NCBI RefSeq assembly: GCF_943181405.1
Contig: NZ_CALPBY010000004.1
Span: 1-64,000 of the forward strand
From: Cellulosimicrobium sp. Marseille-Q4280
GTDB lineage: Bacteria > Actinomycetota > Actinomycetes > Actinomycetales > Cellulomonadaceae
Length of the DNA stretch: 64,000 bases
Reading direction: 5' to 3'
Shown here: piece after piece, positions 1 through 64,000 of the stretch
How positions within the stretch are numbered: position 1 is the first letter of the stretch
Layout: each line of letters starts with the position of its first letter
Notes under the pieces: generated by a model
The model's database searches: none
What the model was told of the DNA's origin: nothing
Seen by the model: the letters and a program-made list of their open reading frames with translations, nothing else
Position numbers and translations under genes: made by a program

Positions 1-160
1 ATGACTGAATTGTTCACGAAGCAAAATGACGAGGACAGAGACTAGCTAAAGATATTTTTTTTAAGAAGAAGAAGGCAGAAGAGGAGAAGTACGGTAGTGT
101 GGGGGGGGAGATGTGTTTAATAAAAACCCGCCCCCCAACCCCCCCACCACCCCCCGCCCC
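1..160. other. Low-GC non-native edge sequence, probable artefact
   Basis: This stretch is far poorer in G+C than the rest of the window and is rich in homopolymers: runs of T and A near 55-75, eight G near 101-108, and several C runs at 128-160. The clpX reading frame is homologous to ClpX exactly up to base 161 (residue Ile280) and then reads G-rich nonsense. No gene, promoter or repeat of actinobacterial type is visible. It is best read as poor-quality or chimeric sequence at a contig end, though a real junction cannot be excluded. Confidence 0.7.
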
Positions 161-1000
161 GATGAACAGCACGTTCGACGTGTCCACCTGGATGAACTCC
201 TGGTGCGGATGCTTACGACCACCCTGCGGCGGCACCGACGCGCTCGTGCCCTCGATGATCTTCAACAACGCCTGCTGCACACCCTCACCCGACACATCAC
301 GCGTGATCGACGGGTTCTCCGCCTTGCGGGCCACCTTGTCGATCTCGTCGATGTAGATGATCCCCTGCTCAGCCTTCTTCACGTCGAAGTCCGCCGCCTG
401 CACCAGCTTCAGCAGGATGTTCTCCACGTCCTCACCGACATACCCCGCCTCGGTGAGCGCCGTCGCGTCCGCGATCGCGAACGGCACGTTCAACATCCGC
501 GCCAACGTCTGCGCCAGATACGTCTTACCCGTCCCCGTCGGACCGATCAACAAGATGTTCGACTTCGCCAGCTCCACGTCGTCGAGGCCGTCGCCCGGAC
601 CGGGGGCTGCGTCACCAGCGGCCTCGGCGGCCTCCGCCGCCTCGGCTGCGGCCGCGGCTGCGCGGACGCGCTTGTAGTGGTTGTGGACGGCGACGGCGAG
701 CGCGCGCTTGGCGCCGTCCTGCCCGACGACGTAGGTGCTCAGGTGCGCGAAGATCTCGTGCGGCGTCGGCAGGCGCCCGTCGCCCGTGGCGACGTCGGTG
801 CTCTCGGGCTCGCGGTCCTCGTCGACCATCTCGAGGCACAGCGCGACGCACTCGTCGCAGATGAAGACCCCTGCGGGCCCGGCGATCAGGCGCTTGACCT
901 GCTTCTGCGACTTCCCGCAGAACGAGCAGGTCAGGGTGTCGGCCGAGCGGGGACGGCGCGAGCGGTCGTCGCCCGTGCCGTTGCCGTCAGTGGGTGCCAC
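161..1000 (-). CDS. clpX: ATP-dependent Clp protease ATP-binding subunit ClpX, 3' truncated
   Basis: ClpX is the AAA+ unfoldase that feeds tagged substrates to ClpP in the cytoplasm. The first 280 residues are present. They carry the zinc-binding domain (Cys25, Cys28, Cys48, Cys51), Walker A GPTGTGKT at about 153-160, the adjacent [20 protein letters not shown] block, Walker [10 protein letters not shown] at about 214-222, and the sensor stretch ending NVLFI. The GTG start at 1000 has a GGAGG six bases upstream. Between the zinc domain and Walker A there is an Ala/Glu-rich insert (about residues 114-130) that typical ClpX lacks. The C-terminal third, with sensor 2 and most ClpP-loop elements, is lost where native sequence stops at 161; the frame stays open to base 14 through the artefact. 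The gene overlaps the end of the upstream zapE-like gene by 14 bases, which suggests coupling. A divergent second ClpX is possible. Confidence 0.9.
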
Positions 1001-1687
1001 GAGAACCTCCGGTCGGGGTGGGTGCCGCGTCGGGGCCGATCGTAGCCCTCGCCGCCCTCATGTCGGTGCACGCGTCGAGGAGGTGGAGGCGGCTCGCCGT
1101 GCGGAACGCGTCGGGGCGGTCGGTCCGTGCCGCGAGGAACGTCGCGCGGTCGTGGGGCGAGGTGACCACGAGCTCGACGTCCGCGTCGCACAGCACGTCG
1201 ACGACCGCGACGAACCGCTGCTGCGCCTCCCGGTCGACCGCCGTGAGGAGCGGGACGTCGGTGACCACCCACCGGGGGAACCGGGCGGCCCAGTCGAGGT
1301 ACTCGAGGGTCGACGTCGACCGGGCCGCCAGGTCCTCGAAGGTCACCCAGAGCTCGGCCGGCGCGCGTGGATCGCGGCGTGCAGCTCGCGGAAGAGGTCG
1401 TACACGTGGACGCGCTGGGTCGCGCCGTCGGCGAGCTCGGCGGAGAGCGCCGTGAAGAACGACCCGGCGAGCCACGACTTGCCCCGTCCCGGTGGTCCCC
1501 ACACGTACAGGCCGCGCCGGTCGGGGCGAGGTGCTGTGCGGTGTCGGGAACCGGGGCCGAGGAGCCCGGCGGCGACCTGGAGGAGCCGCGCCAGGACGTC
1601 GCGCTGGCCGGGGTCGAGCGCGAAGCCGTCGTGCGCGGACGCCGCCTCGATCCCGTCGCGGACGCGGTCGAGGCGGCGTGAGCTCAC
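987..1687 (-). pseudogene. ZapE/AFG1-like ATPase, frameshifted and internally deleted
   Basis: The first frame (1687 down to about 1362) has the ZapE N-terminus with a P-loop (WGPPGRGKSWLAGSFF) and the VHVYDLFRELHAAIH segment. The second frame (about 1367 down to 987) resumes with AELWVTFEDLAA and RFPRWVVTDVPLL, the C-terminal part of ZapE. The frames are joined in a GCGCGC run near 1360-1367, where one missing base would restore a continuous frame. In the usual ZapE order, about 100-120 residues between these blocks are absent, including the Walker B aspartate-glutamate motif (CFDEF type) and sensor region. The remaining total is about 233 codons against roughly 340 expected. So this is either a genuine pseudogene or a collapsed assembly near the contig end. 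Family known role: a divisome-associated ATPase. GTG start at 1687; the stop lies inside the clpX start region. Confidence 0.7.
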
Positions 1688-1801
1688 CGGGTCAGCCTAG
1701 GCGGGCACGCGAGGCCGGCGTCGCCGTGTGGGTGCGTGGCCCTACGGTCGCTCCCAGCCGCTTTCCCAGGGGCTCGCTCGACGACCGGACGGAGATGCCC
1801 G

Positions 1802-2386
1802 ATGACCGTGACCGCGGACGACCTCGACGCCGCGACGGAGAGCGTCGCTCACGCGCTGCGGCCGGCCACCGCCCTGGCCTGGACCGCAGCGGCGGGCACC
1901 GGGACGTGGGACGCCTGGCACACGGCCGAGCACCTCGGCGACACCCTCGTCTCCTTCGCCGCGCAGCTCGTCGCTCGCCCGGTCTCGCGCTTCGTGCGCT
2001 TCGTGGCGGTGGCCGACCAGGGGGCGAGCGCGGACGACGTCCTCGAGATGGCCCTCACGGGCTCCGGTCTCCTCGGCGCCGCGCTGCGAACCGCGGGACC
2101 CGACGTGCGCGCGTTCCACCCGGCCGGCGTCGCGGACCCGGAGGGCTTCGCGGCGATGGGCTGCCTCGAGGTGCTCGTGCACGGCGAGGACGTCGCGCGA
2201 GGGCTGGGCGCGGCGGTCGACCCGCCGCGTGACGTGTGCGAGCGGGTCCTCTCGCGGCTCTTCCCCCACGTGGCGGACCTCGTCACGGGAGTCGACCCCT
2301 GGGACGGGCTCCGGTGGGCGACGGACCGCCTGGAGCTGCCAGGCCTGCCCTCGCAGGCAGGCTGGCAGCTGCGCCCCGCTCCGTGA
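1802..2386 (+). CDS. Mycothiol-dependent maleylpyruvate isomerase-like (DinB/MDMPI N-terminal) protein
   Basis: A 194-residue cytoplasmic protein with the MDMPI/DinB four-helix-bundle pattern: WDAWHTAEHLGD near residues 36-47, with His40/His44 as candidate metal ligands, and LVHGEDVARGL near residue 125, the second ligand block. Family members use or bind mycothiol, the actinobacterial thiol, but the substrate of this one is unknown. The ATG at 1802 is preferred over upstream in-frame starts because GGAG lies about eight bases before it and the similarity begins there. It stands alone, convergent with the membrane protein at 2415 and separated from it by only 28 bases. Confidence 0.75.
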   Translation: MTVTADDLDAATESVAHALRPATALAWTAAAGTGTWDAWHTAEHLGDTLVSFAAQLVARPVSRFVRFVAVADQGASADDVLEMALTGSGLLGAALRTAGPDVRAFHPAGVADPEGFAAMGCLEVLVHGEDVARGLGAAVDPPRDVCERVLSRLFPHVADLVTGVDPWDGLRWATDRLELPGLPSQAGWQLRPAP

Positions 2387-2414
2387 CCACGCCCCGGGGG
2401 CCGTCGGACGGACG

Positions 2415-3359
2415 CTAGGCGCGGCGCGCGCGGAGGGCCTTCACCCAGCCGTCCAGGACGTCCCACCCGCAGATCACCACGACGCTCGCGACGATCACGG
2501 GCGTGAGCCAGGTGAGCGAGTCGCCCCCCGACGCCTCGAGGAACGCCGGGTTGACGAGTCGGTCGTTCGTCGCGAGCCAGACCGTCGGGACGGCGAACAC
2601 GACGGCGGACACGGTGTTGAGCGTCGCGAGCCCCACGGTCCACCGGCCACGTGCGTACGTGACGATCGCGATGACCGCGTCGACCGCGACGACGCCGAGG
2701 AACAGGGCCACCCATCCCGGCCACAGGCCCGGGTCGAGCACCGGGATCGCGGCGCCGTCGGCGGTGTGGAACCACGAGACCGACCGCTGGAGGAACAGCG
2801 CGGCGACGACGAGGGCGAGGAGGCCGACGGAGGCGACCGTGTCGGCGAGGCTCACGTCGCGACGCTCGCGCACGTCGGGCAGGCGGTCGACCGTCCACGG
2901 ACCGGTGAAGTCGTCGGTGCGGCCGTGGCCGGTGCGCTCGAGGATCGCGAAGACGAGGGTCGTCCAGAACGCGATCTGCAGCGCGACGGACGCGGCCGTC
3001 CAGATCCCCGACCAGATCGCGGTCCCGACGGGGTCGCCGTCGAGCAGCCCGACCGTGAGGACGATCGCGCCAGGGATCGGCGCGACCCACAGGAGCGTCG
3101 TGAGCAGGCGCCACCAGGTGAGGTAGAGACCCGGCCCGATGAGCTGGAGGGGGCGGCCCGCGAGGCCGGCCGCGAGCCGGTCGGGGTCGCCGAGGTCGGT
3201 GAGTACCGCGGTCTCGGCGGACTCCGGGTCGGATCCCGACTCGACCTGTGCGTCGACGGCGTCCGCGATGGACGCGCGCAGCTCGTCCTCGATGTCGCCG
3301 TGCTGCTCGGCGGGGATGCGGCGCAGGGTCGCCGCGACGTAGCGGTCGGTGAGCGTCAT
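2415..3359 (-). CDS. PadR-linked HAAS-domain-like multi-pass membrane protein
   Basis: A 314-residue protein. The first 60 residues (MTLTDRYVAATLRRIP, then an acidic DIEDELRASIADAVD helix and VLTDLGDPDRLAAGL) match the HAAS/permease-signal arrangement found immediately after PadR regulators. It continues into about seven hydrophobic segments spread over residues 75-300. Its start overlaps the padR stop by four bases (ATGA), so the two are translationally coupled and regulated by the same promoter. In other bacteria such pairs answer to envelope or drug stress; no transport substrate can be read from the sequence. Confidence 0.7.
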   Translation of the reverse strand: MTLTDRYVAATLRRIPAEQHGDIEDELRASIADAVDAQVESGSDPESAETAVLTDLGDPDRLAAGLAGRPLQLIGPGLYLTWWRLLTTLLWVAPIPGAIVLTVGLLDGDPVGTAIWSGIWTAASVALQIAFWTTLVFAILERTGHGRTDDFTGPWTVDRLPDVRERRDVSLADTVASVGLLALVVAALFLQRSVSWFHTADGAAIPVLDPGLWPGWVALFLGVVAVDAVIAIVTYARGRWTVGLATLNTVSAVVFAVPTVWLATNDRLVNPAFLEASGGDSLTWLTPVIVASVVVICGWDVLDGWVKALRARRA

Positions 3360-3700
3360 GACCGGCCTTTCCGGGTGTCGATGGTCTGGAGGTTGCGGGC
3401 GACGGTCGTCCACTCGTCGAGCAGCGTGAGCGCGAGCCGCTCGCCGTCGGGGGAGGTCCGGTAGAACTTGCGCGGCCGGGCCTCGTCGGTGTTCCACTCG
3501 CTGACGAGCAGGCCCTGCTTCTCGAGGCGGCGCAGGAGGGGGTACAGCGTGTTGGCGTCGACGGGCAGGTCGGCCGCGGCGAGCGACTCGAGCAGCCCGT
3601 ACCCGTAGCCCGGTGTGCGCAGCATCAGCAGGCTCGCGACGACGACGGAGCCGCGCCGCACCTCCTGGCTGTGTCCTGCGGAGATCTCGGGATCGATCAT
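3356..3700 (-). CDS. PadR family transcriptional regulator
   Basis: A 114-residue winged-helix regulator. The characteristic PadR block is visible: VVVASLLMLRTPGYGYGLLE, then NTLYPLLRRLEKQGLLVSEW and RPRKFYRTSPDGE, followed by a C-terminal dimerisation helix. The ATG at 3700 is directly abutted by a 10-bp inverted repeat and lies seven bases from a plausible -10 box, so no room is left for a ribosome binding site and the mRNA is probably leaderless. It is the first gene of a two-gene operon with the HAAS-type membrane protein at 2415, whose start overlaps its stop. It most likely represses its own operon. Confidence 0.88.
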   Translation of the reverse strand: MIDPEISAGHSQEVRRGSVVVASLLMLRTPGYGYGLLESLAAADLPVDANTLYPLLRRLEKQGLLVSEWNTDEARPRKFYRTSPDGERLALTLLDEWTTVARNLQTIDTRKGRS

Positions 3701-3737
3701 GTGTCACACCATAGTGTGTGACACACAGTATGCGCAA
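3700..3737 (-). promoter_or_regulatory. PadR operator and leaderless promoter
   Basis: A perfect 10-bp inverted repeat, TGTGTCACAC (3700-3709) and GTGTGACACA (3716-3725), is separated by six bases. On the minus strand TTGCGC (3732-3737), an 18-base spacer and TATGGT (3708-3713) form a promoter whose start point would fall on or next to the padR start codon. The operator covers the -10 box and the spacer, so binding would block RNA polymerase. Confidence 0.65.
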
Positions 3738-3772
3738 TAGACACAACATCGTGTTTGCACCAGACCGCTAGA

Positions 3773-3787
3773 CTGGAACGGTTCCAG
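3773..3787. promoter_or_regulatory. 15-bp perfect palindrome upstream of the DtxR-family gene
   Basis: CTGGAACGGTTCCAG reads the same on both strands around a central base. It lies 44 bases before the DtxR-family start and 73 bases from padR. It does not resemble a DtxR/IdeR iron box (TTAGGTTAGSCTAACCTAA type) and differs from the adjacent PadR repeat, so the cognate regulator is unknown. Confidence 0.4.
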
Positions 3788-3830
3788 AGAAGAGTTTTCT
3801 TCGAACCCTGCGCGCCGCCCGGGAGGCCTC

Positions 3831-4541
3831 GTGACCGACCTGATCGACACCACCGAGATGTACCTGAAGTCGATCTACGAGCTGCAGGAAGAGGGGATCC
3901 CGCCGCTGCGCGCCCGGATCGCCGAGCGGCTCGGTCACTCGGGCCCCACGGTGTCGCAGACGGTCGCCCGCATGGAGCGCGACGGCCTCGTCGTCGTGGG
4001 CGGCGACCGCCAGCTCGAGCTCACGACGCTCGGTCACCAGACCGCGGTGCGGGTCATGCGCAAGCACCGCCTCGCCGAGCGGCTGCTCACCGACGTCATC
4101 AAGCTCGACTGGGAGCAGGTGCACACCGAGGCCTGCCGCTGGGAGCACGTCATGAGCGACCTCGTCGAGAAGCGTCTCATCGGGTTGCTCGACCACCCCG
4201 CGCACGACCCCTACGGCAACCCCATCCCGGGTCTGCGCGAGCTGGGCGAGGACCTGCCGGAGGTCGAGTACCTCGACGGCGTCTCGTCGCTGCCCGCGCA
4301 CCTCTCCGCGCACGGCGTGCGGCCGGGCCAGCAGGCGCGCGTCGTCCTGCAGCGCATCGCCGAGCCGATCCAGGTCGACGTCGAGCTGCTCGCGCGGTTC
4401 GCCGAGGCCGGGGTCTTCCCGCGGCGGACGCTCGTCGTCGAGCCCGCGGCCGGTGGCGTGACCGTGTCGGGTGACGGCGCGGACGTCGTGCTCGACCTGC
4501 CCGACGACGTCGCACGCCACCTCTTCGTCACGGCGGACTGA
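3831..4541 (+). CDS. Iron-dependent repressor, DtxR/IdeR family
   Basis: A 236-residue metalloregulator with an N-terminal winged helix (about 1-70), a dimerisation and metal-binding domain (about 71-140), and a C-terminal SH3-like domain (about 150-232). The metal ligands of DtxR fall on the same numbers here: Met10, His79, Glu83, His98, Cys102, Glu105 and His106. Cys102 favours iron over manganese sensing. As a family, Fe2+-loaded protein represses siderophore and iron-uptake genes. The GTG at 3831 is taken because GGGAGG lies four bases upstream and the Met10 register then matches. It is divergent from padR. Confidence 0.92.
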   Translation: MTDLIDTTEMYLKSIYELQEEGIPPLRARIAERLGHSGPTVSQTVARMERDGLVVVGGDRQLELTTLGHQTAVRVMRKHRLAERLLTDVIKLDWEQVHTEACRWEHVMSDLVEKRLIGLLDHPAHDPYGNPIPGLRELGEDLPEVEYLDGVSSLPAHLSAHGVRPGQQARVVLQRIAEPIQVDVELLARFAEAGVFPRRTLVVEPAAGGVTVSGDGADVVLDLPDDVARHLFVTAD

Positions 4542-4583
4542 CCGCCGCGCCCGGCGGGCCGACCGACCGCCGCCGGCCGCGCG

Positions 4584-5444
4584 TCAGCGGACCCAGGCGC
4601 CGAGCTTCTCCGGGTTCAGCACCAGCCAGACGTCCGAGACGACACCGTCGGCGACGCCGAGGTTCGCCACCCCGACGACGACGCCGTCCCGCTCCAGCGC
4701 AAGCGCGGTCCCGTCGCCGGTCGCGCGCTCCGTGACGGTCGTCCCGTGGCTCTTCGCGATCGCGCCGAGCAGGAAGCGCGCGACCGGGTCGGCGCCGAGC
4801 ACCGGGCGACGCGCGGCGCTGACCAGGCCGCCGCCGTCGGACCGCAGCGCCACCGCGGGGTCGAGCACCGTGAGCAGGGCCGCCAGGTCGCCCCCGCGGC
4901 ACGCGGCGACGAAGGCGCGCACGACCTCGTCGTGCCGGTCCCGCGGCGTGGGTACGGCCCGCCCCTCCTCGCGGATGCGCCGACGCGCCGACGCGGCGAG
5001 CTGCCGGCACGCGTCCGGCGAGCGGCCCACGACCTCGGCGATCTGCGCGTAAGGCACCGCGAAGACCTCGTGCAGGACGTAGGCGACGCGCTCCGCGGGT
5101 GTCAGCGTGTCGAGCACGACCAGCAGCGCGGTGCTCACGGACTCGTCGAGGCTGACCTGCTCGAGCGGGTCCGGGGAGCCGGGCTCGTGGGCGGGGAGCG
5201 GCTCGGGCAGCCACTCGCCCACGTAGCGCTCGCGACGCCGGCGCGCGGAGCCGAGCGCGTCGAGGCAGACCCGGCCGGCGACGCGCGTGAGCCACGCCCG
5301 CGGTTCGCGGATCGCGGCGCGCTCGTCGTCGCTCAGCCGGTAGTAGCGGAGGTAGGTCTCCTGGACGGCGTCCTCGGCGTCGGCGGCCGTGCCGAGCATG
5401 CGGTACGCCAGGCCGAAGAGGTGCCGGCGCTCGGAGGGGTCCAC
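4584..5444 (-). CDS. ECF sigma factor, ECF41 (SigJ-like) with fused SnoaL-like C-terminal domain
   Basis: A 286-residue sigma factor. Region 2 (HLFGLAYRMLGTAADAEDAVQETYLRYYRL) and region 4 (LTPAERVAYVLHEVFAVPYAQIAEVVGRSPDACRQLA) are followed by a C-terminal NTF2/SnoaL-like domain of about 110 residues. The ECF41 marks are present: WLPEPL in the linker, a DGGG motif in the C-terminal domain and NPEKL close to the end. In this group the fused domain replaces a separate anti-sigma factor. ECF41 genes sit beside genes for carboxymuconolactone decarboxylases, oxidoreductases or epimerases; here the divergent operon at 5506-6671 includes an NAD(P)-binding epimerase-like protein, which fits. GTG start at 5444. 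Confidence 0.88.
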   Translation of the reverse strand: MDPSERRHLFGLAYRMLGTAADAEDAVQETYLRYYRLSDDERAAIREPRAWLTRVAGRVCLDALGSARRRRERYVGEWLPEPLPAHEPGSPDPLEQVSLDESVSTALLVVLDTLTPAERVAYVLHEVFAVPYAQIAEVVGRSPDACRQLAASARRRIREEGRAVPTPRDRHDEVVRAFVAACRGGDLAALLTVLDPAVALRSDGGGLVSAARRPVLGADPVARFLLGAIAKSHGTTVTERATGDGTALALERDGVVVGVANLGVADGVVSDVWLVLNPEKLGAWVR

Positions 5445-5471
5445 CCCGACATCCTCTCCTGCCGTGCCGAC

Positions 5472-5497
5472 CTCACGTTCGCGGGCGCTGTCTCGTC
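5472..5497 (+). promoter_or_regulatory. Candidate ECF41-type promoter of the 5506 operon
   Basis: The -35 candidate CTCACG (5472-5477) resembles the TGTCACA box known for ECF41 factors. Sixteen bases later CGTC (5494-5497) matches their -10 box exactly. The start codon at 5506 follows after eight bases, so the transcript would be almost leaderless. The -35 match is partial (the TCAC core). Confidence 0.45.
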
Positions 5498-5505
5498 AGA
5501 CGTGC

Positions 5506-5931
5506 ATGACTCTCACCACCCGCCGCGTCCTGCTGCTGGCGACCGCGCTCATCGGTGCCGTCGTCGGAGCGTGGGCGGCCTTCCTGCCCGTCTCCTTCTA
5601 CGACTCGTTCCCAGGACTCGGTCGCATCTGGATCTCGGTCGACGGCCCCTTCAACGAGCACCTCGTCCGCGACGTCGGCGCCCTCTACCTCGGCCTGGCC
5701 GCGGCGAGCGTGGCCGCGACGTTCTCCCGCACGCACGATGCGGGGCGCGTCGTCGGCGTCGCGTGGGCCGTGTTCGGGCTCCCGCACCTCGTCTACCACC
5801 TGGGGGAGCTGGGCTCGTTCGGGCCCGTCGACGCGATCGGCAACGTGGTGACGCTCGGCGGGAGCCTCCTGCTGGGCGTGCTGCTCATGCTCCCCGGGCG
5901 CCCGGCCCGCACGCGGGAGGTGGCGGCATGA
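5506..5931 (+). CDS. Small four-helix integral membrane protein, function unknown
   Basis: A 141-residue protein with four hydrophobic helices (about 7-30, 55-75, 80-100 and 110-130). Between helices 1 and 2 is an extracytoplasmic loop with SFYDSFPGLGRIWISVDGPF, a pattern seen in small membrane proteins of actinobacteria that lack an assigned role. It is the first gene of a two-gene operon and overlaps the next start by four bases (ATGA). It lies divergent from the ECF41 sigma gene, so it is probably a target of that factor. Nothing in the sequence reveals a substrate. Confidence 0.65.
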   Translation: MTLTTRRVLLLATALIGAVVGAWAAFLPVSFYDSFPGLGRIWISVDGPFNEHLVRDVGALYLGLAAASVAATFSRTHDAGRVVGVAWAVFGLPHLVYHLGELGSFGPVDAIGNVVTLGGSLLLGVLLMLPGRPARTREVAA

Positions 5932-6671
5932 CCACGGTCGCGGTCGCCGGCGGGACCGGCACGGTCGGGCGGCCCGTCGTGGCCCGGCTGCAGGCGCTCG
6001 GGCACGACGCGCGGGTGCTCAGCCGCGCGGAGGGCGTCGACCTGGTCGCAGGCCCGGGCGTGGACCTGCGCGGCGTCGACGCGGTGATCGACGTCAGCAA
6101 CGTCACGACGCTCTCCGCGCGCCGCTCCACGGCGTTCTTCGAGACCGCCACCCGGACGCTGCTCGACGCAGGGCGGCGCGACGGGGTGCGGCACCACGTC
6201 GCGCTCTCGATCGTCGGCATCGAGGCGGCGCCCGGCGGGTACTACGCGGGCAAGCTCGCGCAGGAGCGCGCCGTGCGCGCGGGCTCGGTGCCGTGGAGCA
6301 TCCTGCGGGCGACGCAGTTCCACGAGTTCGCCGCGCAGACCGTCCGGCAGACGGCGATCGGGCCGGTCGTGCTCGTACCGCGGATGCGCACGCAGCCGGT
6401 CTCGACGCGCGAGCTCGCCGTGGCGCTCGTCGACCTCGCGCTCGGGGATCCCGTGGGTGACGACGGCGAGCTCGCCGGCCCGCGCGAGGAGCGGCTCGCC
6501 GACATGGTGCGGGCGTACGTCGGCGCGACGCGACGCGGTGGCCGCGTGCTGGAGGTCCCGTTCCCCGGTCGCTTCGGCCGGGCGATGGCGCGCGGCGAGC
6601 TGCTCCCCGACCCCGGCGCGAGGCTCGGAAGGCAGACGTTCACGGAGTGGCTCGAGCACCCGGACACGTGA
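5928..6671 (+). CDS. NAD(P)-binding epimerase/NmrA-like SDR protein
   Basis: A 247-residue Rossmann-fold protein. The N-terminus VAVAGGTGTVGRPVV carries the GxxGxxG dinucleotide motif. DVSNVTTLS follows the fourth strand, HHVALSIVGIE holds the fifth-strand region, and YYAGKLAQE has the YxxxK pair typical of atypical SDRs. The rest (VPWSILRATQFHEF) matches NmrA-type epimerase-like proteins. It is coupled by a four-base overlap to the membrane protein at 5506 and lies in the ECF41-associated target operon, where an epimerase of this class is expected. The substrate is unknown. Confidence 0.8.
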   Translation: MTTVAVAGGTGTVGRPVVARLQALGHDARVLSRAEGVDLVAGPGVDLRGVDAVIDVSNVTTLSARRSTAFFETATRTLLDAGRRDGVRHHVALSIVGIEAAPGGYYAGKLAQERAVRAGSVPWSILRATQFHEFAAQTVRQTAIGPVVLVPRMRTQPVSTRELAVALVDLALGDPVGDDGELAGPREERLADMVRAYVGATRRGGRVLEVPFPGRFGRAMARGELLPDPGARLGRQTFTEWLEHPDT

Positions 6672-6760
6672 CGCGGAACGGTCGCGGGATCGTCCGACAC
6701 GGAACGCCCGGACTGACCCCGCCCGGACTGGCCCTGCGCCCGGGTCGGGGTGACCAGGGT

Positions 6761-6819
6761 GCCGAGAACGTCCTGGGGGCCGCTATCCGATGGATAACGA
6801 CCCCCAGTGCGTTCTCGGC
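6761..6819. terminator. Bidirectional terminator-like 28-bp-arm hairpin
   Basis: Arms 6761-6788 and 6792-6819 pair at 24 of 28 positions around a three-base loop (GAT). The outer decamers GCCGAGAACG and CGTTCTCGGC are perfect. It lies between the convergent epimerase-like gene (ending 6671) and sodA (ending 6871), with no U tract on either side, as is usual for terminators in GC-rich actinobacteria. Confidence 0.6.
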
Positions 6820-6870
6820 GTTGTCGGGCGGTCTCACGGCAGGTCCCGCAGCGTCCGCCTGGCGGTGTTG

Positions 6871-7497
6871 TCAGGCGGGGACGATGAGTCCGGCGGTCTG
6901 GGTCTTGGCGCGCTGGAGGCGGGCTTCGGCGTCGGACCAGTTGACGAGGTTCCACCAGGCGGTGACGTAGTCGGCGCGCACGTTCTGGTAGTCGAGGTAG
7001 TAGGCGTGCTCCCAGACGTCGAGCAGGACGATGGGGGTCAGGCCGAGGGCGATGTTGCCCTGCTGGTCGTAGAGCTGGACGGTGATGAGCTTCTGGCCGA
7101 TGGAGTCCCAGGCGAGGATGGCCCAGCCGGAGCCCTGGACGCCCGCGGCGACGGCGGCGAACTGCTTCTTGAAGGCGTCGAAGGAGCCGAAGTTCTCGTC
7201 GATCGCGGCGCCGATCTCGCCGGTGGGCTCGCCGCCGCCCTCGGGGGAGAGGTTGGTCCAGAAGGCGGAGTGGTTGACGTGGCCGCCGAGGTTGAACGCG
7301 AGGTTCTTCTCGTGGAGGTTGATCGCGGCGAAGTCGCCGGACTCGCGGGCGTCGGCGAGCTTCTCCAGGGCGGTGTTGGCGCCGGTGACGTAGGCCTGGT
7401 GGTGCTTGGAGTGGTGCAGCTCCATGATCCGCCCGGAGATGTGCGGCTCCAGCGCACCGTAGTCGTAGGACAGCTCGGGCAGCGTGTAGACAGGCAT
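6871..7497 (-). CDS. sodA: Superoxide dismutase, Mn/Fe family
   Basis: A 208-residue enzyme that converts superoxide to oxygen and hydrogen peroxide, normally a cytoplasmic homotetramer or dimer. The metal ligands are visible: His28 in [11 protein letters not shown], a His in [10 protein letters not shown] (73-76), and the aspartate and histidine of [14 protein letters not shown]. The length and full conservation indicate a working enzyme; Mn versus Fe cannot be decided by eye. ATG at 7497 with GAGGAAC just upstream. It has its own promoter with a 19-bp spacer and an internal dyad, suggesting redox control by a MerR/SoxR-type activator, and a hairpin terminator downstream. Confidence 0.95.
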
Positions 7498-7530
7498 GGT
7501 TCCTCAGGTTCCTTCCGTCGGTGTCCTGCC

Positions 7531-7561
7531 ACGCTAGGACCTCGACCACGGTTGAGGTCAA
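7531..7561 (-). promoter_or_regulatory. sodA promoter with MerR/SoxR-type 19-bp spacer and dyad
   Basis: On the minus strand TTGACC (7556-7561) and TAGCGT (7531-7536) are separated by 19 bases, too long for ordinary sigma-70 use but diagnostic of MerR-family promoters. The spacer holds a near-perfect dyad, GACCTCAACC / GGTCGAGGTC (7538-7559, arms of ten bases, one mismatch, two central bases). The CCTCAA half-site is the one used by SoxR. The start point would lie about 27 bases before the sodA ATG. Confidence 0.6.
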
Positions 7562-7652
7562 GCGGGACACGGTGTGATCTCGCAGGTCGGGCGCCGTGCG
7601 AGCCTTGCGCGCTCGACGCGCGGACCGGGAGACGTCGCGCGAGCATGGCGGC

Positions 7653-8018
7653 ATGGGGACTGTCACCGACTACCTGGCCGACCTCGCCGAACCGGAGCGC
7701 GGCGCCCTCGCGCACGTCGTCGCCGTCGCCCGCGAGGTCGCGCCCGACGCCCAGGAGGGCACGGGGTACGGCATGCCCGCGCTGACCTACCGCGGCAGGC
7801 CGCTGCTCAGCGCCGTGCGCGCGGCGAAGCACCTCGCCGTGTACCCGTTCAGCCCGGGCGCCGTCGCCGCCGTCGTCCCCCGGCTCGAGGGCTGGTCGCA
7901 CGCCAAGGGCACGATCCGGTTCACCGCGGACCATCCACTCCCGGACGACGTCGTCCGCGACCTCGTCGCAGCGCGCGCCGCCGAGATCGACGCGGCGCTC
8001 GGTCCGCCGTCGGGCTGA
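7653..8018 (+). CDS. DUF1801/YdhG-like domain protein
   Basis: A 121-residue protein of the DUF1801 class (frataxin-like fold, sometimes called iron-chaperone-like). Diagnostic parts are VTDYLADLAEPERGALAHVVAVARE, EGTGYGMPALTYRGRPLLS, HLAVYPFSPG and GTIRFTADHPLPDDVVRDLV. The ATG at 7653 is chosen because the family starts about there; the longer in-frame start at 7596 adds only a basic unconserved stretch. It is divergent from sodA by 155 bases. Function unproven. Confidence 0.75.
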   Translation: MGTVTDYLADLAEPERGALAHVVAVAREVAPDAQEGTGYGMPALTYRGRPLLSAVRAAKHLAVYPFSPGAVAAVVPRLEGWSHAKGTIRFTADHPLPDDVVRDLVAARAAEIDAALGPPSG

Positions 8019-8100
8019 TCCTCGTCGGGCGGCCCGGCGCCGGGCGATCATGCCGCGGTCCACGACCACGCTGGCGTGGGTGCACGGGCATGATGGTCGC

Positions 8101-8538
8101 GTGCCCGACGACGCCCGCCCCGGTCTGCGCGTGACGCCCGCCCTGGTCGTCCCGGACGCAGAGCTGTCCTGGCGCTTCTCGCGCTCGTCCGGCCCGGGCG
8201 GTCAGGGGGTCAACACCGCGGACTCGCGCGTCGAGCTGTCGTGGGACGTCGCGGGCTCGGCTGTGCTGTCCGCTGCGCAGCGCGCGCGGATCGAGGAGCG
8301 CCTCGGCCGCCGGATGGCCGGGGGAGTGCTGACCGTCGCGGCGTCGGAGCACCGCGCGCAACTGCGGAACCGGGACGCCGCGCGCGTCCGGCTGGCAGCG
8401 CTCGTCGCCGACGCGCTCGCGCCGCCCGGACCGCGCCGGCGCGCGACGCGACCGACCCGCGGCTCGGTCGAGCGGCGCATCGACGCGAAGAAGCGCCGTG
8501 CGGGGGTCAAGCGGATGCGGCGACCGCCCGCCGACTGA
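8101..8538 (+). CDS. arfB: Alternative ribosome-rescue factor/peptidyl-tRNA hydrolase, ArfB-like
   Basis: A 145-residue protein with the release-factor catalytic loop GPGGQGVN near residues 31-38. The GGQ hydrolyses peptidyl-tRNA on stalled ribosomes. The C-terminal tail is strongly basic and disordered (RRIDAKKRRAGVKRMRR), which in ArfB inserts into the empty mRNA channel. The codon-recognition domain of true release factors is absent, so it is not RF1 or RF2. GTG at 8101 gives the expected N-terminus. Confidence 0.85.
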   Translation: MPDDARPGLRVTPALVVPDAELSWRFSRSSGPGGQGVNTADSRVELSWDVAGSAVLSAAQRARIEERLGRRMAGGVLTVAASEHRAQLRNRDAARVRLAALVADALAPPGPRRRATRPTRGSVERRIDAKKRRAGVKRMRRPPAD

Positions 8539-8546
8539 GCCGCGGC

Positions 8547-9176
8547 TCAGATCCTCCGCGCGAGCTGCGGGTAGTCGACGACGATCCCGTCGTCGTCGAC
8601 GGTGAGGTCGGCCGTGAAGTCCCGCGTCGCGCTCGTGTACGTCACCGCGCAGCGGCCGGTCGCCGGGTCGAGCGGCGAGCCCGCGGTGTAGAGCTGGTCG
8701 CTGCGCAGCACCTGGAGCGACGGGACGTCGACCCACGCCATGACGAAGGGCGTCTCGCGCGGCGGTGCGTCGTCCCCGAGGAGGCCGAGCCGCAGGATCG
8801 GCATCGTGTTCGTCACCGGGCACAGCGCGATGTCGCAGTCGACCGCGCCGTCCAGCTCGCCCGGGTCGGCGATGCCCGGCGGGGCGAGGTCGGCGGGCGC
8901 CCGGCCGGACGCCTGCACGTCGGCCTGCCACGCGCCGTCGGGCGACCGGCTCAGGGCCAGGTGGCGCGACCACCCGACGCCGCGCGAAGAGATCTCGAGG
9001 CGCTCCGTGACCCAGCCGGGACCGGTCGTCAGCGCCCATGCCGTCACGTGGCCCGTGGCGCGCGACGTGCCGAGCGCGTCCAGGCGGTTCTCGTGCAGCC
9101 TGACCGTCGCCGCCTCGAGCCGATCCGGGTCGTCGTCCCAGCCGGTCCAGGCGACGTGCCGCGTGGTGGTCGTCAT
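8547..9176 (-). CDS. Putative glycolipid-binding domain protein
   Basis: A 209-residue protein resembling the putative glycolipid-binding family (PF06475 type). Its barrel strands read RHVAWTGWDDDPDRLEAATV, AWALTTGPGWVTERLEI, GAWQADVQASG, DIALCPVTNTMPILRLGL and the C-terminal DYPQLARRI. No signal peptide or membrane helix is present, so it is cytoplasmic. It ends eight bases from the convergent arfB gene. The ligand is unproven. Confidence 0.7.
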   Translation of the reverse strand: MTTTTRHVAWTGWDDDPDRLEAATVRLHENRLDALGTSRATGHVTAWALTTGPGWVTERLEISSRGVGWSRHLALSRSPDGAWQADVQASGRAPADLAPPGIADPGELDGAVDCDIALCPVTNTMPILRLGLLGDDAPPRETPFVMAWVDVPSLQVLRSDQLYTAGSPLDPATGRCAVTYTSATRDFTADLTVDDDGIVVDYPQLARRI

Positions 9177-9336
9177 CAGGCCCTCCCCGTTCGTCGTCCG
9201 TGCCGCTGCCAGTCTCTGCCGTGGAGGCCGTCGTCGCGAGCACGACGTGGCTCGCGGTCGAGCAGGACATCGCGGCCGGAATGCGGCCGTAGACGACCGT
9301 CAGGTCGTGCTCGGCGCCGAGCCGGTGTCGCCGGTG

Positions 9337-10254
9337 TCAGACGAGGGCGGCGCGCGCGGCCCGGGCGATCGCTGCGGCGAGACGGTCGAGCGAGGACGAG
9401 TGCAGGCGCCACTGCTGCCAGTGCTGCGGCACGTCGACGGCGCTCGCGTCGTCGAACCCGACGAGCCGTCCGGCGCGCTCGCCCGGCGCGCTCTGCAGGT
9501 CCGGGAGCATGCCCCAGCCCATGCCGTGCTCGATCGCGCGGAGGAACTCGTGCGACGCGGGGACGTAGTGGCGCGGCGGCCCGGGCTCGCCGTGGCCGAG
9601 CCGCGAGCGCAGGTACCGCTCCTGCAGGTCGTCCTTGCGGTCGAACGCGAGCACCGGCGCGCCGGCGAGCGCGGCGCGCGTGGGGCCGTCCGGGAACCAG
9701 CGCTCGACGAAGGCGGGGCTCGCCGTCGGGCGGTACCGCATGCTGCCGAGCAGCGTCGAGCGGCACCCCGGGACCGCCTCGGCGACGGACGACACCGCGG
9801 CGACGGCCGTCCCGTCGCGCAGGAGACCGATCGAGTGCTCCTCGTCCTCGCGCAGCACCTGGAGCCGTGCCCAGGCGGACGCCTCGACGAGCGCCGGGAG
9901 GGCCCACGTCGTCAGCGCGTCGCCCGAGACGACGAGCGTGATCTCGGGGAGCGCCGGGGCGTCCGGTCCGGCGGCCCGGTCGACCGCAGGTCCGGCGATC
10001 CCCAGCTCTGCGAGGACGTCCGCCTGCTGGAGCGCGAGGTGCCGGGCGTGCCGCACGAGCACCTGACCAGGCGGCGTGAGCTCCGCCGGTCGGCCGCGGC
10101 GCACGAGCACCTGCCCGACGGTGGACTCCAGCGCGCGCATGCGCTGGCTCACCGCGGAGGGCGTGACGCCGAGCTCGCGCGCGGCGGCGTCGAACGTGCC
10201 CGTCGCGGCGATGGCCTCGAGCGCGCGGAGCTGGTCCGGCTGAAGGTCCACCAT
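9337..10254 (-). CDS. lysG: LysR-type regulator LysG/ArgP, activator of lysE
   Basis: A 305-residue LysR-family regulator. The N-terminal winged helix (LRALEAIAATGTFDAAARELGVTPSAVSQRMRALE) and the RRGRPAELTPPGQVLVRHAR extension are those of LysG/ArgP, followed by a periplasmic-binding-like effector domain. The gene is divergent from lysE, the classic arrangement in which LysG with bound lysine or arginine activates the exporter. The ATG at 10254 lies six bases from TAAGAT on its own strand, so its message is probably leaderless. Confidence 0.88.
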   Translation of the reverse strand: MVDLQPDQLRALEAIAATGTFDAAARELGVTPSAVSQRMRALESTVGQVLVRRGRPAELTPPGQVLVRHARHLALQQADVLAELGIAGPAVDRAAGPDAPALPEITLVVSGDALTTWALPALVEASAWARLQVLREDEEHSIGLLRDGTAVAAVSSVAEAVPGCRSTLLGSMRYRPTASPAFVERWFPDGPTRAALAGAPVLAFDRKDDLQERYLRSRLGHGEPGPPRHYVPASHEFLRAIEHGMGWGMLPDLQSAPGERAGRLVGFDDASAVDVPQHWQQWRLHSSSLDRLAAAIARAARAALV

Positions 10255-10267
10255 GAGCGGATCTTAT

Positions 10268-10281
10268 GATCCTGCAGAATC
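10268..10281. promoter_or_regulatory. Dyad in the lysG-lysE intergenic region, candidate LysG site
   Basis: GATCCTGCAGAATC is an imperfect dyad centred on CTGCAG in the 69-base intergenic region. It overlaps the lysG promoter and lies upstream of the lysE -10 box TAGCGT (10312-10317). No good lysE -35 box is visible, consistent with a promoter that needs an activator. Confidence 0.4.
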
Positions 10282-10323
10282 TTTCGCTGTACTGAAGGCC
10301 CGGGAGCGGCCTAGCGTCGGACC

Positions 10324-10983
10324 GTGACCGTCCTCTCTCTCGCCCCGCCCCTCGCCGCCGGACTGGGTGCCGGGCTCTCGCTCATCGTCGCGATCGGCGC
10401 GCAGAACGCGTTCGTGCTGCGGCAGGGTCTGCGTCGCGAGCACGTCCTGCCGGTCGTGGTGGTGTGCGCGGTCTCCGACGTCGTCCTCATCGCCGCCGGC
10501 ACCGCCGGCCTCGGAGCGCTCGTCACCGGCGCGCCCGCGCTGCTCACGGGCGTGCGCTGGGCGGGCGGCCTCTTCCTCCTGGTGCTCGCGGCGCTCGCCG
10601 CTCGGCGTGCTCTGCGGCCGGGTGGGCTCGACCCCGCGGCGGAGGGCGGAGCGACGACGGCGCGGTCCGCGGTCGGCACGTCCCTCGCCCTCACGTGGCT
10701 CAACCCGCACGTCTACCTCGACACCGTGCTCCTGCTCGGCACGCTAGCGGCGGGCTACGCCGCGGCGCACGGCGGCGGTGCGGAGGCTGCGGGGCCCGAC
10801 GCCTTCCGCTGGCTGTTCGGCGCGGGCGCCGCCGTCGCGAGCCTCGTCTGGTTCACGGCGCTCGGGTTCGGGGCGCGGCTGCTCGCCCCGGTCTTCGCCC
10901 GGCCTGTGGCGTGGCGCGTGCTCGACGGCGGCATCGCCGTCGTCATGGCGACCATCGGCCTCACGCTCCTCGTGGGCGCCTGA
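10324..10983 (+). CDS. lysE: L-lysine/L-arginine exporter LysE
   Basis: A 219-residue inner-membrane exporter of the LysE family, which releases excess lysine and arginine. The N-terminal helix with LSLIVAIGAQNAFVLRQGL, including the conserved GAQNAFVLRQ motif, and the later LTWLNPHVYLDTVLLLG are diagnostic. There are about six hydrophobic helices, with a slightly longer loop between helices 4 and 5 (YAAAHGGGAEAAGPDAF). The GTG at 10324 follows a TAGCGT -10 box by only six bases, so translation probably starts without a leader. It forms a regulator-exporter pair with divergent lysG. Confidence 0.93.
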   Translation: MTVLSLAPPLAAGLGAGLSLIVAIGAQNAFVLRQGLRREHVLPVVVVCAVSDVVLIAAGTAGLGALVTGAPALLTGVRWAGGLFLLVLAALAARRALRPGGLDPAAEGGATTARSAVGTSLALTWLNPHVYLDTVLLLGTLAAGYAAAHGGGAEAAGPDAFRWLFGAGAAVASLVWFTALGFGARLLAPVFARPVAWRVLDGGIAVVMATIGLTLLVGA

Positions 10984-11055
10984 CGGCCCGCGAGGCGCGT
11001 CGTCCGGCCGCCGCGTCGTCCGGCTGCCCGTGTCGTCCGGCCGCCGGCAGGACCC

Positions 11056-11928
11056 TCAGGTCAGGTGGTCGAAGTCGCCGCGCACCCACGCGGCGTGGCG
11101 CTCGGCCGAGCGCAGCACGACCTCGCGCGCGTCCGCCGGGACGACCTCCTCGAAGTTGTTGTAGAGCCGCTCGAAGGGCCGTCGGGCGACGCGCTCGGCG
11201 ACCCGCTGCGCGACCGCGCCGGACAGCGGGATGCGGTTGGGGTAGGAGCGCATGAAGCTCACCGACACGCGGTCGGGGTTCGCCATGATCGTGTCGCCGC
11301 TCAGGAGGACGCCGCGCCCGTCGGCGCCGTCGGCCCAGTGCACGACGGCGCTCCCGGGGAAGTGGCCGCCCGGCTGCGACAGCACGACGCCAGGCAGCAC
11401 CTCGCGCTCGCCGGACCACGTCTCGATCACGGGGTCCGGGCGCGCGACCCACCCGGCGTCGGCCTCCGCGACGAGCACCGGCGCGCCCCCGAGCCGCCGG
11501 CTCCACTCGACCTGGACGCCGAACATGTGCGGGTGGCTCGCGGCGATCGCGACGACCGGCCCGAGCGCGAGGACCGCGGCCGCCGCGTCGTCGTCCACGA
11601 AGCCCAGCGGGTCCCACAGGAGGTTGCCCGCGGAGGTCTGGACGAGCTTGGACTGCTGGCCGATCCCGACCCTCGGCGTGTTCGACAGGCCCAGGAGGCC
11701 GGGCTCCAGCTCGGTCACGGTGACCTCCTCGCCCGCCGCCGCGAGCTCCGCGAGCGTCGTCCACGCCTGCCCGGTCGCGGGCACCCACTGACGCTCGTCC
11801 GCGCAGATCGCGCAGACGTCAGGACGGTCGGCGTGCTCGACCGCGCACGTGCGGCAGATCCACCAGCCGGCCCCGGCGGTCTCGTCGGACGTGCGAGCGG
11901 TCTTGCTCTGGTCAGGCGTCGTCGGCAT
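11056..11928 (-). CDS. Metallo-beta-lactamase-fold hydrolase with N-terminal zinc ribbon
   Basis: A 290-residue protein. Residues 23-50 hold a zinc ribbon with Cys25, Cys28, Cys39 and Cys42 (CRTC ... CAIC), and the rest is a metallo-beta-lactamase fold. The usual HxHxDH metal motif reads SHPHMFG, so the aspartate and last histidine are not at their normal places. GGHFPGSAVVHW and LLSGDTIM supply the later histidine and aspartate. It may therefore bind one metal or a different one. The substrate is unknown. ATG at 11928 lies 66 bases from the divergent nuclease gene. Confidence 0.75.
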   Translation of the reverse strand: MPTTPDQSKTARTSDETAGAGWWICRTCAVEHADRPDVCAICADERQWVPATGQAWTTLAELAAAGEEVTVTELEPGLLGLSNTPRVGIGQQSKLVQTSAGNLLWDPLGFVDDDAAAAVLALGPVVAIAASHPHMFGVQVEWSRRLGGAPVLVAEADAGWVARPDPVIETWSGEREVLPGVVLSQPGGHFPGSAVVHWADGADGRGVLLSGDTIMANPDRVSVSFMRSYPNRIPLSGAVAQRVAERVARRPFERLYNNFEEVVPADAREVVLRSAERHAAWVRGDFDHLT

Positions 11929-11993
11929 GGGTCGTTCCTACCCCCGTCCACCCACAGGCTGCTGCCCGGACGCCCGTGTGGTTGGCTCGGCGC

Positions 11994-12845
11994 GTGACTC
12001 TCGGCCACGACCCGAACTTCCTCGTCGTCCCCGTGCCCCTGCCCCGGGCCGCGCGCCCGCTGCGCGAGCTGCCCTCCACGCACTTCACCGTGCAGCTCGA
12101 CCCCGCGCGACGCCTCGCGGCCGCCACGGTGGTCGACGTCGACGGCGCGCGGCTGCTCGACCTCCCGCGCGACGACGACTGGCACCTCGACCCGCGCGTG
12201 CCCGCGTCGGAGCAGGCCGGGCCGGAGCTGTACGTGGACAACGACCTGGATCGCGGCCACCTCGTCCGGCGCCGCGACCCCGTGTGGGGCGACGAGGACG
12301 TGGCGCGGCGCGCGAACGCCGAGACGTTCGCCTACCCCAACGCGGCGCCGCAGGCCGCGCAGTTCAACCAGTCCAAGGAGCTGTGGAACGGGCTCGAGGA
12401 CCACGTGCTCGACCACGCGGAGGCCCTGCGGCAGCGGCTCGTCGTCCTCACCGGGCCCGTCCTCGCCCCGGAGGACCCGGTGTACCGCGGCGTCGGCATC
12501 CCGCGGCTGTTCTGGAAGGTCGCGGCGTGGGCGAGCGGTCCGGCGGACGCGCCGGCGCTGGCGGCGGCCGCGTTCGTGCTCGACCAGACGCCGCAGCTCG
12601 GCGAGATCGACCTGCGCACCGCGGACGCGAGGGCGCTCGCGGCCGGTGACGTCCCGCCCCTCGGCCCGTTCCGGACGTTCCAGGTGCCGGTGTCCGACGT
12701 CGAGGTGCTCACCGGCCTCGACCTCGGCCCGCTGGCCGCCGCCGACGTGCTGGTCGCGGCAGGACCCGCGCCGACCGAGCCCTTGGCTCTCGACCGGGAG
12801 CGGTGGACCGAGCTCCACGGCCCGGCCGACGTCGTCGTGGGCTGA
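11994..12845 (+). CDS. DNA/RNA non-specific endonuclease (NUC family)
   Basis: About 283 residues. The active-site motif DRGH of the beta-beta-alpha-metal nuclease family is in NDLDRGHLVRRRDPVWG, and the downstream NAAPQAAQFNQSKELWNGLEDHVLDHA supplies the metal-binding asparagine (usually FN...WxxLE). No signal peptide is evident, which is unusual because many relatives are secreted; an upstream in-frame start at 11976 adds only six residues. Such enzymes cut DNA and RNA without sequence preference. Confidence 0.82.
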   Translation: MTLGHDPNFLVVPVPLPRAARPLRELPSTHFTVQLDPARRLAAATVVDVDGARLLDLPRDDDWHLDPRVPASEQAGPELYVDNDLDRGHLVRRRDPVWGDEDVARRANAETFAYPNAAPQAAQFNQSKELWNGLEDHVLDHAEALRQRLVVLTGPVLAPEDPVYRGVGIPRLFWKVAAWASGPADAPALAAAAFVLDQTPQLGEIDLRTADARALAAGDVPPLGPFRTFQVPVSDVEVLTGLDLGPLAAADVLVAAGPAPTEPLALDRERWTELHGPADVVVG

Positions 12846-12894
12846 CCGGGGCCGGGTCGGCACGGGGTCGTCCACAGGTCGGCCGCGTTCGGCG

Positions 12895-12953
12895 TGGGAA
12901 CGCTTCCACGACCGGGCGGTAGGCGTTAGCGTGGATCCTGCGGGTACCGCCCG
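12895..12953 (+). promoter_or_regulatory. LacI-type operator, promoter and 5'-UTR hairpin of the 12982 gene
   Basis: TGGGAACGCTTCCA (12895-12908) is a near-palindrome of the TGGGAGCGCTCCCA type used by CebR-like sugar regulators. It covers the expected -35 position of a promoter whose -10 is TAGCGT (12927-12932). A separate perfect 9-bp inverted repeat, CGGGCGGTA (12913-12921) and TACCGCCCG (12945-12953), brackets the -10 box and could be a second operator or a leader hairpin. Confidence 0.55.
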
Positions 12954-12981
12954 TCACCGCCGACCGGGCCGAGGAGTCCCC

Positions 12982-13956
12982 ATGTTGCCGTCGCCGACGA
13001 CCCTCGAGGACGTCGCCGCCGCCGCGCGCGTGTCCCGCTCGACGGCGTCCCGCGTCCTGCGCGGGAACGGTCCCGTCTCCGGCCGGGCCCGCCAGGCCGT
13101 GCTCGACGCCGTCGAGCGGCTCGGGTACGTCCCGCACCCGGGCGCGCGCTCGCTCGCCAGCGGGCAGGGCGAGCGCGTCGTCGTGGCGGTCGGGTCGCCG
13201 TCGTCGGAGCTCCTGGCCGACCCGTACGTGGCGCGCGTCGTCGCGGCCGCGAGCCGCACCGCGGACACCGAGGGCGTCGGCGTCGCGCTGCGCTGGCTGG
13301 GCCGCGACCCCCGGGCCGAGCTCGAACGCCTCGCCCGCGACCCGGGCGTCGGCGGCGTGCTGCTCGTCGACTACTCCGCCGACGTCCTCGCGCTCGTCCC
13401 GTCGTCGCTCGTGCCGCGCGTCGCGGCGATCGGACCGGCGGACGGCCGCGTGCCGTCCTACGACGTCGACGCGGCCGCCGGCATCGCCGCGCTCGTCGAG
13501 CACGTCGTCACGAGCGGCCGTCGCGACGTCCTCATGCTCTCCGGCCCGCGCTGGCTCCCCGGCACCCGCCGCGCGGTCGCCGCGTACGCGGCCACGATGG
13601 GCGACGCAGGTCTGCCCCGGCGGGTCGTCGCGGCCGACCTCACGGCGTCCGCCGGCGCGGGAGCCGTGCGCCGGGCGCGGCTGCGCTGGCCCGCGACGGA
13701 CGCGGTGGTCGCCATGAGCGACCTGCTCGCCTTCGGCGCGGTGCGGGCGCTCGCGGAGGACGGCGTCCGCGTGCCCGACGACGTCGCCGTCACCGGGTTC
13801 GACGACCACCCGCTCGCGCGCGAGCTCGGCGTGGCGCTCACGACCGCGACGCACCCCGTCGAGCAGATCGCCGCCGCCGCGACGGCCGACCTCCTCGGGC
13901 GGCGGCGCGACGGCCGGACCTTCCCGTCCGTCGTCGTCGTGCGCGCGACGGCGTAG
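12982..13956 (+). CDS. LacI family transcriptional regulator
   Basis: A 324-residue repressor. The N-terminal helix-turn-helix is TLEDVAAAARVSRSTASRVLRG, with the hinge helix RLGYVPHPGARSLASG, followed by a two-lobed periplasmic-binding-like sensor domain (DVDAAAGIAALVEHVV, TDAVVAMSDLLAFGAVRAL, VAVTGFDDHPLAREL). An operator-like TGGGA-TCCCA type sequence overlaps its promoter, suggesting autoregulation. No sugar operon is adjacent, so the effector and other targets are unknown. Confidence 0.88.
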   Translation: MLPSPTTLEDVAAAARVSRSTASRVLRGNGPVSGRARQAVLDAVERLGYVPHPGARSLASGQGERVVVAVGSPSSELLADPYVARVVAAASRTADTEGVGVALRWLGRDPRAELERLARDPGVGGVLLVDYSADVLALVPSSLVPRVAAIGPADGRVPSYDVDAAAGIAALVEHVVTSGRRDVLMLSGPRWLPGTRRAVAAYAATMGDAGLPRRVVAADLTASAGAGAVRRARLRWPATDAVVAMSDLLAFGAVRALAEDGVRVPDDVAVTGFDDHPLARELGVALTTATHPVEQIAAAATADLLGRRRDGRTFPSVVVVRATA

Positions 13957-14016
13957 CGCGGGCCTCGCGACCGGTCGCCGCCCTCCGGACGTCGGTGAGA
14001 CGTGCCGGCCGACCCG

Positions 14017-14478
14017 CTACCGCGTGGCGGCCGCGTGCTCCGCGAAGGGCTGGAGGACCAGCTTCCAGCCCGTGCCGTAGCGCGTCCGGGCGGCCCCGCC
14101 GTCGGCCCGCGCCTCCCAGCCGGAGTGCGTGAGGGCGACGACGGTCGCGTCACCGTCGGGCGTGAACGTCACCTCGACGCGTGTCGCGGCGTCGGCCTGC
14201 TCGCCCGGGTGCCACGTGAACGCGAGCGAGTGAGGCGGGTCCCACCGCGTCACGGTGCCCCAGTCGGCGCTCCCGCCGTCGGCGAGGGTCTCGACCAGAC
14301 GGGTCGCGCGACCGTCGGGGTCGCGCTCGAACGCGACCGACGACGACGCGCCGCCGACCGAGAACCCGGCGAGCGGCCACCACGCGCCGACCTCGTCGAC
14401 GAAGACCGCGAACGCGCGGTCGGGGCGGGCCGGGACGCTGACGGTCGTGACGAGGTCAGGGAGCGGTGCGGTGCTCAT
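14017..14478 (-). CDS. SRPBCC/AHSA1-like domain protein
   Basis: A 153-residue START-like (SRPBCC) protein: VTTVSVPARPDRAFAVFVDEVGAWWPL, WGTVTRWDPPHSLAFTWHPG and GWKLVLQPFAEHAA are the usual strands and final helix of the AHSA1 class. It is the second gene of an ArsR-SRPBCC operon, its ATG overlapping the regulator stop by four bases. These pairs are common in actinobacteria; the ligand bound in the helix-grip cavity is not known. Confidence 0.82.
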   Translation of the reverse strand: MSTAPLPDLVTTVSVPARPDRAFAVFVDEVGAWWPLAGFSVGGASSSVAFERDPDGRATRLVETLADGGSADWGTVTRWDPPHSLAFTWHPGEQADAATRVEVTFTPDGDATVVALTHSGWEARADGGAARTRYGTGWKLVLQPFAEHAAATR

Positions 14479-14861
14479 GGCGTCCTCCTCGGGGCGTCGG
14501 TGGCGGGTTCGGGACCCTGCGCGGCAGACTCCGTGGCGGGGTTCTCCGTCGGGACGGTCGGTTCGGTCGCGGCGACGTGGCGCGCGTACGCGCCGAGCGC
14601 CGTCGTCCACAGGTCGTCGAGCCAGCGCCGCACGTCCTCGGCGCCGGTCGGGTCGAGGCGGTAGACGCGGCGCGTGCCCACCGCGTCGTGGCGGACGAGC
14701 CGCGCGTCCTCGAGCACGCGCAGGTGCTGCGAGACGGCGGGGCGGCTCACGGGGAGGCGGTCCGCGATCTGGCCCACGGACGCGGGCCCGGAACGCAGGT
14801 GCTCGAGAATCGCCCGACGGCGCGCGTCGCCGAGGGCGTCCAACGTTCGGTAAGTCAGCAC
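14475..14861 (-). CDS. ArsR family winged-helix repressor
   Basis: A 128-residue regulator. The DNA-binding part is TLDALGDARRRAILEHLRSGPASVGQIADRLPVSRPAVSQHLRVLEDARLVRHDAVGTRRVYRLDP. No CxC metal-binding motif is present, so it is not an arsenic or cadmium sensor of the classical kind. The C-terminal 30 residues are low-complexity and rich in Thr, Glu and Pro. The GTG at 14861 lies seven bases from its -10 box and inside its own operator, so the message is leaderless. It likely represses itself and the SRPBCC partner. Confidence 0.88.
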   Translation of the reverse strand: MLTYRTLDALGDARRRAILEHLRSGPASVGQIADRLPVSRPAVSQHLRVLEDARLVRHDAVGTRRVYRLDPTGAEDVRRWLDDLWTTALGAYARHVAATEPTVPTENPATESAAQGPEPATDAPRRTP

Positions 14862-14897
14862 TTACCGAACGCTACGCCGACGCCGCTGCGGGGGCAA
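14844..14897 (-). promoter_or_regulatory. ArsR operator overlapping its own start codon, with leaderless promoter
   Basis: A perfect 12-bp inverted repeat (CGTTCGGTAAGT at 14844-14855 and ACTTACCGAACG at 14860-14871, four-base spacer) runs from the -10 box into the first six codons. On the minus strand TTGCCC (14892-14897), a 17-base spacer and TAGCGT (14869-14874) form a good promoter seven bases before the GTG. Confidence 0.7.
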
Positions 14898-15110
14898 GGG
14901 TGAGGCGCGCCCGGGTGAGGTTCCCCAGAGCCGTGGCGGTGCGCGGGGTGCCGCACTATCGTCGGACTCGCACCTTCCGCCCGCGCCGACCCACGCGCGC
15001 CATCGCGGTCCGACGCCGTCGTCGGGTCGCCACTCGACGCACGCCACGCGGTGTGCGCCGACCGCCTCGCGCACGGGCCGGCGTCGGCCCGCCACGGAAG
15101 GACCGGAGCC

Positions 15111-16481
15111 TTGACCGATCAGCAGCACGTCCTGCGACCGACGTACACCCGCGACGGCGTGCGCCATGTCGCCCCACGCCTCACGATGCCCGACGCCGAG
15201 ATGGAGCCCACGTCCGCCTATCAGCTCGTGCACGACGAGGTGATGCTCGACGGCAACTCGCGCCTCAACCTCGCGACGTTCGTCGCGACGTGGATGGGCG
15301 ACGAGGCGGACCGCCTGTACGCCGAGGTCTACGACAAGAACATGGTCGACAAGGACGAGTACCCGCGCACGGCCGCGATCGAGGAGAACTGCTGGCGCAT
15401 CCTCGGGTCGCTGTGGAACGTGCCCGACGTCGCCGACTGCATCGGCACGTCGACGGTCGGGTCCTCGGAGGCGTGCATGCTGGGCGGCCTCGCCCTCAAG
15501 CGCCGGTGGCAGCTCGCGCGCCGCGCGGCGGGGAAGTCCACCGAGCGGCCGAACCTCGTGATGAGCTCGGCCGTGCAGGTGTGCTGGGAGAAGTTCTGCA
15601 ACTACTTCGAGGTCGAGGCGCGGTACGTTCCGATCACCGCGGAGCACCCGTGTCTCGACGGGAGCAACGTCGAGCAGTACGTCGACGAGAACACGATCGG
15701 CGTGGTCGCGATCATGGGCGTGACGTACACGGGCATGTACGAGCCCGTGAAGGAGATCGCCGCGACGCTCGACGCGCTCCAGGCGCGCACGGGCCACGAC
15801 GTGCCGATCCACGTGGACGGCGCGTCGGGCGCGATGATCGCGCCGTTCCTCCAGGCGGAGATCGAGTGGGACTTCCGGCTCGAGCGCGTGCACTCGATCA
15901 GCACGTCGGGGCACAAGTACGGCCTCGTCTACCCCGGCGTCGGGTGGGTCGTGTGGCGCACGCTCGACGCGCTGCCCGAGGAGCTGATCTTTCGCGTGAG
16001 CTACCTCGGCGGGAACATGCCGACCCTCGCCCTGAACTTCTCGCGCCCCGGCGCGCAGGTGCTGCTGCAGTACTACCAGTTCCTGCGGCTGGGCCGGGAG
16101 GGGTACACGGCGATCCAGCAGGAGTGCCAGGACGTCGCGAAGTACCTCGCGCAGGGCATCGCGGACGTCGGGGCGTTCGACCTGTGGAACGACGGGTCGG
16201 ACATCCCCGTGTTCGCCTGGCAGCTCAAGGCGGGCCACACGGAGAACTGGAACCTCTACCATCTCTCCGACCGGCTGCGGATGAAGGGATGGCTCGTCCC
16301 CGCGTACCCGATGCCCGACGACCTCGCGGACGTCACCGTGCAGCGGATCGTCGTGCGCAACGGCGTGAGCCGCGACCTCGCCGACGACCTCCTCGCCGAC
16401 ATCCGGACCGAGACCGCGTGGCTCGACGGCCTGACGTCGCCAATGCCCGCGGAGGGGCAGCGCTCCGGGTTCCACCACTGA
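15111..16481 (+). CDS. gad: Glutamate decarboxylase
   Basis: A 456-residue PLP enzyme converting glutamate to 4-aminobutyrate while consuming a proton, used for acid resistance in the cytoplasm. The PLP lysine is Lys269 in SISTSGHKYG; HVDGASGAM holds the PLP-binding aspartate. The conserved N-terminal block EMEPTSAYQLVHDEVMLDGNSRLNLATFV and the end FHH, whose histidine takes part in pH gating in E. coli GadB, are present. The TTG at 15111 is preferred because AAGGACCGGAG lies just upstream; a GTG at 15051 would add 20 residues. No glutamate/GABA antiporter gene is adjacent; a membrane protein follows 46 bases downstream. Confidence 0.92.
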   Translation: MTDQQHVLRPTYTRDGVRHVAPRLTMPDAEMEPTSAYQLVHDEVMLDGNSRLNLATFVATWMGDEADRLYAEVYDKNMVDKDEYPRTAAIEENCWRILGSLWNVPDVADCIGTSTVGSSEACMLGGLALKRRWQLARRAAGKSTERPNLVMSSAVQVCWEKFCNYFEVEARYVPITAEHPCLDGSNVEQYVDENTIGVVAIMGVTYTGMYEPVKEIAATLDALQARTGHDVPIHVDGASGAMIAPFLQAEIEWDFRLERVHSISTSGHKYGLVYPGVGWVVWRTLDALPEELIFRVSYLGGNMPTLALNFSRPGAQVLLQYYQFLRLGREGYTAIQQECQDVAKYLAQGIADVGAFDLWNDGSDIPVFAWQLKAGHTENWNLYHLSDRLRMKGWLVPAYPMPDDLADVTVQRIVVRNGVSRDLADDLLADIRTETAWLDGLTSPMPAEGQRSGFHH

Positions 16482-16527
16482 CGGGCGGCGGTTCCTGGGC
16501 ACGAGCACGGAGGCAGGTGCGGACGCC

Positions 16528-17244
16528 GTGGCGAACGCGGGAGCGGGCACAGGGACGGACACCGGAGGGACGGCCGGCGTGACGCCGGCCGGGCCCGGGG
16601 TGAGCCGGCGCCTGCGTCGCGAGGCGTGGGGGTTCGCCGTCGGTTCGCTGTGCTTCCTCGTCGGCGCCCTGCCCCCCTACGCCGACGCCGTCGGCGCGGT
16701 GGCCGTCGGGGTGACGTTCTTCGTCGGCTCGTTGTTCTTCACCGCGGCCGCGTTCGTCCAGCTCAGCCTCAGTGGCCGCCGGCCGCCGCGCGGCGGCACC
16801 CACCCCGCCGACCGGTGGGACTGGTGGGCGGCGGCGGTCCAGCTCGTCGGCACGCTGTGCTTCAACGTGAGCACAGCGGTCGCGCTCGCCGCCGCCGTCG
16901 CCGACCCGGCCCTGCTGGGTGCCGGGTGGAAGCCCGACGCGTACGGCTCGGTGGCGTTCCTCGTCTCGTCCTCGTTCGCCGTCGTCGCGACGCGCGACCG
17001 CGGTCACCTGTGGGATCGCGACGCCCGGACCTGGCACGGCACGTGGCTCAACCTGGTCGGGTCCGTCGCGTTCGGTGCGTCGGCCGTCGGGGCATACGTC
17101 TCGCCCACGACCGGGGAGTACGTCAGCTCGTGGTGGGACGACGCCGGCACGCTCGTCGGCGCGGTCTGCTTCCTCGTCGCGGCGCTGCTGTCGCGCCGGT
17201 CGGTGGGTGCGCCGCCGCCGAGGGATGCACGTCCGACCGAGTGA
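16528..17244 (+). CDS. Six-helix integral membrane protein, YrhK-like
   Basis: A 238-residue protein with a polar Gly/Thr-rich N-terminus (1-30) followed by six hydrophobic helices in pairs (FAVGSLCFLVGALPPYA, GVTFFVGSLFFTAAAFVQL, VQLVGTLCFNVSTAVALAAA and others). The pattern of paired GS(L/V)xF helices resembles YrhK-like membrane proteins. It starts 46 bases after gad on the same strand, so it may be co-transcribed and could serve acid or GABA physiology; that is inference from position only. Its stop codon lies inside the left arm of a terminator hairpin. Confidence 0.6.
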   Translation: MANAGAGTGTDTGGTAGVTPAGPGVSRRLRREAWGFAVGSLCFLVGALPPYADAVGAVAVGVTFFVGSLFFTAAAFVQLSLSGRRPPRGGTHPADRWDWWAAAVQLVGTLCFNVSTAVALAAAVADPALLGAGWKPDAYGSVAFLVSSSFAVVATRDRGHLWDRDARTWHGTWLNLVGSVAFGASAVGAYVSPTTGEYVSSWWDDAGTLVGAVCFLVAALLSRRSVGAPPPRDARPTE

Positions 17245-17283
17245 CGCACTCCTGCGTACATCTCTCGGACGGGAGTGCGTCAC
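17241..17283. terminator. Bidirectional terminator hairpin containing a stop codon
   Basis: GTGACGCACTCC (17241-17252) pairs with GGGAGTGCGTCAC (17271-17283) across an 18-base loop. The TGA of the membrane protein gene (17242-17244) is within the left arm, and the convergent gene on the other strand ends 22 bases further on. Confidence 0.65.
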
Positions 17284-17304
17284 CCGGCAGGAGGTGGGTC
17301 AGGG

Positions 17305-17820
17305 TCAGGCACGGCCGGTGCGCTCCAGGACACCCCGGACGTACGCGGCCTGCCCGGCGTGCTCCAGCGCGTCGACGGCGACGCTCACGAGCCGAGCGCC
17401 GAGCGTCACCGGCGGGTCCCACGACTCGTCGACGACGCGGTCGAGGTCGTCGTCCGCGAGGGACGCGAGCACGTCGTGCGACTCGACCTGGACGGCGTGC
17501 ACGTACCCGAGCAGCAGGTCGCCGGAGGCGCGGACCTGCCCCACCTCCTCGGGCGACTGCCCGTACCCCGACGCGTCGTCGCCGAACGGGAGGTCGAACC
17601 GCCGGGCCCAGCCGTCGCGCGTCCACACCTCGTCGCGCCCGACGGCGGCCGCCACCTGGGCGTCCTGCCCGCGAGCGAGGTGCCACGCGAGCCACGCGAT
17701 CGTGTTGGCCTCGGGGTCGACGCGCGCCGTGAGCGCGTCGTCGTCGAGCCCGTCCACGACGCGGGTCGCCGTCGGTCCGATGCGTCCGTACAGGTCTTCC
17801 AGGAGTGCGCGCGCGTGCAC
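17305..17820 (-). CDS. DinB/DUF664-type mycothiol-associated protein
   Basis: A 171-residue protein of the DinB/DUF664 helical-bundle class. Metal-binding histidines are expected in NTIAWLAWHLARGQDAQVA (first) and VDALEHAGQAAYVRG (last), with VHAVQVESHDVL between. The GTG at 17820 follows a GAGAGAGG site and gives the family N-terminus RALLEDLYGRIGPTA. The frame is open a further 258 bases upstream, through the palindromic element at 17956-18017, but that extension is not conserved in style and is best seen as untranslated. Confidence 0.75.
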   Translation of the reverse strand: MHARALLEDLYGRIGPTATRVVDGLDDDALTARVDPEANTIAWLAWHLARGQDAQVAAAVGRDEVWTRDGWARRFDLPFGDDASGYGQSPEEVGQVRASGDLLLGYVHAVQVESHDVLASLADDDLDRVVDESWDPPVTLGARLVSVAVDALEHAGQAAYVRGVLERTGRA

Positions 17821-17955
17821 AGGGTCCGCCTCTCTCGGTGGGTACGGGTGTCCTCGAAGCCTCCCCGGCGCGGCGCGCCCTCGCGACCCGAGCGCGCTCC
17901 GCTCCCTGCCCGTCGACTCTGCCGCGTGGCGGACTGCGCCGCGAGTCCACCGGCC

Positions 17956-18017
17956 TGCCGAACCCCGGGTTGCGCGGCAGAGAACGCTCCGATCGACGCA
18001 CAACCCCGGGTTCGGCA
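17956..18017. repeat. Palindromic element, CCGAACCCCGGGTT family, copy 1
   Basis: Arms 17956-17975 and 17998-18017 pair at 18 of 20 positions around 22 bases. Both arms contain the core AACCCCGGGTT. A third, inverted partial core (CCCGGGGTTCG) follows at 18035-18045. On the minus strand the element reads VPNPGL ... DR ... TRGSAG in an open frame, the same peptide pattern as copy 2 at 21965. It lies between two minus-strand genes. Confidence 0.6.
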
Positions 18018-18084
18018 CGATGCCGTGACGCTCAGCCCGGGGTTCGAGGCGACAGGGTGCGGCGCGGCGAGGGTTCACCTGCGG

Positions 18085-19062
18085 TCAGTCGATCAGGACG
18101 ACGACGGTCCCCGCCTTGTGGTCGTGCTCGACGTGCCGGTGCGCGTCGGCGATCTTGTCGAGCGGGTAGGCCGCGTCGACGACGGGCCGCAGCTCCCCGG
18201 TCCTGCCGAGCTCGAGCGCGGTGCGCAGCGTGTCGAGCTGCTGCTCGACGGACCGCAGGCCGGTGAACGCGACGACGCCTCGGCGCCCGCGCGTGCGCCG
18301 CCCTGTCCACAGGTTTCTCCACAGGATCGGCACCGAGGGGACGGTAGACAGGTACGCGCCGTCGTCGGTCAGCAGAGGGCGGCAGCGGCGGTAGGAGCTC
18401 GCGCCGGCGGCGTCGAGGACCACGTCGTACCGATCGCCCGCGGCCGTGACGTCCTGGGTCGTCCGGTCCACCACCTTCTCCGCGCCGAGCTCGCGAGCCA
18501 GGTCGAGGCCCCGTGGTCCGCACACGGCCGTGACGCGGGCCCCGGCGTGCACCGCGATCTGGACCGCGGCCGTCCCGACGCACCCAGAGGCCCCGATCAC
18601 GAGCACCGCCTGCCCGGCGCGGACCCGCGCGTGCACCGTGAGGAAGGGCAGGGCGGTCAGCGGCCCGGCGGCCAGGACGGCGGCGTCGACCTCGGTCAGG
18701 CCGTCGGGGAGCGGCTCCACCACGCCGTCCTCGCGCAGGAGGACCAGCTCGGCGTGCGCCCCCGCGCCCATCTTCGTGAGGCCGACGACGCGGTCCCCGA
18801 CCGCGAACCGGCTCACCGCGGACCCGACCGCCACGACGTCCCCGGCGACCTCGCCGCCGAGCACCGGGTAGCGCGGACGGCGCAGGCCGAACGCGAGCCG
18901 GGCGAACCACGGCGTGCCCGAGCGTGCGGCGACGAGCGCCGCCGCGACCGTGCTCGCACGGTTCCGCACCAGGATCTCGCGCGGTCCGGGCGCCGGAGCG
19001 GGGAGCTGCTCGACGTGCAGGACCTCGGGCGCTCCGTAGGTGGCTGAGACTGCTGCGCGCAT
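18085..19062 (-). CDS. NADPH:quinone reductase-like zinc-free MDR oxidoreductase
   Basis: A 325-residue medium-chain dehydrogenase/reductase. The N-terminal catalytic domain (GEVAGDVVAVGSAVSRFAVGDRV) lacks the catalytic and structural zinc cysteines, placing it with quinone oxidoreductases. VLVIGASGCVGTAAVQIAVHAG is the Rossmann-fold NADPH motif, and the end RHVEHDHKAGTVVVL is typical. The expected reaction is NADPH-dependent reduction of quinones or enones. It is transcribed in the same direction as the XRE gene, 29 bases after it, and may be part of that operon. Confidence 0.85.
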   Translation of the reverse strand: MRAAVSATYGAPEVLHVEQLPAPAPGPREILVRNRASTVAAALVAARSGTPWFARLAFGLRRPRYPVLGGEVAGDVVAVGSAVSRFAVGDRVVGLTKMGAGAHAELVLLREDGVVEPLPDGLTEVDAAVLAAGPLTALPFLTVHARVRAGQAVLVIGASGCVGTAAVQIAVHAGARVTAVCGPRGLDLARELGAEKVVDRTTQDVTAAGDRYDVVLDAAGASSYRRCRPLLTDDGAYLSTVPSVPILWRNLWTGRRTRGRRGVVAFTGLRSVEQQLDTLRTALELGRTGELRPVVDAAYPLDKIADAHRHVEHDHKAGTVVVLID

Positions 19063-19091
19063 CGTGCTGTCCTCTCGTGGGGACGGCGGCG

Positions 19092-19331
19092 TCAGGCGTC
19101 GTCGTCCAGGGTGTCCTCGGGGAAGCCGAAGACCTCGTCCAGCGGTGCCCGCAGCGCGCGGGCGATGAGGAACGCCGTCTCGAGCGACGGCGAGTAGCGG
19201 CCCTGCTCGATCGCGATGACGGTCTGACGCGTGACGCCGACGCGTTCCGCCAGCTCGGCCTGCGTCATCTCGCCGCGCGCGAACCGCAGCGCCCGGATGC
19301 TGTTCGTGACCCGCGTCGGCCTGCCCCCCAC
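19092..19331 (-). CDS. Small XRE-family helix-turn-helix regulator
   Basis: A 79-residue, single-domain regulator: VTNSIRALRFARGEMTQAELAERVGVTRQTVIAIEQGRYSPSLETAFLIARALRAPLDEVFGF, the standard XRE-type short protein. Its GTG lies one base after the stop of the membrane protein gene, so the two are translationally coupled. It is the likely binder of the two TGTCA-N8-TGACA operators ahead of the operon, making an autoregulated pair. What signal the membrane partner passes to it is unknown. Confidence 0.88.
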   Translation of the reverse strand: MGGRPTRVTNSIRALRFARGEMTQAELAERVGVTRQTVIAIEQGRYSPSLETAFLIARALRAPLDEVFGFPEDTLDDDA

Positions 19332-19332
19332 G

Positions 19333-19752
19333 TCAGGCTCCCCGGCGGTAGGCGACGATCGTCGTCACGGACGACAGGACCGCCGAGAGCACGAAGCCGA
19401 GGTAGACGGCGTTCGCGATCCAGAAGTAGTCGGCCTCGACGAGCGCCAGGGCGAGGGCCGCGAGCGACCCGCCGACCACGCCCCACCACCCCACCACGAC
19501 GCCCTGCCGCGCGAGCTCGCGGTCGCGCTCGTCGCTGCGGTAGCTCTCGCTCGGGCGCACGATCTCGACCGCGATGCGCACGACGATGCCCGCGACGATC
19601 GACGCGGCGATCGTCCAGAGGAGCGGGGCGACGTACACGACGTCGGCGAGCGGGCCGCCGTCGGCCCGGGACAGGATCACGCCGACGTACGCCGCGTAGA
19701 CCACGACACTCACGACGAGGTAGACCCACGTGCCCTTCTCCTCGTACGACAT
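19333..19752 (-). CDS. Four-helix membrane protein paired with XRE regulator
   Basis: A 139-residue protein with four hydrophobic helices (about 9-28, 42-62, 86-105 and 112-132) and a charged cytoplasmic loop RPSESYRSDERDRELARQG between helices 2 and 3. Proteins of this design commonly precede a small XRE gene. ATG at 19752 with GGGAG six bases upstream. It is the first gene of the operon driven by the promoter at 19798-19826. Function unknown. Confidence 0.72.
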   Translation of the reverse strand: MSYEEKGTWVYLVVSVVVYAAYVGVILSRADGGPLADVVYVAPLLWTIAASIVAGIVVRIAVEIVRPSESYRSDERDRELARQGVVVGWWGVVGGSLAALALALVEADYFWIANAVYLGFVLSAVLSSVTTIVAYRRGA

Positions 19753-19774
19753 CTCGCGCTCCCTCGATCTGGGA

Positions 19775-19838
19775 TGTCAAAGATTTCTGACATGGCTAAC
19801 GTAAAGCGGTGCGGACATCGTGTCAAGAGTCTTTGACA
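19775..19838 (-). promoter_or_regulatory. Promoter flanked by two XRE operators
   Basis: Two 18-bp sites of the form TGTCA-N8-TGACA lie at 19775-19792 and 19821-19838. Between and overlapping them, on the minus strand, is a promoter with a perfect TTGACA -35 (19821-19826), a 17-base spacer and TACGTT -10 (19798-19803). One operator covers the -35 box and the other the start region. Centres are 46 bases apart, allowing cooperative binding. Confidence 0.72.
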
Positions 19839-19877
19839 TGGGATCGCCCGGCGGGACCGCTGCGGCCGCGGGGTCGG

Positions 19878-20531
19878 TCAGCGCACGAGACCTGATTCAT
19901 AGGCGGCGACGACGAGCTGCACGCGGTCCCGGCACCCTGTCTTGCGCAGCGCCTCGGACACGTGCGACTTCACGGTCTGCTCGGTGATGAACAGCTCGGC
20001 CCCGATCTCCGCGTTCGACAGCCCGCGTGCGACGCACAGCAGCACCTCGTGCTCGCGGGGCGTGAGGTCGTCGAGGCCGGAGCGCGGGCGTGGCTCCACG
20101 ACGCGAGCCGCGAAGTCTCCGACGAGGCGTCGCGTGACGTTCGGGCCGAGCAGCATCGAGCCGTCCGCGACCAGGCGCACGCCTTCCACGAGCCGCGGCG
20201 CCGGGACGTCCTTGAGCAGGAACCCGCTCGCGCCGGCCCGCAGGGCGTCGTAGACGTACTCGTCGAGGTCGAACGTCGTGAGCACGAGCACGCGCGTGCC
20301 GGGGTGGTCCGCGACGATCCGCCGCGTCGCCGCGATGCCGTCGAGCACCGGCATGCGTACGTCGACGACCGCGACGTCGGGGGACCGCTCGGCCACGACG
20401 TCGAGCAGCTCCCGCCCGTCGCCCGCGGACCCCACGACCTCGAGCCCGTCCGCGGCATCGAGGATCGCGGCGAACCCGTGCCGCACCACCGGCTGGTCGT
20501 CCGCGACGACCAGCCGTGTCACCGGGCTCAC
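19878..20531 (-). CDS. NarL/LuxR-type response regulator
   Basis: A 217-residue regulator. The receiver domain has acidic VVADDQP, the phosphoacceptor aspartate in VAVVDVRMPVLDG and the lysine in GFLLKDVPAP. The LuxR helix-turn-helix is LTPREHEVLLCVARGLSNAEIGAELFITEQTVKSHV. The GTG start overlaps the stop of the upstream kinase gene by four bases (GTGA), so the kinase and regulator are made together. Targets are not visible in the window. Confidence 0.92.
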   Translation of the reverse strand: MSPVTRLVVADDQPVVRHGFAAILDAADGLEVVGSAGDGRELLDVVAERSPDVAVVDVRMPVLDGIAATRRIVADHPGTRVLVLTTFDLDEYVYDALRAGASGFLLKDVPAPRLVEGVRLVADGSMLLGPNVTRRLVGDFAARVVEPRPRSGLDDLTPREHEVLLCVARGLSNAEIGAELFITEQTVKSHVSEALRKTGCRDRVQLVVAAYESGLVR

Positions 20532-22054
20532 GCGTCGCCGTCCGCGACGTGGTGGGTGGCGGCGTGGACAGGGACGGCGCGCCCGGTGACTCTCCCGGCC
20601 CTCCCCGACCCCGCTCCTCCGCGCAGTACGGAGAAGGGGAGCCGGGCCTCGACGACGAACGTGACGCCGTCGCCCGCGGTCCCCGAGCACAGGGTGCCGC
20701 CGAGCGCCTCGACGCGTTCGCGCATCCCGGTGAGGCCGCGGCCCGGCTCGCCGGGTCCCGTACCGTTCGCGAGCGGGTTCGCGACGCGCAGCACGACCGA
20801 CCCGTCCACCCCCGTCTCGTCGGCCCCCGCCCCGACGACGTCGAGATCGACGCGGGCAGGCGACGCCGGTGCGTGCCGCCGTGCGTTCGTCAGCGCCTCC
20901 TGCGCCGCGCGGTACACCGCGTAGCCGACCGTGGCGGGCACGCGCGCCAACAGGTCCGGTGCGCCGACGAACGTGACGTCCTGCCCCGCCGCACGCGCCG
21001 CGTCCACGAGCCCGACGACGTCGCTCGCCGCCGGCTGCGGCGCCAGGTCGGGCGCGGCGTCCTCGCTGCGCTGCAGCACGGCGAGCACCTGCCGCAGCTC
21101 GCCGAGCGCGGCGCGAGCGTCCCCGGCGATGTCGGTGAGCACCCCGCGGGCCGCGTCGTCGAGCCCCGGGTGCACGTACGGCGCGGACTCCGCGCGCACC
21201 GCGACGAGGGACACGTGGTGCGCGACGACGTCGTGCAGGTCGTGCGCGACCCGCGCCCTCTCTGCCGTGACGGCCTGGGAGTCGGCGGCACGTCGGCCCG
21301 CGGCGGCGGCCTCGCGGGACGCGTCGCGGGATCGCCCGACAGCGCCGACGGCGGCCGCGACCGTGACGGCGGCGACGGTCCAGAAGGCGTAGAGCGCCGT
21401 GACGAGCACGTGGTCGCCGATCGCCGGGTCGACCGGGACGTCGTGGTCGGCGTAGCGCGGGATGTCCGACGACACCGCCCACACCGGACCGGTCGGCAGC
21501 ATCGCGGGGATCCCGGTCCAGACGTAGACGGCGGCCAGCCCGATCGCGGTCAGCGTCGGCAGGACTGCTCGGCGCCACCCGTCGAACGCCCCGACGACGG
21601 CGACCGCGAGGACGCCGAGCCACCATCCCCACACCAGGGCGCCGGTCGCGGCAGCGGTGGCGAAGGGCAGCACGGTGAGAACGAGCCCCCACAGCGGCGA
21701 CCGGCGCGAGAGGCACACCCCGACGACGACGAGCGCGTCGAGAGCCCACGCGACGGCCATGGGCAGCGCCGTCGACTCACCGTTCCAGAGGCCGACCGTA
21801 CCGGTCCACATGCCGTGGCTGCCGTCGGCCTCAGCGCTGATCACGGCGCCGTCGGGGGTCGTGAGGAGGAAGAGCCCGACGACGACGGCGAGGAACCCCG
21901 GCAGCGCCCACGGCTGGAGGCGGGTCCACACGTCGGGGCGGGCGGCGCCGTCGCGCACCGCATGACCTGCCGAACCCCGGGTTGTCGCTCCATCAGGCGC
22001 TCGATCGGGGAACAACCCGGGGTTCGGCAGGTCGCGGCGGTGCGTCGTGTCCAT
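20528..22054 (-). CDS. NarL-type sensor histidine kinase with a palindromic element in its 5' coding region
   Basis: A 508-residue kinase if the ATG at 22054 (AAGGA nine bases upstream) is used. Order: a cytoplasmic N-terminus; hydrophobic helices between about 50 and 240; the HisKA_3 dimerisation box RARVAHDLHDVVAHHVSLVAV with phosphoacceptor histidine; and an HATPase with QEALTNARRHAP and RGLTGMRERVEALGG. The palindrome at 21965-22032 encodes part of the N-terminal 30 residues (PNPGLFPDRAPDGATTRGSAG). A start at GTG 21958 would exclude it but has a weaker ribosome site. Partner of the response regulator at 19878. Confidence 0.9.
   Translation of the reverse strand: MDTTHRRDLPNPGLFPDRAPDGATTRGSAGHAVRDGAARPDVWTRLQPWALPGFLAVVVGLFLLTTPDGAVISAEADGSHGMWTGTVGLWNGESTALPMAVAWALDALVVVGVCLSRRSPLWGLVLTVLPFATAAATGALVWGWWLGVLAVAVVGAFDGWRRAVLPTLTAIGLAAVYVWTGIPAMLPTGPVWAVSSDIPRYADHDVPVDPAIGDHVLVTALYAFWTVAAVTVAAAVGAVGRSRDASREAAAAGRRAADSQAVTAERARVAHDLHDVVAHHVSLVAVRAESAPYVHPGLDDAARGVLTDIAGDARAALGELRQVLAVLQRSEDAAPDLAPQPAASDVVGLVDAARAAGQDVTFVGAPDLLARVPATVGYAVYRAAQEALTNARRHAPASPARVDLDVVGAGADETGVDGSVVLRVANPLANGTGPGEPGRGLTGMRERVEALGGTLCSGTAGDGVTFVVEARLPFSVLRGGAGSGRAGRVTGRAVPVHAATHHVADGDA
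21965..22032. repeat. Palindromic element, CCGAACCCCGGGTT family, copy 2, within a coding region
   Basis: A perfect 21-bp inverted repeat, 21965-21985 and 22012-22032 (outer ACCTGCCGAACC, inner GGGTTGT), separated by 26 bases. It shares the core and the minus-strand reading pattern with copy 1 at 17956. With the best-supported start codon it lies inside the histidine kinase gene just after the first eight codons. Confidence 0.7.
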
Positions 22055-22211
22055 GCGGCCGATCCTTCCGTGCGCTCCGCACCCCGGAACACCACCCTGC
22101 GGGGGAGTCGGGCGCCCGGACCGTCCGGGCGCCGTCGGGCAAGCGGCTCGGTAGGTTGGACGCGGCGTGTCCGGCGGACCCGACCGCCGCACACCCTGCC
22201 CGGAGGTACGG

Positions 22212-24227
22212 ATGGACTTTCCCTTCCAGCTCACCGAGGACCAGATCCTCGGGCTCATCGCGCTCGGGGCGTCCGTCGTCGTCGCGATCGTCGCGGTGAA
22301 CGTGCTCGCGCCGAAGGCCGGGGTCGCTGCGCCGCTCGTCCTGGTGCTCGTCGGGATCGGCATCAGCTTCGTCCCCGTGGTCCCCGCGATCGAGGTCGAG
22401 CCGGAGTGGATCCTCGCGGGCGTGCTCCCGCCGTTGCTCTACTCGTCGGCGGTGAGCCTGCCGACGATGGACTTCCGTCGCGACTTCACGGCCATCGGCG
22501 GGCTCTCGGTCGCTCTCGTCGTCGTGAGCTCGGTCGCGCTCGGATTCCTCTTCACCGCGCTGGTCCCGGGCATCCCGCTGTCCGTCGGGATCGCGCTCGG
22601 CGCGATCGTCAGCCCGACCGACGCCGTCGCGACGTCGATCGTCAAGCGCCTCGGCGCGTCACCGCGCGTCGTGACCGTCCTCGAGGGCGAGAGCCTGCTC
22701 AACGACGCGTCCGCCCTCGTGCTGCTGCGCTCGGCGATCGCCGCGACGGCCGCGAGCGTGTCGCTGTGGTCCGTCGCGGGGGACTTCGTGCTCGCGGTGG
22801 TGGTCGCCGTCGCGGTGGGCTTCGTCGTCGGGCTCGTCGGGCTGTTCGTCCGGGCGCGGCTCGGCCGCCCGTCGCTGAGCGTCGCGGTGTCCTTCGTCGT
22901 CCCGTTCGTCGCGTACCTGCCGTCGGAGCTCCTGGGAGCGTCGGGGCTCGTCGCCGTCGTGACGGCCGGCCTCGTCACGGGCAACGGCGCGGCGAAGTAC
23001 CTGCGGCCGCAGGACCGGATCTCCGAGGAGTCGAACTGGCGCACCATCGAGCTGCTGCTCGAGGGCGGCGTCTTCCTGCTCATGGGGCTCGAGCTGTTCG
23101 CGCTCGTCGAGGACGTCGTCGACACGCACGGCAACCTCTGGCAGGCCGTCGGGATCGCCGCGCTGACGATCGTCGCGGTCCTCCTCGTGCGCGCCGTGTA
23201 CGTGCTGCCGCTCGTGCACGGCGCCGGGCGCCGGGCGAGACGCGGGGAGAAGGTGCGCGGCGTCATCGCGGGGATGCAGGAGACGCTCGACGCGAAGTTC
23301 GCCCCGGACGGGACGCCGCTCCACCCCGGCGCGCCGGGCGCCACCGAGTCGGCGACCGGCGTGACCGCGCAGCTCGAGGCGATCCGGGGCCCGCACCTGA
23401 ACCCCCCGCACGTCCCGCACGTCCCGCACGTCCCGCACGTCCCGCACGGGTTGCGCGGGTCGGACGCCGCGGAGGGGTCGGACGGGCCGGACGCCGCGGG
23501 CAGGTCGGACGCCGCGCACGGGTCGCGGGCCCCCGCCCGGCGGGGCCGCTCGGGCGGTCCGGCCGCCGGGACACCGGAGCGCGTCGGCCGGGTCCGCGAC
23601 ACGCTGCGACGTCGCGTCGCGGACATCGACTACCTGCGCGCGCAGCCGCTCGGCCCGCGCGAGGGCGTGCTCCTCGTCTGGGCGGGGATGCGCGGCGTCG
23701 TGACCGTGGCGGCGGCGCAGACGCTCCCGCTCGACACGCCGCACCGGTCGTTCCTCGTCCTCGTCGCGTTCGGGGTCGCCGTCGGGAGCCTCCTGCTCCA
23801 GGGCAGCACGCTCCCGTGGGTCGTGAAGAGGCTCGGTCTCACCGGGGGCGTCTCGCCCGCGGACAACGACCGCGGGGCCGTCCGGGCCGAGCTCGACGTC
23901 GCCGCGGCGCGGGTCGTCGACGCCCCCGACCTCCGGCGTCCCGACGGCCGCTCGTACGACCCGGGGGTCGTGGCCCGCGTGCGCCGCGACGTCGTCCGCG
24001 AGCTCGAGACGCGGGACGTGGACGCCGCGACCTCCGCCGACGTGTTCACGCAGTACAAGGAGCTGCGCCTCCGGGCGATCGCAGCGCAGCGCACCGCGCT
24101 GCTCGCCGCCCGGTCGTCGGGCGTCTACAGCTCGCAGGCTCTGCGGCACGCGCTCGATCTGCTCGACGCCGAGCAGATCGACCTCGAGCTGCGTCGCGGC
24201 CCGGTCGTCGACGACGACGACGACTGA
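22212..24227 (+). CDS. Na+/H+ antiporter, CPA1 family, with His-rich repeat loop
   Basis: A 671-residue inner-membrane cation/proton antiporter. Core helices are recognised by LPPLLYSSAVSLPTMDFRR, the ND-type ion-site helix GAIVSPTDAVATSIVKRLG, VLEGESLLNDASALVLL, and late helix WAGMRGVVTVAAAQTLPL. Between the last two helices, residues about 345-475 form a long cytoplasmic loop holding four to five HVP repeats and a GSDAA-rich stretch. This loop is much longer than usual. The C-terminus is a charged cytoplasmic tail ending in aspartates. ATG at 22212 with CGGAGG upstream. It is monocistronic and divergent from the histidine kinase. Confidence 0.9.
   Translation: MDFPFQLTEDQILGLIALGASVVVAIVAVNVLAPKAGVAAPLVLVLVGIGISFVPVVPAIEVEPEWILAGVLPPLLYSSAVSLPTMDFRRDFTAIGGLSVALVVVSSVALGFLFTALVPGIPLSVGIALGAIVSPTDAVATSIVKRLGASPRVVTVLEGESLLNDASALVLLRSAIAATAASVSLWSVAGDFVLAVVVAVAVGFVVGLVGLFVRARLGRPSLSVAVSFVVPFVAYLPSELLGASGLVAVVTAGLVTGNGAAKYLRPQDRISEESNWRTIELLLEGGVFLLMGLELFALVEDVVDTHGNLWQAVGIAALTIVAVLLVRAVYVLPLVHGAGRRARRGEKVRGVIAGMQETLDAKFAPDGTPLHPGAPGATESATGVTAQLEAIRGPHLNPPHVPHVPHVPHVPHGLRGSDAAEGSDGPDAAGRSDAAHGSRAPARRGRSGGPAAGTPERVGRVRDTLRRRVADIDYLRAQPLGPREGVLLVWAGMRGVVTVAAAQTLPLDTPHRSFLVLVAFGVAVGSLLLQGSTLPWVVKRLGLTGGVSPADNDRGAVRAELDVAAARVVDAPDLRRPDGRSYDPGVVARVRRDVVRELETRDVDAATSADVFTQYKELRLRAIAAQRTALLAARSSGVYSSQALRHALDLLDAEQIDLELRRGPVVDDDDD
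23406..23450 (+). repeat. 9-bp tandem repeat encoding HVP units
   Basis: Four perfect copies of CCGCACGTC and a diverged fifth give PHVPHVPHVPHVPHG in the cytoplasmic loop of the antiporter. Being a multiple of three it preserves frame and could vary in copy number by slippage. Confidence 0.85.
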
Positions 24228-24251
24228 CCTGACCGCCTGCCGCTCGCGAGG

Positions 24252-25109
24252 TCACGTGACAGGGGTGACGTCCGCCGCCGCCAGCGGCCGGTCGAGGCCC
24301 GTGACGCCGAGCTCGAGCCTCGAGATGCCCTCGACCGGGACGGCCGACGACGCGCCCAGCCCGTCCGAGCGGCCCGCGTCGGTCGCCGACCACGTCGCCA
24401 CGACCTCCCGCCTGCCGGCGTCGTCGACGAGGACGAGCTCGTACGTCGCGCCGCTCTCGGCCGCGCCCGTCGGGTAGGAGCACGACCAGTCGAGCCGCGT
24501 GCCCCACGCCGCCGGCGTCAGCACGAGCTCCGCGCGCACGTCCGTGCCGTCGACGGGGAGCAGCTCGACCGTCGTCGTCTGCGGCGGGCTCGACGGCGCG
24601 CTCGAAGGCTGTGTCGACGTCGGTGCCGCGCCGGACGGTGCCTCGCGCGCCGGGCCGGTCAGCGCGACGCCCGCCGCCCCGCCCGCGACGACCAGGGCGA
24701 CGCCTGCCGCGACGAGCAGCCCGCGGCGTCGGGCACGGCGGTGACGCGCCCCCGAGGCGAGCTCCGTGATCGGCACAGCACCCCCGTGGTCTCGCTCGGT
24801 GCGACCATGCGGCGCATGACGCGCCCCCGGCGTCGCGACGGCGTCGTCGACCGGACCCTCGACCGAGCCGTCGACCGAGCCGTCGACGAGCGCCGCGGCG
24901 TGCTCGGGCGTGAGCATCCCGAGGAGCCCGGGCATCCCGGCGAGCTCGGTGACGGACCCGCGGCACGCCTCGCACGTCGCGAGGTGAGCCTCGAACGCGC
25001 GGCGGTCGCGCGGACCGAGAGCGCCGAGCACGTAGGCGGCGTCCCACTCGCGGAACGGGTCCGTGCCGAACGTGCCGAACGTGCCGGAGGTGCCGGGTGT
25101 GCCGGTCAT
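24252..25109 (-). CDS. Anti-sigma factor with zinc-binding ZAS domain, RskA-like
   Basis: A 285-residue single-pass membrane protein. The N-terminus has a short TGTPGTSGTFGTFGT stretch, then AAYVLGALGPRDRRAFEAHLATCEACRGSVTEL with the His-x3-Cys-x2-Cys zinc motif of anti-sigma domains. One membrane helix lies near GLLVAAGVALVVAGGAAGVAL (about residues 150-170). The extracytoplasmic part has the RskA-like beta-fold (VELLPVDGTDVRAELVLTPAAWGTRLDWSCSYPTG). It overlaps the sigma gene stop by four bases. It should hold the ECF sigma factor at the membrane until cleaved or oxidised. Confidence 0.88.
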   Translation of the reverse strand: MTGTPGTSGTFGTFGTDPFREWDAAYVLGALGPRDRRAFEAHLATCEACRGSVTELAGMPGLLGMLTPEHAAALVDGSVDGSVEGPVDDAVATPGARHAPHGRTERDHGGAVPITELASGARHRRARRRGLLVAAGVALVVAGGAAGVALTGPAREAPSGAAPTSTQPSSAPSSPPQTTTVELLPVDGTDVRAELVLTPAAWGTRLDWSCSYPTGAAESGATYELVLVDDAGRREVVATWSATDAGRSDGLGASSAVPVEGISRLELGVTGLDRPLAAADVTPVT

Positions 25110-25651
25110 GGCGTGACTCCCTTCTCCTGCAGCGTCAGCCGCAGCGCGCGCAGCGCGTAGTGCATGCGGGACTTCACCGTCCCGGGTGGCACCCCCTGCT
25201 CGTCCGCCATCTCGGCGACCGACCGACCGCGGTAGTAGGCCCCCACGACGACGGCCCGGTGCTCCGGCGAGAGCGCCACGAGCGCGTCGGCGACGAGCCA
25301 CGCGTCGAGCACGGCCTGCGTCGCGTCCGCCTCGCCGTGGTCGGGCAGGTGCGCGCTCGCCAGCTCGCGCCGGTGGTGCGCCCGCCGCAGGTCGTCGACG
25401 ACGAGGTTGCGCGCGACCGTGAACAGCCACGCCCGGACCGAGCCCTCCGGCCGTTCGAGCACCTCCGGGTGGCTCCACGCGCGCAGGAGCGTCTCCTGTA
25501 CGACGTCCTGGGCACGGGCGTCGTCGTCGGTCATGCGTGCGACGTACCGGTGCAGCGCAGTGCCGTGGGTGTCGTGCACGGCGCGCAGCAGCTCGTCCGC
25601 GACCGGACCCGTGGGCCCGGTCGCGGTGCCGGTCGCGTCGTCGGTGACCAC
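25106..25651 (-). CDS. ECF sigma factor, SigL/SigK-like (ECF19)
   Basis: A 181-residue sigma factor. Region 2 (ALHRYVARMTDDDARAQDVVQETLLRAWSHPEVLERPEGSVRAWLFTVARNLVVDDLRRAHHR) and region 4 (LSPEHRAVVVGAYYRGRSVAEMADEQGVPPGTVKSRMHYALRAL) are those of the SigK/SigL class with a zinc-binding anti-sigma partner, which follows immediately with a four-base overlap. It starts seven bases after the yceI stop, so it is the middle gene of a yceI-sigma-anti-sigma operon. The promoter at 26391-26416 looks like its own target, giving autoregulation. Confidence 0.9.
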   Translation of the reverse strand: MVTDDATGTATGPTGPVADELLRAVHDTHGTALHRYVARMTDDDARAQDVVQETLLRAWSHPEVLERPEGSVRAWLFTVARNLVVDDLRRAHHRRELASAHLPDHGEADATQAVLDAWLVADALVALSPEHRAVVVGAYYRGRSVAEMADEQGVPPGTVKSRMHYALRALRLTLQEKGVTP

Positions 25652-25657
25652 CGCGGC

Positions 25658-26332
25658 TCAGGACGCCTGGGTCAGGGCCAGGCTGAACTCGATGCTCCCG
25701 GTCTCCTCGACCTCGACGAACCCGAGGCTCGGCGCCTCGACGCCGAAGTCCGCGAACGTGATCGGCACCTCGCCGACGACCTGGACGTCGTCGCCCTCCG
25801 CGCCGATCTGCGCGTCGACCGTGACGGGCCGCGTGACGCCCCGGACCGTGAGGTCTCCCGCGAGCTCGACCGCGCCGGCCGCGTCGGGCACCTCGACGGG
25901 CTCCGTGAGCGCGAAGGTTGCGGTCGGGTGCTCCGCGACCTGGATCGCCGTGTCGCGGAAGTACGCGTCGCGGTTGGCGACGTCCGTCGCGACCGTCGTC
26001 ATGTCGACGACGACCTCGGCGTCCGTGAGCGAACCGTCCGCGAGCGTCACGGAACCCGTGACGTCCTCCGTGCGGCCCGTGACCGTCACGTCCTCGCCGC
26101 GCAGGATCTCGTCGAGCCGGTACCCGGCGAACGACCCGGTGCCCACGTCCCACGTCCCGTCGAGCCCGGCGGCGTCGAGCGTGGACCCCGTGCCGGCATC
26201 GAGCGTGGGAGCGTCCGCAGCGCGGTCCTCCGACCAGTCGGCGTACAGGCCCGGACCGAACGCGACCGCGGCTCCTCCCAGCACGACCACCGCCGCGCCG
26301 ACCCCCAGCAGGACCGTCGTCCTCGTGCGCAC
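25658..26332 (-). CDS. YceI-like membrane-anchored lipocalin-type protein
   Basis: A 224-residue protein: one N-terminal membrane helix (TTVLLGVGAAVVVLGGAAVAF), then a YceI barrel with GTWDVGTGSFAGYRLDE, VTGSVTLADGSLTDAEVVVDMTTVATDVANRDAYFR, and HPTATFALTEPV, the conserved strands of the family. YceI proteins bind isoprenoid lipids in a hydrophobic tunnel. It is secreted but stays anchored. It is the first gene of the operon encoding an ECF sigma and anti-sigma factor, so it is probably the main stress product of that regulon. GTG with GGAGGGGAG upstream. Confidence 0.88.
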   Translation of the reverse strand: MRTRTTVLLGVGAAVVVLGGAAVAFGPGLYADWSEDRAADAPTLDAGTGSTLDAAGLDGTWDVGTGSFAGYRLDEILRGEDVTVTGRTEDVTGSVTLADGSLTDAEVVVDMTTVATDVANRDAYFRDTAIQVAEHPTATFALTEPVEVPDAAGAVELAGDLTVRGVTRPVTVDAQIGAEGDDVQVVGEVPITFADFGVEAPSLGFVEVEETGSIEFSLALTQAS

Positions 26333-26390
26333 GTGAATCTCCCCTCCGTCGTGGCGCGTCGCGTCGGAGCGCGACGTCCTGTCACCCGGT

Positions 26391-26416
26391 AGACGGAACG
26401 GGGGGCCGTCCGGTTC
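26391..26416 (-). promoter_or_regulatory. ECF-type promoter of the yceI-sigma-anti-sigma operon
   Basis: On the minus strand GAACC (26412-26416) and CGTCT (26391-26395) are separated by 16 bases, the typical ECF -35/-10 arrangement with GAAC and CGTC. Transcription would begin about 50 bases ahead of the yceI GTG. Confidence 0.6.
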
Positions 26417-26437
26417 GATCCGGGCGCGAGGAGATCC

Positions 26438-26860
26438 TCAGCCGAGCGGCCCGGTGAGGCAGAAGGGGTGGCCCTCCGGGTCGGCGTAGACCCGGAACGG
26501 GTCGTCCGGGTGGCCCTCCTCGGCAGGCGTCCCCGTGAGGGGCGTGGCGCCGCACGCGAGGGCGTGCTCGTGCGCGGCGTCCAGGTCGGGGACGTCGAGG
26601 TCGACGTGGACGCGTGCGCCGCCGGGCCACGGCCGGACCTCGGCGTCGGAGCGCTGGAACGCGAGCCGCGTCCCGTCCGTCCCGGGGACCGCGAGGGTCA
26701 GCCAGTCCTCGCCGTCGGGGTCGGGCGTCTCCTGGCCGGGCGTGTACTCCCAACCCGTGAGGCGGCGGTAGAAGTCGGCGAGGGCACGCGGGTCCCGTGC
26801 GTCGACCGTCACGTTGCGCAGAGGCATCGGCACCGGAGGGGTGGGCGTCATGTCGCTCAT
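26438..26860 (-). CDS. VOC-family (glyoxalase-like) protein
   Basis: A 140-residue protein with the vicinal-oxygen-chelate pattern of a Glo_EDI_BRP_like domain: LRNVTVDARDPRALADFYRRLTGWEY, WLTLAVPGTDGTRLAFQR, VHVDLDVPDLDAAHEHALACGATPL and FRVYADPEGHPFCLTG. The final EGHPFC supplies the usual acid and histidine. It starts four bases after the stop of the endonuclease IV gene on the same strand, so it is probably co-transcribed. Substrate unknown. Confidence 0.78.
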   Translation of the reverse strand: MSDMTPTPPVPMPLRNVTVDARDPRALADFYRRLTGWEYTPGQETPDPDGEDWLTLAVPGTDGTRLAFQRSDAEVRPWPGGARVHVDLDVPDLDAAHEHALACGATPLTGTPAEEGHPDDPFRVYADPEGHPFCLTGPLG

Positions 26861-26866
26861 CGTGAC

Positions 26867-27649
26867 TCAGCCCAGCTGCTCGCGCAGCCATGCGACGTCG
26901 GCGGGGACGTCGGCGTGCGTCTCGCACACGACGGACGTGCCCGCCGCCCGCACGACGCCGAGCAGGAGCTCGGGGTCGATCGTCCCGGTCGTGAGGCTCG
27001 CGTGGCGGTCGGCGCCCGATCCCGCCGTGTCGCGGCTGTTGTTGAGGTGCACGAGATCGACGCGACCCGTGATCGCGCGGACGTCGTCGACCGCGGACGC
27101 GAGGTCGATCCCGCCGGCCCACGCGTGGCACGTGTCGAGGCAGAAACCGACCTTCTCCGCGCCGTCGGCCTGCTGGACCGCGGCCCACAGGCCCTCGATG
27201 CGCTCGAGCCGGCGCGCCATCGAGAAGTCGCCGCCGGCGGTGTTCTCGATGTACACGGTGACGTCGGTCTGCAGCGCGTCGATCGCCTTGCGCCAGTTGT
27301 CGAACCCCTTCGCGGGGTCCTCCGCCGCGGTGACGTGGCCGCCGTGCACCACGACGCCCGTCGCACCGACCGCCGCCGCGCCCGTGACGATCTGCTGCAG
27401 CAGCTTGCGGCTCGGGATGCGGATCCGGTTGTTGGGGCTCGCGACGTTGATGACGTACGGCGCGTGGACCACGAGCTCGAGGTCGGCGGCCGCGGCGTCG
27501 GCCTTGAGGGCCTCCGCACCACCGGGATATGTGAACTCCGGTCCCTTCCACGACTGGGGGTCGCCGAGGAAGATCTGCGCGACGTCCGCGCCGATCCCGG
27601 CGGCCTGCGCGACGACGTCCGACTGGTCGAGGTGGGCTCCGATCCGCAT
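26867..27649 (-). CDS. nfo: Deoxyribonuclease IV (AP endonuclease)
   Basis: A 260-residue TIM-barrel AP endonuclease that cuts DNA 5' to abasic sites in base-excision repair. The trinuclear-zinc motifs are visible: HAPYVINVASPNNRIR, GVVVHGGHVTA, VYIENTAGGD, GFCLDTCHAWAGG, and HLNNSRDTAGSGADRHASLTTG, with the expected histidines, glutamate and aspartates. The length fits the family. It is followed by the VOC gene in the same operon. Confidence 0.9.
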   Translation of the reverse strand: MRIGAHLDQSDVVAQAAGIGADVAQIFLGDPQSWKGPEFTYPGGAEALKADAAAADLELVVHAPYVINVASPNNRIRIPSRKLLQQIVTGAAAVGATGVVVHGGHVTAAEDPAKGFDNWRKAIDALQTDVTVYIENTAGGDFSMARRLERIEGLWAAVQQADGAEKVGFCLDTCHAWAGGIDLASAVDDVRAITGRVDLVHLNNSRDTAGSGADRHASLTTGTIDPELLLGVVRAAGTSVVCETHADVPADVAWLREQLG

Positions 27650-27687
27650 GGGGACAACCTACGCGGCGGCGCCCACGTGGGCAGTGC

Positions 27688-28044
27688 TCAGCCGCGCGCC
27701 CCGCGGCGGATCATGTCACGACGGAGGTCGAGCAGCGCGGCGCGGGCCCGGCGACGGCGGTCGGCCGGGTCGACGGTCAGCTCGTCGCCGGGATTCGCCT
27801 GCCGGCGCGGCTCTCCCTGGACGTTGAGGCCGAGGTCGGGGAGCACCGTGCCCGACGCGCGGGTGCGGTGCACGGTGCGGGTCGTCACGGGGGCGTCGGT
27901 GGCGCCGGGTGAGGAGAAGAGCGGGCTGTGGTCGGGCACGAGGCCTCCCGGGGCCGTCGGGACGGGGAAGCCGCCACCGGGCGGCGCTGGTGCGCCGCCC
28001 GGCCGTGGCTGGTGCGCCGGACTCGAGGTCCGGCGCACCTCCAT
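27688..28044 (-). CDS. Small hypothetical protein, Pro/Gly-rich with basic C-terminus
   Basis: A 118-residue protein I do not recognise. The N-terminal half is proline- and glycine-rich; the C-terminal part VDPADRRRRARAALLDLRRDMIRRGARG forms a basic amphipathic helix. No signal peptide or membrane segment is seen. The ATG at 28044 is chosen; an earlier start at 28065 is in frame. Codon use is typical of the window. It ends 38 bases before nfo on the same strand. It may not be expressed. Confidence 0.5.
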   Translation of the reverse strand: MEVRRTSSPAHQPRPGGAPAPPGGGFPVPTAPGGLVPDHSPLFSSPGATDAPVTTRTVHRTRASGTVLPDLGLNVQGEPRRQANPGDELTVDPADRRRRARAALLDLRRDMIRRGARG

Positions 28045-28122
28045 CGTGCGACCGCGACATTTCACCCGGTCGTCCGCCGCGTTTCGTGCGTGTTGCGATG
28101 CATCGTCCGCGACGAGAGACGG

Positions 28123-29322
28123 TCAGGACGGCCCGCGTCCGCCGCACGAGGCGACGGTCGCGCCGTCGATCCGGAGCGACGCGTCCCAGCGCCACGCCGG
28201 CTCGAGCGCGGCGACGGTCGACGCCGCCACGCGCACGGTCTCGAGGTCGCCCCCGTCCGGCGACCCGGACACCAGCACGTCGGTGACCGTGCCGTCGGCC
28301 TCGGGAGTCACCCGCACCGACGATGACCGTTCGAGGACCAGGACGCCGTCCCAGGTCGACAGCGTGAGCACGAGCTCGGCGTCGACGGGGACGCCCGTGG
28401 GCGCGCCGGGCGCCGGGGTGACGACGTACGTCGCCTCCAGCCCGTCGGCGTCGGCCGGTGCGAATGCCGGAGTGCCGGTCGGCGCTGCCGTCCGCGTCAC
28501 GCCCCAGCGGGTCTCGGTCACGGGGACGGTCCACGACACGATCCCGACGTGCTCGAACCGGAGGGGCGCCGTCGAGGCACCCGGTTCCACCAGGGGCGTG
28601 CACTCGGACTGCCAGACGTCACCTCCCACGATGGTCGCCGGGGTGAGCGCGAACGCTGACGCCGTGACGCACACGAGCGTCGCGCTCGCCGTGACGACGG
28701 TCGAGGCGCGCCGACCGCGCCGGCCGGGTGCGCCGTCGGGCCCGCGAGTTCCCCAGCGCGCCCGGAGCGCCGCGACCCAGGGATGGGGCGACGGTGCGTC
28801 GGCCGACAGCACCACGACCGTGTGCAGCAGCGAGTCGGCGAACGTCTTGCGCTGCGCGTTCCACAGCGGCCGGAGGAAGCCGATGAGCAGGATGGCGTCG
28901 AGGACGTGCGCGACCCAGCGCAGCACCGTGGCGAGCAGCCCCGCCGGGCGGCCGGTCTCGTCGCGGACCACGACGATCCCGACCGTGCGCTTGCCCGGTG
29001 TCCATCCGGCGTACGCCTGGAGAAGGGCGAACGCGATGGCCGTGGCGACGAGCCAACCGCTGTCGGTGACAGTGACACCCGGGTCGTCGCTCGACGGGAC
29101 GCTGATCCCCGGCAGTATCGACGGGACCCCCACCGGACCGACCGCCAGGAACGTCACCGCGGACACGACCGCCGCGTCCAGCAGGTAGGCGAAGACCCGT
29201 CGCCCCCAGCTCGCGTACGGCGGCTGCGCGGGGTCCGGCCCCAGGCCCGGCAGCGTCGTCTCGATCTGCCCGGTCCCGGCGTCGTGCGCCGGCCCCCTGC
29301 CGGTGGGAACGTCGATGGTCAC
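28123..29322 (-). CDS. RDD-family membrane protein with extracytoplasmic C-terminal domain
   Basis: A 399-residue protein. The N-terminal half (40-180) is an RDD domain: ASWGRRVFAYLLDAAVVSAV, LQAYAGWTPGKRTVGIVVVRDETGRPAG and LRPLWNAQRKTFADSLLHTVVV, with the conserved arginine and aspartates of the family. A further hydrophobic helix (VVTASATLVCVTASAFAL, about 207-224) anchors a C-terminal domain of about 170 residues with strands (VGIVSWTVPVTETRWGVTRTA, EATYVVTPAPGA, ELVLTLSTWDGVL). That domain is unrecognised. Function unknown. Confidence 0.78.
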   Translation of the reverse strand: MTIDVPTGRGPAHDAGTGQIETTLPGLGPDPAQPPYASWGRRVFAYLLDAAVVSAVTFLAVGPVGVPSILPGISVPSSDDPGVTVTDSGWLVATAIAFALLQAYAGWTPGKRTVGIVVVRDETGRPAGLLATVLRWVAHVLDAILLIGFLRPLWNAQRKTFADSLLHTVVVLSADAPSPHPWVAALRARWGTRGPDGAPGRRGRRASTVVTASATLVCVTASAFALTPATIVGGDVWQSECTPLVEPGASTAPLRFEHVGIVSWTVPVTETRWGVTRTAAPTGTPAFAPADADGLEATYVVTPAPGAPTGVPVDAELVLTLSTWDGVLVLERSSSVRVTPEADGTVTDVLVSGSPDGGDLETVRVAASTVAALEPAWRWDASLRIDGATVASCGGRGPS

Positions 29323-29413
29323 GCGCCGATCCTGGCAGACGGGCAGGCGCGCGTCACCCGTCCTGGGACGGTGAGCGGGGCGCTGCGACCGCAGGACCGC
29401 GCGCCGGCGACGG

Positions 29414-29749
29414 TCACGCAGGCCGCGGTGCGTACATGATCATCCCGACGCCCACCAGGCACACGAGCGCGCCCGCGACGTCCCAGCGGTCGGGGCGGAA
29501 CCCGTCGACGACCATGCCCCAGACGAGCGACCCGGCGACGAACACGCCGCCGTACGCCGCGAGGATCCGGCCGAAGCTCGCGTCCGGCTGGAGCGTCGCG
29601 ACGACGCCGTAGAGTCCCAGCGCCACTACGCCGGCCCCGATCCACAGCCAGCCCCGGTGCTCCCGCACGCCCTGCCACACGAGCCATGCGCCACCGATCT
29701 CGAGCAGCGCGGCGAGGACGAACAGCGGGATCGAGCGCGCGAGGTCCAT
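29414..29749 (-). CDS. YnfA/UPF0060-like membrane protein
   Basis: A 111-residue, four-helix membrane protein of the YnfA type, a relative of small multidrug resistance transporters. The family marks are in the first helix ([23 protein letters not shown]), [26 protein letters not shown] and the end [12 protein letters not shown] at 29749 is preferred by the family start. It lies 29 bases before the end of dadA, on the same strand. Confidence 0.88.
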
Positions 29750-29778
29750 GGGGGTCAGCGTAGGGACCGGCGCGGGGG

Positions 29779-31149
29779 TCAGCGCAGCGGGTCGAACGGG
29801 CGGATCTCGTCGGGCACACGGCCGGTGACGACCTGCTCGGCGAGCGCTCTGCCCGTCGCCGGACCGAGCACGATCCCCCACATGCCGTGCCCGCCTGCGA
29901 CGAAGACGCCGGGTGCACGCGTCGCCCCCACGAGCGGCAGGCCGTCGGGCGTCACGGGCCGCGACCCCACCCACTCGTCGTGGCGCTCGTCCAGGTCGAC
30001 GCCCTGGAACAGGTGCCGGACGGACGCGAGGATCGCCTCGACGCGCCGTGGCTGGAACGGCTCGTCGGGTCCGCGGAACTCCATGGTCCCGGCGACGCGG
30101 AGCCGCCCCTGGTACGGCGTGCACGCGACGCGGCGCGCGGGCAGGTAGAGCGGCTGCTCCACGGCCTCGTCGGTCTTCACGGTGAACGAGTACCCACGCC
30201 CCGCCTGCACGCGCGTGCGCACGCCGAGCGGGGCCGCGAGCCGGGGCAGCCACGCTCCCGTCGCGAGGACGACGGCGTCCGCGTCGACCACGGACTCGCC
30301 GTCGGGCCCGACGACGCGCAGCGACACCCCGGACCGGTCGCCGCCGCCGGTGGCCCGGCGCGGGCGGACGGCGCGCACGTCGGCGCCCGTGACGACGCGA
30401 CCGCCGCGCGCCCGGACGGAGTCGGCGAGCGCGTGGACGAACGGTCCCGGCTCGAGGAAGCGCTGGCCCTCCAGGGCGAGCACGGTCGTCACGCGGTCGG
30501 TGAGCTGCGGCGCTCGCTCGCCCGCCTCGACACGACGGACCGGGACGTGCTGTCCTGCGGCGGCGACGTGCTCGAGCTCGCGCAGGAACGGGCGCGCCTC
30601 CCGCTCGTGCTCGAACGCGATGGTGAACGGCCCCGGCGTCGTGCGAGCACCGACGGCACCGACGGCACCGACGGCATGGTCGGCGCGGCCGGCCGCACCG
30701 CCCGCGGCGAGCTCGTCGAACGCGTCGAGCGCGACGCGGTCGATCGGCGTGAGCGCCGCCATCGCCCGGTCCCAGCGACGCTGCGTCGCGTGGGACATGA
30801 ATCGGGCGAGGAAGGCCCACAGGCGCGGGTCGAACCGCAGCGGCACGTGCAGCGGGGCGGCGGGGTCGAGGAGGGCGCGCGGACCGTACGTCCACAGCGA
30901 CGGGTCGGCGAGCGGCATCGCCATGCCGGGCGTGAGCCAGCCCGCGTTGCCCCACGACGACCCCGCGGCGACGCCCTCGCGGTCGAGGACGGTCACCTCG
31001 ACGCCCCGCTCCTGGAGGTGCCAGGCCGTCGCGAGGCCGACCATCCCGGCGCCGACGACGACGGCGGTCCGCGAGGCGGGCGTGTGGCTGGTGCGCGACG
31101 GGGTGGTGTCGCACGGACTCAGCGTGGTCGATCGTTCGGTGCCGGACAA
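29779..31149 (-). CDS. dadA: D-amino acid dehydrogenase-like FAD oxidoreductase
   Basis: About 456 residues. The FAD motif [18 protein letters not shown] opens the conserved part, and [23 protein letters not shown] and [42 protein letters not shown] are DadA-like, as is the final [18 protein letters not shown] ... [22 protein letters not shown]. It should oxidise D-amino acids, passing electrons to the respiratory chain. The start is uncertain: no ATG or GTG is near the right place, and the TTG at 31149 is the best candidate. It is divergent from lrp, which probably controls it through the dyad at 31154-31172. Confidence 0.85.
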
Positions 31150-31153
31150 GATC

Positions 31154-31172
31154 TGCCGAAGGGTGTTCGGTA
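31154..31172. promoter_or_regulatory. Dyad between dadA and lrp, candidate Lrp operator
   Basis: TGCCGAA (31154-31160), five bases, then TTCGGTA (31166-31172) pair at six of seven positions. It lies in the 61-base intergenic region between divergent dadA and lrp, where Lrp-type regulators bind. Confidence 0.45.
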
Positions 31173-31210
31173 GAGTCGGCCTGCGAGGCGCCGACGTTCT
31201 GGAGGGTGCG

Positions 31211-31699
31211 ATGAGGGGCACGGTAGGACCGAAGGATCTTCGACCCGTCCGCGGACCGGCCGAGCTGGACGAGACCGACCTCCGCATCCTCGACGTCCTC
31301 ACGACGGACGCTCGCGTGACGAACGCCGCGATCGCCGCGCAGGTCGGCATCGCGCCGTCGACGTGCCACGCGCGCGTGCGCTCGCTCGTGGAGCGCGGCG
31401 TCGTCCGCGGGTTCCGCGCCGACGTCGACCCGGCAGCGCTCGGGCGCGGGCTCCAGGCCCTCATCGCGATCCGCCTCCAGGCCGGTGCGCGCAAGGGTCT
31501 CGAGGCGTTCCGGGACTACCTGCTCACGCTGCCGGACGTCGAGGGCGTCTTCTTCGTCACGGGCGACCGCGACTTCCTCCTGCACGTCGCGGTCGCCGAC
31601 TCCGACGCCCTGCGGGACCTCGTGTCGAGGACGCTGAGCGTCCGGCCGGAGGTCGCCGGCACGAGCACGACGGTGATCTTCGAGCACGCCCGTCCCTGA
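31211..31699 (+). CDS. Lrp/AsnC family regulator
   Basis: A 162-residue regulator. The N-terminal helix-turn-helix is [50 protein letters not shown], followed by a RAM-type ligand-binding domain ([39 protein letters not shown]). ATG at 31211 has GGAGGG five bases upstream. Being divergent from dadA suggests it senses an amino acid and controls its use, as in other dad systems. Confidence 0.9.
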
Positions 31700-31742
31700 G
31701 CGGCGTCGCGAGGTGTGGGTGCCCCGCACTACCTTCCCCGCC

Positions 31743-32318
31743 ATGGACCACGACACGTTCTGGGCGCTCGTCGACGAGGCCCGCAGCCGTGCCGGCGCAG
31801 GCGCGGACGACCGCGGCGCCGACGACGACCCGCTCCCCGACGCCCTGACCGGCCTGCTCGTCGAGAGGCTCGGCGCGGACGGGATCCTCGCGTTCGCCGC
31901 CGCCGCCGACGACGTGACGGACGCCGCTTACGGGTGGACGGTGTGGGGCGCCGCGTACCTCGTCGAGGGCGGGTGCAGCGACGACGGCTTCATGGACTTC
32001 CGAGACGGGTTGATCCTCGCGGGTCGCGGGACGTTCGAGCGGGTGGTCGCCGACCCGGACTCCCTTGCCGACCACCCGACGGTCGCCGCGATGGCGGGCG
32101 GCGGGCCGGCATGGTTCGGGTTCGAGTCGCTCGACGGGCTGGTCGGCGACGCGTGGTCCCGGGCGACGGGGGAGGACGACGAGGCGTACTACGCCGCGCG
32201 CGACGCCTCGTCCCACGAGGGCTCCAGCTCGGAACCGTGGGGCGAGAGCTGGGACTTCGACGACGACGGCGAGAACGCCCGTCGGTTGCCCCGGCTCACC
32301 GCGCTCTTCCAGGCCTGA
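31743..32318 (+). CDS. DUF4240 domain protein
   Basis: A 191-residue soluble protein with the DUF4240 features [18 protein letters not shown] at the start, [42 protein letters not shown] in the middle, and [17 protein letters not shown]. The C-terminal 60 residues are very acidic ([15 protein letters not shown]). Function is unknown in the family. It ends 10 bases before the end of the convergent FAD oxidoreductase gene. Confidence 0.75.
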
Positions 32319-32328
32319 GCGTCGAGCG

Positions 32329-33735
32329 TCACGAGCCGAACGGGAACCTCCCCGCCGGGTCGTACGCAGCGCGCACCGACCGCAGCCGCGCGGCCGTCTC
32401 CGGTGACCACGCGCGGGACAGGGTCTCGTCCGTCCACGGCCCGGGGAGGAAGTTGACGTTCGTCTCGGTCGCCGCCCACGGCGCCGACCACTGCGCGAGA
32501 GCGGCGGCGCTCGCCACCATGTCCGGCACGCGCGGAGGGTTCACACCGACGAGGCCCAGCAGGTACCCGGCGGTCCGGCCGCCGGCGGCCGACCCGCCCT
32601 CGACGTCGCGCGTCGCCGCGCCGCCGAGATGGCGCACCTCCGCGGCGAGGAACGGCGACGAGCTCGACGGCCCGTACTCGGCGAGGAAGCGCGCCACGAA
32701 CGCGTCGTCGAGCGTCCGCAGCGCCGCGCCGGAGACCCACGACGGCCCGGCGTCCTCCGGGTCGGCATGGATCGACGCGACGGCGGTCGTCGGGATCGTC
32801 GTGATCGTGTCGGCCAGCGCGGGTGCGAGTGCGCGCAACGGCGCGGCGAGCCGCTCGCCCTCCGCGGCGTCGCCCGGGAAGGCGAAGCGGAGCGTGAGGA
32901 CGTTCTTCCCGCGCAGCGGCTCCGGGATGAACGGCAGGTCCGGCAGGGCGAGCAGGACCACGGACGTCGAGACGTCGTCGGGGGCCGTCGCCGTCCAGGC
33001 CGCCCAGCCGCGGAACACGTCCTCGACGTGCTCGACGTCGAACGTCAGCGAGCCCGCGTAGAGGGACGCGAGCGGCGCGAGCTCGAGGTCGAGCCGGGTG
33101 ACGACCCCGAGACCGCCCTTGCCACCACGCAGCGCCCAGAAGAGATCGGGCTCGGAGCCGGCGTCCGTGTCGACGACCGATCCGTCGGCGAGGACGACCC
33201 GGAAACCGCGCACCCAGTCCGTCGTGAGGCCGTGGCTGCGCACGAGCGGCCCGAACCCACCGCCGAGCGTGTAGCCGACGACGCCCACGTGCGTCGACGA
33301 GCCGGTGACCGGCGCGAGGCCGTGCTCGCCCGCCGCGTCGACCACGGCCTGCCAGCGCGTGCCGGCGCCGATCCGGGCGACGCGGGTCGCCGGGTCCACC
33401 TCGACGCCGGCCAGGCCCTCGGTCGCGACGACGACGCCGTCGGTCACGGGCCACGCGGCACCGTGCCCGGTCGCGTGCAGTCGGACCGGCAGGTCGTGGG
33501 CGGACGCGAACCGGACCGCCTCGACGACGTCGGCCTCCGTGTCCGCGACGACCACGACGGCCGGGTCGTGCACGACGAGCGTGCTGTGCGCGGCGACGGC
33601 CTCCGCCGCGGACGGGCCGCCGTCGGCCTCGCCCCGGACGAGGACCACGCCGGTGACGCGCGTGCGGAGGTCCGCGACGGCGTCGGGCGACGGGGTGGTC
33701 GTGGTGGCGGTCTCGGTGGGCGTGCTCTCGGGCAT
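32329..33735 (-). CDS. FAD-linked oxidoreductase, berberine-bridge-enzyme type
   Basis: A 468-residue enzyme. The PCMH-type FAD domain is seen in PAVVVVADTEADVVEAVRFASAHDLPVRLHATGHG, with the histidine and glycines of the flavin-linking loop, then GAGTRWQAVVDAAGEHGLAPVTGSSTHVGVVGYTLGGGFGPL, and RGGKGGLGVVTRLDLEL. A BBE-type C-terminal tail, with NVNFLPGPW and YDPAGRFPFGS, is present. The His covalent site is conserved, but the cysteine used for a second flavin bond is not obvious. Such enzymes oxidise sugars or alcohols; no substrate is indicated. No signal peptide is visible. Confidence 0.85.
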   Translation of the reverse strand: MPESTPTETATTTTPSPDAVADLRTRVTGVVLVRGEADGGPSAAEAVAAHSTLVVHDPAVVVVADTEADVVEAVRFASAHDLPVRLHATGHGAAWPVTDGVVVATEGLAGVEVDPATRVARIGAGTRWQAVVDAAGEHGLAPVTGSSTHVGVVGYTLGGGFGPLVRSHGLTTDWVRGFRVVLADGSVVDTDAGSEPDLFWALRGGKGGLGVVTRLDLELAPLASLYAGSLTFDVEHVEDVFRGWAAWTATAPDDVSTSVVLLALPDLPFIPEPLRGKNVLTLRFAFPGDAAEGERLAAPLRALAPALADTITTIPTTAVASIHADPEDAGPSWVSGAALRTLDDAFVARFLAEYGPSSSSPFLAAEVRHLGGAATRDVEGGSAAGGRTAGYLLGLVGVNPPRVPDMVASAAALAQWSAPWAATETNVNFLPGPWTDETLSRAWSPETAARLRSVRAAYDPAGRFPFGS

Positions 33736-33893
33736 GGTGTTCCCCTCGGCTCCTGGCGGATCTCGTGGCGCCGGGTCGGCGTCACCCCCCTCTGACGTGC
33801 GGGAGGCGCAGGATGTGACACGCGGCCGCACGAGGTAGAGGGAGGGGGGACGAGGGCGTTCGTGCCACGTCCGAGGGATGAAGTGTCCCGAGG

Positions 33894-34652
33894 TCAGCGT
33901 GCGGCGACCGGGTGCGTGGTGTCCCGGCTCGGTATGTCCTGCCGGACCCCGGCGAGGCGGGCGAGACGCCGCCCGAGCTGCGGGCGGTGACCTGTGACCG
34001 CCACGGCGAAGAGGAAGGTGACGACCAGGCTCATGACGACGAGCTCGCCCCCGTCCTCGATCGTCGTGAGCACGAGGTCGAGCGTCACGATGCCCAGGAG
34101 CGCGCTGTGCACGGCGTCGATCACGACGCCGAACAGGACGAGCACACCGAAGAGCACCATGAGCATCGCCGAGACCGCGCGCCACTCCGACGACGCCCGG
34201 GCGTGCGCCACGCCCACGACGACGACGGCGACGACGCCGACCGCGGCCATCCACACCATCTCGCCGACATGGGTGCTCATCGCTCCGAGCTCCGGCAACC
34301 TGCTCCCGATGACCACGCCGTAGTGCTCGTGCAGCTGGAGCCAGTCGTCGGCGAGGAAGTACCCGCACACGAGGGCCCACGCGCCGAGCACCGCCGTGCG
34401 GGCTCGAACGGCCAGCAGCAGCGCGAGGGCGCCCGCCCACAGGGTGTGCACGTACTGGAAGAACTCGCCGTAACCGCGGTCGATGCCGAGGTCGAACGTG
34501 TACCCGGACGGCTCTCCCACCGTCTTGAGGGAGACATGGAGCGCGATGAGCGTCAGGTCGGCCAGCAGCAGCAGGCCGAGCAGACCCGCTGCCGAACGGT
34601 CCCGAAGACCGAGTGCGCTCGTGACGGGACGGTCATTCTCACGGTGGGCCAT
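33894..34652 (-). CDS. Seven-helix membrane protein of unknown function
   Basis: A 252-residue protein with about seven hydrophobic helices. Between them are polar motifs likely to face the membrane centre: DDWLQLHEHYGVVIG, STHVGEMVWM, VVIDAVHSALLG, and IEDGGELVVM. The recurrent Asp, His and Glu are arranged like a metal or proton site, and the protein resembles no family I can name. The promoter region is separate from the exonuclease gene, which ends 10 bases upstream on the same strand, so they could be read together. Confidence 0.6.
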   Translation of the reverse strand: MAHRENDRPVTSALGLRDRSAAGLLGLLLLADLTLIALHVSLKTVGEPSGYTFDLGIDRGYGEFFQYVHTLWAGALALLLAVRARTAVLGAWALVCGYFLADDWLQLHEHYGVVIGSRLPELGAMSTHVGEMVWMAAVGVVAVVVVGVAHARASSEWRAVSAMLMVLFGVLVLFGVVIDAVHSALLGIVTLDLVLTTIEDGGELVVMSLVVTFLFAVAVTGHRPQLGRRLARLAGVRQDIPSRDTTHPVAAR

Positions 34653-34662
34653 CGGGTCGTCC

Positions 34663-35712
34663 TCACGTCGCGTACGTCGGTCGCGGGCCGGCCTGGTTCC
34701 CCAGGGCGTCGAGCACGCGCTGCACGGACGACCCCAGGCCCCAGCGCTCGGTGAGGGTCTCGAGCGCCCCGGGGTCGGCGGGCGTGGCGGGGAGCGCGTC
34801 GTCGACGTCGCCCACGGGGGCGTCGCGCGCGACCTGGACCACCAGGGGGGCGACGGCGAGGTAGTCGGCCGCCTCGGTGAGCCGACGGCGCTGGGTCGCG
34901 GTGAGCCCGCCGTCGCCCGCGTCGCGCGCGGCGAGCACCCCGGCGAGGTCGCCGAACCGGTCGAGCAGCGCGACGGCGGTCTTCTCGCCGATGCCCGGGA
35001 CGCCCGGGAGCCCGTCGCTCGGGTCGCCGCGCAGCACGGCCATGTCCGCGTACGCCGCCCCCGACGGCAGCCCGTAGCGCTCGGCGAGCCGCGCCTGGTC
35101 GACGACGTCGAGGTTCCGCACGCCCTTCGTCGGGTAGAGGATGCGCACGCCCGCGGCGTCGTCGACGAGCTGGAACAGGTCCCGGTCGCCCGTGACCACC
35201 TCGACGCGGGCGCGGTCGGTGCGGCCGACGGGCGCCGTCGGGGTCCCGCCCGACGCGGCGGCGCGCGCGACCTCGCGTGCGGTGAGCGTGCCGATGACGT
35301 CGTCCGCCTCGTAGCCGGGGGAGCCGACGCGCGCGATCCCCAGCGCGGCGAGCACCTCGACGATCACGGGGACCTGGGCGAGCAGCTTCTCGGGGACCTC
35401 CTCGACGCCCGTCGTGCCCGGCTCCTCGCGCGCGACCCGGTGCGCCTTGTACGACGGGATCGCCTCGACGCGGAACGCCGGCCGCCAGTCGTCGTCCCAG
35501 CACGCGACGAGCCGCGAGGGGCGCCGGTCGGCGACGAGCGTCGCGATCATGTCGAGCAGGCCCCGGACCGCGTTGACGGGCGTGCCGTCGGGCGCCTTGA
35601 TCGAGTCGGGCACGCCGAAGAACGCCCGGAAGTACAGGCTCGCGGTGTCCAGGAGGAGGAGGTCCGTGCCTGGCGGTGTCGGCTCCGCGGTGCTCTCCGT
35701 GCTCTCGGTCAT
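34663..35712 (-). CDS. 5'-3' exonuclease (PolA N-terminal domain-like)
   Basis: A 349-residue structure-specific 5' nuclease. Motifs: LLLLDTASLYFRAFFGVP (first aspartate, about 18-25), VACWDDDWRPAFRVEAIPSYKAHR, GYEADDVIGTL, VVTGDRDLFQLV, and the helix-hairpin-helix GLPGVPGIGEKTAVALLDRFG. It lacks a polymerase domain, as in stand-alone actinobacterial exonucleases that remove RNA primers or flaps. ATG at 35712 is favoured; a longer frame exists upstream but has no homology. Confidence 0.9.
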   Translation of the reverse strand: MTESTESTAEPTPPGTDLLLLDTASLYFRAFFGVPDSIKAPDGTPVNAVRGLLDMIATLVADRRPSRLVACWDDDWRPAFRVEAIPSYKAHRVAREEPGTTGVEEVPEKLLAQVPVIVEVLAALGIARVGSPGYEADDVIGTLTAREVARAAASGGTPTAPVGRTDRARVEVVTGDRDLFQLVDDAAGVRILYPTKGVRNLDVVDQARLAERYGLPSGAAYADMAVLRGDPSDGLPGVPGIGEKTAVALLDRFGDLAGVLAARDAGDGGLTATQRRRLTEAADYLAVAPLVVQVARDAPVGDVDDALPATPADPGALETLTERWGLGSSVQRVLDALGNQAGPRPTYAT

Positions 35713-35822
35713 GCGGCCATCCTGCCGCACTCCACCGACGCCGCGCCGATGAGCGAGCGGCGTCCCGGCGGTCGACCCTGGGAGAGCCGGCACCCGAGCC
35801 GGCCCGTGCACCAGGAGGCACC

Positions 35823-36200
35823 ATGCTCGACAAGGCGTTCAGCGGGTTCTCGGTCGACGACGTCGGCGCGGCCCAGGGCTTCTACGGCGACGTGCTCGGG
35901 CTGCCCGTCCGGGGTGACGACATGCTCTGGCTCGACGTGCCCGGCACGACGGGGGTCCTCGTGTACCCGAAGGGCGAGGCGCACGAGCCGGCGTCGTACA
36001 CAGTCCTCAACTTCCCCGTGCGCGACGTGCCCGCCACGGTCGCGGCGCTGCGCGAGCGCGGTGTCGCGTTCGAGCGGTACGAGGGCACGCCCGTCGAGAC
36101 GGACGACGACTTCGTCTTCCGCGGCGGCGGCCCGCTCATCGCGTGGTTCCGCGACCCGGCGGGCAACGTGCTGTCGGTGATCCAGGACGACGACGCGTAG
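35823..36200 (+). CDS. VOC-family (glyoxalase-like) protein
   Basis: A 125-residue protein with a vicinal-oxygen-chelate fold: FSVDDVGAAQGFYGDVLGLPV, LDVPGTTGVLVYPKGEAHEPASYTVLNFPVRDVPATVAALRERGV and LIAWFRDPAGNVLSVIQDD. The last GNVLSVIQ is the usual final strand. ATG at 35823 has AGGAGG six bases upstream, an unusually strong site. It is a single gene. Substrate unknown. Confidence 0.8.
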   Translation: MLDKAFSGFSVDDVGAAQGFYGDVLGLPVRGDDMLWLDVPGTTGVLVYPKGEAHEPASYTVLNFPVRDVPATVAALRERGVAFERYEGTPVETDDDFVFRGGGPLIAWFRDPAGNVLSVIQDDDA

Positions 36201-36302
36201 GCGCGGGTCACCTGCAGGGATGCAGGACCGGTCGAGAGACACGTAGCCTGGGGCCCGACAGGTCGCCGCAGGGGGCGGTGACCTCGAGCAGGGGGGCCTC
36301 TC

Positions 36303-36929
36303 ATGTCAGTTCCTTCGTCGCGCCTTCGGCGCGCATCAGCACTCGCGGTCGTCCCGGTCGCCGTCCTCGCGGCCGGTGCACTGGTGTGGCAGAGCTCGAC
36401 CGCAGCGTTCACCGCGACCACACGCAACGCGGGCAACTCGTGGAGCACCGGACAGGTGGTGCTGACCGACGACGACGCCGGTCGCGCGGGTTTCACCGAA
36501 GCGAACCTCGTCCCGGGCGAGACCGGGCAGCGGTGCATCGTGGTGACGTCCGGGTCGAACGTGGCCGGCGAGGTCCGCGCCTACATGGAGAACCTGTCGA
36601 CGTCGGCGCAGGGCCTGGAGAACTACATCGAGTTCCAGGTCGAGCGGGGCACCGGCGGGTCGTTCGAGAGCTGCGACGGATTCGAGCCGGTCCCCGGCGC
36701 GCTGCCGCCCGCCTCGCTCGTCGACCTGGTGGCGAACAACTACGACTACGCGACCGGCGGGGCCGCCTGGGAGACGACGGGGACACCCGGCGAGTCGATG
36801 ACCTACCGCGGCACGTGGACCTTCGACACCACGGGACTGACCCAGCAGCAGGTCGACGCGCTGCAGGGCGCGCAGGTCTCGGTCGACCTCGTGTGGGAGC
36901 TGCAGAGCGACGAGGCGCCCACGACCTGA
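36303..36929 (+). CDS. TasA/camelysin-like secreted protein with SipW-type signal
   Basis: A 208-residue secreted protein. Residues about 8-33 form a signal segment (ALAVVPVAVLAAGALVWQ), followed by STAAFTATTRNAGNSWSTGQV, the T-A-x-F-T ... N-x-G-N ... TG pattern seen directly after the cleavage site in TasA and camelysin proteins, which need a SipW-type signal peptidase. The mature part has beta-sandwich strands with CIVVTSGSN and QVSVDLVWELQ and a possible Cys pair. TasA proteins form fibres in Bacillus biofilms; here assembly is inferred only. It is immediately followed by the SipW-like gene at 36951 (21 bases), which should process it. Confidence 0.72.
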   Translation: MSVPSSRLRRASALAVVPVAVLAAGALVWQSSTAAFTATTRNAGNSWSTGQVVLTDDDAGRAGFTEANLVPGETGQRCIVVTSGSNVAGEVRAYMENLSTSAQGLENYIEFQVERGTGGSFESCDGFEPVPGALPPASLVDLVANNYDYATGGAAWETTGTPGESMTYRGTWTFDTTGLTQQQVDALQGAQVSVDLVWELQSDEAPTT

Positions 36930-36950
36930 GCCTGACCCGCGTCCGGACCG

Positions 36951-38309
36951 GTGCACCGCAGTCTCCGCTCCGCCGTCCCGGCGGCCTTCTCCCGGGACGG
37001 CTGGGCGGCGCTGTGCCTGGGCGTCCTGGCCGAGGTGTTCCTCGTCCTGACGCTCGCGCTCACGACGGTCTCACTCGTGCCTCTCGCCTTCGGCTGGCAT
37101 GGGTCCGTCGTCCAGACCGGGTCGATGCGACCGCACATCGACCCGGGAGATCTCGTCCTCCTGACCGATCTCCCGACCGACTCGCCCGTCCCGGTGGGTG
37201 GCGTGGTGCAGTTCCGCACGCCCGCAGCCGCCGAGCCGAGCGGGGAGAGCGGGTCCCGGCTCCACCGCATCGTCGCGTCCGGGGAGGAGGAGGGCCGGTG
37301 GGTCACCGCGGGTGACGCGAACCCGACGGTCGACAGCAACCAGATCACGCGGAACCAGATCACCGGGCAGGCGCGACTGCTCGTGCCCTGGGTCGGCCTG
37401 CCCAGCCTGTGGATCGCGCACGGCAGGCTCGGGCTCGTGGCGCTGTGGGGCATCGTGACGCTCGCGGCGTTCCTCGTCGTCGCCTGGTGGTGGCCCGAGC
37501 GCGTCCCACGACCCGGCGCCCGCCCGAACACGACGTCGTCCCCGTCGACGCCGGGTGGGCCCAGCCGCCGCTCGGCGTTGGCCGCGCTCGTGGTGCTGGG
37601 GCTCGGTGCCGTGGTGACCGCACGGGGGGAGCCGGTGACGGCCGCGTTCACGGCGCGCACCGTCAGCACGGGCAACACGTTCCGCGTGGCGACCGCCGCT
37701 CCGCTCCGGCTCGGGCGCGCCGCCACCTACACCGTCCTCGCCGCCACGCGCGTCGCGAACCAGGCGTTCCTCGGCATCGGCAGCTCCATCACCGGCGACG
37801 TGGCGGTCTCGCCCGGCTCCACGGTCTCGGGCTTCTGGCCCTGGGACGTCTCCGGAACCATCGAGCGGAACACGGTGGCAGCCCGCAACGCGCGCGACGA
37901 CGCGCTCGCCCTCGCCGCCGCGATCGACGCCCGCGCCACGACGGTCAACCTGCCGGCGACCGTGACCGGGACGTTCTACCCCGGCGTCGGGCGACGCTCC
38001 GGTGCCGTCCAGATCACGCAGACGCTCACGCTCGACGCGCGAGGCGACACGAGCGCCGTCTTCGTCCTCTCCGCGACGGCGATCACGCTCGCCGCCAGCG
38101 CACGCGTCGTCCTGCGGAACGGCGCGTCCGCGGATCGCGTCTTCTTCCGCGGCACCTCGGGCATCACCATCTCCGACACCGCGACCGCTCGGGGCACGTT
38201 CCTCGCCGACGGCGACATATCGCTCGGACGCGACGCGGCCCTCACGGGCAGGGCCCAGTCGCTGCACGGCGCGGTGGTCCTGACGCGCGCGACGGTGGCG
38301 CACCCGTGA
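36951..38309 (+). CDS. SipW-type signal peptidase I fused to an ice-binding-like (DUF3494) domain
   Basis: A 452-residue protein. Residues 1-180 are a signal peptidase of the SipW/Sec11 kind: a first membrane helix (about 20-45), the catalytic Ser58 in QTGSMRPHIDPGDLVL, His105 in GSRLHRIV (histidine replacing the lysine of standard bacterial peptidases), the GDANPTVD box (121-128), and a second helix (about 160-180). A cytoplasmic Pro/Ser-rich linker (181-205) leads to a third helix, RRSALAALVVLGLGAVVTA (206-224), then TAAFTARTVSTGN (230-242), the same kind of motif as the secreted partner. Residues 252-450 resemble DUF3494 ice-binding/adhesin proteins (VLAATRVANQAFLGIGSSITGDVAVSPGSTVSGFW). 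GTG start; weak ribosome site. Confidence 0.78.
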   Translation: MHRSLRSAVPAAFSRDGWAALCLGVLAEVFLVLTLALTTVSLVPLAFGWHGSVVQTGSMRPHIDPGDLVLLTDLPTDSPVPVGGVVQFRTPAAAEPSGESGSRLHRIVASGEEEGRWVTAGDANPTVDSNQITRNQITGQARLLVPWVGLPSLWIAHGRLGLVALWGIVTLAAFLVVAWWWPERVPRPGARPNTTSSPSTPGGPSRRSALAALVVLGLGAVVTARGEPVTAAFTARTVSTGNTFRVATAAPLRLGRAATYTVLAATRVANQAFLGIGSSITGDVAVSPGSTVSGFWPWDVSGTIERNTVAARNARDDALALAAAIDARATTVNLPATVTGTFYPGVGRRSGAVQITQTLTLDARGDTSAVFVLSATAITLAASARVVLRNGASADRVFFRGTSGITISDTATARGTFLADGDISLGRDAALTGRAQSLHGAVVLTRATVAHP

Positions 38310-38330
38310 CCCTCCGCGCCCGGCCGGCGG

Positions 38331-39047
38331 TCAGGTCCGACCGAGCCCTTCCTCGCGCGCGACGACGATCGCCGCCGAGCGGTCGCGCGCCCCGAGCTTG
38401 GTGAGGACGTTCGTCACGTGGTTGCGGACGGTCTTGGGGCTCAGCACGAGCCGCCGCGAGATCGCGGTGTTGTCGAGCCCGGCCGCGACGAGGTCGAGCA
38501 CCTCGCGCTCGCGGTCGGTGAGCTGCGGGAACGGCACGCGCACGGACGACCGTCCGCCGACGACGTACGCCATCGCGCGGTCGGCGACCGCCGGGCCGAG
38601 GATCATCGCGCCGTCGGCGACGGCACGGACCGCGCGCTCGATCTCGACAGGGCTCGCGGACTTCACGAGGTACCCGCGTGCGCCCGCGCGGACGGCCGCG
38701 ACGACGACGTCCGCGTCCTCGTGCATCGTCACGACGAGCACCCGGACCTCCGGGCGAGCGCGCACGAGCTCGCGCGTCACCTCGACGCCGGACCCGTCGC
38801 CGAGGTCGACGTCCATGAGCACGACGTCGGCCGTCACCTCAGGCCGACCGGATGCGCCGGGCACACCTGCCGCCTGACCGTCGTACCGCGCGTCGTCGGG
38901 CGGCGCGGCGAGCCCCAGCACGGTGCGCGCCTCGGCGGCGCCGGCCGCGTGCCCGACCACACGCACGCCGTCGAGCGAGTCGAGCAGCGCGACGAGCCCG
39001 AGCCGGAACACGGGGTGGTCGTCGACCACGACGACGTCGATGCTCAC
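38331..39047 (-). CDS. NarL/LuxR-type response regulator
   Basis: A 238-residue regulator. Receiver: VVVVDDHPVFRLGLVALLDSLDG, phosphoacceptor in DVVLMDVDLGDGSGVEV, lysine in GYLVKSASPVE. A 20-residue insertion (DDARYDGQAAGVPGASGRPEV) precedes the phosphoacceptor strand and is not typical. The LuxR helix-turn-helix reads LTDREREVLDLVAAGLDNTAISRRLVLSPKTVRNHV. The GTG overlaps the kinase stop by four bases, so it is translated with the kinase at 39044. Targets unknown. Confidence 0.9.
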   Translation of the reverse strand: MSIDVVVVDDHPVFRLGLVALLDSLDGVRVVGHAAGAAEARTVLGLAAPPDDARYDGQAAGVPGASGRPEVTADVVLMDVDLGDGSGVEVTRELVRARPEVRVLVVTMHEDADVVVAAVRAGARGYLVKSASPVEIERAVRAVADGAMILGPAVADRAMAYVVGGRSSVRVPFPQLTDREREVLDLVAAGLDNTAISRRLVLSPKTVRNHVTNVLTKLGARDRSAAIVVAREEGLGRT

Positions 39048-41152
39048 GGCACGACCTCCCCGGCGACGATCCCCGCAGCGGCGGTGCTGCCGGCGACGGT
39101 GCGACCGGCGGGGGCGTGTCCCACGACGGCGCGGCCCGGCTCCAGCGGCAGGACGGCGCGGACGCGCGTCCCCGGCCGGGCGCCGTCGGGCGTCGCGGTG
39201 GTCACGGCCACGCTCCCGCCGAGCTCCTCCGCACGCTCCCGCACGGACCGTGAACCCACGCCGGGCCGGGCGCCGGGCGCGATCCCGACGCCCTGGTCCT
39301 CGACCGTGACGACGAGGTCGTCGTCGCGCACCACGACCTCGAGGCGGCACTCGTCGACGCCCGCGTACCGCGCCGCGTTGACGACGGACTCGCTCGCGAT
39401 CGCGTACGCGGCGGCCGCGACGCGGGAGTCGAGACCGGCGCACGGGTCGCACCGCACGTCGACGACGAACCCGGCCACGGCCTGGCGTCCGGCGAGCTCG
39501 CCGAGCGCGGCCTCGAGCCCGAGGTCGTCGAGCGACGGCGGCAGGAGGCTGCGCGAGAGGGCGCGCACGTCCTCGACGCGCTGCCCGGCCTCGGCGCCGA
39601 GCGCGTCGAGGATCGCTGCCGCGGCCGCCGGGTCGGTCTCCAGCACGTTGCGCGCGCCCTGCAGGCCGAGGCGCAGCCCGGTGAGCCAGGGCCCGACGCC
39701 GTCGTGCAGCTCGCGCCGGATGACGCGCCGCTCGGCGAGCCGGGCGCGCGTCGTCGCGTCGCGCGCGGCCTCGAGCTCGCGCGCGCCCTGCGCGAGCGCG
39801 AGCCCGGCACCGAGAACGGGCAGGAGCTGGTCGAGCGCGTCGTCCGTCCGCGCGTCGAGCCGCTCGCCGGCGCGGGGCACGACGTGCACCCGGCCGATCA
39901 CCCGGCCACCGTGCTCGATCGACCGGACGGCAGCGCGCCGGCCGGCGTCGGCAGGGTCGCCGGGACCGGAACCGGAACCGGATCCGGATCCGGAGCCGGA
40001 GCGGGCGACGGTCGTGACGGGCCACTCGATCGTCACCGACTCGAGCCGCAGCGCCTCGCGCACGCCGCTCGCGAGGCCCGCGACCAGCTCGTCGGCGGTC
40101 GACGCTGCCGTCAGGCGGCGTCCCACGCTCAGCGCCGCGCGGCCCGGGTCGCGGCCGTCGCCGTACACGAGCACGCGCACCCGACGTCGCAGCCACGCGT
40201 GCAGGGGCTGGACCACGAGCGCGACGCCCACCGCGGCGACGACCTGCGCCGCCGGGCCGTCGACCACGGTCGCGGCCACGACGACCACCGCGCCGTAGAC
40301 GACCGCGAGCCCGACGGCGAGCATCGCGGCGATCGTCGCGCGCGACAGCACGAGGTCGATGCCCCAGAGCCGGTTCCGCAGCACGCACACGAGGATCGCG
40401 GCGGGGAACATCGCCTGGCACGCGAGGTGCGTGAGGGGCAGCGCGAGGATCACGTCCGGGTTCGCCCACCTGCCCAGCAACGGGAGGAACGAGAGCGCCA
40501 TGAGGGCCGTCCCGAGCGCGAGGAGCCCGAGCCCGCGCCGGTCCTCCACCGGTCCGCGGCGCCACCGCCACGCCGTCGCGCCCGCGGTGACGAGCCCGAC
40601 GACCACGACGACGGCGATCGCGGGTCGCGGGTCGTCGGTGGGGGCGAGGAGGAAGTACCCGATCGACGCGGCGCCGGCGGCCACGCCGCACCAGCTGCCG
40701 ATCCCGAGGCGCCCCGAGCGCACGAACCACGGCACGAGGACGAACAGGCCGATCGTCCCCGGGACCCAGGCCCAGCCGTAGGCGTCGGCGAGCGGGGTGA
40801 GCGGGGGGAGCGCCGGATGGGTCGACGCGTAGCTGCGCCAGCCGCCGCCCAGCGCGGCGACGCCCCCGCCGACGGCGGCGACGGCGGTGAGCCACCCGAC
40901 GACGTGCGGCCGGCGCGCGAGGATCACCGCGGCGACCGTGCCGTAGACGATCGCGACCGTCGCGTCGACGACGACGAACAGCAGGTCGCCGAGGAGCAGC
41001 GGGACTCCCGACGTGAGCTGCAGCAGGAGCGCGGACGTGCCGAGGAGCCAGGCGAGAGCTCCCACGGCTCCGCCGAGGAACCAGCGCGTGCGGGGCATCC
41101 CGGCGCGGCCGGGCCCAGGACCGGCCACGAGCCCACGGTAGGGCCGCGGCAT
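39044..41152 (-). CDS. NarL-type sensor histidine kinase with multi-pass membrane sensor
   Basis: Up to 702 residues from ATG 41152. About eleven hydrophobic helices fill residues 20-330, without a recognised sensor domain. They are followed by a segment with a GS repeat (SGSGSGSGSGSGPG) near residue 410, HisKA_3 ERRVIRRELHDGVGPWLTGLRLGL with phosphoacceptor His, and an HATPase with VVNAARYAG and VGIAPGARPGVGSRSVRERAEELGGSVAV. Alternative starts downstream of 41152 (near 41098) are possible. It is coupled to the response regulator at 38331. The signal sensed is unknown. Confidence 0.85.
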   Translation of the reverse strand: MPRPYRGLVAGPGPGRAGMPRTRWFLGGAVGALAWLLGTSALLLQLTSGVPLLLGDLLFVVVDATVAIVYGTVAAVILARRPHVVGWLTAVAAVGGGVAALGGGWRSYASTHPALPPLTPLADAYGWAWVPGTIGLFVLVPWFVRSGRLGIGSWCGVAAGAASIGYFLLAPTDDPRPAIAVVVVVGLVTAGATAWRWRRGPVEDRRGLGLLALGTALMALSFLPLLGRWANPDVILALPLTHLACQAMFPAAILVCVLRNRLWGIDLVLSRATIAAMLAVGLAVVYGAVVVVAATVVDGPAAQVVAAVGVALVVQPLHAWLRRRVRVLVYGDGRDPGRAALSVGRRLTAASTADELVAGLASGVREALRLESVTIEWPVTTVARSGSGSGSGSGSGPGDPADAGRRAAVRSIEHGGRVIGRVHVVPRAGERLDARTDDALDQLLPVLGAGLALAQGARELEAARDATTRARLAERRVIRRELHDGVGPWLTGLRLGLQGARNVLETDPAAAAAILDALGAEAGQRVEDVRALSRSLLPPSLDDLGLEAALGELAGRQAVAGFVVDVRCDPCAGLDSRVAAAAYAIASESVVNAARYAGVDECRLEVVVRDDDLVVTVEDQGVGIAPGARPGVGSRSVRERAEELGGSVAVTTATPDGARPGTRVRAVLPLEPGRAVVGHAPAGRTVAGSTAAAGIVAGEVVP
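39965..40000. repeat. Six-base tandem repeat in the histidine kinase gene
   Basis: Units of CCGGAA, CCGGAT and CCGGAG recur about six times and encode the Gly-Ser stretch of the kinase linker. The unit length keeps the frame, so copy number could change without breaking the gene. Confidence 0.7.
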
Positions 41153-41215
41153 GGGCGGCGACCAGACCTCGGCGGGGAGATCACCCGGCGTCGGGCGTCG
41201 CCGAGATCGGCCCTC

Positions 41216-41255
41216 CGGCCCGAGATCGGCACGAGGAGCCGCCGATCTCGGGCCG
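41216..41255. repeat. 15-bp-arm hairpin with repeated CGAGATCGG boxes
   Basis: CGGCCCGAGATCGGC (41216-41230) and GCCGATCTCGGGCCG (41241-41255) are perfect inverted arms with a 10-base loop. Two further copies of the core, CCGAGATCGG at 41201-41210 and CCGATCTCG at about 41280, flank it. It lies between the kinase start and the stop of the upstream membrane-protein gene, both on the minus strand. Confidence 0.6.
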
Positions 41256-41298
41256 AGCTGCCGCACTCGACGCGTCCTGCCGATCTCGCTCGGGGTGC

Positions 41299-41991
41299 TC
41301 AGCGCCGGTCCCCGAGCGCGAAGCCGAGCGCGGTGACGACGAGCCACACCGGCCCGACGAAGCCGGCCATGTACTGCAGCGGCGAGATGCCCGTGAGGAG
41401 CGTGAGCCCACCGAGCACGACACCGACCACGCCGATCCACCGCGGGGCCGCGCCGTGCCGCAGCGCCGCGACGCCGAGCGCGACGCCGGTCACGCCCGCG
41501 CCGACCCACAGCCACGGGATGGTGGCGACCCAGTCGCTGTAGAACGCGCCGGACTCCGGGACGATGAGGTCGGGCTCGGCGAACCCGAACATGAACTGCG
41601 TGTCCAGGCCGGAGCCGAGCAGGCCCGCGACGGACACGAGCACGAGCCCCCACCCGGCGACCGTCGGCAGGAGCGAGCCCGCAGGGGCCTGGGCGTCGAG
41701 GCGCCGGCGCAGGCCTGCGGCGAACACCAGCACGAGCAGCGCGCACACGATCGTCGCGGTGTGGAAGACGAGCATCGTCCCCGTGCGGCCGGCGAGGTCC
41801 GCGACGATCGCGTCGGCGTCCCCGGCGGTCTCCTCCCAGTTCTGGCCGAGCCGCATGGAAGACTCCATCGACACGAGGCCGAGGATCCCGGCGGCCAGCC
41901 CGGTCCACGCCCACGCGCGGGGCGTCGTGCGCGGTCGGCGTGGCGTGGTCGCCCCGAGGGGCGACGGTGCGGTGAGCGATCCGTCCTGCAT
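41299..41991 (-). CDS. Multi-helix membrane protein of unknown function
   Basis: A 230-residue protein with about six hydrophobic helices: AWTGLAAGILGLVSMESSMRLGQ, TMLVFHTATIVCALLVLVFAAGL, VAGWGLVLVSVAGLLGSGLDTQF, then two more, and GPVWLVVTALGFALG at the end. A conserved-looking loop GLDTQFMFGFAEPDLIVPESGAFYSDWV lies between helices 3 and 4. It is upstream of the two-component operon on the same strand but separated from it by the CGAGATCGG hairpin. No family recognised. Confidence 0.6.
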   Translation of the reverse strand: MQDGSLTAPSPLGATTPRRPRTTPRAWAWTGLAAGILGLVSMESSMRLGQNWEETAGDADAIVADLAGRTGTMLVFHTATIVCALLVLVFAAGLRRRLDAQAPAGSLLPTVAGWGLVLVSVAGLLGSGLDTQFMFGFAEPDLIVPESGAFYSDWVATIPWLWVGAGVTGVALGVAALRHGAAPRWIGVVGVVLGGLTLLTGISPLQYMAGFVGPVWLVVTALGFALGDRR

Positions 41992-42166
41992 GGAAGTTCC
42001 TCCCTGGTCCGGCGCGACCCTCGTCGCGCCACGGTGCTGACCGGGGAAGACTCGTGCGGGGAGCGTCCCGGGTCCCAGGGACCGGCGTCCCGACCTTCCG
42101 GGCGATCCGGTCGGACGACCTGGCCGGGCGATCCGACCGGGACGGGCGATCCGACCGGGACGGGCG

Positions 42167-43902
42167 TCAGGAGTGCGTGGCGGCCCAGCGCTCGGCGTCG
42201 GCGACGGCCCTCTCGAGGCCCCCGAGGACCTCCGGGCTCGCGTCGACGACCGCGTCCTCGCCGAGTGCTGCGACCGTCCCCGTCCGCTCGAGCAGGGCGC
42301 GCATCGCGGGGGAGACGCCCACGAGGACGAGCCGGTTGCCCTGCTCGCGCAGCCGGGAAGCCGTGCGGTGCAGCAGGTCCATCACGGCCGACGACGGGAT
42401 GTCGGGCAGGGTCCGGACGGCGAGGACGAGCACGGCACCGCGCGCGTCGTCGCCCCGCGGCAGGGTGCTCTCGATCCGCGGCAGCGCCGCGAAGAACGAC
42501 GTCCCGGCGAAGTCCAGCACGGTGACCTCGCCGGAGCGCAGGGTCGTGGGGATCTCGGTCGACGTCGACCAGCGGCCGTCGGCGCCGCGCCGCAGGAGGA
42601 GGAGGCGCGACTGGCGTGCCGCCTGCACGCAGTACAGGAGCAAGGACAGCACCGCTCCCAGCACGATGGCCTGCTGCAACGGGAGCTGCGTGGTCGCGAG
42701 GAACGTGAGGATCATCGCGGCGGAGGAGAGCGGTGACGTGCGGAGCACGAGGACGATCTCGCGGCGCTTCCCCCAGACGAGCTCGCCGCCGACCACGAGG
42801 ATCAGCCCACCGATCACCGGCATGGGGATGAGCTCGGCGACACCTCCGAGGAGCACCACGACGAGGGCGAGGAACACGCCGCTGACGACGCCCGCCCACC
42901 GTGTCTGCGCGCCCGCCTCCGCCGCGACGCCCGTGCGCGACATCGACCCACCGCTGGGCAGGGCCTGGAAGAGCCCGCCCGCGACGTTGGCCCAGCCCTG
43001 GGAGCGGAAGTCGGCGTTCGCGTCGGAGCGTGAGCCGTCGGGGTTCGGCATCGACGGGGCGATGCTCGCCGCCTGGGCGAGGCCGACGAGCGCGACGGCG
43101 AACGCACCGCCCACGAGCGACGGGGCCACGGACAGGTCCGGCAGCGAGAGACCGGGCAGGGCCGCGGGGATCGCCGCGATGTCCGCCACCTGCTCGACCT
43201 CGACCCCGGCGACCACGACGACGACGCTCACGACGACCATCGCCACCAGCAGCGCCACCGGCACGAGCCGGCGCACGGATCGCGCGAGCGCCCAGACGAC
43301 GACCGTCGCGACGGCGACGAGCGTCGAGGGGACGTCCCAGGCGCCGACGTGCACGACCCAGTCGCCGAGCTGCACGAGGCGGTTGTGGCCCTGCGGGTCG
43401 TAGCCCGTCGCGTCCTCGAGCACGCCGGTGATGATCTGCAGGGCGATCCCCGTGGAGAAGCCGACCATCACCGCGTTCGAGACGAAGCTCATGACGGCGC
43501 CGAGCCGCAGGACGCCGAGGAGCAGCATCGCGAGCCCGACCATGATCGTCAGCGTCGCGACGTTCGCCGGGTCGGTCGGGTCGAGCCCGACGCCGGCGAG
43601 CACGCTCTGCGACGTGAGGGCGATCGCGCTCGTGAGCGTCGTGATCATGAGCACCGTGCGCGCGGTGAGCGAGCCGACGATCGCGGGCACCACGCCCGCG
43701 TAGAGCCCGGCGACCGGGTTGAAGCCCGCGATCGAGGCGTACGCCATGCCCTCGGGGATCGAGAAGAGGCCGGTGACCATGCCGGACACGACGTCCGAGC
43801 GCTTCGGGCGCCCGACCCGGCGTCCCAGCCGGCGCAGCGGAGTGCCGTCGGGTTCGGAGGCGGGCGTGGGGTCGCCGGCGGGCTCGGGGCGGGGTCGGTC
43901 AC
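42167..43902 (-). CDS. SulP-family anion permease with STAS domain; start in a different frame
   Basis: A SulP inner-membrane anion transporter with 10 or more helices, for example LFSIPEGMAYASIAGFNPVAGLYAGVVPAIVGSLT, and MSRTGVAAEAGAQTRWAGVVSGVFLALVVVLLG, plus a C-terminal STAS domain (SGEVTVLDFAGTSFFAALPRIESTL, VLAVRTLPDIPSSAVMDLLHR). The expected start is the GTG at 43902, which has GGAGG five bases upstream. But that frame differs from the SulP frame, where no ATG, GTG or TTG precedes residue VVSGMVTG. A single missing base would reconcile them. Substrate (sulfate, bicarbonate or other) unclear. Confidence 0.75.
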
Positions 43903-43926
43903 GCGGTCCTCCGTCGACGGGCGGTG

Positions 43927-45285
43927 CTACGGGCGGGGCGCGAGCGCGGGGAACTCGCCGGCTCCCTCGGCGGGCGGGTCGACGCGGAGCGGGGGCATCG
44001 AGCGCGCGGCGAGCCAGAGCGGCACGATCGCGAGGCACAGGACCGGGAGGAGGCGGGCGTCGCCGACGACGACGGCGGCCATGAAGAGGGCGAGCCAGCC
44101 GTCGCGGCTCACGACGATGACCGAGCCGAGGACCGCGGACGAGACGGCGACGGCGGCCGGCACGGCCGGGACCAAGGACGTCGCGGCGAGGCCGATCGCG
44201 ACCCCGATGAAGACCGTGGGGAAGATGCGCCCGCCGCGGAAACCCGCCCCGGCGGCGACGACGAGCGCGGCGAGCTTGACGAGCGCCATGAGCAGGATGG
44301 CGGTCCAGGCGAGGTCGTCCGCCTCCGCCGAGAGCTCCTTCATCTCCTCCAGGCCCTTGAACAGCGTGAGCGGTCCGCCGACGACCCCGAGCAGCCCGAG
44401 GACGAGGCCGCCGGCACCGAGGGCCAGCACCGGGCTCCGCAGCCGGTGGAACGTGCGGTGGACCACGGGGAACGCGAGCACCGCGAGCAGCGTGAGTCCG
44501 GCGGCGACGATCCCGACCACGATCGCCCCGACCAGGTCCCCCGGCTGGACCCCTGGATACGCGGGGAGGTCGATCTCGAAGGTCGGGGTCTCGAAGACGA
44601 CCATGGTCATGGCGCCCGCGCCCGCGGCGACGATCGGGGCGAACAGCCGGTCGAACAGCGGTCCGGACCGGTCCCCGCGCTCGGCGAACGTCTCGGTGAG
44701 CACCAGCGCGGCGGCGAGCGGCGTCGCGAACATCGCCCCGATGGTGCCCGCCATGGCGAGCCCGACGGCGCCGTTCACCGGGACCCCGAGCCGGGGCCGG
44801 CACAGCAACCAGACGGCGATCGCGACGTTGATCGCGATGATCGGGTTCTCCGGCCCGAGGCTCACGCCGCCGGCGAGGCCGAGGACGAGCGCGACGGCGA
44901 GGCCCGGCAGGGTCCGCATCGGCAGGGGGGCGGCGACGAGGTCCGCCGTGGCCGGGTCCACCCCCGCGTGACCGGGCGCCCACCGGACGGTCGCCCCCAC
45001 GAGCAGCCCCGTGACCGTGAGGACCAGGACCGTCCACCACGTCTCCGTCGTCGTGACGCCCCAGGCGTCGGGCAGCCGGTCCCACACGAGGTGCTGGATC
45101 CATGTCGCGAGCGAGGACAGCGCGACGAGGGTGACCGCGCTCAGGGCGCCGACCACGAGGGACGGGACGACGAGCGACAGGAGGTGCCGCGTGGACAGCG
45201 GGCGCGCGGGCGGCCCGCCCGGCGGATCCGCCGGTACGTCCTCCGACCTGTCGGTCGGCCCACCCGTCGGCGCGTCCGTCGGCAC
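43927..45285 (-). CDS. ClC/YfeO-like ion channel protein
   Basis: A 452-residue membrane protein of the ClC chloride channel/antiporter fold. The signature GGVSLGPENPIIAINVAIAV matches the YfeO-like subclass, where the usual GREGP becomes GPENP, keeping the glutamate. GAGFRGGRIFPTVFIG is the second selectivity motif. About ten hydrophobic helices are seen. The GTG at 45285 is the best in-frame start, though without a clear ribosome site. It lies 24 bases upstream of the SulP start, so the two anion transporters probably form one operon. Confidence 0.82.
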   Translation of the reverse strand: MPTDAPTGGPTDRSEDVPADPPGGPPARPLSTRHLLSLVVPSLVVGALSAVTLVALSSLATWIQHLVWDRLPDAWGVTTTETWWTVLVLTVTGLLVGATVRWAPGHAGVDPATADLVAAPLPMRTLPGLAVALVLGLAGGVSLGPENPIIAINVAIAVWLLCRPRLGVPVNGAVGLAMAGTIGAMFATPLAAALVLTETFAERGDRSGPLFDRLFAPIVAAGAGAMTMVVFETPTFEIDLPAYPGVQPGDLVGAIVVGIVAAGLTLLAVLAFPVVHRTFHRLRSPVLALGAGGLVLGLLGVVGGPLTLFKGLEEMKELSAEADDLAWTAILLMALVKLAALVVAAGAGFRGGRIFPTVFIGVAIGLAATSLVPAVPAAVAVSSAVLGSVIVVSRDGWLALFMAAVVVGDARLLPVLCLAIVPLWLAARSMPPLRVDPPAEGAGEFPALAPRP

Positions 45286-45462
45286 ACGGGAAGGGAACCA
45301 CGGGCCCGGACGAGGTGCATCCGGAACCGCGCGCAGCGGCGTCGCTCCGGTGGCGGTGCCCCGACCCCCGCCATAGCGTCGACTCGCCGCGCACCGGCAC
45401 GTCCGGGCCCCGCGGCGGACGCACGGCGACAGCCGGACGACATCGACGGAAGAAGGCACGAC

Positions 45463-45960
45463 GTGGCAACCCTGACCGTGTGGAAGTTCGACACCCCCGA
45501 CGGCGCGGAGCGGCTGGAGGAGGCTCTCCTCGCGCTGCAGAAGCAGGAGCTCATCCAGGTGCAGGACGCGGCGACCGTCTCCTGGGAGGAGGGGAAGAAG
45601 AAGCCGAAGACGCGGCAGGGCAACAGCACGACGGCGGCCGGTGCGCTGGGCGGCACGTTCTGGGGCATGCTCTTCGGGCTGATCTTCTTCATCCCCCTGA
45701 TCGGAGCGGCGATCGGTGCCGCGTCCGGCGCGATCGCCGGGGCGCTGACCGACGTCGGGATCGACGACGACTTCATCGACTCGGTCCGCAGCAACGTGAC
45801 GCCCGGGACCTCGGCCCTGTTCGTCCTCACGTCCGGCGCGGTGCTGGACCGTGTCCACGACGCGCTGCAGGCGCAGGGCATCCACGGCGAGCTGATCCAG
45901 ACCAACCTGTCCGCCGACGAAGAGGCGAAGCTCCGGGCCGCCTTCGACGAGAACGCCTGA
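45463..45960 (+). CDS. DUF1269 membrane protein, first paralogue
   Basis: A 165-residue protein. N-terminal VATLTVWKFDTPDGAERLEEALLALQKQELIQVQDAATVSWEEGKKKPKTRQG, then a glycine-rich hydrophobic hairpin GTFWGMLFGLIFFIPLIGAAIGAASGAIAG, and SNVTPGTSALFVLTSGAVLDRVHDAL. The membrane hairpin resembles glycine-zipper proteins. The family is stress-linked in actinobacteria, but its role is unknown. GTG at 45463 with GAAGAAGG upstream. A second copy lies at 49581. It is divergent from the ClC operon. Confidence 0.82.
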   Translation: MATLTVWKFDTPDGAERLEEALLALQKQELIQVQDAATVSWEEGKKKPKTRQGNSTTAAGALGGTFWGMLFGLIFFIPLIGAAIGAASGAIAGALTDVGIDDDFIDSVRSNVTPGTSALFVLTSGAVLDRVHDALQAQGIHGELIQTNLSADEEAKLRAAFDENA

Positions 45961-45985
45961 GCCGGCCGGGACCGGGGAGCTCGCC

Positions 45986-46657
45986 GTGGGAGCCGCGATC
46001 GGCCAGTCGTTGCCGGTGGCCGTCGGCGTGATGATCAGCCCGCTGCCGATCGTGGCAGTGGTGCTCATGCTCACCAGCGGGAAGGCGAGGGCGAACGCCG
46101 TCGCGTTCCTCCTGGGCTGGTTCGTCGCCGTCGGGGGCGTGGCGCTCGTCGTCGCGCTCCTGGCGGGGTCGGCCGCGCCGGACTCCGGCGGTCCCGCCGA
46201 GTGGGTCGCGTGGGTCAAGATCGTCCTCGGCCTGCTGCTGCTGTTCGTCGCGGTGCGACAGTGGCGGGGGCGTCCGCGCGGCGACGTCGAGCCGCCCGCC
46301 CCGAGGTGGATGGCCGCGATCGACTCGTTCACGCCCGTCAAGGCGCTCGGGCTCGCCGTGCTGCTCGGTGCGGTCAACCCCAAGAACCTGCTGCTCGCGG
46401 TGTCGGGCGGCGCGGCGATCGGGTCCGCCGCGGGCGGCGACGTCGCGGTGAGCATCACCGCGGCGGTCGTGTTCGCGCTCGTGGCGAGCCTCGGCGTCGC
46501 GACCCCCGTGGTCATCTACGTGTCGATGGGCACGCGGGCGGCGGCGCTCCTCGACGGGCTCAAGTCGTGGCTGATCCACAACAACGCCGTGGTCATGGCC
46601 GTCCTGCTGCTCGTCATCGGCGCGAAGATGATCGGCGACGGCATCTCCGCTCTCTGA
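45986..46657 (+). CDS. GAP/SfLAP-type membrane protein
   Basis: A 223-residue membrane protein of the GAP family (LysE superfamily; mycobacterial relatives address glycopeptidolipid or sulfolipid). Helices: LPVAVGVMISPLPIVAVVLMLTSG, AFLLGWFVAVGGVALVVALLAG, WVKIVLGLLLLFVAVRQW, LGLAVLLGAVNPKNLLLAVSGGAAIG with the conserved NPKN box, and two more at the C-terminus. GTG at 45986 lies 25 bases after the first DUF1269 gene on the same strand. The transported molecule here is unknown. Confidence 0.8.
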   Translation: MGAAIGQSLPVAVGVMISPLPIVAVVLMLTSGKARANAVAFLLGWFVAVGGVALVVALLAGSAAPDSGGPAEWVAWVKIVLGLLLLFVAVRQWRGRPRGDVEPPAPRWMAAIDSFTPVKALGLAVLLGAVNPKNLLLAVSGGAAIGSAAGGDVAVSITAAVVFALVASLGVATPVVIYVSMGTRAAALLDGLKSWLIHNNAVVMAVLLLVIGAKMIGDGISAL

Positions 46658-46681
46658 CGGCCGCCGGCGGACGGCGGACGG

Positions 46682-47971
46682 CTACTCGATGCCGTCCGCC
46701 CGGCGCTCGTCGACCGTCCGGGCGGCCTCCTCGGCCGCGCGGCGGTTCGCTCGGCGACGTTGGGCGACCCCGCCGTCGCCGTCGCGGTGCCGCCTGCGCG
46801 GTGCGGCGTCGTCGCCGCCCTCCTCGCCGGGGTCGTGCAGGAGGTGCGAGTCGATGAGCTCGTGCCGCTGGAGGTACGTGTTCGCGACCGCCTGGATCGT
46901 GGCGGCGATGGGGAGCGCCAGGAACGCGCCGAGCGCCCCGAACACGGCGCCGAACGCGAGCACGACGACGAAGCTCACCGCGGGGTTCATCTCGAGGGCG
47001 CGCGCGGACACCTTGGGTGAGAAGTACAGGTTCTCGAGCTGCTGGTAGCCGATGATGAATGCCAGCACGGCGAGAGCCTGCGGCATCCCCTGGGACGTGA
47101 GCGCGACGGCGACGGGGAGGGCGCCGCCGATGTAGGTGCCGATCGTCGGGACGAACTGCGACACGACGCCCGTGAACACCGCGAGGGGCAGCGCGTACGG
47201 CGTGCCCACGATCAGCAGGAACACGAGGGTGAACACGCTCGACAGCGCCGCGAGCACGATGCGCGAGTTGATGAAGTCGGAGACCTTGACCTGCGTGATC
47301 TCCCACAGCCGCAGCACCTCCTCCTGACGGTTCGGGGTGAGCCACCGGCAGACGCCGGCCCGGAACCGCGGCCCGGCGGCCAGCAGGTAGTAGGTGACGA
47401 GGAGGATCGTCAGCGACGCGAAGATGCCGCCGATGATCGTCGTCCCCACGAGCAGCGCCCCGGAGGCGACGTCCTGCCCGAACTGGTCGAAGGCCTCGCG
47501 CAACAGCTCGTCCGACTCGGGGACGATGACGTCGAACCGCTCCTCGAGGAACGTCCGGGCGTCCTCGTAGAGGGCCGGGATGGTCTGCACGAGCTGCACG
47601 AGCTGCTGGACGAACAGGTTCCCGAACAGCGCGAGCACGACGAGCACGACGACGATCGAGCCGATGAGCGACACGCCTGCGGCGACACCGCGACGCCACC
47701 CGTGCCGGACCAGCCACACGACGATGGGCTCGAGCGCGAGGGCGATGAAGAACGCGATGAGGATGTTCACCCCGAGGCCCTGGAGCTGCCCCAGCGCGTA
47801 CCACGCGAAGACCGCCACGAAGACCGCGACCACGCCCATGACCAGTGCGCGAGGGATCCAGCGCGGTGGCCTGCGGGAGTCGTGCTGGACGGGTCGGGTG
47901 CCGTCGTCGGTCGGCTCCGACCAGGTGTCGTCCGGTGACGGGCTCGCCGACGGCGATGCGGGGATCGTCAT
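46682..47971 (-). CDS. AI-2E/PerM family transporter
   Basis: A 429-residue membrane protein with the two-block AI-2E transporter design: an N-terminal pair ALVMGVVAVFVAVFAWYALGQ and ILIAFFIALALEPIVVWLVRHGWRRGVAAGVSLIGSIVVVLVVLALFG, a charged periplasmic region (120-200), and a C-terminal group with QFVPTIGTYIGGALPVAVAL and LENLYFSPKVSARALEMNPAVSFVVVLAFG. The C-terminal 40 residues are highly basic and cytoplasmic. Family members move signal molecules or, in relatives, sodium. Convergent with GAP; ends 24 bases from it. Confidence 0.87.
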   Translation of the reverse strand: MTIPASPSASPSPDDTWSEPTDDGTRPVQHDSRRPPRWIPRALVMGVVAVFVAVFAWYALGQLQGLGVNILIAFFIALALEPIVVWLVRHGWRRGVAAGVSLIGSIVVVLVVLALFGNLFVQQLVQLVQTIPALYEDARTFLEERFDVIVPESDELLREAFDQFGQDVASGALLVGTTIIGGIFASLTILLVTYYLLAAGPRFRAGVCRWLTPNRQEEVLRLWEITQVKVSDFINSRIVLAALSSVFTLVFLLIVGTPYALPLAVFTGVVSQFVPTIGTYIGGALPVAVALTSQGMPQALAVLAFIIGYQQLENLYFSPKVSARALEMNPAVSFVVVLAFGAVFGALGAFLALPIAATIQAVANTYLQRHELIDSHLLHDPGEEGGDDAAPRRRHRDGDGGVAQRRRANRRAAEEAARTVDERRADGIE

Positions 47972-48119
47972 GCCACGAACGTAGTGCCGGGCCCGCGGAC
48001 GAGCATGCAGGACGCACCGGATGCCGAACCGCCCCATCGGTGCCACGATCGTCCCGCGCACGTCGGCGGCCGCAGGTCAGGGTCGCCGAGAGGTCCGAGA
48101 ACCCTCGAGAGGTGACGGA

Positions 48120-48527
48120 ATGGCACGGTCGTCGCAGGTGTCCGCATGGGTCGGCTGGATCTGGTTCGCGGGCATCGTGCTCGTCACGCTGGGTCTGTTC
48201 AACGCCATCAGCGGCCTCGTCGCGGTGTTCTCCCCGAACAGTCTCGTGGGGGTCACCGACCAGGGCGTCGTCGTGCTGGACGTCTCCACGTGGGGATGGA
48301 TCCATCTCGTGATCGGGCTGCTCCTCGTCCTCACGGGCTTCGCGCTCCTCGCGGGCAAGGGCTGGGCGAGGTTCGTGGCGATCGTCCTCGTCGTCCTCAA
48401 CGCCGTCGCGCAGTTCACGACCCTCCAGGTCACGCCCTGGTGGTCGATCGTGACGATCCTGCTCGACGTGTTCGTGCTGTGGGCCCTCGTCGTCCACGGC
48501 GACGAGGCCGAGCGCGCCGCGCGCTGA
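48120..48527 (+). CDS. DUF7144-like four-helix membrane protein
   Basis: A 135-residue membrane protein. Four helices: VGWIWFAGIVLVTLGLFNAISG, WGWIHLVIGLLLVLTGFALLAGKGWARF, VAIVLVVLNAVAQFTTLQVTPWWS and IVTILLDVFVLWALVVHG. The WxWIHLxxG ... LLxGxxWAR pattern is that of a widespread actinobacterial membrane family. ATG at 48120. It is the first of a run of small stress-associated genes on the plus strand. Function unknown. Confidence 0.75.
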   Translation: MARSSQVSAWVGWIWFAGIVLVTLGLFNAISGLVAVFSPNSLVGVTDQGVVVLDVSTWGWIHLVIGLLLVLTGFALLAGKGWARFVAIVLVVLNAVAQFTTLQVTPWWSIVTILLDVFVLWALVVHGDEAERAAR

Positions 48528-48623
48528 ACGGGCGCCACCGCCCCCTCGGCGTCCCGGACCCCGCGACCCGCCCGAACCCCGCACCCGAGCCCCGCACACC
48601 CTCAGACACCGGGAGAACCCCTC

Positions 48624-49055
48624 ATGGCCAGCTCCAGCTTCGGTCCCGTCGAGATCGTCGCGATCGCGTTCCCGTCCGACCGCATCCCGTCCGGCGTCCA
48701 GACCGCCGTCGCCGAGGTCCTCGCGGAAGGCACCGTCACGCTGCTCGACCTCGCCGTCGTGCGCCGGTCCGAGAACGGCGACGTCGAGTTCCTCGAGCTC
48801 ACGGACCTCGGCGACGAGATCGAGATCACCGACGTCCAGCTCTCGAGCGCCGGGCTCGCCGGCGAGGAGGACCTCGACGAGGTGGCGGCCGGGCTCGCTC
48901 CCGGCACCTCGGCGCTCGTCCTCGTCGTGGAGCACACGTGGGCCCGGGGGGTCGTCGGCGCGGCCGCCGACGCCGGCGGTGTCGTCCTGTTCAGCGAGCG
49001 GATCCCCGCGGAGGTCGTCAACGAGGTCGCGGACCTCGCGCTCGCCGAGGACTGA
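48624..49055 (+). CDS. DUF6325-family soluble protein
   Basis: A 143-residue protein: GPVEIVAIAFPSDRIPSGVQTAVAEVLAEGTVTLLDLAVVRRSENGDVEFLEL, then LAPGTSALVLVVEHTWARGVVGAAADAGGVVLFSERIPAEVVNEVADLA. This resembles the soluble half of DUF1269 proteins and the DUF6325 group, which is often next to a SHOCT-domain gene, as here. ATG at 48624. Function unknown. Confidence 0.75.
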   Translation: MASSSFGPVEIVAIAFPSDRIPSGVQTAVAEVLAEGTVTLLDLAVVRRSENGDVEFLELTDLGDEIEITDVQLSSAGLAGEEDLDEVAAGLAPGTSALVLVVEHTWARGVVGAAADAGGVVLFSERIPAEVVNEVADLALAED

Positions 49056-49057
49056 CG

Positions 49058-49105
49058 CGTCGCCCGGACGGACGACCTGACCGTCGCCCGGACGGACGAC
49101 CTGAC
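49058..49105 (+). repeat. Two perfect 24-bp tandem copies
   Basis: Bases 49058-49081 are repeated exactly at 49082-49105 (each begins CGTCGCCCGGACG and ends GACCTGAC). They lie just after the DUF6325 stop, upstream of the SHOCT gene, in the transcribed spacer. A similar three-unit repeat of GAGACCCGCACC type follows the SHOCT gene at about 49504-49541. Confidence 0.8.
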
Positions 49106-49145
49106 CCAGCACCAGCCAGCACGTCACACCCGGAGGAGAACCACC

Positions 49146-49505
49146 ATGCCCATCCGTCGTATGGGTCGTCCCGGCCTCATCGGGACCGCCGCCCGCACCG
49201 CCGTCATCGCCGGCACCGCCCAGGCCACCGCGGGCGCCGTCTCGCGCCGTCAGGCGAACCGCCAGCAGCAGTCCTGGGAGGCGCAGCAGGCCGCGGCGCA
49301 GCAGGAGCAGGCCCGGATCGAGGCGGCCGCTCAGCAGGCCGCCGCCCAGTACGCGCAGCCGGCCGCCGCCCCGGCCGCACCTGCCGCCCCGGTGTCCGGT
49401 GGGGACGACCTCCTGGCGCAGATCGAGCGGCTCGGCCAGCTGCACGCGTCCGGCGTGCTCAGCGACGCCGAGTTCGCCGCCGCCAAGGCCAAGCTCCTCG
49501 GCTGA
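49146..49505 (+). CDS. SHOCT-domain protein
   Basis: A 119-residue protein with a basic N-terminus (MPIRRMGRPGLIGTAARTAVIAGTAQATAGAVSRRQANRQQQ), an Ala/Gln-rich coiled linker (about 45-88), and a C-terminal SHOCT module DDLLAQIERLGQLHASGVLSDAEFAAAKAKLLG. SHOCT motifs act as oligomerisation or binding tails. It is adjacent to the DUF6325 gene and to a DUF1269 gene, so these probably act together. ATG at 49146 with GGAGGAGAACC upstream. Confidence 0.85.
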   Translation: MPIRRMGRPGLIGTAARTAVIAGTAQATAGAVSRRQANRQQQSWEAQQAAAQQEQARIEAAAQQAAAQYAQPAAAPAAPAAPVSGGDDLLAQIERLGQLHASGVLSDAEFAAAKAKLLG

Positions 49506-49580
49506 GACCCGCACCCGAGACCCGCACCTGAGACCCGCACGCCCAAGGCCGTACCGAGCACGAGAGGACCGGAGGACACC

Positions 49581-50063
49581 ATGGCGACCTTCACCGTCTG
49601 GAGCTTCGACACACCCGCGGGGGCCGACACGGCGTCGGGCATCCTGCACTCCGCCGCGTCGGAGGGGCACATCCGCCTCGTCGACTCCGCCGTCGTGACG
49701 TGGCCCGAGGGCGCGGACAAGCCGACGACACGCCACGGCCACCAGGACACGTGGCGCGGCTCCGGCTGGGGCGCGTTCTGGGGGCTGCTCCTCGGGACGA
49801 TCTTCTTCATCCCGCTGATCGGCGCTGCCGCCGGAGCGGCGATCGGGGCGGCGTCGAAGGCCATGGCCGCCGTCGGGATCGACAAGGACCAGATGGAGCG
49901 GATCCGCGAGGGTGTGACCCCGGGAACCTCCGCGCTGTTCGTCGTCACGGAGGACGGGGACCTCGACGCCGTCGGCGAGCGGTTCCACGGGGTGCACGGG
50001 AAGCTCATCGCCACGAACCTCACCGAGGGAGAGCGTCAGACGCTCCTCGAGACGTTCGACTGA
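49581..50063 (+). CDS. DUF1269 membrane protein, second paralogue
   Basis: A 160-residue protein, clearly related to the gene at 45463: ATFTVWSFDTPAGADTASGILHSAASEGHIRLVDSAVVTWPEG, GSGWGAFWGLLLGTIFFIPLIGAAAGAAIGAASKAMAAVGI, and GVTPGTSALFVVTEDGDLDAVGERFHG. The glycine-rich membrane hairpin and GTSALFVVT strand are shared. ATG at 49581 with GGAGGACACC upstream. Convergent with the sigma factor at 50079, whose stop is 15 bases away. Confidence 0.82.
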   Translation: MATFTVWSFDTPAGADTASGILHSAASEGHIRLVDSAVVTWPEGADKPTTRHGHQDTWRGSGWGAFWGLLLGTIFFIPLIGAAAGAAIGAASKAMAAVGIDKDQMERIREGVTPGTSALFVVTEDGDLDAVGERFHGVHGKLIATNLTEGERQTLLETFD

Positions 50064-50078
50064 CGGCCCCCGGGCCGG

Positions 50079-51194
50079 TCACGAGTCGAGGCGCGGAGGC
50101 AGACCGAAGAGCGGGAACCACGCGGCCGTGTCGAGGAACGCGTTGATCTCCACGACGCGGCCGCCCCGGGTCTCGATCACCTGCAGCGCCCACGGCTCGT
50201 ACCCACCACCCTCGGCGCGACGGTACTGGCCGAAGCCGAACGTGCCGTTCACCGCGACCGGGATCAGGCGCGAGCCCTCGCACTCCCACCCCGGGCCCAC
50301 CATCCAGCGGACGATGTCGTCCGTGCCGCGCATCCACAGGGGGTACGGCGGCATGGAGAGCGTGGCGTCGGCGTGCAGGATCGCGACGAGCGCGTCCATG
50401 TCGTACCGCTCGAACGCGTCGAGGTAGCGCTCGAGCAGCAGCTTCTCCTCGTCCCCGAGGGCCTGCTCGTCCCCGGGGACGTTCCCGGCGACGTCGGCCG
50501 GGCCGGCCGGGCCGACGCCGCCCGTCCGGTCGGAGTCGTCGTCGACCCCCGCGCTGCTCCAGTGCGCCCGGGCCGCCATCGTGGCGCGGGCCCGCTGCAG
50601 CGCGCTGTTGACCGACGCGACCGACGTGTCGAGCAGCTCGGCCACCTCGCTGGCCTGCCAGCGCAGGACCTCGCGCAGGAGCAGCACGGCGCGCTGCTTC
50701 GGGGGCAGGTACTGCAGCGCGGCGACGAACGCGAGGCGGATGCTCTCGCGGCCTACGGCCACCTGGGCGGGGTCCCCGTCGTGGGGGAGCACGCGGTCGT
50801 CGGGCACGGGCTCGACCCACGTCTCCTCGGGCAGGACCTGGCCCAGGTTCTCGACCTCGGCCGGCTGCGGACCGCCGAGGCCCATCGGGCGCTCGCGGCG
50901 CTTGCGGGCACCGAGGGCGTCGAAGCAGACGTTCGTCGCGATCCGGTAGAGCCACGAGCGCAGGCTCGAGCGGCCCTCGAAGCGGTCGTAGGAGCGCCAG
51001 GCGCGCAGCAGCGTCTCCTGCACCGCGTCGTCGGCCTCGAAGGCCGAGCCGAGCATCCGGTAGCAGTAGCCCGTGAGCTCGCGGCGGTAGCCGTCGAGGA
51101 CGACGTCCAGCTCCTCGTGGGCGGGCAGCGGGTTCGCGGGACGTGGCGCGAGGGATCCCTCCACCGTGTCGACGGGGGTGACGAGGTCGGTCAT
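50079..51194 (-). CDS. ECF sigma factor with SnoaL-like C-terminal domain (SigX5/ECF56-like)
   Basis: A 371-residue protein. Sigma region 2 (LDGYRRELTGYCYRMLGSAFEADDAVQETLLRAWRSYDRFEGRSSLRSWLYRIATNVCFDAL) and region 4 (LQYLPPKQRAVLLLREVLRWQASEVAELLDTSVASVNSALQRARATM) are intact. The C-terminal 110 residues are a SnoaL-like domain (LERYLDAFERYDMDALVAILHADATLSMPPYPLWMRG, with a tryptophan-rich end), the feature of TIGR02960-type factors. The fused domain probably regulates activity. ATG at 51194 is the start. Convergent with the DUF1269 gene. Confidence 0.86.
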   Translation of the reverse strand: MTDLVTPVDTVEGSLAPRPANPLPAHEELDVVLDGYRRELTGYCYRMLGSAFEADDAVQETLLRAWRSYDRFEGRSSLRSWLYRIATNVCFDALGARKRRERPMGLGGPQPAEVENLGQVLPEETWVEPVPDDRVLPHDGDPAQVAVGRESIRLAFVAALQYLPPKQRAVLLLREVLRWQASEVAELLDTSVASVNSALQRARATMAARAHWSSAGVDDDSDRTGGVGPAGPADVAGNVPGDEQALGDEEKLLLERYLDAFERYDMDALVAILHADATLSMPPYPLWMRGTDDIVRWMVGPGWECEGSRLIPVAVNGTFGFGQYRRAEGGGYEPWALQVIETRGGRVVEINAFLDTAAWFPLFGLPPRLDS

Positions 51195-51289
51195 GGCGAG
51201 CTGCCTCTCCGAGTGCGGGTGGGGGCGTCCGGGCCGGATGTGGTCCACGCCACACGCTACCCGGCGCTCCTGACATAGCACAGGGTGGG

Positions 51290-53434
51290 TCAGTCGGTCG
51301 TCGCGAGCTCGAACCAGACGGTCTTGCCCTCGGCGTCGGCGTCGACCCCCCAGCGCAGCGCGCACCGCTCGAGGAACTGCACGCCGCGACCACCCGTCTC
51401 GTGCGGCTCGGGCGACCTCAGACGGGGCCGCTCGGTCGACCCGTCCCGCACGCCGATCCGCACGACCCGGTGCCCCACCTCGACGGTCGCCGCGACCGGA
51501 GGGCGTGCATGCTGGACGGCGTTCGTGAGGAGCTCGCTCGTCAGGAGCATCGCGACACGACGGACCGACGGCGCGACGTCGCAGCTCTCCAGCACGTCGT
51601 CGACCCAGCGCCGGGACCGGCCGATCGCGGTCGACGTGTGCGGGACGTCGCGACGCACCGTCGCCGGTCGGCCCGGGCGCGGCAGGTGCGGCATCGTGTG
51701 CCGGACGCGCAGGGCCAGCACTGCGACGTCGTCCCGCTGGGAGCCGGCGACGAGCCGGCGCACGAGCGCGTCCGGGAGCGCCGATGTCGAGACGCCGGCC
51801 TGGTCGGCCAGGGCCTCGCGCAGGCTCGCGAGCCGGTCCCCGTACGACGTGCCGCGCCGCTCGACGAGACCGTCGGTGTACAGCAGGAGCGTGTCGCCGG
51901 GCAGCAGGCGCGTGCGGTGGTCGTGGCGGGCCGCGCCCGGCAGGACACCGAGCATCAGGTCGGGCGCGGCGTCGAGCGTCTCGACCTCCCCGTCGGCGCG
52001 CAGGACGAGAGGAGCGGGGTGGCCCGCGTTGGACCACACGACGTCGAACCCGCGAGGGGTGCGGTCCAGCCGCGCGACGACGGCGGTGCCGCTCGCGTGC
52101 AGCGACAGGCCGCGGTTCGCCCGGTCGAGCAGGCGGAGCAGGGTGGCAGGCGGCTCGTCCTGGCACCAGGCGAAGGTGCGCAGCATCGACCGGAGCTGCC
52201 CCATCTGGGCCGCGGCGCGCATGTCGTGGCCCGTGACGTCGCCGATCATCAGGACGCACGCGTCGTCGTCGATGACCACCGTGTCGTACCAGTCCCCGCC
52301 GACCTGGTCCGTGCGCGTCGCGGACGCGTACGTCGCGGCGAGCTCGACGCTCCGCATCTCGGGCAGCGCCGTGAGCATCGCGGCCTGCAGCGTCGTCGCG
52401 ACGCGGTGGCGCTCCTCGAGCAGGCGGACCCGGTCGAGCGCGTGGCCCACGTACGTGGCGACGGTCGTCTGGGTCTTCACCGCGTCGTCGTCGAACTCCT
52501 GCGCCGAGTCCCAGGCGAGGGCCACCACGCCGAGCAGCGTCGTGGCGGAGAAGACCGGGAGGAAGCAGCGCGCCTCGACGCCGTCGGCCGCGATCATCGC
52601 CGCAGCCTCCGGGAACGTCGCGGAGTACGTGGCGTGGTCCCGGAAGAAGAGGGGCTCGCGCGTGCGGGCGGCGACGCTCGCACCGCGCGCCTCGTCGAGG
52701 CGCATCCGCCGGAAGGTGCGCGGCACGCCGGGCTCCAGGTGGTCGAGCGTCGTGTAGGTGAGCCGGACGCCGGCCGGGTCGAGCGTCGCGAGGCCCGCGT
52801 ACCGCGCCCCGATCCCGGCGCCGACTGCCGCGAGCCGTTCCGCGACGTCGCCCACGGACTGCGCGGAGGCGAACGTCTCCGACAGGTCGAGCAGGAGCCG
52901 CGACCGCCGGTTCGCCGTGAGGGCGACCCGCTGCATCCGGCGCGCGCGCTCGCGCGCCACCCGCAGCCGCAGCTCCGACGTGCACGCGGCCGCCAGGTCC
53001 GCGAGCGTCGCGAGGTCGGCGTCGGTCCAGGGCCGCGGCCGTCCGTCGATCGCGCAGAGCGAGCCCACGGCGCGTCCCCGTGGGTCGAAGATGGGGAACC
53101 CCGCGTAGGCGACGACGCCCAGGTCGTGGATCGCGCCGTTGTCGGCGAGGTGGGGCACGACCCGCGCGTCCGCGACGACGAGCGGCAGCGTGTCGTCGAC
53201 GACGTACTGGCAGAACGAGTGGGTCAGCGGGGTGCGTCGTCGGCTCTGGTACGGCTCCGGGAGACCGAGGGCGCCGGGGAAGACCTGCTCGTCCTCGAGG
53301 ACCAGGGACACGAGCGCCATGGGGACTCCGAGCTGGCGCTGCACCAGGCGCGCGAACCGGTCGAACGACTCGTCCGCCGTCGGTCCGGCGAGCCCCGCCT
53401 CGACGAGCTCGCGGATCGCCTGCGCCTCGGTCAT
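51290..53434 (-). CDS. GAF-GAF-PP2C phosphatase with C-terminal HATPase anti-sigma kinase domain
   Basis: A 714-residue cytoplasmic signalling protein. Order: GAF 1 (about 20-165), GAF 2 (about 190-345), a SpoIIE/RsbU-like PP2C phosphatase (about 370-570; VGGDWYDTVVIDDD, IGDVTGHDMRAAAQMG, LLLYTDGLVERRG), and a RsbW-like HATPase (about 590-714; LLTSELLTNAVQHARPPV, GGRGVQFLERCALRWGV). The PP2C part would dephosphorylate an anti-anti-sigma factor while the HATPase could bind a sigma or phosphorylate its partner. No STAS gene is adjacent. ATG at 53434. Confidence 0.88.
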   Translation of the reverse strand: MTEAQAIRELVEAGLAGPTADESFDRFARLVQRQLGVPMALVSLVLEDEQVFPGALGLPEPYQSRRRTPLTHSFCQYVVDDTLPLVVADARVVPHLADNGAIHDLGVVAYAGFPIFDPRGRAVGSLCAIDGRPRPWTDADLATLADLAAACTSELRLRVARERARRMQRVALTANRRSRLLLDLSETFASAQSVGDVAERLAAVGAGIGARYAGLATLDPAGVRLTYTTLDHLEPGVPRTFRRMRLDEARGASVAARTREPLFFRDHATYSATFPEAAAMIAADGVEARCFLPVFSATTLLGVVALAWDSAQEFDDDAVKTQTTVATYVGHALDRVRLLEERHRVATTLQAAMLTALPEMRSVELAATYASATRTDQVGGDWYDTVVIDDDACVLMIGDVTGHDMRAAAQMGQLRSMLRTFAWCQDEPPATLLRLLDRANRGLSLHASGTAVVARLDRTPRGFDVVWSNAGHPAPLVLRADGEVETLDAAPDLMLGVLPGAARHDHRTRLLPGDTLLLYTDGLVERRGTSYGDRLASLREALADQAGVSTSALPDALVRRLVAGSQRDDVAVLALRVRHTMPHLPRPGRPATVRRDVPHTSTAIGRSRRWVDDVLESCDVAPSVRRVAMLLTSELLTNAVQHARPPVAATVEVGHRVVRIGVRDGSTERPRLRSPEPHETGGRGVQFLERCALRWGVDADAEGKTVWFELATTD

Positions 53435-53584
53435 GACTCAGTATGGCCAGGTCACGGGCCCTGCGGCAGGGCGAACGGCGCGAACCGGACGGGAACGGCT
53501 GGGTGAAATCGGGCAAGAGCAGCGAACCGCCGCGCCGGACGGAACCTCCTGGGGCTGGGCTGCATGGTCTCTCCCCGCGCCGGC

Positions 53585-54439
53585 TCAGGTCCCGCCGCGG
53601 GCCTGGAGGTCGGCGAGCGCGTGCTCGGCGCCGTCGGCGTCGAGGTAGGTCCCGCCCCGCACGAGGGGCACGAGCCGGGAGCCGGAGTCCACCACGAACC
53701 GGCGCACGAGCGGCTGCCCGGTCGGGACGTTCAGGTCCGCCACCTCCTCGGGCGCGAGATCGTCCACGAGCACCGAGAGCGCGCGCAGCGAGTTCCCGTG
53801 CCCGACGACGAGGAGCGAGCGGCCGAGCGCCAGCGCGGCCTCGGTCGCGGCCCAGAAGGGTCGCAGCCGCTCCACCACGTCGGCGAGCGACTCGGTGTCC
53901 GCGCGCAGGCCGGCGCGCGCGGCATCGGGCAGGCGGAGCAGGACGTCGTCGACGGCGGCGCGGGCCGGGTGGTCGGGCGCCAGCGCGGGCGGTCGGTGCG
54001 CGAACGAGCGGCGGTAGCGCCAGTAGGCCTCCTCGCCGTGGTCCCGCCGGACGATCTCGCGCGGGGTGTCCGTGAACGCGCCGTAGTGCCGCTCGACGAG
54101 CCGCCACTCGACGTCGAGCGGCGGCGGGCCGGGCAGCGCCGCGGCGACGATCGCGGCAGTCCCGGACGCGCGCACGAGCGGCGACGTCACGACCCGCCGG
54201 GGCGCGAGCTCCGGGTGCTGCTCCGCGGCGCGCGCGAGCAGGGCGGCGGCGTGCCGCGCCTCCGCGACGCCCCGGTCCGAGAGCGGGACGTCGAGCAGAC
54301 CGGTGAACCGGTCGACCGCGTTGTAGGTGCTCTGACCGTGCCGGAGCAGGACCAGCACGCCGGGCGACGGGTGAGGCCGGGTGCCGTGGGTGGGACGAGG
54401 GCTGACCGACGACGCGGGACCGGCAGGCGCTGGAGGCAC
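53585..54439 (-). CDS. 2,3-bisphosphoglycerate-dependent phosphoglycerate mutase-like
   Basis: A 284-residue member of the histidine phosphatase superfamily. The catalytic RHG is in VLVLLRHGQSTYNAVDRFTGLLDVPLSDRG, which also matches the GpmA start; WRLVERHYGAFTDTPREIV has the glutamate, and LLVVGHGNSLRALSVLVDDL the second histidine. The GTG at 54439 leaves a Pro-rich 26-residue N-terminal extension. It probably interconverts 2- and 3-phosphoglycerate in glycolysis, though a second gpm gene may exist elsewhere. Confidence 0.85.
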   Translation of the reverse strand: MPPAPAGPASSVSPRPTHGTRPHPSPGVLVLLRHGQSTYNAVDRFTGLLDVPLSDRGVAEARHAAALLARAAEQHPELAPRRVVTSPLVRASGTAAIVAAALPGPPPLDVEWRLVERHYGAFTDTPREIVRRDHGEEAYWRYRRSFAHRPPALAPDHPARAAVDDVLLRLPDAARAGLRADTESLADVVERLRPFWAATEAALALGRSLLVVGHGNSLRALSVLVDDLAPEEVADLNVPTGQPLVRRFVVDSGSRLVPLVRGGTYLDADGAEHALADLQARGGT

Positions 54440-54493
54440 GCGGTCAGCGTAACGACGGCGGGCACCGCGCGTGAGCCGGGCCGGTCGGCCTGG

Positions 54494-57439
54494 TCAGACC
54501 TCGAGCAGTCCCCGCTGGTGCGCGAGCGACACCGCCTCCGCACGTCCCGACGCGCCGAGCTTCGCGAGGACGTTGGAGATGTGCACGCTCACGGTCTTGG
54601 CGGAGATGTAGAGGCGTTCGCCGATCTGCCGGTTCGTCAGCCCCTGGGCGACGAGGATCAGCACCTCCTCCTCGCGGTCCGTGAGGACGGTCGCGGTCGA
54701 GCGTCGCAGTCCCGGCAGGTCCAGGCGGGCGCGGCGGGCGAGCGAGCGGACGGCCTCGGCGAGCGGAGCGGCCCCCATCGCCTCCGCCTCCTCGAGCGCC
54801 TGCGCCGCCTCGATCTCCGCGGCGTTGCGGTCGCCGGTGGCGCACAGCGCCTCCGCCCAGCGGAACCGCGAGCGCGCCGCCTCGTAGCGGTAGCCGTAGT
54901 CGAACGCGCGCGTCGTCTCCTCCCACAGCGCGGCGTCGGTCTCGCCGGTGAGCCGAGCGTGCTCGGCGGCGGCGCGCGCGAGCCAGGCCCGCCCCTCGGG
55001 GCCGAGCGTCCCGCCGCGAGGGCGGCCGCGCTCCGCCGTCGTGACGGCCGCGTCGAGCAGGGGCCGACCGCGCGCGACGAGGCCCGCGACGGCGGCGGAG
55101 GTGTCCCCCGTCACGCGGGCGGCGTCGGCGGCGTCGGCGAGCGCCGCGAGGGCGAGCGCCGAGAGCCAGATCCGCCCGAGGAAGTAGTCGCTCCACGTGC
55201 GGCCGAGGTGCTCCACGAGCTCGACGGCGAGCTCGACCGCCTCCTCGTACCGGCCCGCCCACGTGAGCGCGTCGATCGAGCAGCCGCCGGAGATCAGCGC
55301 GATCATGCCGTCGCGGTACCAGTCGCGGCGCAGGGCCGTGCCCCGCTCGACGGCGTCCGCGTCGCCCCGCGCGACGGCGGCGTAGAGCTGCACGGCGGCG
55401 AGGGTCGGGACCCAGCTCTCCGGAACCGTCTCGCCCAGCGTGTCCGTGGGCGTGAGGTCACCGATGGCGTACCGGACGAGGTCGTCGAACAGTCGCAGCT
55501 CGACGCCGTACACGCTCCAGCCCAGACCCGTCGCCAGTGCGCGGTCCACCCCGTCGCGCACGACGTCGAGCGCCTCGGTGAGGTGGCCCGCGTAGTAGCG
55601 GTTCGCGGCGATGTTGTACCAGCAGCGCAGCTCGGTGAGGATGTCGCCGGCCTCGACGGCGCGCTCGCGCGCCTGCTCGAGGAGCACCGCCGCGCGGTCC
55701 TCGTCCTCGACCTCGAGGACCGCCATCGTCGTGAGGACGTCGGCCTCGACGTCGGGCGCGTCGACGCGGTGCGCCTCCGCGAGGGCCTCGGCGGCGACCT
55801 CAGCGGCGAGCTCGTCCTGGTCCGCGTTCATCGCCGCGCGGGCCCGCATCGCGAGCGTCCACGCGCGGTCGAGCGACGGCGGCTCCGTCGGCAGCACCGC
55901 GAGCGCCGCCGCCGTGTGCGTGAGGACCTCCTCCACCTGCTCGGTCCCGAGGAGGTAGCGGGAGAGCACGTGGCGCAGCGCGGCCTGGCGCAGGGGATCG
56001 TCGGCGGTCGCCTCGACGACCTTGCGCGCGAGCGCGACCGCGCGCTCGGGGCTCCCGGCGCGGCTCGCGGCGCCCGCGGCCGCGAGGGCCACGGCGACCC
56101 GGTCCTCCCCGAGGCGCTCCGCGGCGTCGGGCACGGCCGCCCACAGCGACAGGACCTGCTCGAGGTGGCGCAGCTCCTCGGCGGGCGCGAGGACGCGCGC
56201 CGCCTTGCGGGCCGCACCGCGCGAGGCGGTGAGCGCCGCCGGGAGGTCGTGCGCGGCGAGCGCGTGGTGGGCGCGCAGCGCGGGCGACCCGAGCGTCGGG
56301 TCCTCGCTGAGGGCGCGCAGGTACGTGCGGTGCACGGTGACGCGCTCGCCGGGCAGCAGGTCGGTGGCGACGGCCTCGGCGAGGAGCGCGTGCCGGAACA
56401 CGACCGTGTCGCGGCCGTCGCCGCTGGGGTCGGCCTCGATGCCCAGGACGTGGTGCGCGATCGCCTCGCGGAGCGAACGGTCGAACGCGCCGGGGTCCGC
56501 CGCGAACGCGCCGTCCTGGTCCAGGACGGCGCGCAGGAGGCGCTCGGACACCTGGCGCCCCGAGACCGACGCGGTGCGCACGAGGTGCTGGACCGGCGGG
56601 TCGAGGGTCTCCAACCGGGCCCGCAGGACGTCGGCGAGCGACCACGGCAGCTCCTCGCCCGGGCCCGCCTCGACGAGCTCCTCGGCGAAGTAGGCGTTGC
56701 CCTCCGAGCGGGTGCGGACCGACTCGAACGCGTCCTCGCGCAACGGGTCGCCCGCGACCGCCGTCGTGAAGTCGCGCAGCTCCCCGGCCGTGAACGGCCG
56801 CAGGTCCACGTGCTCGACGCGCGGGTGGCGGCGCAGCTCGGCGAGCACCGGCCGCAGCGGGTGCCGCCGGTGCAGGTCGTCGCTGCGGTAGCTCGCGACG
56901 ACCACGACGTGCTCCGACCGCAGGCGCGCGACGACGAAGCGCAGGACGTCGCGGCTCGACGGGTCGGCCCAGTGCAGGTCCTCGACGACGAGGACGAGCG
57001 GCGCGTCGGGGGTGCCGGAGGCGGCGAGCGCCGCGGCGATGCTCTCGAAGAGCTGCAGGCGCTCGCCCTGGCTCTGCTCGTCGTCGGCGGGGAGCGCGGC
57101 GTCGAGCAGGCGCGCGAGCGCGGGACGCTGCGCGACGGTCTCGTCGACGGCGTCGTGCACCGACCGCAGCGTGGTCAGCGCCTCGGTGAAGGGGAGGTAG
57201 GGGAGACCGACCTCGCCGAGGTCGACGCAGTGGCTCCACACGACCGTCGCGCCCTGCTCGGCGGCGAGCTCCGTCGCGCGGGTCAGGAGGCGGGTCTTGC
57301 CGACGCCGGCGTCCGCGCCGACGAGCACGACACCGGGCTCGCCGCGGCGCGCCCTGTCGACCGCGGCGGCGAGGCGTTCGAGCTCGTCGGCGCGGGCCAC
57401 GAAGGGCGCGCGGGTGGAGGGGCGGGGCACGGGACCCAT
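54494..57439 (-). CDS. Large LuxR-family ATPase regulator (LAL type)
   Basis: A 981-residue regulator. An N-terminal AAA/NACHT-like ATPase has Walker A GADAGVGKTRLL at 41-52 and Walker B LVLVVEDLHWADPSSRDVLRF. A long helical, alanine-rich middle (about 300-880) is like TPR/MalT repeats. The C-terminus is a LuxR helix-turn-helix, LTDREEEVLILVAQGLTNRQIGERLYISAKTVSVHISNVLAKLGASGRAEAV. The ATG at 57439 is the first that fits the conserved start; frames extend upstream to 57793. It probably activates transcription in response to a bound effector, unknown here. Confidence 0.85.
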   Translation of the reverse strand: MGPVPRPSTRAPFVARADELERLAAAVDRARRGEPGVVLVGADAGVGKTRLLTRATELAAEQGATVVWSHCVDLGEVGLPYLPFTEALTTLRSVHDAVDETVAQRPALARLLDAALPADDEQSQGERLQLFESIAAALAASGTPDAPLVLVVEDLHWADPSSRDVLRFVVARLRSEHVVVVASYRSDDLHRRHPLRPVLAELRRHPRVEHVDLRPFTAGELRDFTTAVAGDPLREDAFESVRTRSEGNAYFAEELVEAGPGEELPWSLADVLRARLETLDPPVQHLVRTASVSGRQVSERLLRAVLDQDGAFAADPGAFDRSLREAIAHHVLGIEADPSGDGRDTVVFRHALLAEAVATDLLPGERVTVHRTYLRALSEDPTLGSPALRAHHALAAHDLPAALTASRGAARKAARVLAPAEELRHLEQVLSLWAAVPDAAERLGEDRVAVALAAAGAASRAGSPERAVALARKVVEATADDPLRQAALRHVLSRYLLGTEQVEEVLTHTAAALAVLPTEPPSLDRAWTLAMRARAAMNADQDELAAEVAAEALAEAHRVDAPDVEADVLTTMAVLEVEDEDRAAVLLEQARERAVEAGDILTELRCWYNIAANRYYAGHLTEALDVVRDGVDRALATGLGWSVYGVELRLFDDLVRYAIGDLTPTDTLGETVPESWVPTLAAVQLYAAVARGDADAVERGTALRRDWYRDGMIALISGGCSIDALTWAGRYEEAVELAVELVEHLGRTWSDYFLGRIWLSALALAALADAADAARVTGDTSAAVAGLVARGRPLLDAAVTTAERGRPRGGTLGPEGRAWLARAAAEHARLTGETDAALWEETTRAFDYGYRYEAARSRFRWAEALCATGDRNAAEIEAAQALEEAEAMGAAPLAEAVRSLARRARLDLPGLRRSTATVLTDREEEVLILVAQGLTNRQIGERLYISAKTVSVHISNVLAKLGASGRAEAVSLAHQRGLLEV

Positions 57440-57609
57440 CCTCCCAGCGGGCACCCACGAGGGGCCAGGGGAATGGGGCACGTCGTGAGCGACCGGGGAC
57501 GAGGCGCCGTCGGGCACGACGACGCCGCCGGCAGCGGGTGTCCCACCGGGGGTCCCACCACCGACGGCGTCGGGGGCGTCGTGCTGCCGGCGCTCGCCGG
57601 TCGCGGCGC

Positions 57610-57747
57610 TCACCGGGTGTGCCGGTGCCGGCGCTCCCGGAGCCAGTGCAGCAGCACGGGCTCGCCCCGCTGGTAGTCCTCGCGGAGCTTCTGCTGGTGG
57701 TACGTGAGCTCGGCCTCGAAGGCCGGGCCGAACTGCATGCCGCTCAT
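57610..57747 (-). CDS. Small hypothetical protein, 45 residues
   Basis: A short frame, MSGMQFGPAFEAELTYHQQK followed by LREDYQRGEPVLLHWLRERR, with no signal peptide. It has the mixed charged/aromatic look of a real small actinobacterial protein, and a site GGGAACGGGGACG before the ATG at 57747. It lies upstream of the LuxR gene on the same strand. Too short to assign; no homology claimed. Confidence 0.5.
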   Translation of the reverse strand: MSGMQFGPAFEAELTYHQQKLREDYQRGEPVLLHWLRERRHRHTR

Positions 57748-57851
57748 GATCGTCCCCGTTCCCGCAGGCGCCCTGCCTGCCTGACGACAACACTCGTCCT
57801 GAGCACCCTGGGCCGGGATCGGTCGTCCGGGCAGGATCGCGTCGCGCAGGG

Positions 57852-57900
57852 CCTCAGACGCGCGGACCTCGGCCGGCTGAGGCGTCTGAGGTACCTCAGA
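57852..57900. promoter_or_regulatory. Palindromes between divergent genes
   Basis: TCTGAGGTACCTCAGA (57885-57900) is a perfect 16-bp palindrome. Its left part also belongs to a second inverted repeat, CCTCAGACGC (57852-57861) with GCGTCTGAGG (57882-57891). They lie in the 252-base space between the small gene at 57610 and the 58000 operon, a likely place for a regulator. No cognate regulator is identified. Confidence 0.5.
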
Positions 57901-57999
57901 AGCGCGGCTGCTGTGGCGCCGGTCACGCTTCCCGTTGCCAACGACCCGGCCTCGTCGCAGACTGGACGGTGACCGGACCCACCGTGTGGGGGTGACCTC

Positions 58000-58692
58000 G
58001 TGACCGACACCTACGACATGCTGCCGATGCTGGGCCGTGGCAAGCACCGCAACCCGAAGAAGGGGGCGTGCTTCATGGAGCTCGCGTCCTACCTCGCGGG
58101 CGAGCGGTGGAGCGACCATCCACGGTGCACGCACCCGCTCCTCGCGATGCTGGCCCGCGCGGTGAACGACCTCACGGTCGATCCCGAGCGGCCGAGGCTG
58201 GCACCGCTCATCCCGTCCGTCATCGGGCTGACGAGCGACGACCCGCACTGGGACGTGCGCATCGCGCTGCGTGCCGCGGTGACGGCGCTCCCGATCGCAC
58301 CCGCGGAGCGCCAGCAGACGCTCGCCGTCGCGATCATCGGCGCCGAGAAGATGCTCGACGTGCTCGACCACCGCCCCGCCGGGACGATGAGCGCGGAGTC
58401 CGCCGACGCGCTCGCGACGTGCCCGCGCACCGCGCGGTGGGCGCAGAAGTTCTGCGAGGGCGCACGACTGCGGCCGAGCCGCTTCGTGCGCGACGCCGCG
58501 CCGAGCATCATCTCCGCGGCGGTCCAGGGTGTCGCCGAGGCGTGCGTCCCGAACCCCGACGAGCGTCTGCGCGACCTGCTCTCCGCGACGATCGACGACT
58601 GCCGGGCGTGGGCCGCAGCCGAGCCCGCCGCCGCGCTCGACCCCGAGTCGTGGGCTCCCGTCGTCCGGGCGGCCGGCGCCGGGGCGCGATGA
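58000..58692 (+). CDS. Conserved hypothetical protein with His/Cys-rich N-terminal motif
   Basis: A 230-residue soluble, helix-rich protein. The N-terminus GRGKHRNPKKGACFMELASYLAGERWSDHPRCTHPLLAMLARAVND holds Cys24, His40, Cys43 and His45, a possible metal site. The rest is alanine-rich helices. I do not recognise a family function. GTG start at 58000. Its stop overlaps the start of the UBP zinc-finger gene by four bases, so the two are translated together. Confidence 0.7.
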   Translation: MTDTYDMLPMLGRGKHRNPKKGACFMELASYLAGERWSDHPRCTHPLLAMLARAVNDLTVDPERPRLAPLIPSVIGLTSDDPHWDVRIALRAAVTALPIAPAERQQTLAVAIIGAEKMLDVLDHRPAGTMSAESADALATCPRTARWAQKFCEGARLRPSRFVRDAAPSIISAAVQGVAEACVPNPDERLRDLLSATIDDCRAWAAAEPAAALDPESWAPVVRAAGAGAR

Positions 58693-59099
58693 CCACCGAC
58701 CGCGCCCCGAGCGTCAACGGGGACGGTCTCGACGATGCGGCGCTCGTCGCCGCCCTGCGGGCTGCCGTGAAGCCGGACGCCCCGCCGAGCGGCGACGGGT
58801 GCGCCGAGTGCGACCCCGCCGGTGGGTGGTGGGTGCACCTGCGCCGCTGCGCGACGTGCGGCCACGTCGGGTGCTGCGACACGTCCCCCGCCCAGCACGC
58901 GACGGCTCACTACCAGGAGACCGGACACCGCCTGATGCGCTCGTTCGAGCCGGGCGAGGACTGGTACTGGGACTTCGAGAGCGAGCAGGTCCTCGAGGGC
59001 CCGCATCTCGCGGCACCGCTGTCGCGCCCGCCGGAGCAGACGGTGCCCGGTCCCGCCGACCGTGTCCCGCCGAACTGGCGCGAGCTGATCCATCGCTGA
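58689..59099 (+). CDS. UBP-type zinc-finger protein
   Basis: A 136-residue protein with one ubiquitin-hydrolase-type zinc finger: Cys38, Cys41, Cys54, Cys57, Cys62 or Cys63, His70, His74 and His80 (CAEC ... CATCGHVGCC ... HATAHYQETGHRLM). The finger in eukaryotes binds the ubiquitin tail, but bacteria lack ubiquitin and the role here is unknown. ATG at 58689 overlaps the 58000 stop. The C-terminal part is Pro-rich and ends WRELIHR. Confidence 0.85.
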   Translation: MTTDRAPSVNGDGLDDAALVAALRAAVKPDAPPSGDGCAECDPAGGWWVHLRRCATCGHVGCCDTSPAQHATAHYQETGHRLMRSFEPGEDWYWDFESEQVLEGPHLAAPLSRPPEQTVPGPADRVPPNWRELIHR

Positions 59100-59150
59100 C
59101 GCGACCGCGACATCCTGTGACCGAGCCGGGTAGCACGCCATGGGTCTCGG

Positions 59151-59190
59151 CGAACCCCGGGTTCGGCGCTGCCCGGCTCCGGTTCGGCAG
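59151..59190. repeat. Partial palindromic element, CCGAACCCCGGGTT family, copy 3
   Basis: CGAACCCCGGGTTCG (59151-59165) is self-complementary and carries the same core as the copies at 17956 and 21965. GGTTCGGCAG at 59181-59190 matches the outer part of their right arm. The two-armed structure is degenerate. It lies between the UBP gene and the secreted GH2 gene. Confidence 0.5.
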
Positions 59191-59210
59191 TCCGGCCTCG
59201 CGCGTACCTG

Positions 59211-59239
59211 TTGTCTTTCCGTGGTGGAAGCTGTTTGAT
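59211..59239 (+). promoter_or_regulatory. Tentative promoter of the GH2 gene
   Basis: TTGTCT (59211-59216), 17 bases and TTTGAT (59234-59239) are near sigma-70 spacing. The spacer holds TTCC and GGAA halves that could be a dyad. The start codon lies 112 bases on, preceded by GAGGAGG. This is only a suggestion, as no operator is known. Confidence 0.3.
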
Positions 59240-59350
59240 TCTGAGGAGCGGTGTTCGCATCGCGGCCGACGACGGTCGCGCGCCCTCGGACGACGGCTGT
59301 CCGTACCGGCACCGCGCACCACAGTGATTTCTCGATGAGGAGGACCACGG

Positions 59351-62300
59351 ATGCATCGTCTGACAGCGGTATCACCGCCCAGGGGGAGAAGACGGTCGAG
59401 ACTGCTCGCCGCTGCGCTCGCCGCCGCCCTGACCATCCCGCTCGCCGCCGTCTCGGCGTCGGCGGGCGCCCTGCCTGCCGAGCCCACGGGGGACGAGCCC
59501 GCCGCGCAGGCGGAGGCCCTGCGCAACGGGCTCAAGGGCGAGTACTTCCTCTCCGGCGGCCCGGCCTGGCCGCTGACCGACCTCAAGGCCACCATCCCGG
59601 ACCCGCGCATCGAGTTCCAGAACCTCGTGCCGACGTTCGCCGAGCTCACGGGTCGCGGCGAGCGCACGTCCGCGCGCTGGACGGGCACGATCACGCCCGA
59701 GTTCAGCGAGGCGTACACGTTCTCCGCGATCGGCGACAACGGGTTCCGGCTCTGGATCGACGACGAGCTCGTCATCGACCACTGGGTCGACGACTGGGAC
59801 GTCGAGCAGACGGGCGCGCCGATCGAGCTCGAGGCCGGTCAGGCGTACGAGTTCCGCATGGAGATGTTCCAGAACACCGGCGGGTCGCACCTGCGGCTGC
59901 GGTGGCAGAGCCCGTCGCAGGAGCGCGAGATCGTCCCGACCGACGCCTTCACCTACCCCGACGACTTCGTCGTCTTCCCGGCGGCGGCCGCGCTCGAGGC
60001 CGACGGCACGAGCCTCAACGTGACGTTCGAGGGTGCTGCGGGCGGCGTCGACGAGAGCCTCGTCGACCACCTCAGGGTCCAGGTGGACCAGCTCGCGTGG
60101 CCGGTCGCCGGTGTCGAGGCGCAGGGCGACGTGCTCGGCATCGACCTGGGCGCGCAGGTGGACCGCGCGTCCGCCGTCCGCCTCGTGTACGACGGCGAGG
60201 GCGACCTCACCGTGGGCGGCGAGGCCGTCGGGTCGCTCAACCTTCCCGTGGAGAACTCCTCCACGTTCCGCATCCAGACGCCGTGGGCCGACGACTTCGA
60301 CCCCGAGAACCCGCTGCCCGAGTACCCGCGCCCGCAGCTGACGCGCGACGACTGGCAGAACCTCAACGGGATCTGGCAGTTCGAGGCGGCATCGGCCGAG
60401 ACACCTGGTGGCACCACCGACGTCCCGACCGGCCGCGACCTCGACGAGGAGATCGTCGTCCCCTACGCCGTCGAGTCCGCGCTGTCGGGCATCGAGCGGC
60501 GCGAGGACGACATGTTCTACCGCCGCACCGTCACGGTCCCCGAGGACTGGGGCGTCGGGACGGACCACCGGCTGCGCCTGAACTTCGGCGCGGTCGACTA
60601 CACCGCGACCGTGTGGGTCAACGGTACCGAGGTCGGCACGCACCGCGGCGGCTACGACGCGTTCTCGTTCGACGTCACCGACGCGCTCGTCGAGGGCACC
60701 GAGCAGGAGGTCGTGGTCCGCGCCGTCGACACGACCGACGGCAGCAACCAGGCCGTCGGCAAGCAGACGCTCAACCCGGGCGGCATCTTCTACACCCCGA
60801 CGTCGGGCATCTGGCAGACGGTGTGGATGGAGCCCGTTCCCGTCGCCGCGATCGACGACGTCGTCACGACGCCCGACATCGAGGCCGGCGTCCTCGCCGT
60901 CACGGCGCACTCGGCGTCCGCGTCCGACGGCGCGACCGTCACCGCGGTCGTCCGCGACGCCGACGGCGCCGAGGTCGGCACCGCGACGGGCGCGGCGAAC
61001 GAGCAGCTCGCCGTCGAGGTCCCCGACGCCCACCTGTGGACGCCGGACGACCCGTACCTGTACGACGTCGACGTCACCCTGACGGACGGCAGCGGTGACG
61101 GCGCGACGACGGACACCGTCGAGTCCTACGCGGGCATGCGCTCGATCGAGGTCGCGGAGGTGGACGGTGTCAACCGCATCCTCCTCAACGGCGAGAACAC
61201 CTTCCTGCTGTCGACGCTCGACCAGGGCTACTGGCCGGACGGCATCTACACGCCGGCCTCGGACGAGGCGTACGTGTTCGACATCCAGGCGCACAAGGAC
61301 CTCGGGTTCAACACGCTGCGCAAGCACATCAAGGTCGAGCCCGCGCGGTTCTACCACCACGCCGACACCCTCGGCCTCATGGTCTGGCAGGACATCCCGA
61401 GCGGCTGGTTCAACAACGGCGACACCGACCCGGCGTCGCGCACGTTCTGGGAGTCCGAGATGAAGGAGATCATCGACCAGCTGCGGTCGGTGCCGTCCAT
61501 CGTCGGCTGGGTGACCTTCAACGAGGGCTGGGGCGAGTGGGACCTCGCCCAGACGGCCCGCATCGGGAACGAGATCGACGCCTACGACCCGAGCCGCATC
61601 CTCAACACGCACTCCGGCTACAACTGCTGCGCGTCGAAGGGCGACTCGAAGACGGGCGACATCATCGACCACCACCTGTACACCGGCCCGGCCACGCCCA
61701 AGCCGGACGCGACGCGCGCGTCCATCGACGGCGAGCACGGCGGCTTCTCGATGAGCGCCCCGGGTCACATGTGGCCGGGCGTCTCCGCCAACCCGTACGG
61801 CGGCGTCGCGAACAGCGAGGCGCTGACGGACGCGTACGTGGCGAACACCGAGAAGCTCGTGCGACCTGCGCAGTGCTACCTCTCGGGCTCGGTGTACACG
61901 GAGATCTCCGACGTGGAGAACGAGCTCAACGGCTTCTACACCTACGACCGCCGGGTCCTCAAGATGGACGCGGCGCGCGTCAAGGACGTCAACGAGCGCG
62001 TCGTCGCGGCGGCGAAGCAGGGCTCCGCGCCGGTCGACCCCGGCACCCCCGGCCTCGCCGGCACGGGACGCTGGTCGTTCGACGAGGGCACCGGCACGAC
62101 CGCCGCCGACGCCGTGGGCGACCACCCGGCGTCGGGCACGGGCACCTGGGTGCCCGGGCAGGGCGGCACGGGCTCCGCCGTGAAGCTGAACGGCACGAAC
62201 CAGTCGTTCGCGACGGAGGGGCCCGTGCTCGACACCACCGGCTCGTACACCGTGTCCGCGTGGGCGCAGCTCGACCGCCTGCCGGGCGGCGCGTGGGCGA

Positions 62301-62974
62301 CGGTCGTCGGGCAGGACTCGTCGACCGGCTCCAGCGCGTTCTACCTCCAGTACGGCGGCGGCGGCCGGTTCGCCTTCTCCTACGACGGCGAGCCGCGGGC
62401 CGAGTACGTCGTCCAGCCGGTGCTCGGCGACTGGTACCACCTCGTGGGCGTCCGCGACGCGGCCGACCAGACGCTGAAGCTGTACGTCAACGGGGAGCTC
62501 GTCGGGCAGTCCGACGTCTGCGGCGGCACGACGCCGTCCGGCCCGCTGACCATCGGCCGCGGCCAGTGGGGCGGCAACCCGGTCGACTTCTGGCCGGGCA
62601 CGATCGACGACGTCCGCGTCTTCGACCGCGCGCTGTCCGACGACGAGGTCGCGTCCGTGTACGCCGGCGACGACGAGGAGCCGGCGCTCGACGTCACCGT
62701 GACCGCGGAGCCGCGCTGCCTCGCGGGCACCGCGTACGTCGCGGTACGGGCGACGAACGGCGGGGACGTCCCGGTGGACGTCACGCTCGACACGCCGTTC
62801 GGCTCGAAGACCGTCTCCGACGTCCAGCCGGGGAAGAACGCGTACCAGTCGTTCGCCGTCCGGTCCACGTCGGTCGAGGCCGGGACGGCGACCGTCACCG
62901 CGCGCGGCGAGGTCGACGGCGAGGAGGTGACGACCGAGCTCGAGGCCGGGTACGCGGCGTCGTCCTGCGGCTGA
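59351..62974 (+). CDS. Secreted PA14-GH2-LamG glycoside hydrolase
   Basis: A 1207-residue secreted enzyme. Signal peptide 1-39 (LLAAALAAALTIPLAAVSASAGA). PA14 domain about 57-200 (LKGEYFLSGGPAWPLTDLKA, WTGTITPEFSEAYTFSAIGDNGFRLWIDDELVIDHW). GH2 parts: sugar-binding barrel about 335-480 (FYRRTVTVPEDWG, ATVWVNGTEVGTHRGGYDAFSFD), immunoglobulin-like about 490-590, and TIM barrel about 600-870 with acid/base Glu725 in WVTFNEGWGE and probable nucleophile Glu795 in DGEHGGF. LamG-like domain about 910-1105, then a C-terminal beta domain. Beta-galactosidase or related activity is likely. ATG 59351 with GAGGAGG. Confidence 0.88.
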   Translation: MHRLTAVSPPRGRRRSRLLAAALAAALTIPLAAVSASAGALPAEPTGDEPAAQAEALRNGLKGEYFLSGGPAWPLTDLKATIPDPRIEFQNLVPTFAELTGRGERTSARWTGTITPEFSEAYTFSAIGDNGFRLWIDDELVIDHWVDDWDVEQTGAPIELEAGQAYEFRMEMFQNTGGSHLRLRWQSPSQEREIVPTDAFTYPDDFVVFPAAAALEADGTSLNVTFEGAAGGVDESLVDHLRVQVDQLAWPVAGVEAQGDVLGIDLGAQVDRASAVRLVYDGEGDLTVGGEAVGSLNLPVENSSTFRIQTPWADDFDPENPLPEYPRPQLTRDDWQNLNGIWQFEAASAETPGGTTDVPTGRDLDEEIVVPYAVESALSGIERREDDMFYRRTVTVPEDWGVGTDHRLRLNFGAVDYTATVWVNGTEVGTHRGGYDAFSFDVTDALVEGTEQEVVVRAVDTTDGSNQAVGKQTLNPGGIFYTPTSGIWQTVWMEPVPVAAIDDVVTTPDIEAGVLAVTAHSASASDGATVTAVVRDADGAEVGTATGAANEQLAVEVPDAHLWTPDDPYLYDVDVTLTDGSGDGATTDTVESYAGMRSIEVAEVDGVNRILLNGENTFLLSTLDQGYWPDGIYTPASDEAYVFDIQAHKDLGFNTLRKHIKVEPARFYHHADTLGLMVWQDIPSGWFNNGDTDPASRTFWESEMKEIIDQLRSVPSIVGWVTFNEGWGEWDLAQTARIGNEIDAYDPSRILNTHSGYNCCASKGDSKTGDIIDHHLYTGPATPKPDATRASIDGEHGGFSMSAPGHMWPGVSANPYGGVANSEALTDAYVANTEKLVRPAQCYLSGSVYTEISDVENELNGFYTYDRRVLKMDAARVKDVNERVVAAAKQGSAPVDPGTPGLAGTGRWSFDEGTGTTAADAVGDHPASGTGTWVPGQGGTGSAVKLNGTNQSFATEGPVLDTTGSYTVSAWAQLDRLPGGAWATVVGQDSSTGSSAFYLQYGGGGRFAFSYDGEPRAEYVVQPVLGDWYHLVGVRDAADQTLKLYVNGELVGQSDVCGGTTPSGPLTIGRGQWGGNPVDFWPGTIDDVRVFDRALSDDEVASVYAGDDEEPALDVTVTAEPRCLAGTAYVAVRATNGGDVPVDVTLDTPFGSKTVSDVQPGKNAYQSFAVRSTSVEAGTATVTARGEVDGEEVTTELEAGYAASSCG

Positions 62975-62984
62975 TCCCACCCGC

Positions 62985-63051
62985 GAGGTAGAACCGCAGG
63001 TCGCGAGGTAGAGCTCGAGGAGCTCTACCTCGCGACCGCGGTTTCTACCTC
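62985..63051. terminator. Long hairpin with repeated GCGAGGTAGA boxes, GH2-ROK intergenic
   Basis: Arms 62985-63016 and 63020-63051 pair at 28 of 32 positions around three bases. GCGAGGTAGA occurs twice in the left arm, and TCTACCTC recurs in the right. It lies between convergent GH2 and ROK genes, so a bidirectional terminator is likely, though its internal repetition is not typical. Confidence 0.6.
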
Positions 63052-63081
63052 ACGTCGACGCCGCCGCGGAGGCCCGGGCCG

Positions 63082-64000
63082 TCAGGTCCGACGGCGCGTC
63101 GCCTCGTCCGCGACCGCCGGCAGCTCGGCGCGCAGCACCATCGAGGCGGCACCCACGGCCGCGGCGTCGGCGACGCGCATCGAGAGCGCGACGCGGACCT
63201 CGTGGCGGGCACGGGGCAGCGCCTCGGCGTCCAGCCGCTCGCGCAGGACCGACAGGTAGATGCTGCCCGCGACCGTGAACGACGGCCCGGCCAGCACGAT
63301 CGAGTCGAGGTCGAGCAGGTCCACGAGCGTGAGCACGGCGTCCGCGAGGTGGTGCGCCGACTCCTCGACGAGCGCTGTCGCGAGCGCGTCGCCGCGGACG
63401 GCCGCGGACGCGACGGCGGCGAAGTCGGTGAACGGGTCGCCGTCGTCGCTCAGCTCGACGACGGTCTCGCGCCCGGCCTCGACGGCGGCGCGCGCGGCGG
63501 CGGCGACGGCTGCGGGGGCGGCGAGCTCCTCGACCGTCGGCCCGGCCTTCCCGTCGGCGCGGTGCACGTGCAGGCGCCCGAGCGGCCCGACGTTGCCGCT
63601 CGCGCCGCGGTAGACCTGGCCGTCGAGCACGAGCCCGGCGCCGATCGACGCGCCCATGTAGACCGTGCAGTGTGCGCGCGCGTCGCCCACCGTCCCGCGC
63701 CAGAGCTCGCCCACGGCGGCCGCGGTCGCATCGTTGCCGAGGACGACGTCCAGTCCCGTCGCGCGTTCGAACGCGGCGCGCACGCCGTGACCGACCCAGC
63801 CGGGCAGGCTGCGCGAGTGCAGCAGCGACCCCTGCTCGAGGTCGAGCGTGCCGGGCAGCACGAGCCCCACGCCCACGACCGACGACGGCGCCACCTCGCC
63901 CGCGCGCAGCAGCGCGAGGACCTGCGCGGACAGCCGCTCGACGACGGCGTCCGGGTCGTCCGCGCGCGCCCCGCGCACCCGTTGGCGTGCGACGAGCGCG
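63082..64000 (-). CDS. ROK-family protein, N-terminus cut by window edge
   Basis: At least 298 residues, open at the edge. ROK core: VVGVGLVLPGTLDLEQGSLLHSRSLPGW, GLDVVLGNDATAAAVGELWRG, CTVYMGASIGAGLVLDGQVYRGASGNVGPLGRLHVH. The usual CxCGxxGC zinc motif of ROK repressors is absent after VGPLG, so the protein may have lost zinc binding. The upstream helix-turn-helix, if present, is outside the window. A sugar-sensing repressor for the adjacent GH2 gene is plausible by position. Ends 30 bases from the hairpin. Confidence 0.75.
   Translation of the reverse strand, partial: ALVARQRVRGARADDPDAVVERLSAQVLALLRAGEVAPSSVVGVGLVLPGTLDLEQGSLLHSRSLPGWVGHGVRAAFERATGLDVVLGNDATAAAVGELWRGTVGDARAHCTVYMGASIGAGLVLDGQVYRGASGNVGPLGRLHVHRADGKAGPTVEELAAPAAVAAAARAAVEAGRETVVELSDDGDPFTDFAAVASAAVRGDALATALVEESAHHLADAVLTLVDLLDLDSIVLAGPSFTVAGSIYLSVLRERLDAEALPRARHEVRVALSMRVADAAAVGAASMVLRAELPAVADEATRRRT

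Follow-up and report, generated by a model that had tools for sequence, protein, structure and literature searches.

Introduction

As a rule, a signal peptidase and the proteins that it cleaves are distinct chains. In Bacillus, SipW and its substrates are separate proteins, with the operon order tapA-sipW-tasA, and DUF3494 ice-binding proteins are usually secreted on their own. The Bacillus subtilis SipW/TasA system resembles the locus described here in that an ER-type Ser/His peptidase serves an exported protein, and its substrate TasA carries Phe at P2′, as one study reports (PMC10269814); unlike B. subtilis SipW, the present enzyme is fused to one substrate-like domain. A second system pairs SipW of Clostridium perfringens with BsaA proteins, which make up an extracellular polymeric substance; in contrast to what is found here, the opening of the abstract of that report, whose text names SipW 77 times, mentions no fusion (PMC7395162).

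The two halves of the protein have relatives of known structure. SEC11A and SEC11C (PDB 7p2p, 7p2q) share its catalytic domain, with Ser and His aligned, but their chains of 198 and 211 residues are, unlike the fusion, too short to hold a cargo domain; DUF3494 ice-binding proteins (PF11999; PDB 5uyt, 6eio) belong to the same sequence family as its cargo. Among the matches listed from the open-access literature (titles and abstract starts, with few subscription journals and no preprints), none described the fusion of a signal peptidase with exported cargo, and no open-access paper was found on DUF3494 with a signal peptidase, on LamG with a signal peptidase in Actinobacteria, or on an ice-binding protein with a signal peptidase in Arthrobacter. 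The parts are of known kinds; their arrangement is new, a variant of the SipW/TasA kind.

A signal peptidase and a DUF3494 domain in one frame

The window, a 64,000-nucleotide stretch of a contig from Cellulosimicrobium sp. Marseille-Q4280, contains a continuous frame of 452 codons, starting with GTG, in which a signal peptidase is followed by a DUF3494 domain. Its parts are as follows.

36951..38309, + strand: fusion of signal peptidase, predicted internal signal peptide and DUF3494 domain, 452 amino acids (ORF, Pfam, alignment)
37008..37094, + strand: first membrane helix, residues ~20-48 (placed by eye; alignment of relatives)
37122..37124, + strand: predicted catalytic Ser58 in VVQTGSM (invariant in three alignments; found by pattern in 40/40 fusions)
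37263..37265, + strand: predicted catalytic His105 in LHRI, ER-type, replacing Lys (pattern in 40/40 fusions; aligns to SEC11A His)
37314..37334, + strand: Asp122, in the GDAN box that starts at residue 121, to Asp128 (pattern in 40/40 fusions; SEC11A alignment)
37416..37493, + strand: second membrane helix, residues ~156-181 (placed by eye; alignment of relatives)
37494..37574, + strand: Pro/Arg-rich linker ending in RR (206-207) and Ser208 (predicted cytoplasmic from positive charge)
37575..37622, + strand: short hydrophobic, signal-peptide-like segment, residues 209-224, ~16 residues (placed by eye; hydropathy 2.51 over the best 15 residues)
37635..37661, + strand: predicted internal SipW-type cleavage site, V229-T-A231/A-F233-T-A-R-T237 (conserved columns of the 40-fusion alignment)
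37737..38297, + strand: DUF3494 / Ice_binding domain, residues 263-449 (PF11999; PDB ice-binding proteins)

The initial annotation had read this frame as a signal peptidase joined to a DUF3494-like domain and had placed Ser58, His105 and GDAN exactly where they are found; the DUF3494 assignment, which it had made to depend on a profile match past residue 250, is borne out by PF11999 at residues 263-449 (E 4.3e-25, 89.1 bits against a cut-off of 28.7) and by a profile search against solved ice-binding proteins in the PDB (best E 5e-47). Its further idea, that one polypeptide carries both a protease and its cargo, stands as well.

Used as a profile, the peptidase half matches the SEC11A/SEC11C structures (E ~1e-12), its Ser and His lining up with theirs, and this dyad and alignment therefore assign it to the ER (Ser/His) type; the dyad together with the GDxN box marks a predicted ER/SipW-type signal peptidase I (S26B). 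It also matches the Bacilli SipW model (E 2e-5) and TIGR02228 (E 1.6e-11), the latter at 44.3-45.8 bits and hence under the curated cut-off of 51.85, so that it is called SipW-like rather than a member of the equivalog. All 11 members of the peptidase alignment A4 match TIGR02228 at E<1, the best at 4.3e-18.

Relatives of the fusion

The single protein as query matched 72 stretches, none of them a relative, whereas an alignment query retrieved relatives. The same architecture, for which a search had been proposed at the outset, occurs in seven genomes of the same family at 46-58% identity. A family-wide PF11999 search returned 55 rows, in which the fusions take the bottom eight places (81-107 bits versus 157-229): compared with other PF11999 proteins, the fused copies in this family form a low-scoring, divergent fringe. 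Within the genus, a DUF3494 match is present in one of 17 genomes, that of the window itself.

In total, 40 distinct fusions were collected, the window included, 14 of them with DUF3494; as they were picked from search results for an in-frame extension beyond helix 3, they do not show how often such peptidases are fused. Loci retrieved twice, such as L039 and L045, were counted once. Fourteen of the 40 (L154-L166 and L169) were retrieved by the site-bearing profile A4, and the other 26 were not. Left out were L167 (an unknown base in the frame), L168 and L189 (peptidase and partner as separate genes), L178 and L183-L188 (a lower-scoring set), L190-L194 (different C-termini), the plasmid copies L195-L196 and eight fusions among L197-L205; L050, which ends inside its DUF3494 domain at a frame break, was kept. 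Catalytic Ser and His were found in every one of the 40, as listed above.

Farther afield, a profile of the peptidase plus the following segment matched 102 of 394 genomes class-wide at 1e-10 and 58 of 396 phylum-wide at 1e-15, counts that include unfused peptidases and are not counts of fusions. Twelve loci from the phylum search were inspected, and eight are fusions.

The third hydrophobic segment and a conserved internal site

The sequence around the third hydrophobic stretch, RRS-ALAALVVLGLGAVVTA-RGEPVTA/AFTART, has n-, h- and c-regions as in a signal peptide, with a cut predicted between the two alanines. In an alignment of the 40 fusions that was given no site, the P1 column (A231) is Ala in 38, P3 (V229) is small (Ala, Ser, Thr or Val) in all 40, and P6′ (T237) is Thr in 38; P2′ (F233) is Phe in 37 and aromatic in 39, the three exceptions to Phe, one Tyr, one Trp and one Met, belonging to L156, L163 (Met) and L169. 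Past the second helix, no columns are better conserved than those of residues 231, 233 and 237. Pairwise identity over 11 aligned rows averages 0.24 in the linker, 0.20 in the helix (209-228), 0.68 at 231-237 and 0.29 beyond.

An early automatic placing of the site scored Phe higher and was biased, for which reason the 40-fusion counts come from the alignment described above; with that placing, which favoured Phe, P2′ is Phe in 26 of the 26 fusions not retrieved with A4. By eye, P2′ is Phe in seven of the eight phylum-search fusions and Leu in L201, which is no independent test because these sequences were retrieved with A4, though they are part of no model. In the lower-scoring set, P2′ is aromatic by eye in four of six loci (L183-L188) and not in L187 and L188. 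The exact cut position is ambiguous in L052 and L053.

The predicted site is retained before unrelated cargo domains, and the third helix resembles a SipW-type signal peptide built into the chain. The initial annotation had called it a third membrane helix: the hydrophobic stretch is indeed there, but it is better described as an internal signal peptide, a role as permanent anchor being disfavoured by the conservation of P1, P2′ and P6′.

An exported partner encoded upstream

Directly upstream lies a gene for a second exported protein.

36303..36929, + strand: partner gene, 208-residue exported protein with a SipW-type signal sequence, its stop 21 bases before the fusion start
36402..36410, + strand: predicted partner cleavage site, P1 Ala34, P1′ Ala35, P2′ Phe36 (signature)

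The partner carries its own ...SSTA/AFTATTRNAGNSW, with the cut predicted at the slash, and all 18 aligned partners share A34-A35-F36 and T40. When the internal segments of 20 fusions, and no other sequences, were made into a profile, it picked up the upstream partner in 18 of those 20 loci and gave no match below E 0.08 elsewhere among the loci examined; other profiles repeated this partner result. According to a partner profile, the gene stands upstream on the same strand in 38 of the 40 fusion loci, at most 276 bases from the approximate peptidase start (including L059, where it is split over two frames): the SipW-type peptidase gene adjoins an exported putative substrate with an aromatic P2′. 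The two exceptions are L041, with no partner within the 7.5 kb examined, and L151, with none upstream and a cargo that itself matches the partner profile (E 3e-8). In the window genome, this partner is the single match at E up to 1.

The partner also occurs beside peptidases without cargo (for example L135, L138, L139 and L171), which suggests that partner and peptidase form the older unit, to which cargo was added later. Naming it TasA or camelysin was rejected for too little support, since PF12389 (TasA/CalY, camelysin) is matched by one of 18 partners (E 0.044), and the four PDB matches with E up to 1 include no TasA. The remaining matches of the partner in Pfam and NCBIfam are scattered and weak and were taken as chance. 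A second partner-like gene is found downstream of the fusion in two loci (L156:3066-3761 and L197:3067-3768).

Exchange of cargo

Four classes of cargo are distinguished among the 40 fusions: DUF3494 in 14 (PF11999 matched in 13, with the truncated L050 lacking a Pfam match), LamG in 14 (PF13385 in all 14), Ig repeats in eight (Big_7 in all eight, barely over the cut-off in L126) and others in four, namely L151 (partner-like), L152 (CBM5/12-like, E 0.007, below the cut-off) and L060 and L169, which have no domain assignment. The eight phylum-search fusions carry LamG (two), an ALK/LTK-type glycine-rich domain, RCC1, WD40 with fn3 and, in three cases, cargo without assignment. The lower-scoring L183-L188 have the same order of parts; some appear by eye to carry FN3-like cargo, and Pfam, run on four of the six, assigned none. 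RCC1 (L203:340-2274, -) and WD40/PQQ-like propellers (L205:1366-3618, +) are folds unexpected as signal peptidase cargo.

In a peptidase-domain tree of 49 rows, nine of them without such cargo, cargo types are grouped much better than shuffled labels would be (11 changes versus 28.4), yet well-supported branches force at least two cargo changes each for DUF3494 and Ig and at least three for LamG; the Ig fusion L157, for instance, sits inside a supported clade of otherwise LamG fusions. The same peptidase lineage carries unrelated, exchangeable cargo. This amends the first reading of the locus in two respects: several cargoes occur, of which DUF3494 is one, and the window gene belongs to a widespread class found beside an upstream exported partner.

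A proposed self-processing polyprotein

The preferred explanation, to which a probability of about 60% is given, is that the polyprotein inserts its peptidase, exports its cargo behind the internal signal peptide and then releases that cargo by its own cleavage. In the topology that we infer, the first two helices would insert the ER-type (Ser/His) peptidase with its active site outside, and the third hydrophobic stretch would act as a second, internal signal peptide that takes the DUF3494 domain across the membrane; the linker is likely cytoplasmic because it is positively charged, and the order of the parts would bring the predicted site to the same side of the membrane as the active site. 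The peptidase would then cut after Ala231 (A/AF...T), in cis or in a neighbouring copy, to free a 221-residue cargo, and would itself be retained in the membrane with the spent signal peptide as its third helix. The upstream partner shares this site and would be expected to be processed by the same enzyme. As with the Ig, LamG, CBM-like and propeller domains found in relatives, the DUF3494 cargo would most likely be a surface or matrix component exported with the partner; because most cargo types are of surface or matrix kinds, and given the partner, a matrix or adhesion role like that of the SipW/TasA system is suggested. That one enzyme per cargo is costly counts against self-processing.

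Cleavage might instead occur in trans, by another signal peptidase of the genome, leaving the fused enzyme with a different job such as processing the partner only. This could happen because the window genome encodes two further SipW-like peptidases and one LepB-like enzyme (assigned by eye), but it appears unlikely, as the catalytic residues are kept in all 40 fused enzymes by pattern and the fused enzyme is itself the peptidase encoded beside a substrate-like partner with the same site. Regarding the LepB-like enzyme, one study reports that an aromatic P2′ slows Escherichia coli LepB and is found in none of 143 verified LepB substrates, and that Trp at P2 is the main LepB block in TasA, the P2′ effect being left there to further work (PMC10269814); since the window has Thr at P2 where this main block is Trp, LepB might cleave its site.

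A tether is improbable on present evidence. Here the third helix would stay uncut and hold the DUF3494 domain outside on the peptidase, either to anchor an adhesin or to guide the peptidase to a site or substrate, as might be argued from the fusion itself and from the very hydrophobic helix of five Ig-type relatives (3.2-3.4 over 15 residues). In a tether a cleavage site would be superfluous, yet P1, P2′ and P6′ are exactly what is best conserved past the second helix and what unrelated cargoes have in common, and the hydrophobic stretch of the window is short.

In actinobacterial Rieske proteins, Sec inserts two helices and Tat then exports the last segment. An equivalent route for the cargo, followed by cutting by the fused peptidase, would be a compatible variant of self-processing; RR does stand before the helix in the window, as it does in many DUF3494 relatives (for example SRRTFLAA in L041), but the Pfam TAT_signal model matches one of three tested segments at E 0.087 and the window segment not at all, and six of the eight Ig-type fusions have no RR within 15 residues before the helix, so that this variant seems a doubtful one.

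Finally, a frame error or misassembly that fused two genes is ruled out for practical purposes, in agreement with the initial annotation's view that the join is no frameshift and codon use is even: even though L189 encodes a peptidase and, in a gene of its own immediately after it, a SipW-type substrate, the fusion is shared by 13 other DUF3494 loci and many with other cargo, isolate genomes included, GC3 is even across the parts (0.93 in the peptidase, 0.92 in the linker and 0.95 in DUF3494; 0.91-0.95 from partner to DUF3494), and RefSeq predicts related peptidase-Ig fusions as single CDSs on two Arthrobacter plasmids.

If self-processing holds, the lineage would offer a natural device in which one gene provides both secretion and release and a portable cleavage site precedes exchangeable surface domains, and it would hint at counterparts of the SipW/TasA matrix system in actinobacteria. 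Its extension to the whole of the Actinomycetota can be put forward tentatively, at somewhat less than even odds: a phylum-wide, modular mode of self-delivery in which a peptidase lineage forms one chain with its substrate, cuts it in cis and has repeatedly exchanged cargo (DUF3494, LamG, Ig, RCC1, WD40, glycine-rich, CBM-like and others) while keeping enzyme, site and upstream partner.

Plasmid copies and other C-termini

The two plasmid copies, from an Arthrobacter alpinus permafrost plasmid (L195) and an Arthrobacter sp. TMP15 meltwater-pond plasmid (L196), each comprise a partner and a peptidase-Ig fusion, downstream of which a response regulator or an Hpt protein is encoded; L196 additionally has an ice-binding family gene. 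RefSeq names both after the cargo alone ('Ig-like domain-containing protein'), so that the enzyme half is easily overlooked.

Further C-terminal extensions were seen among the loci set aside. L190 and L193 encode peptidase-like proteins with long C-terminal parts, apparent extra membrane helices and, by eye, no A-x-F site. The peptidase fusion L194:2042-3466 (+) ends, again by eye, like a sortase-type anchor (LARTG, hydrophobic stretch, basic tail). In L192:1809-3251 (-), one frame runs from a signal-peptidase-like domain into an EAL domain (PF00563, 5-236 of 236, E 1e-25), a cyclic-di-GMP phosphodiesterase-type domain that would be cytoplasmic.

In the window itself, the fusion is directly followed by a convergent frame (38331-40895, -) with a response regulator receiver and a LuxR-type domain (PF00072, PF00196).
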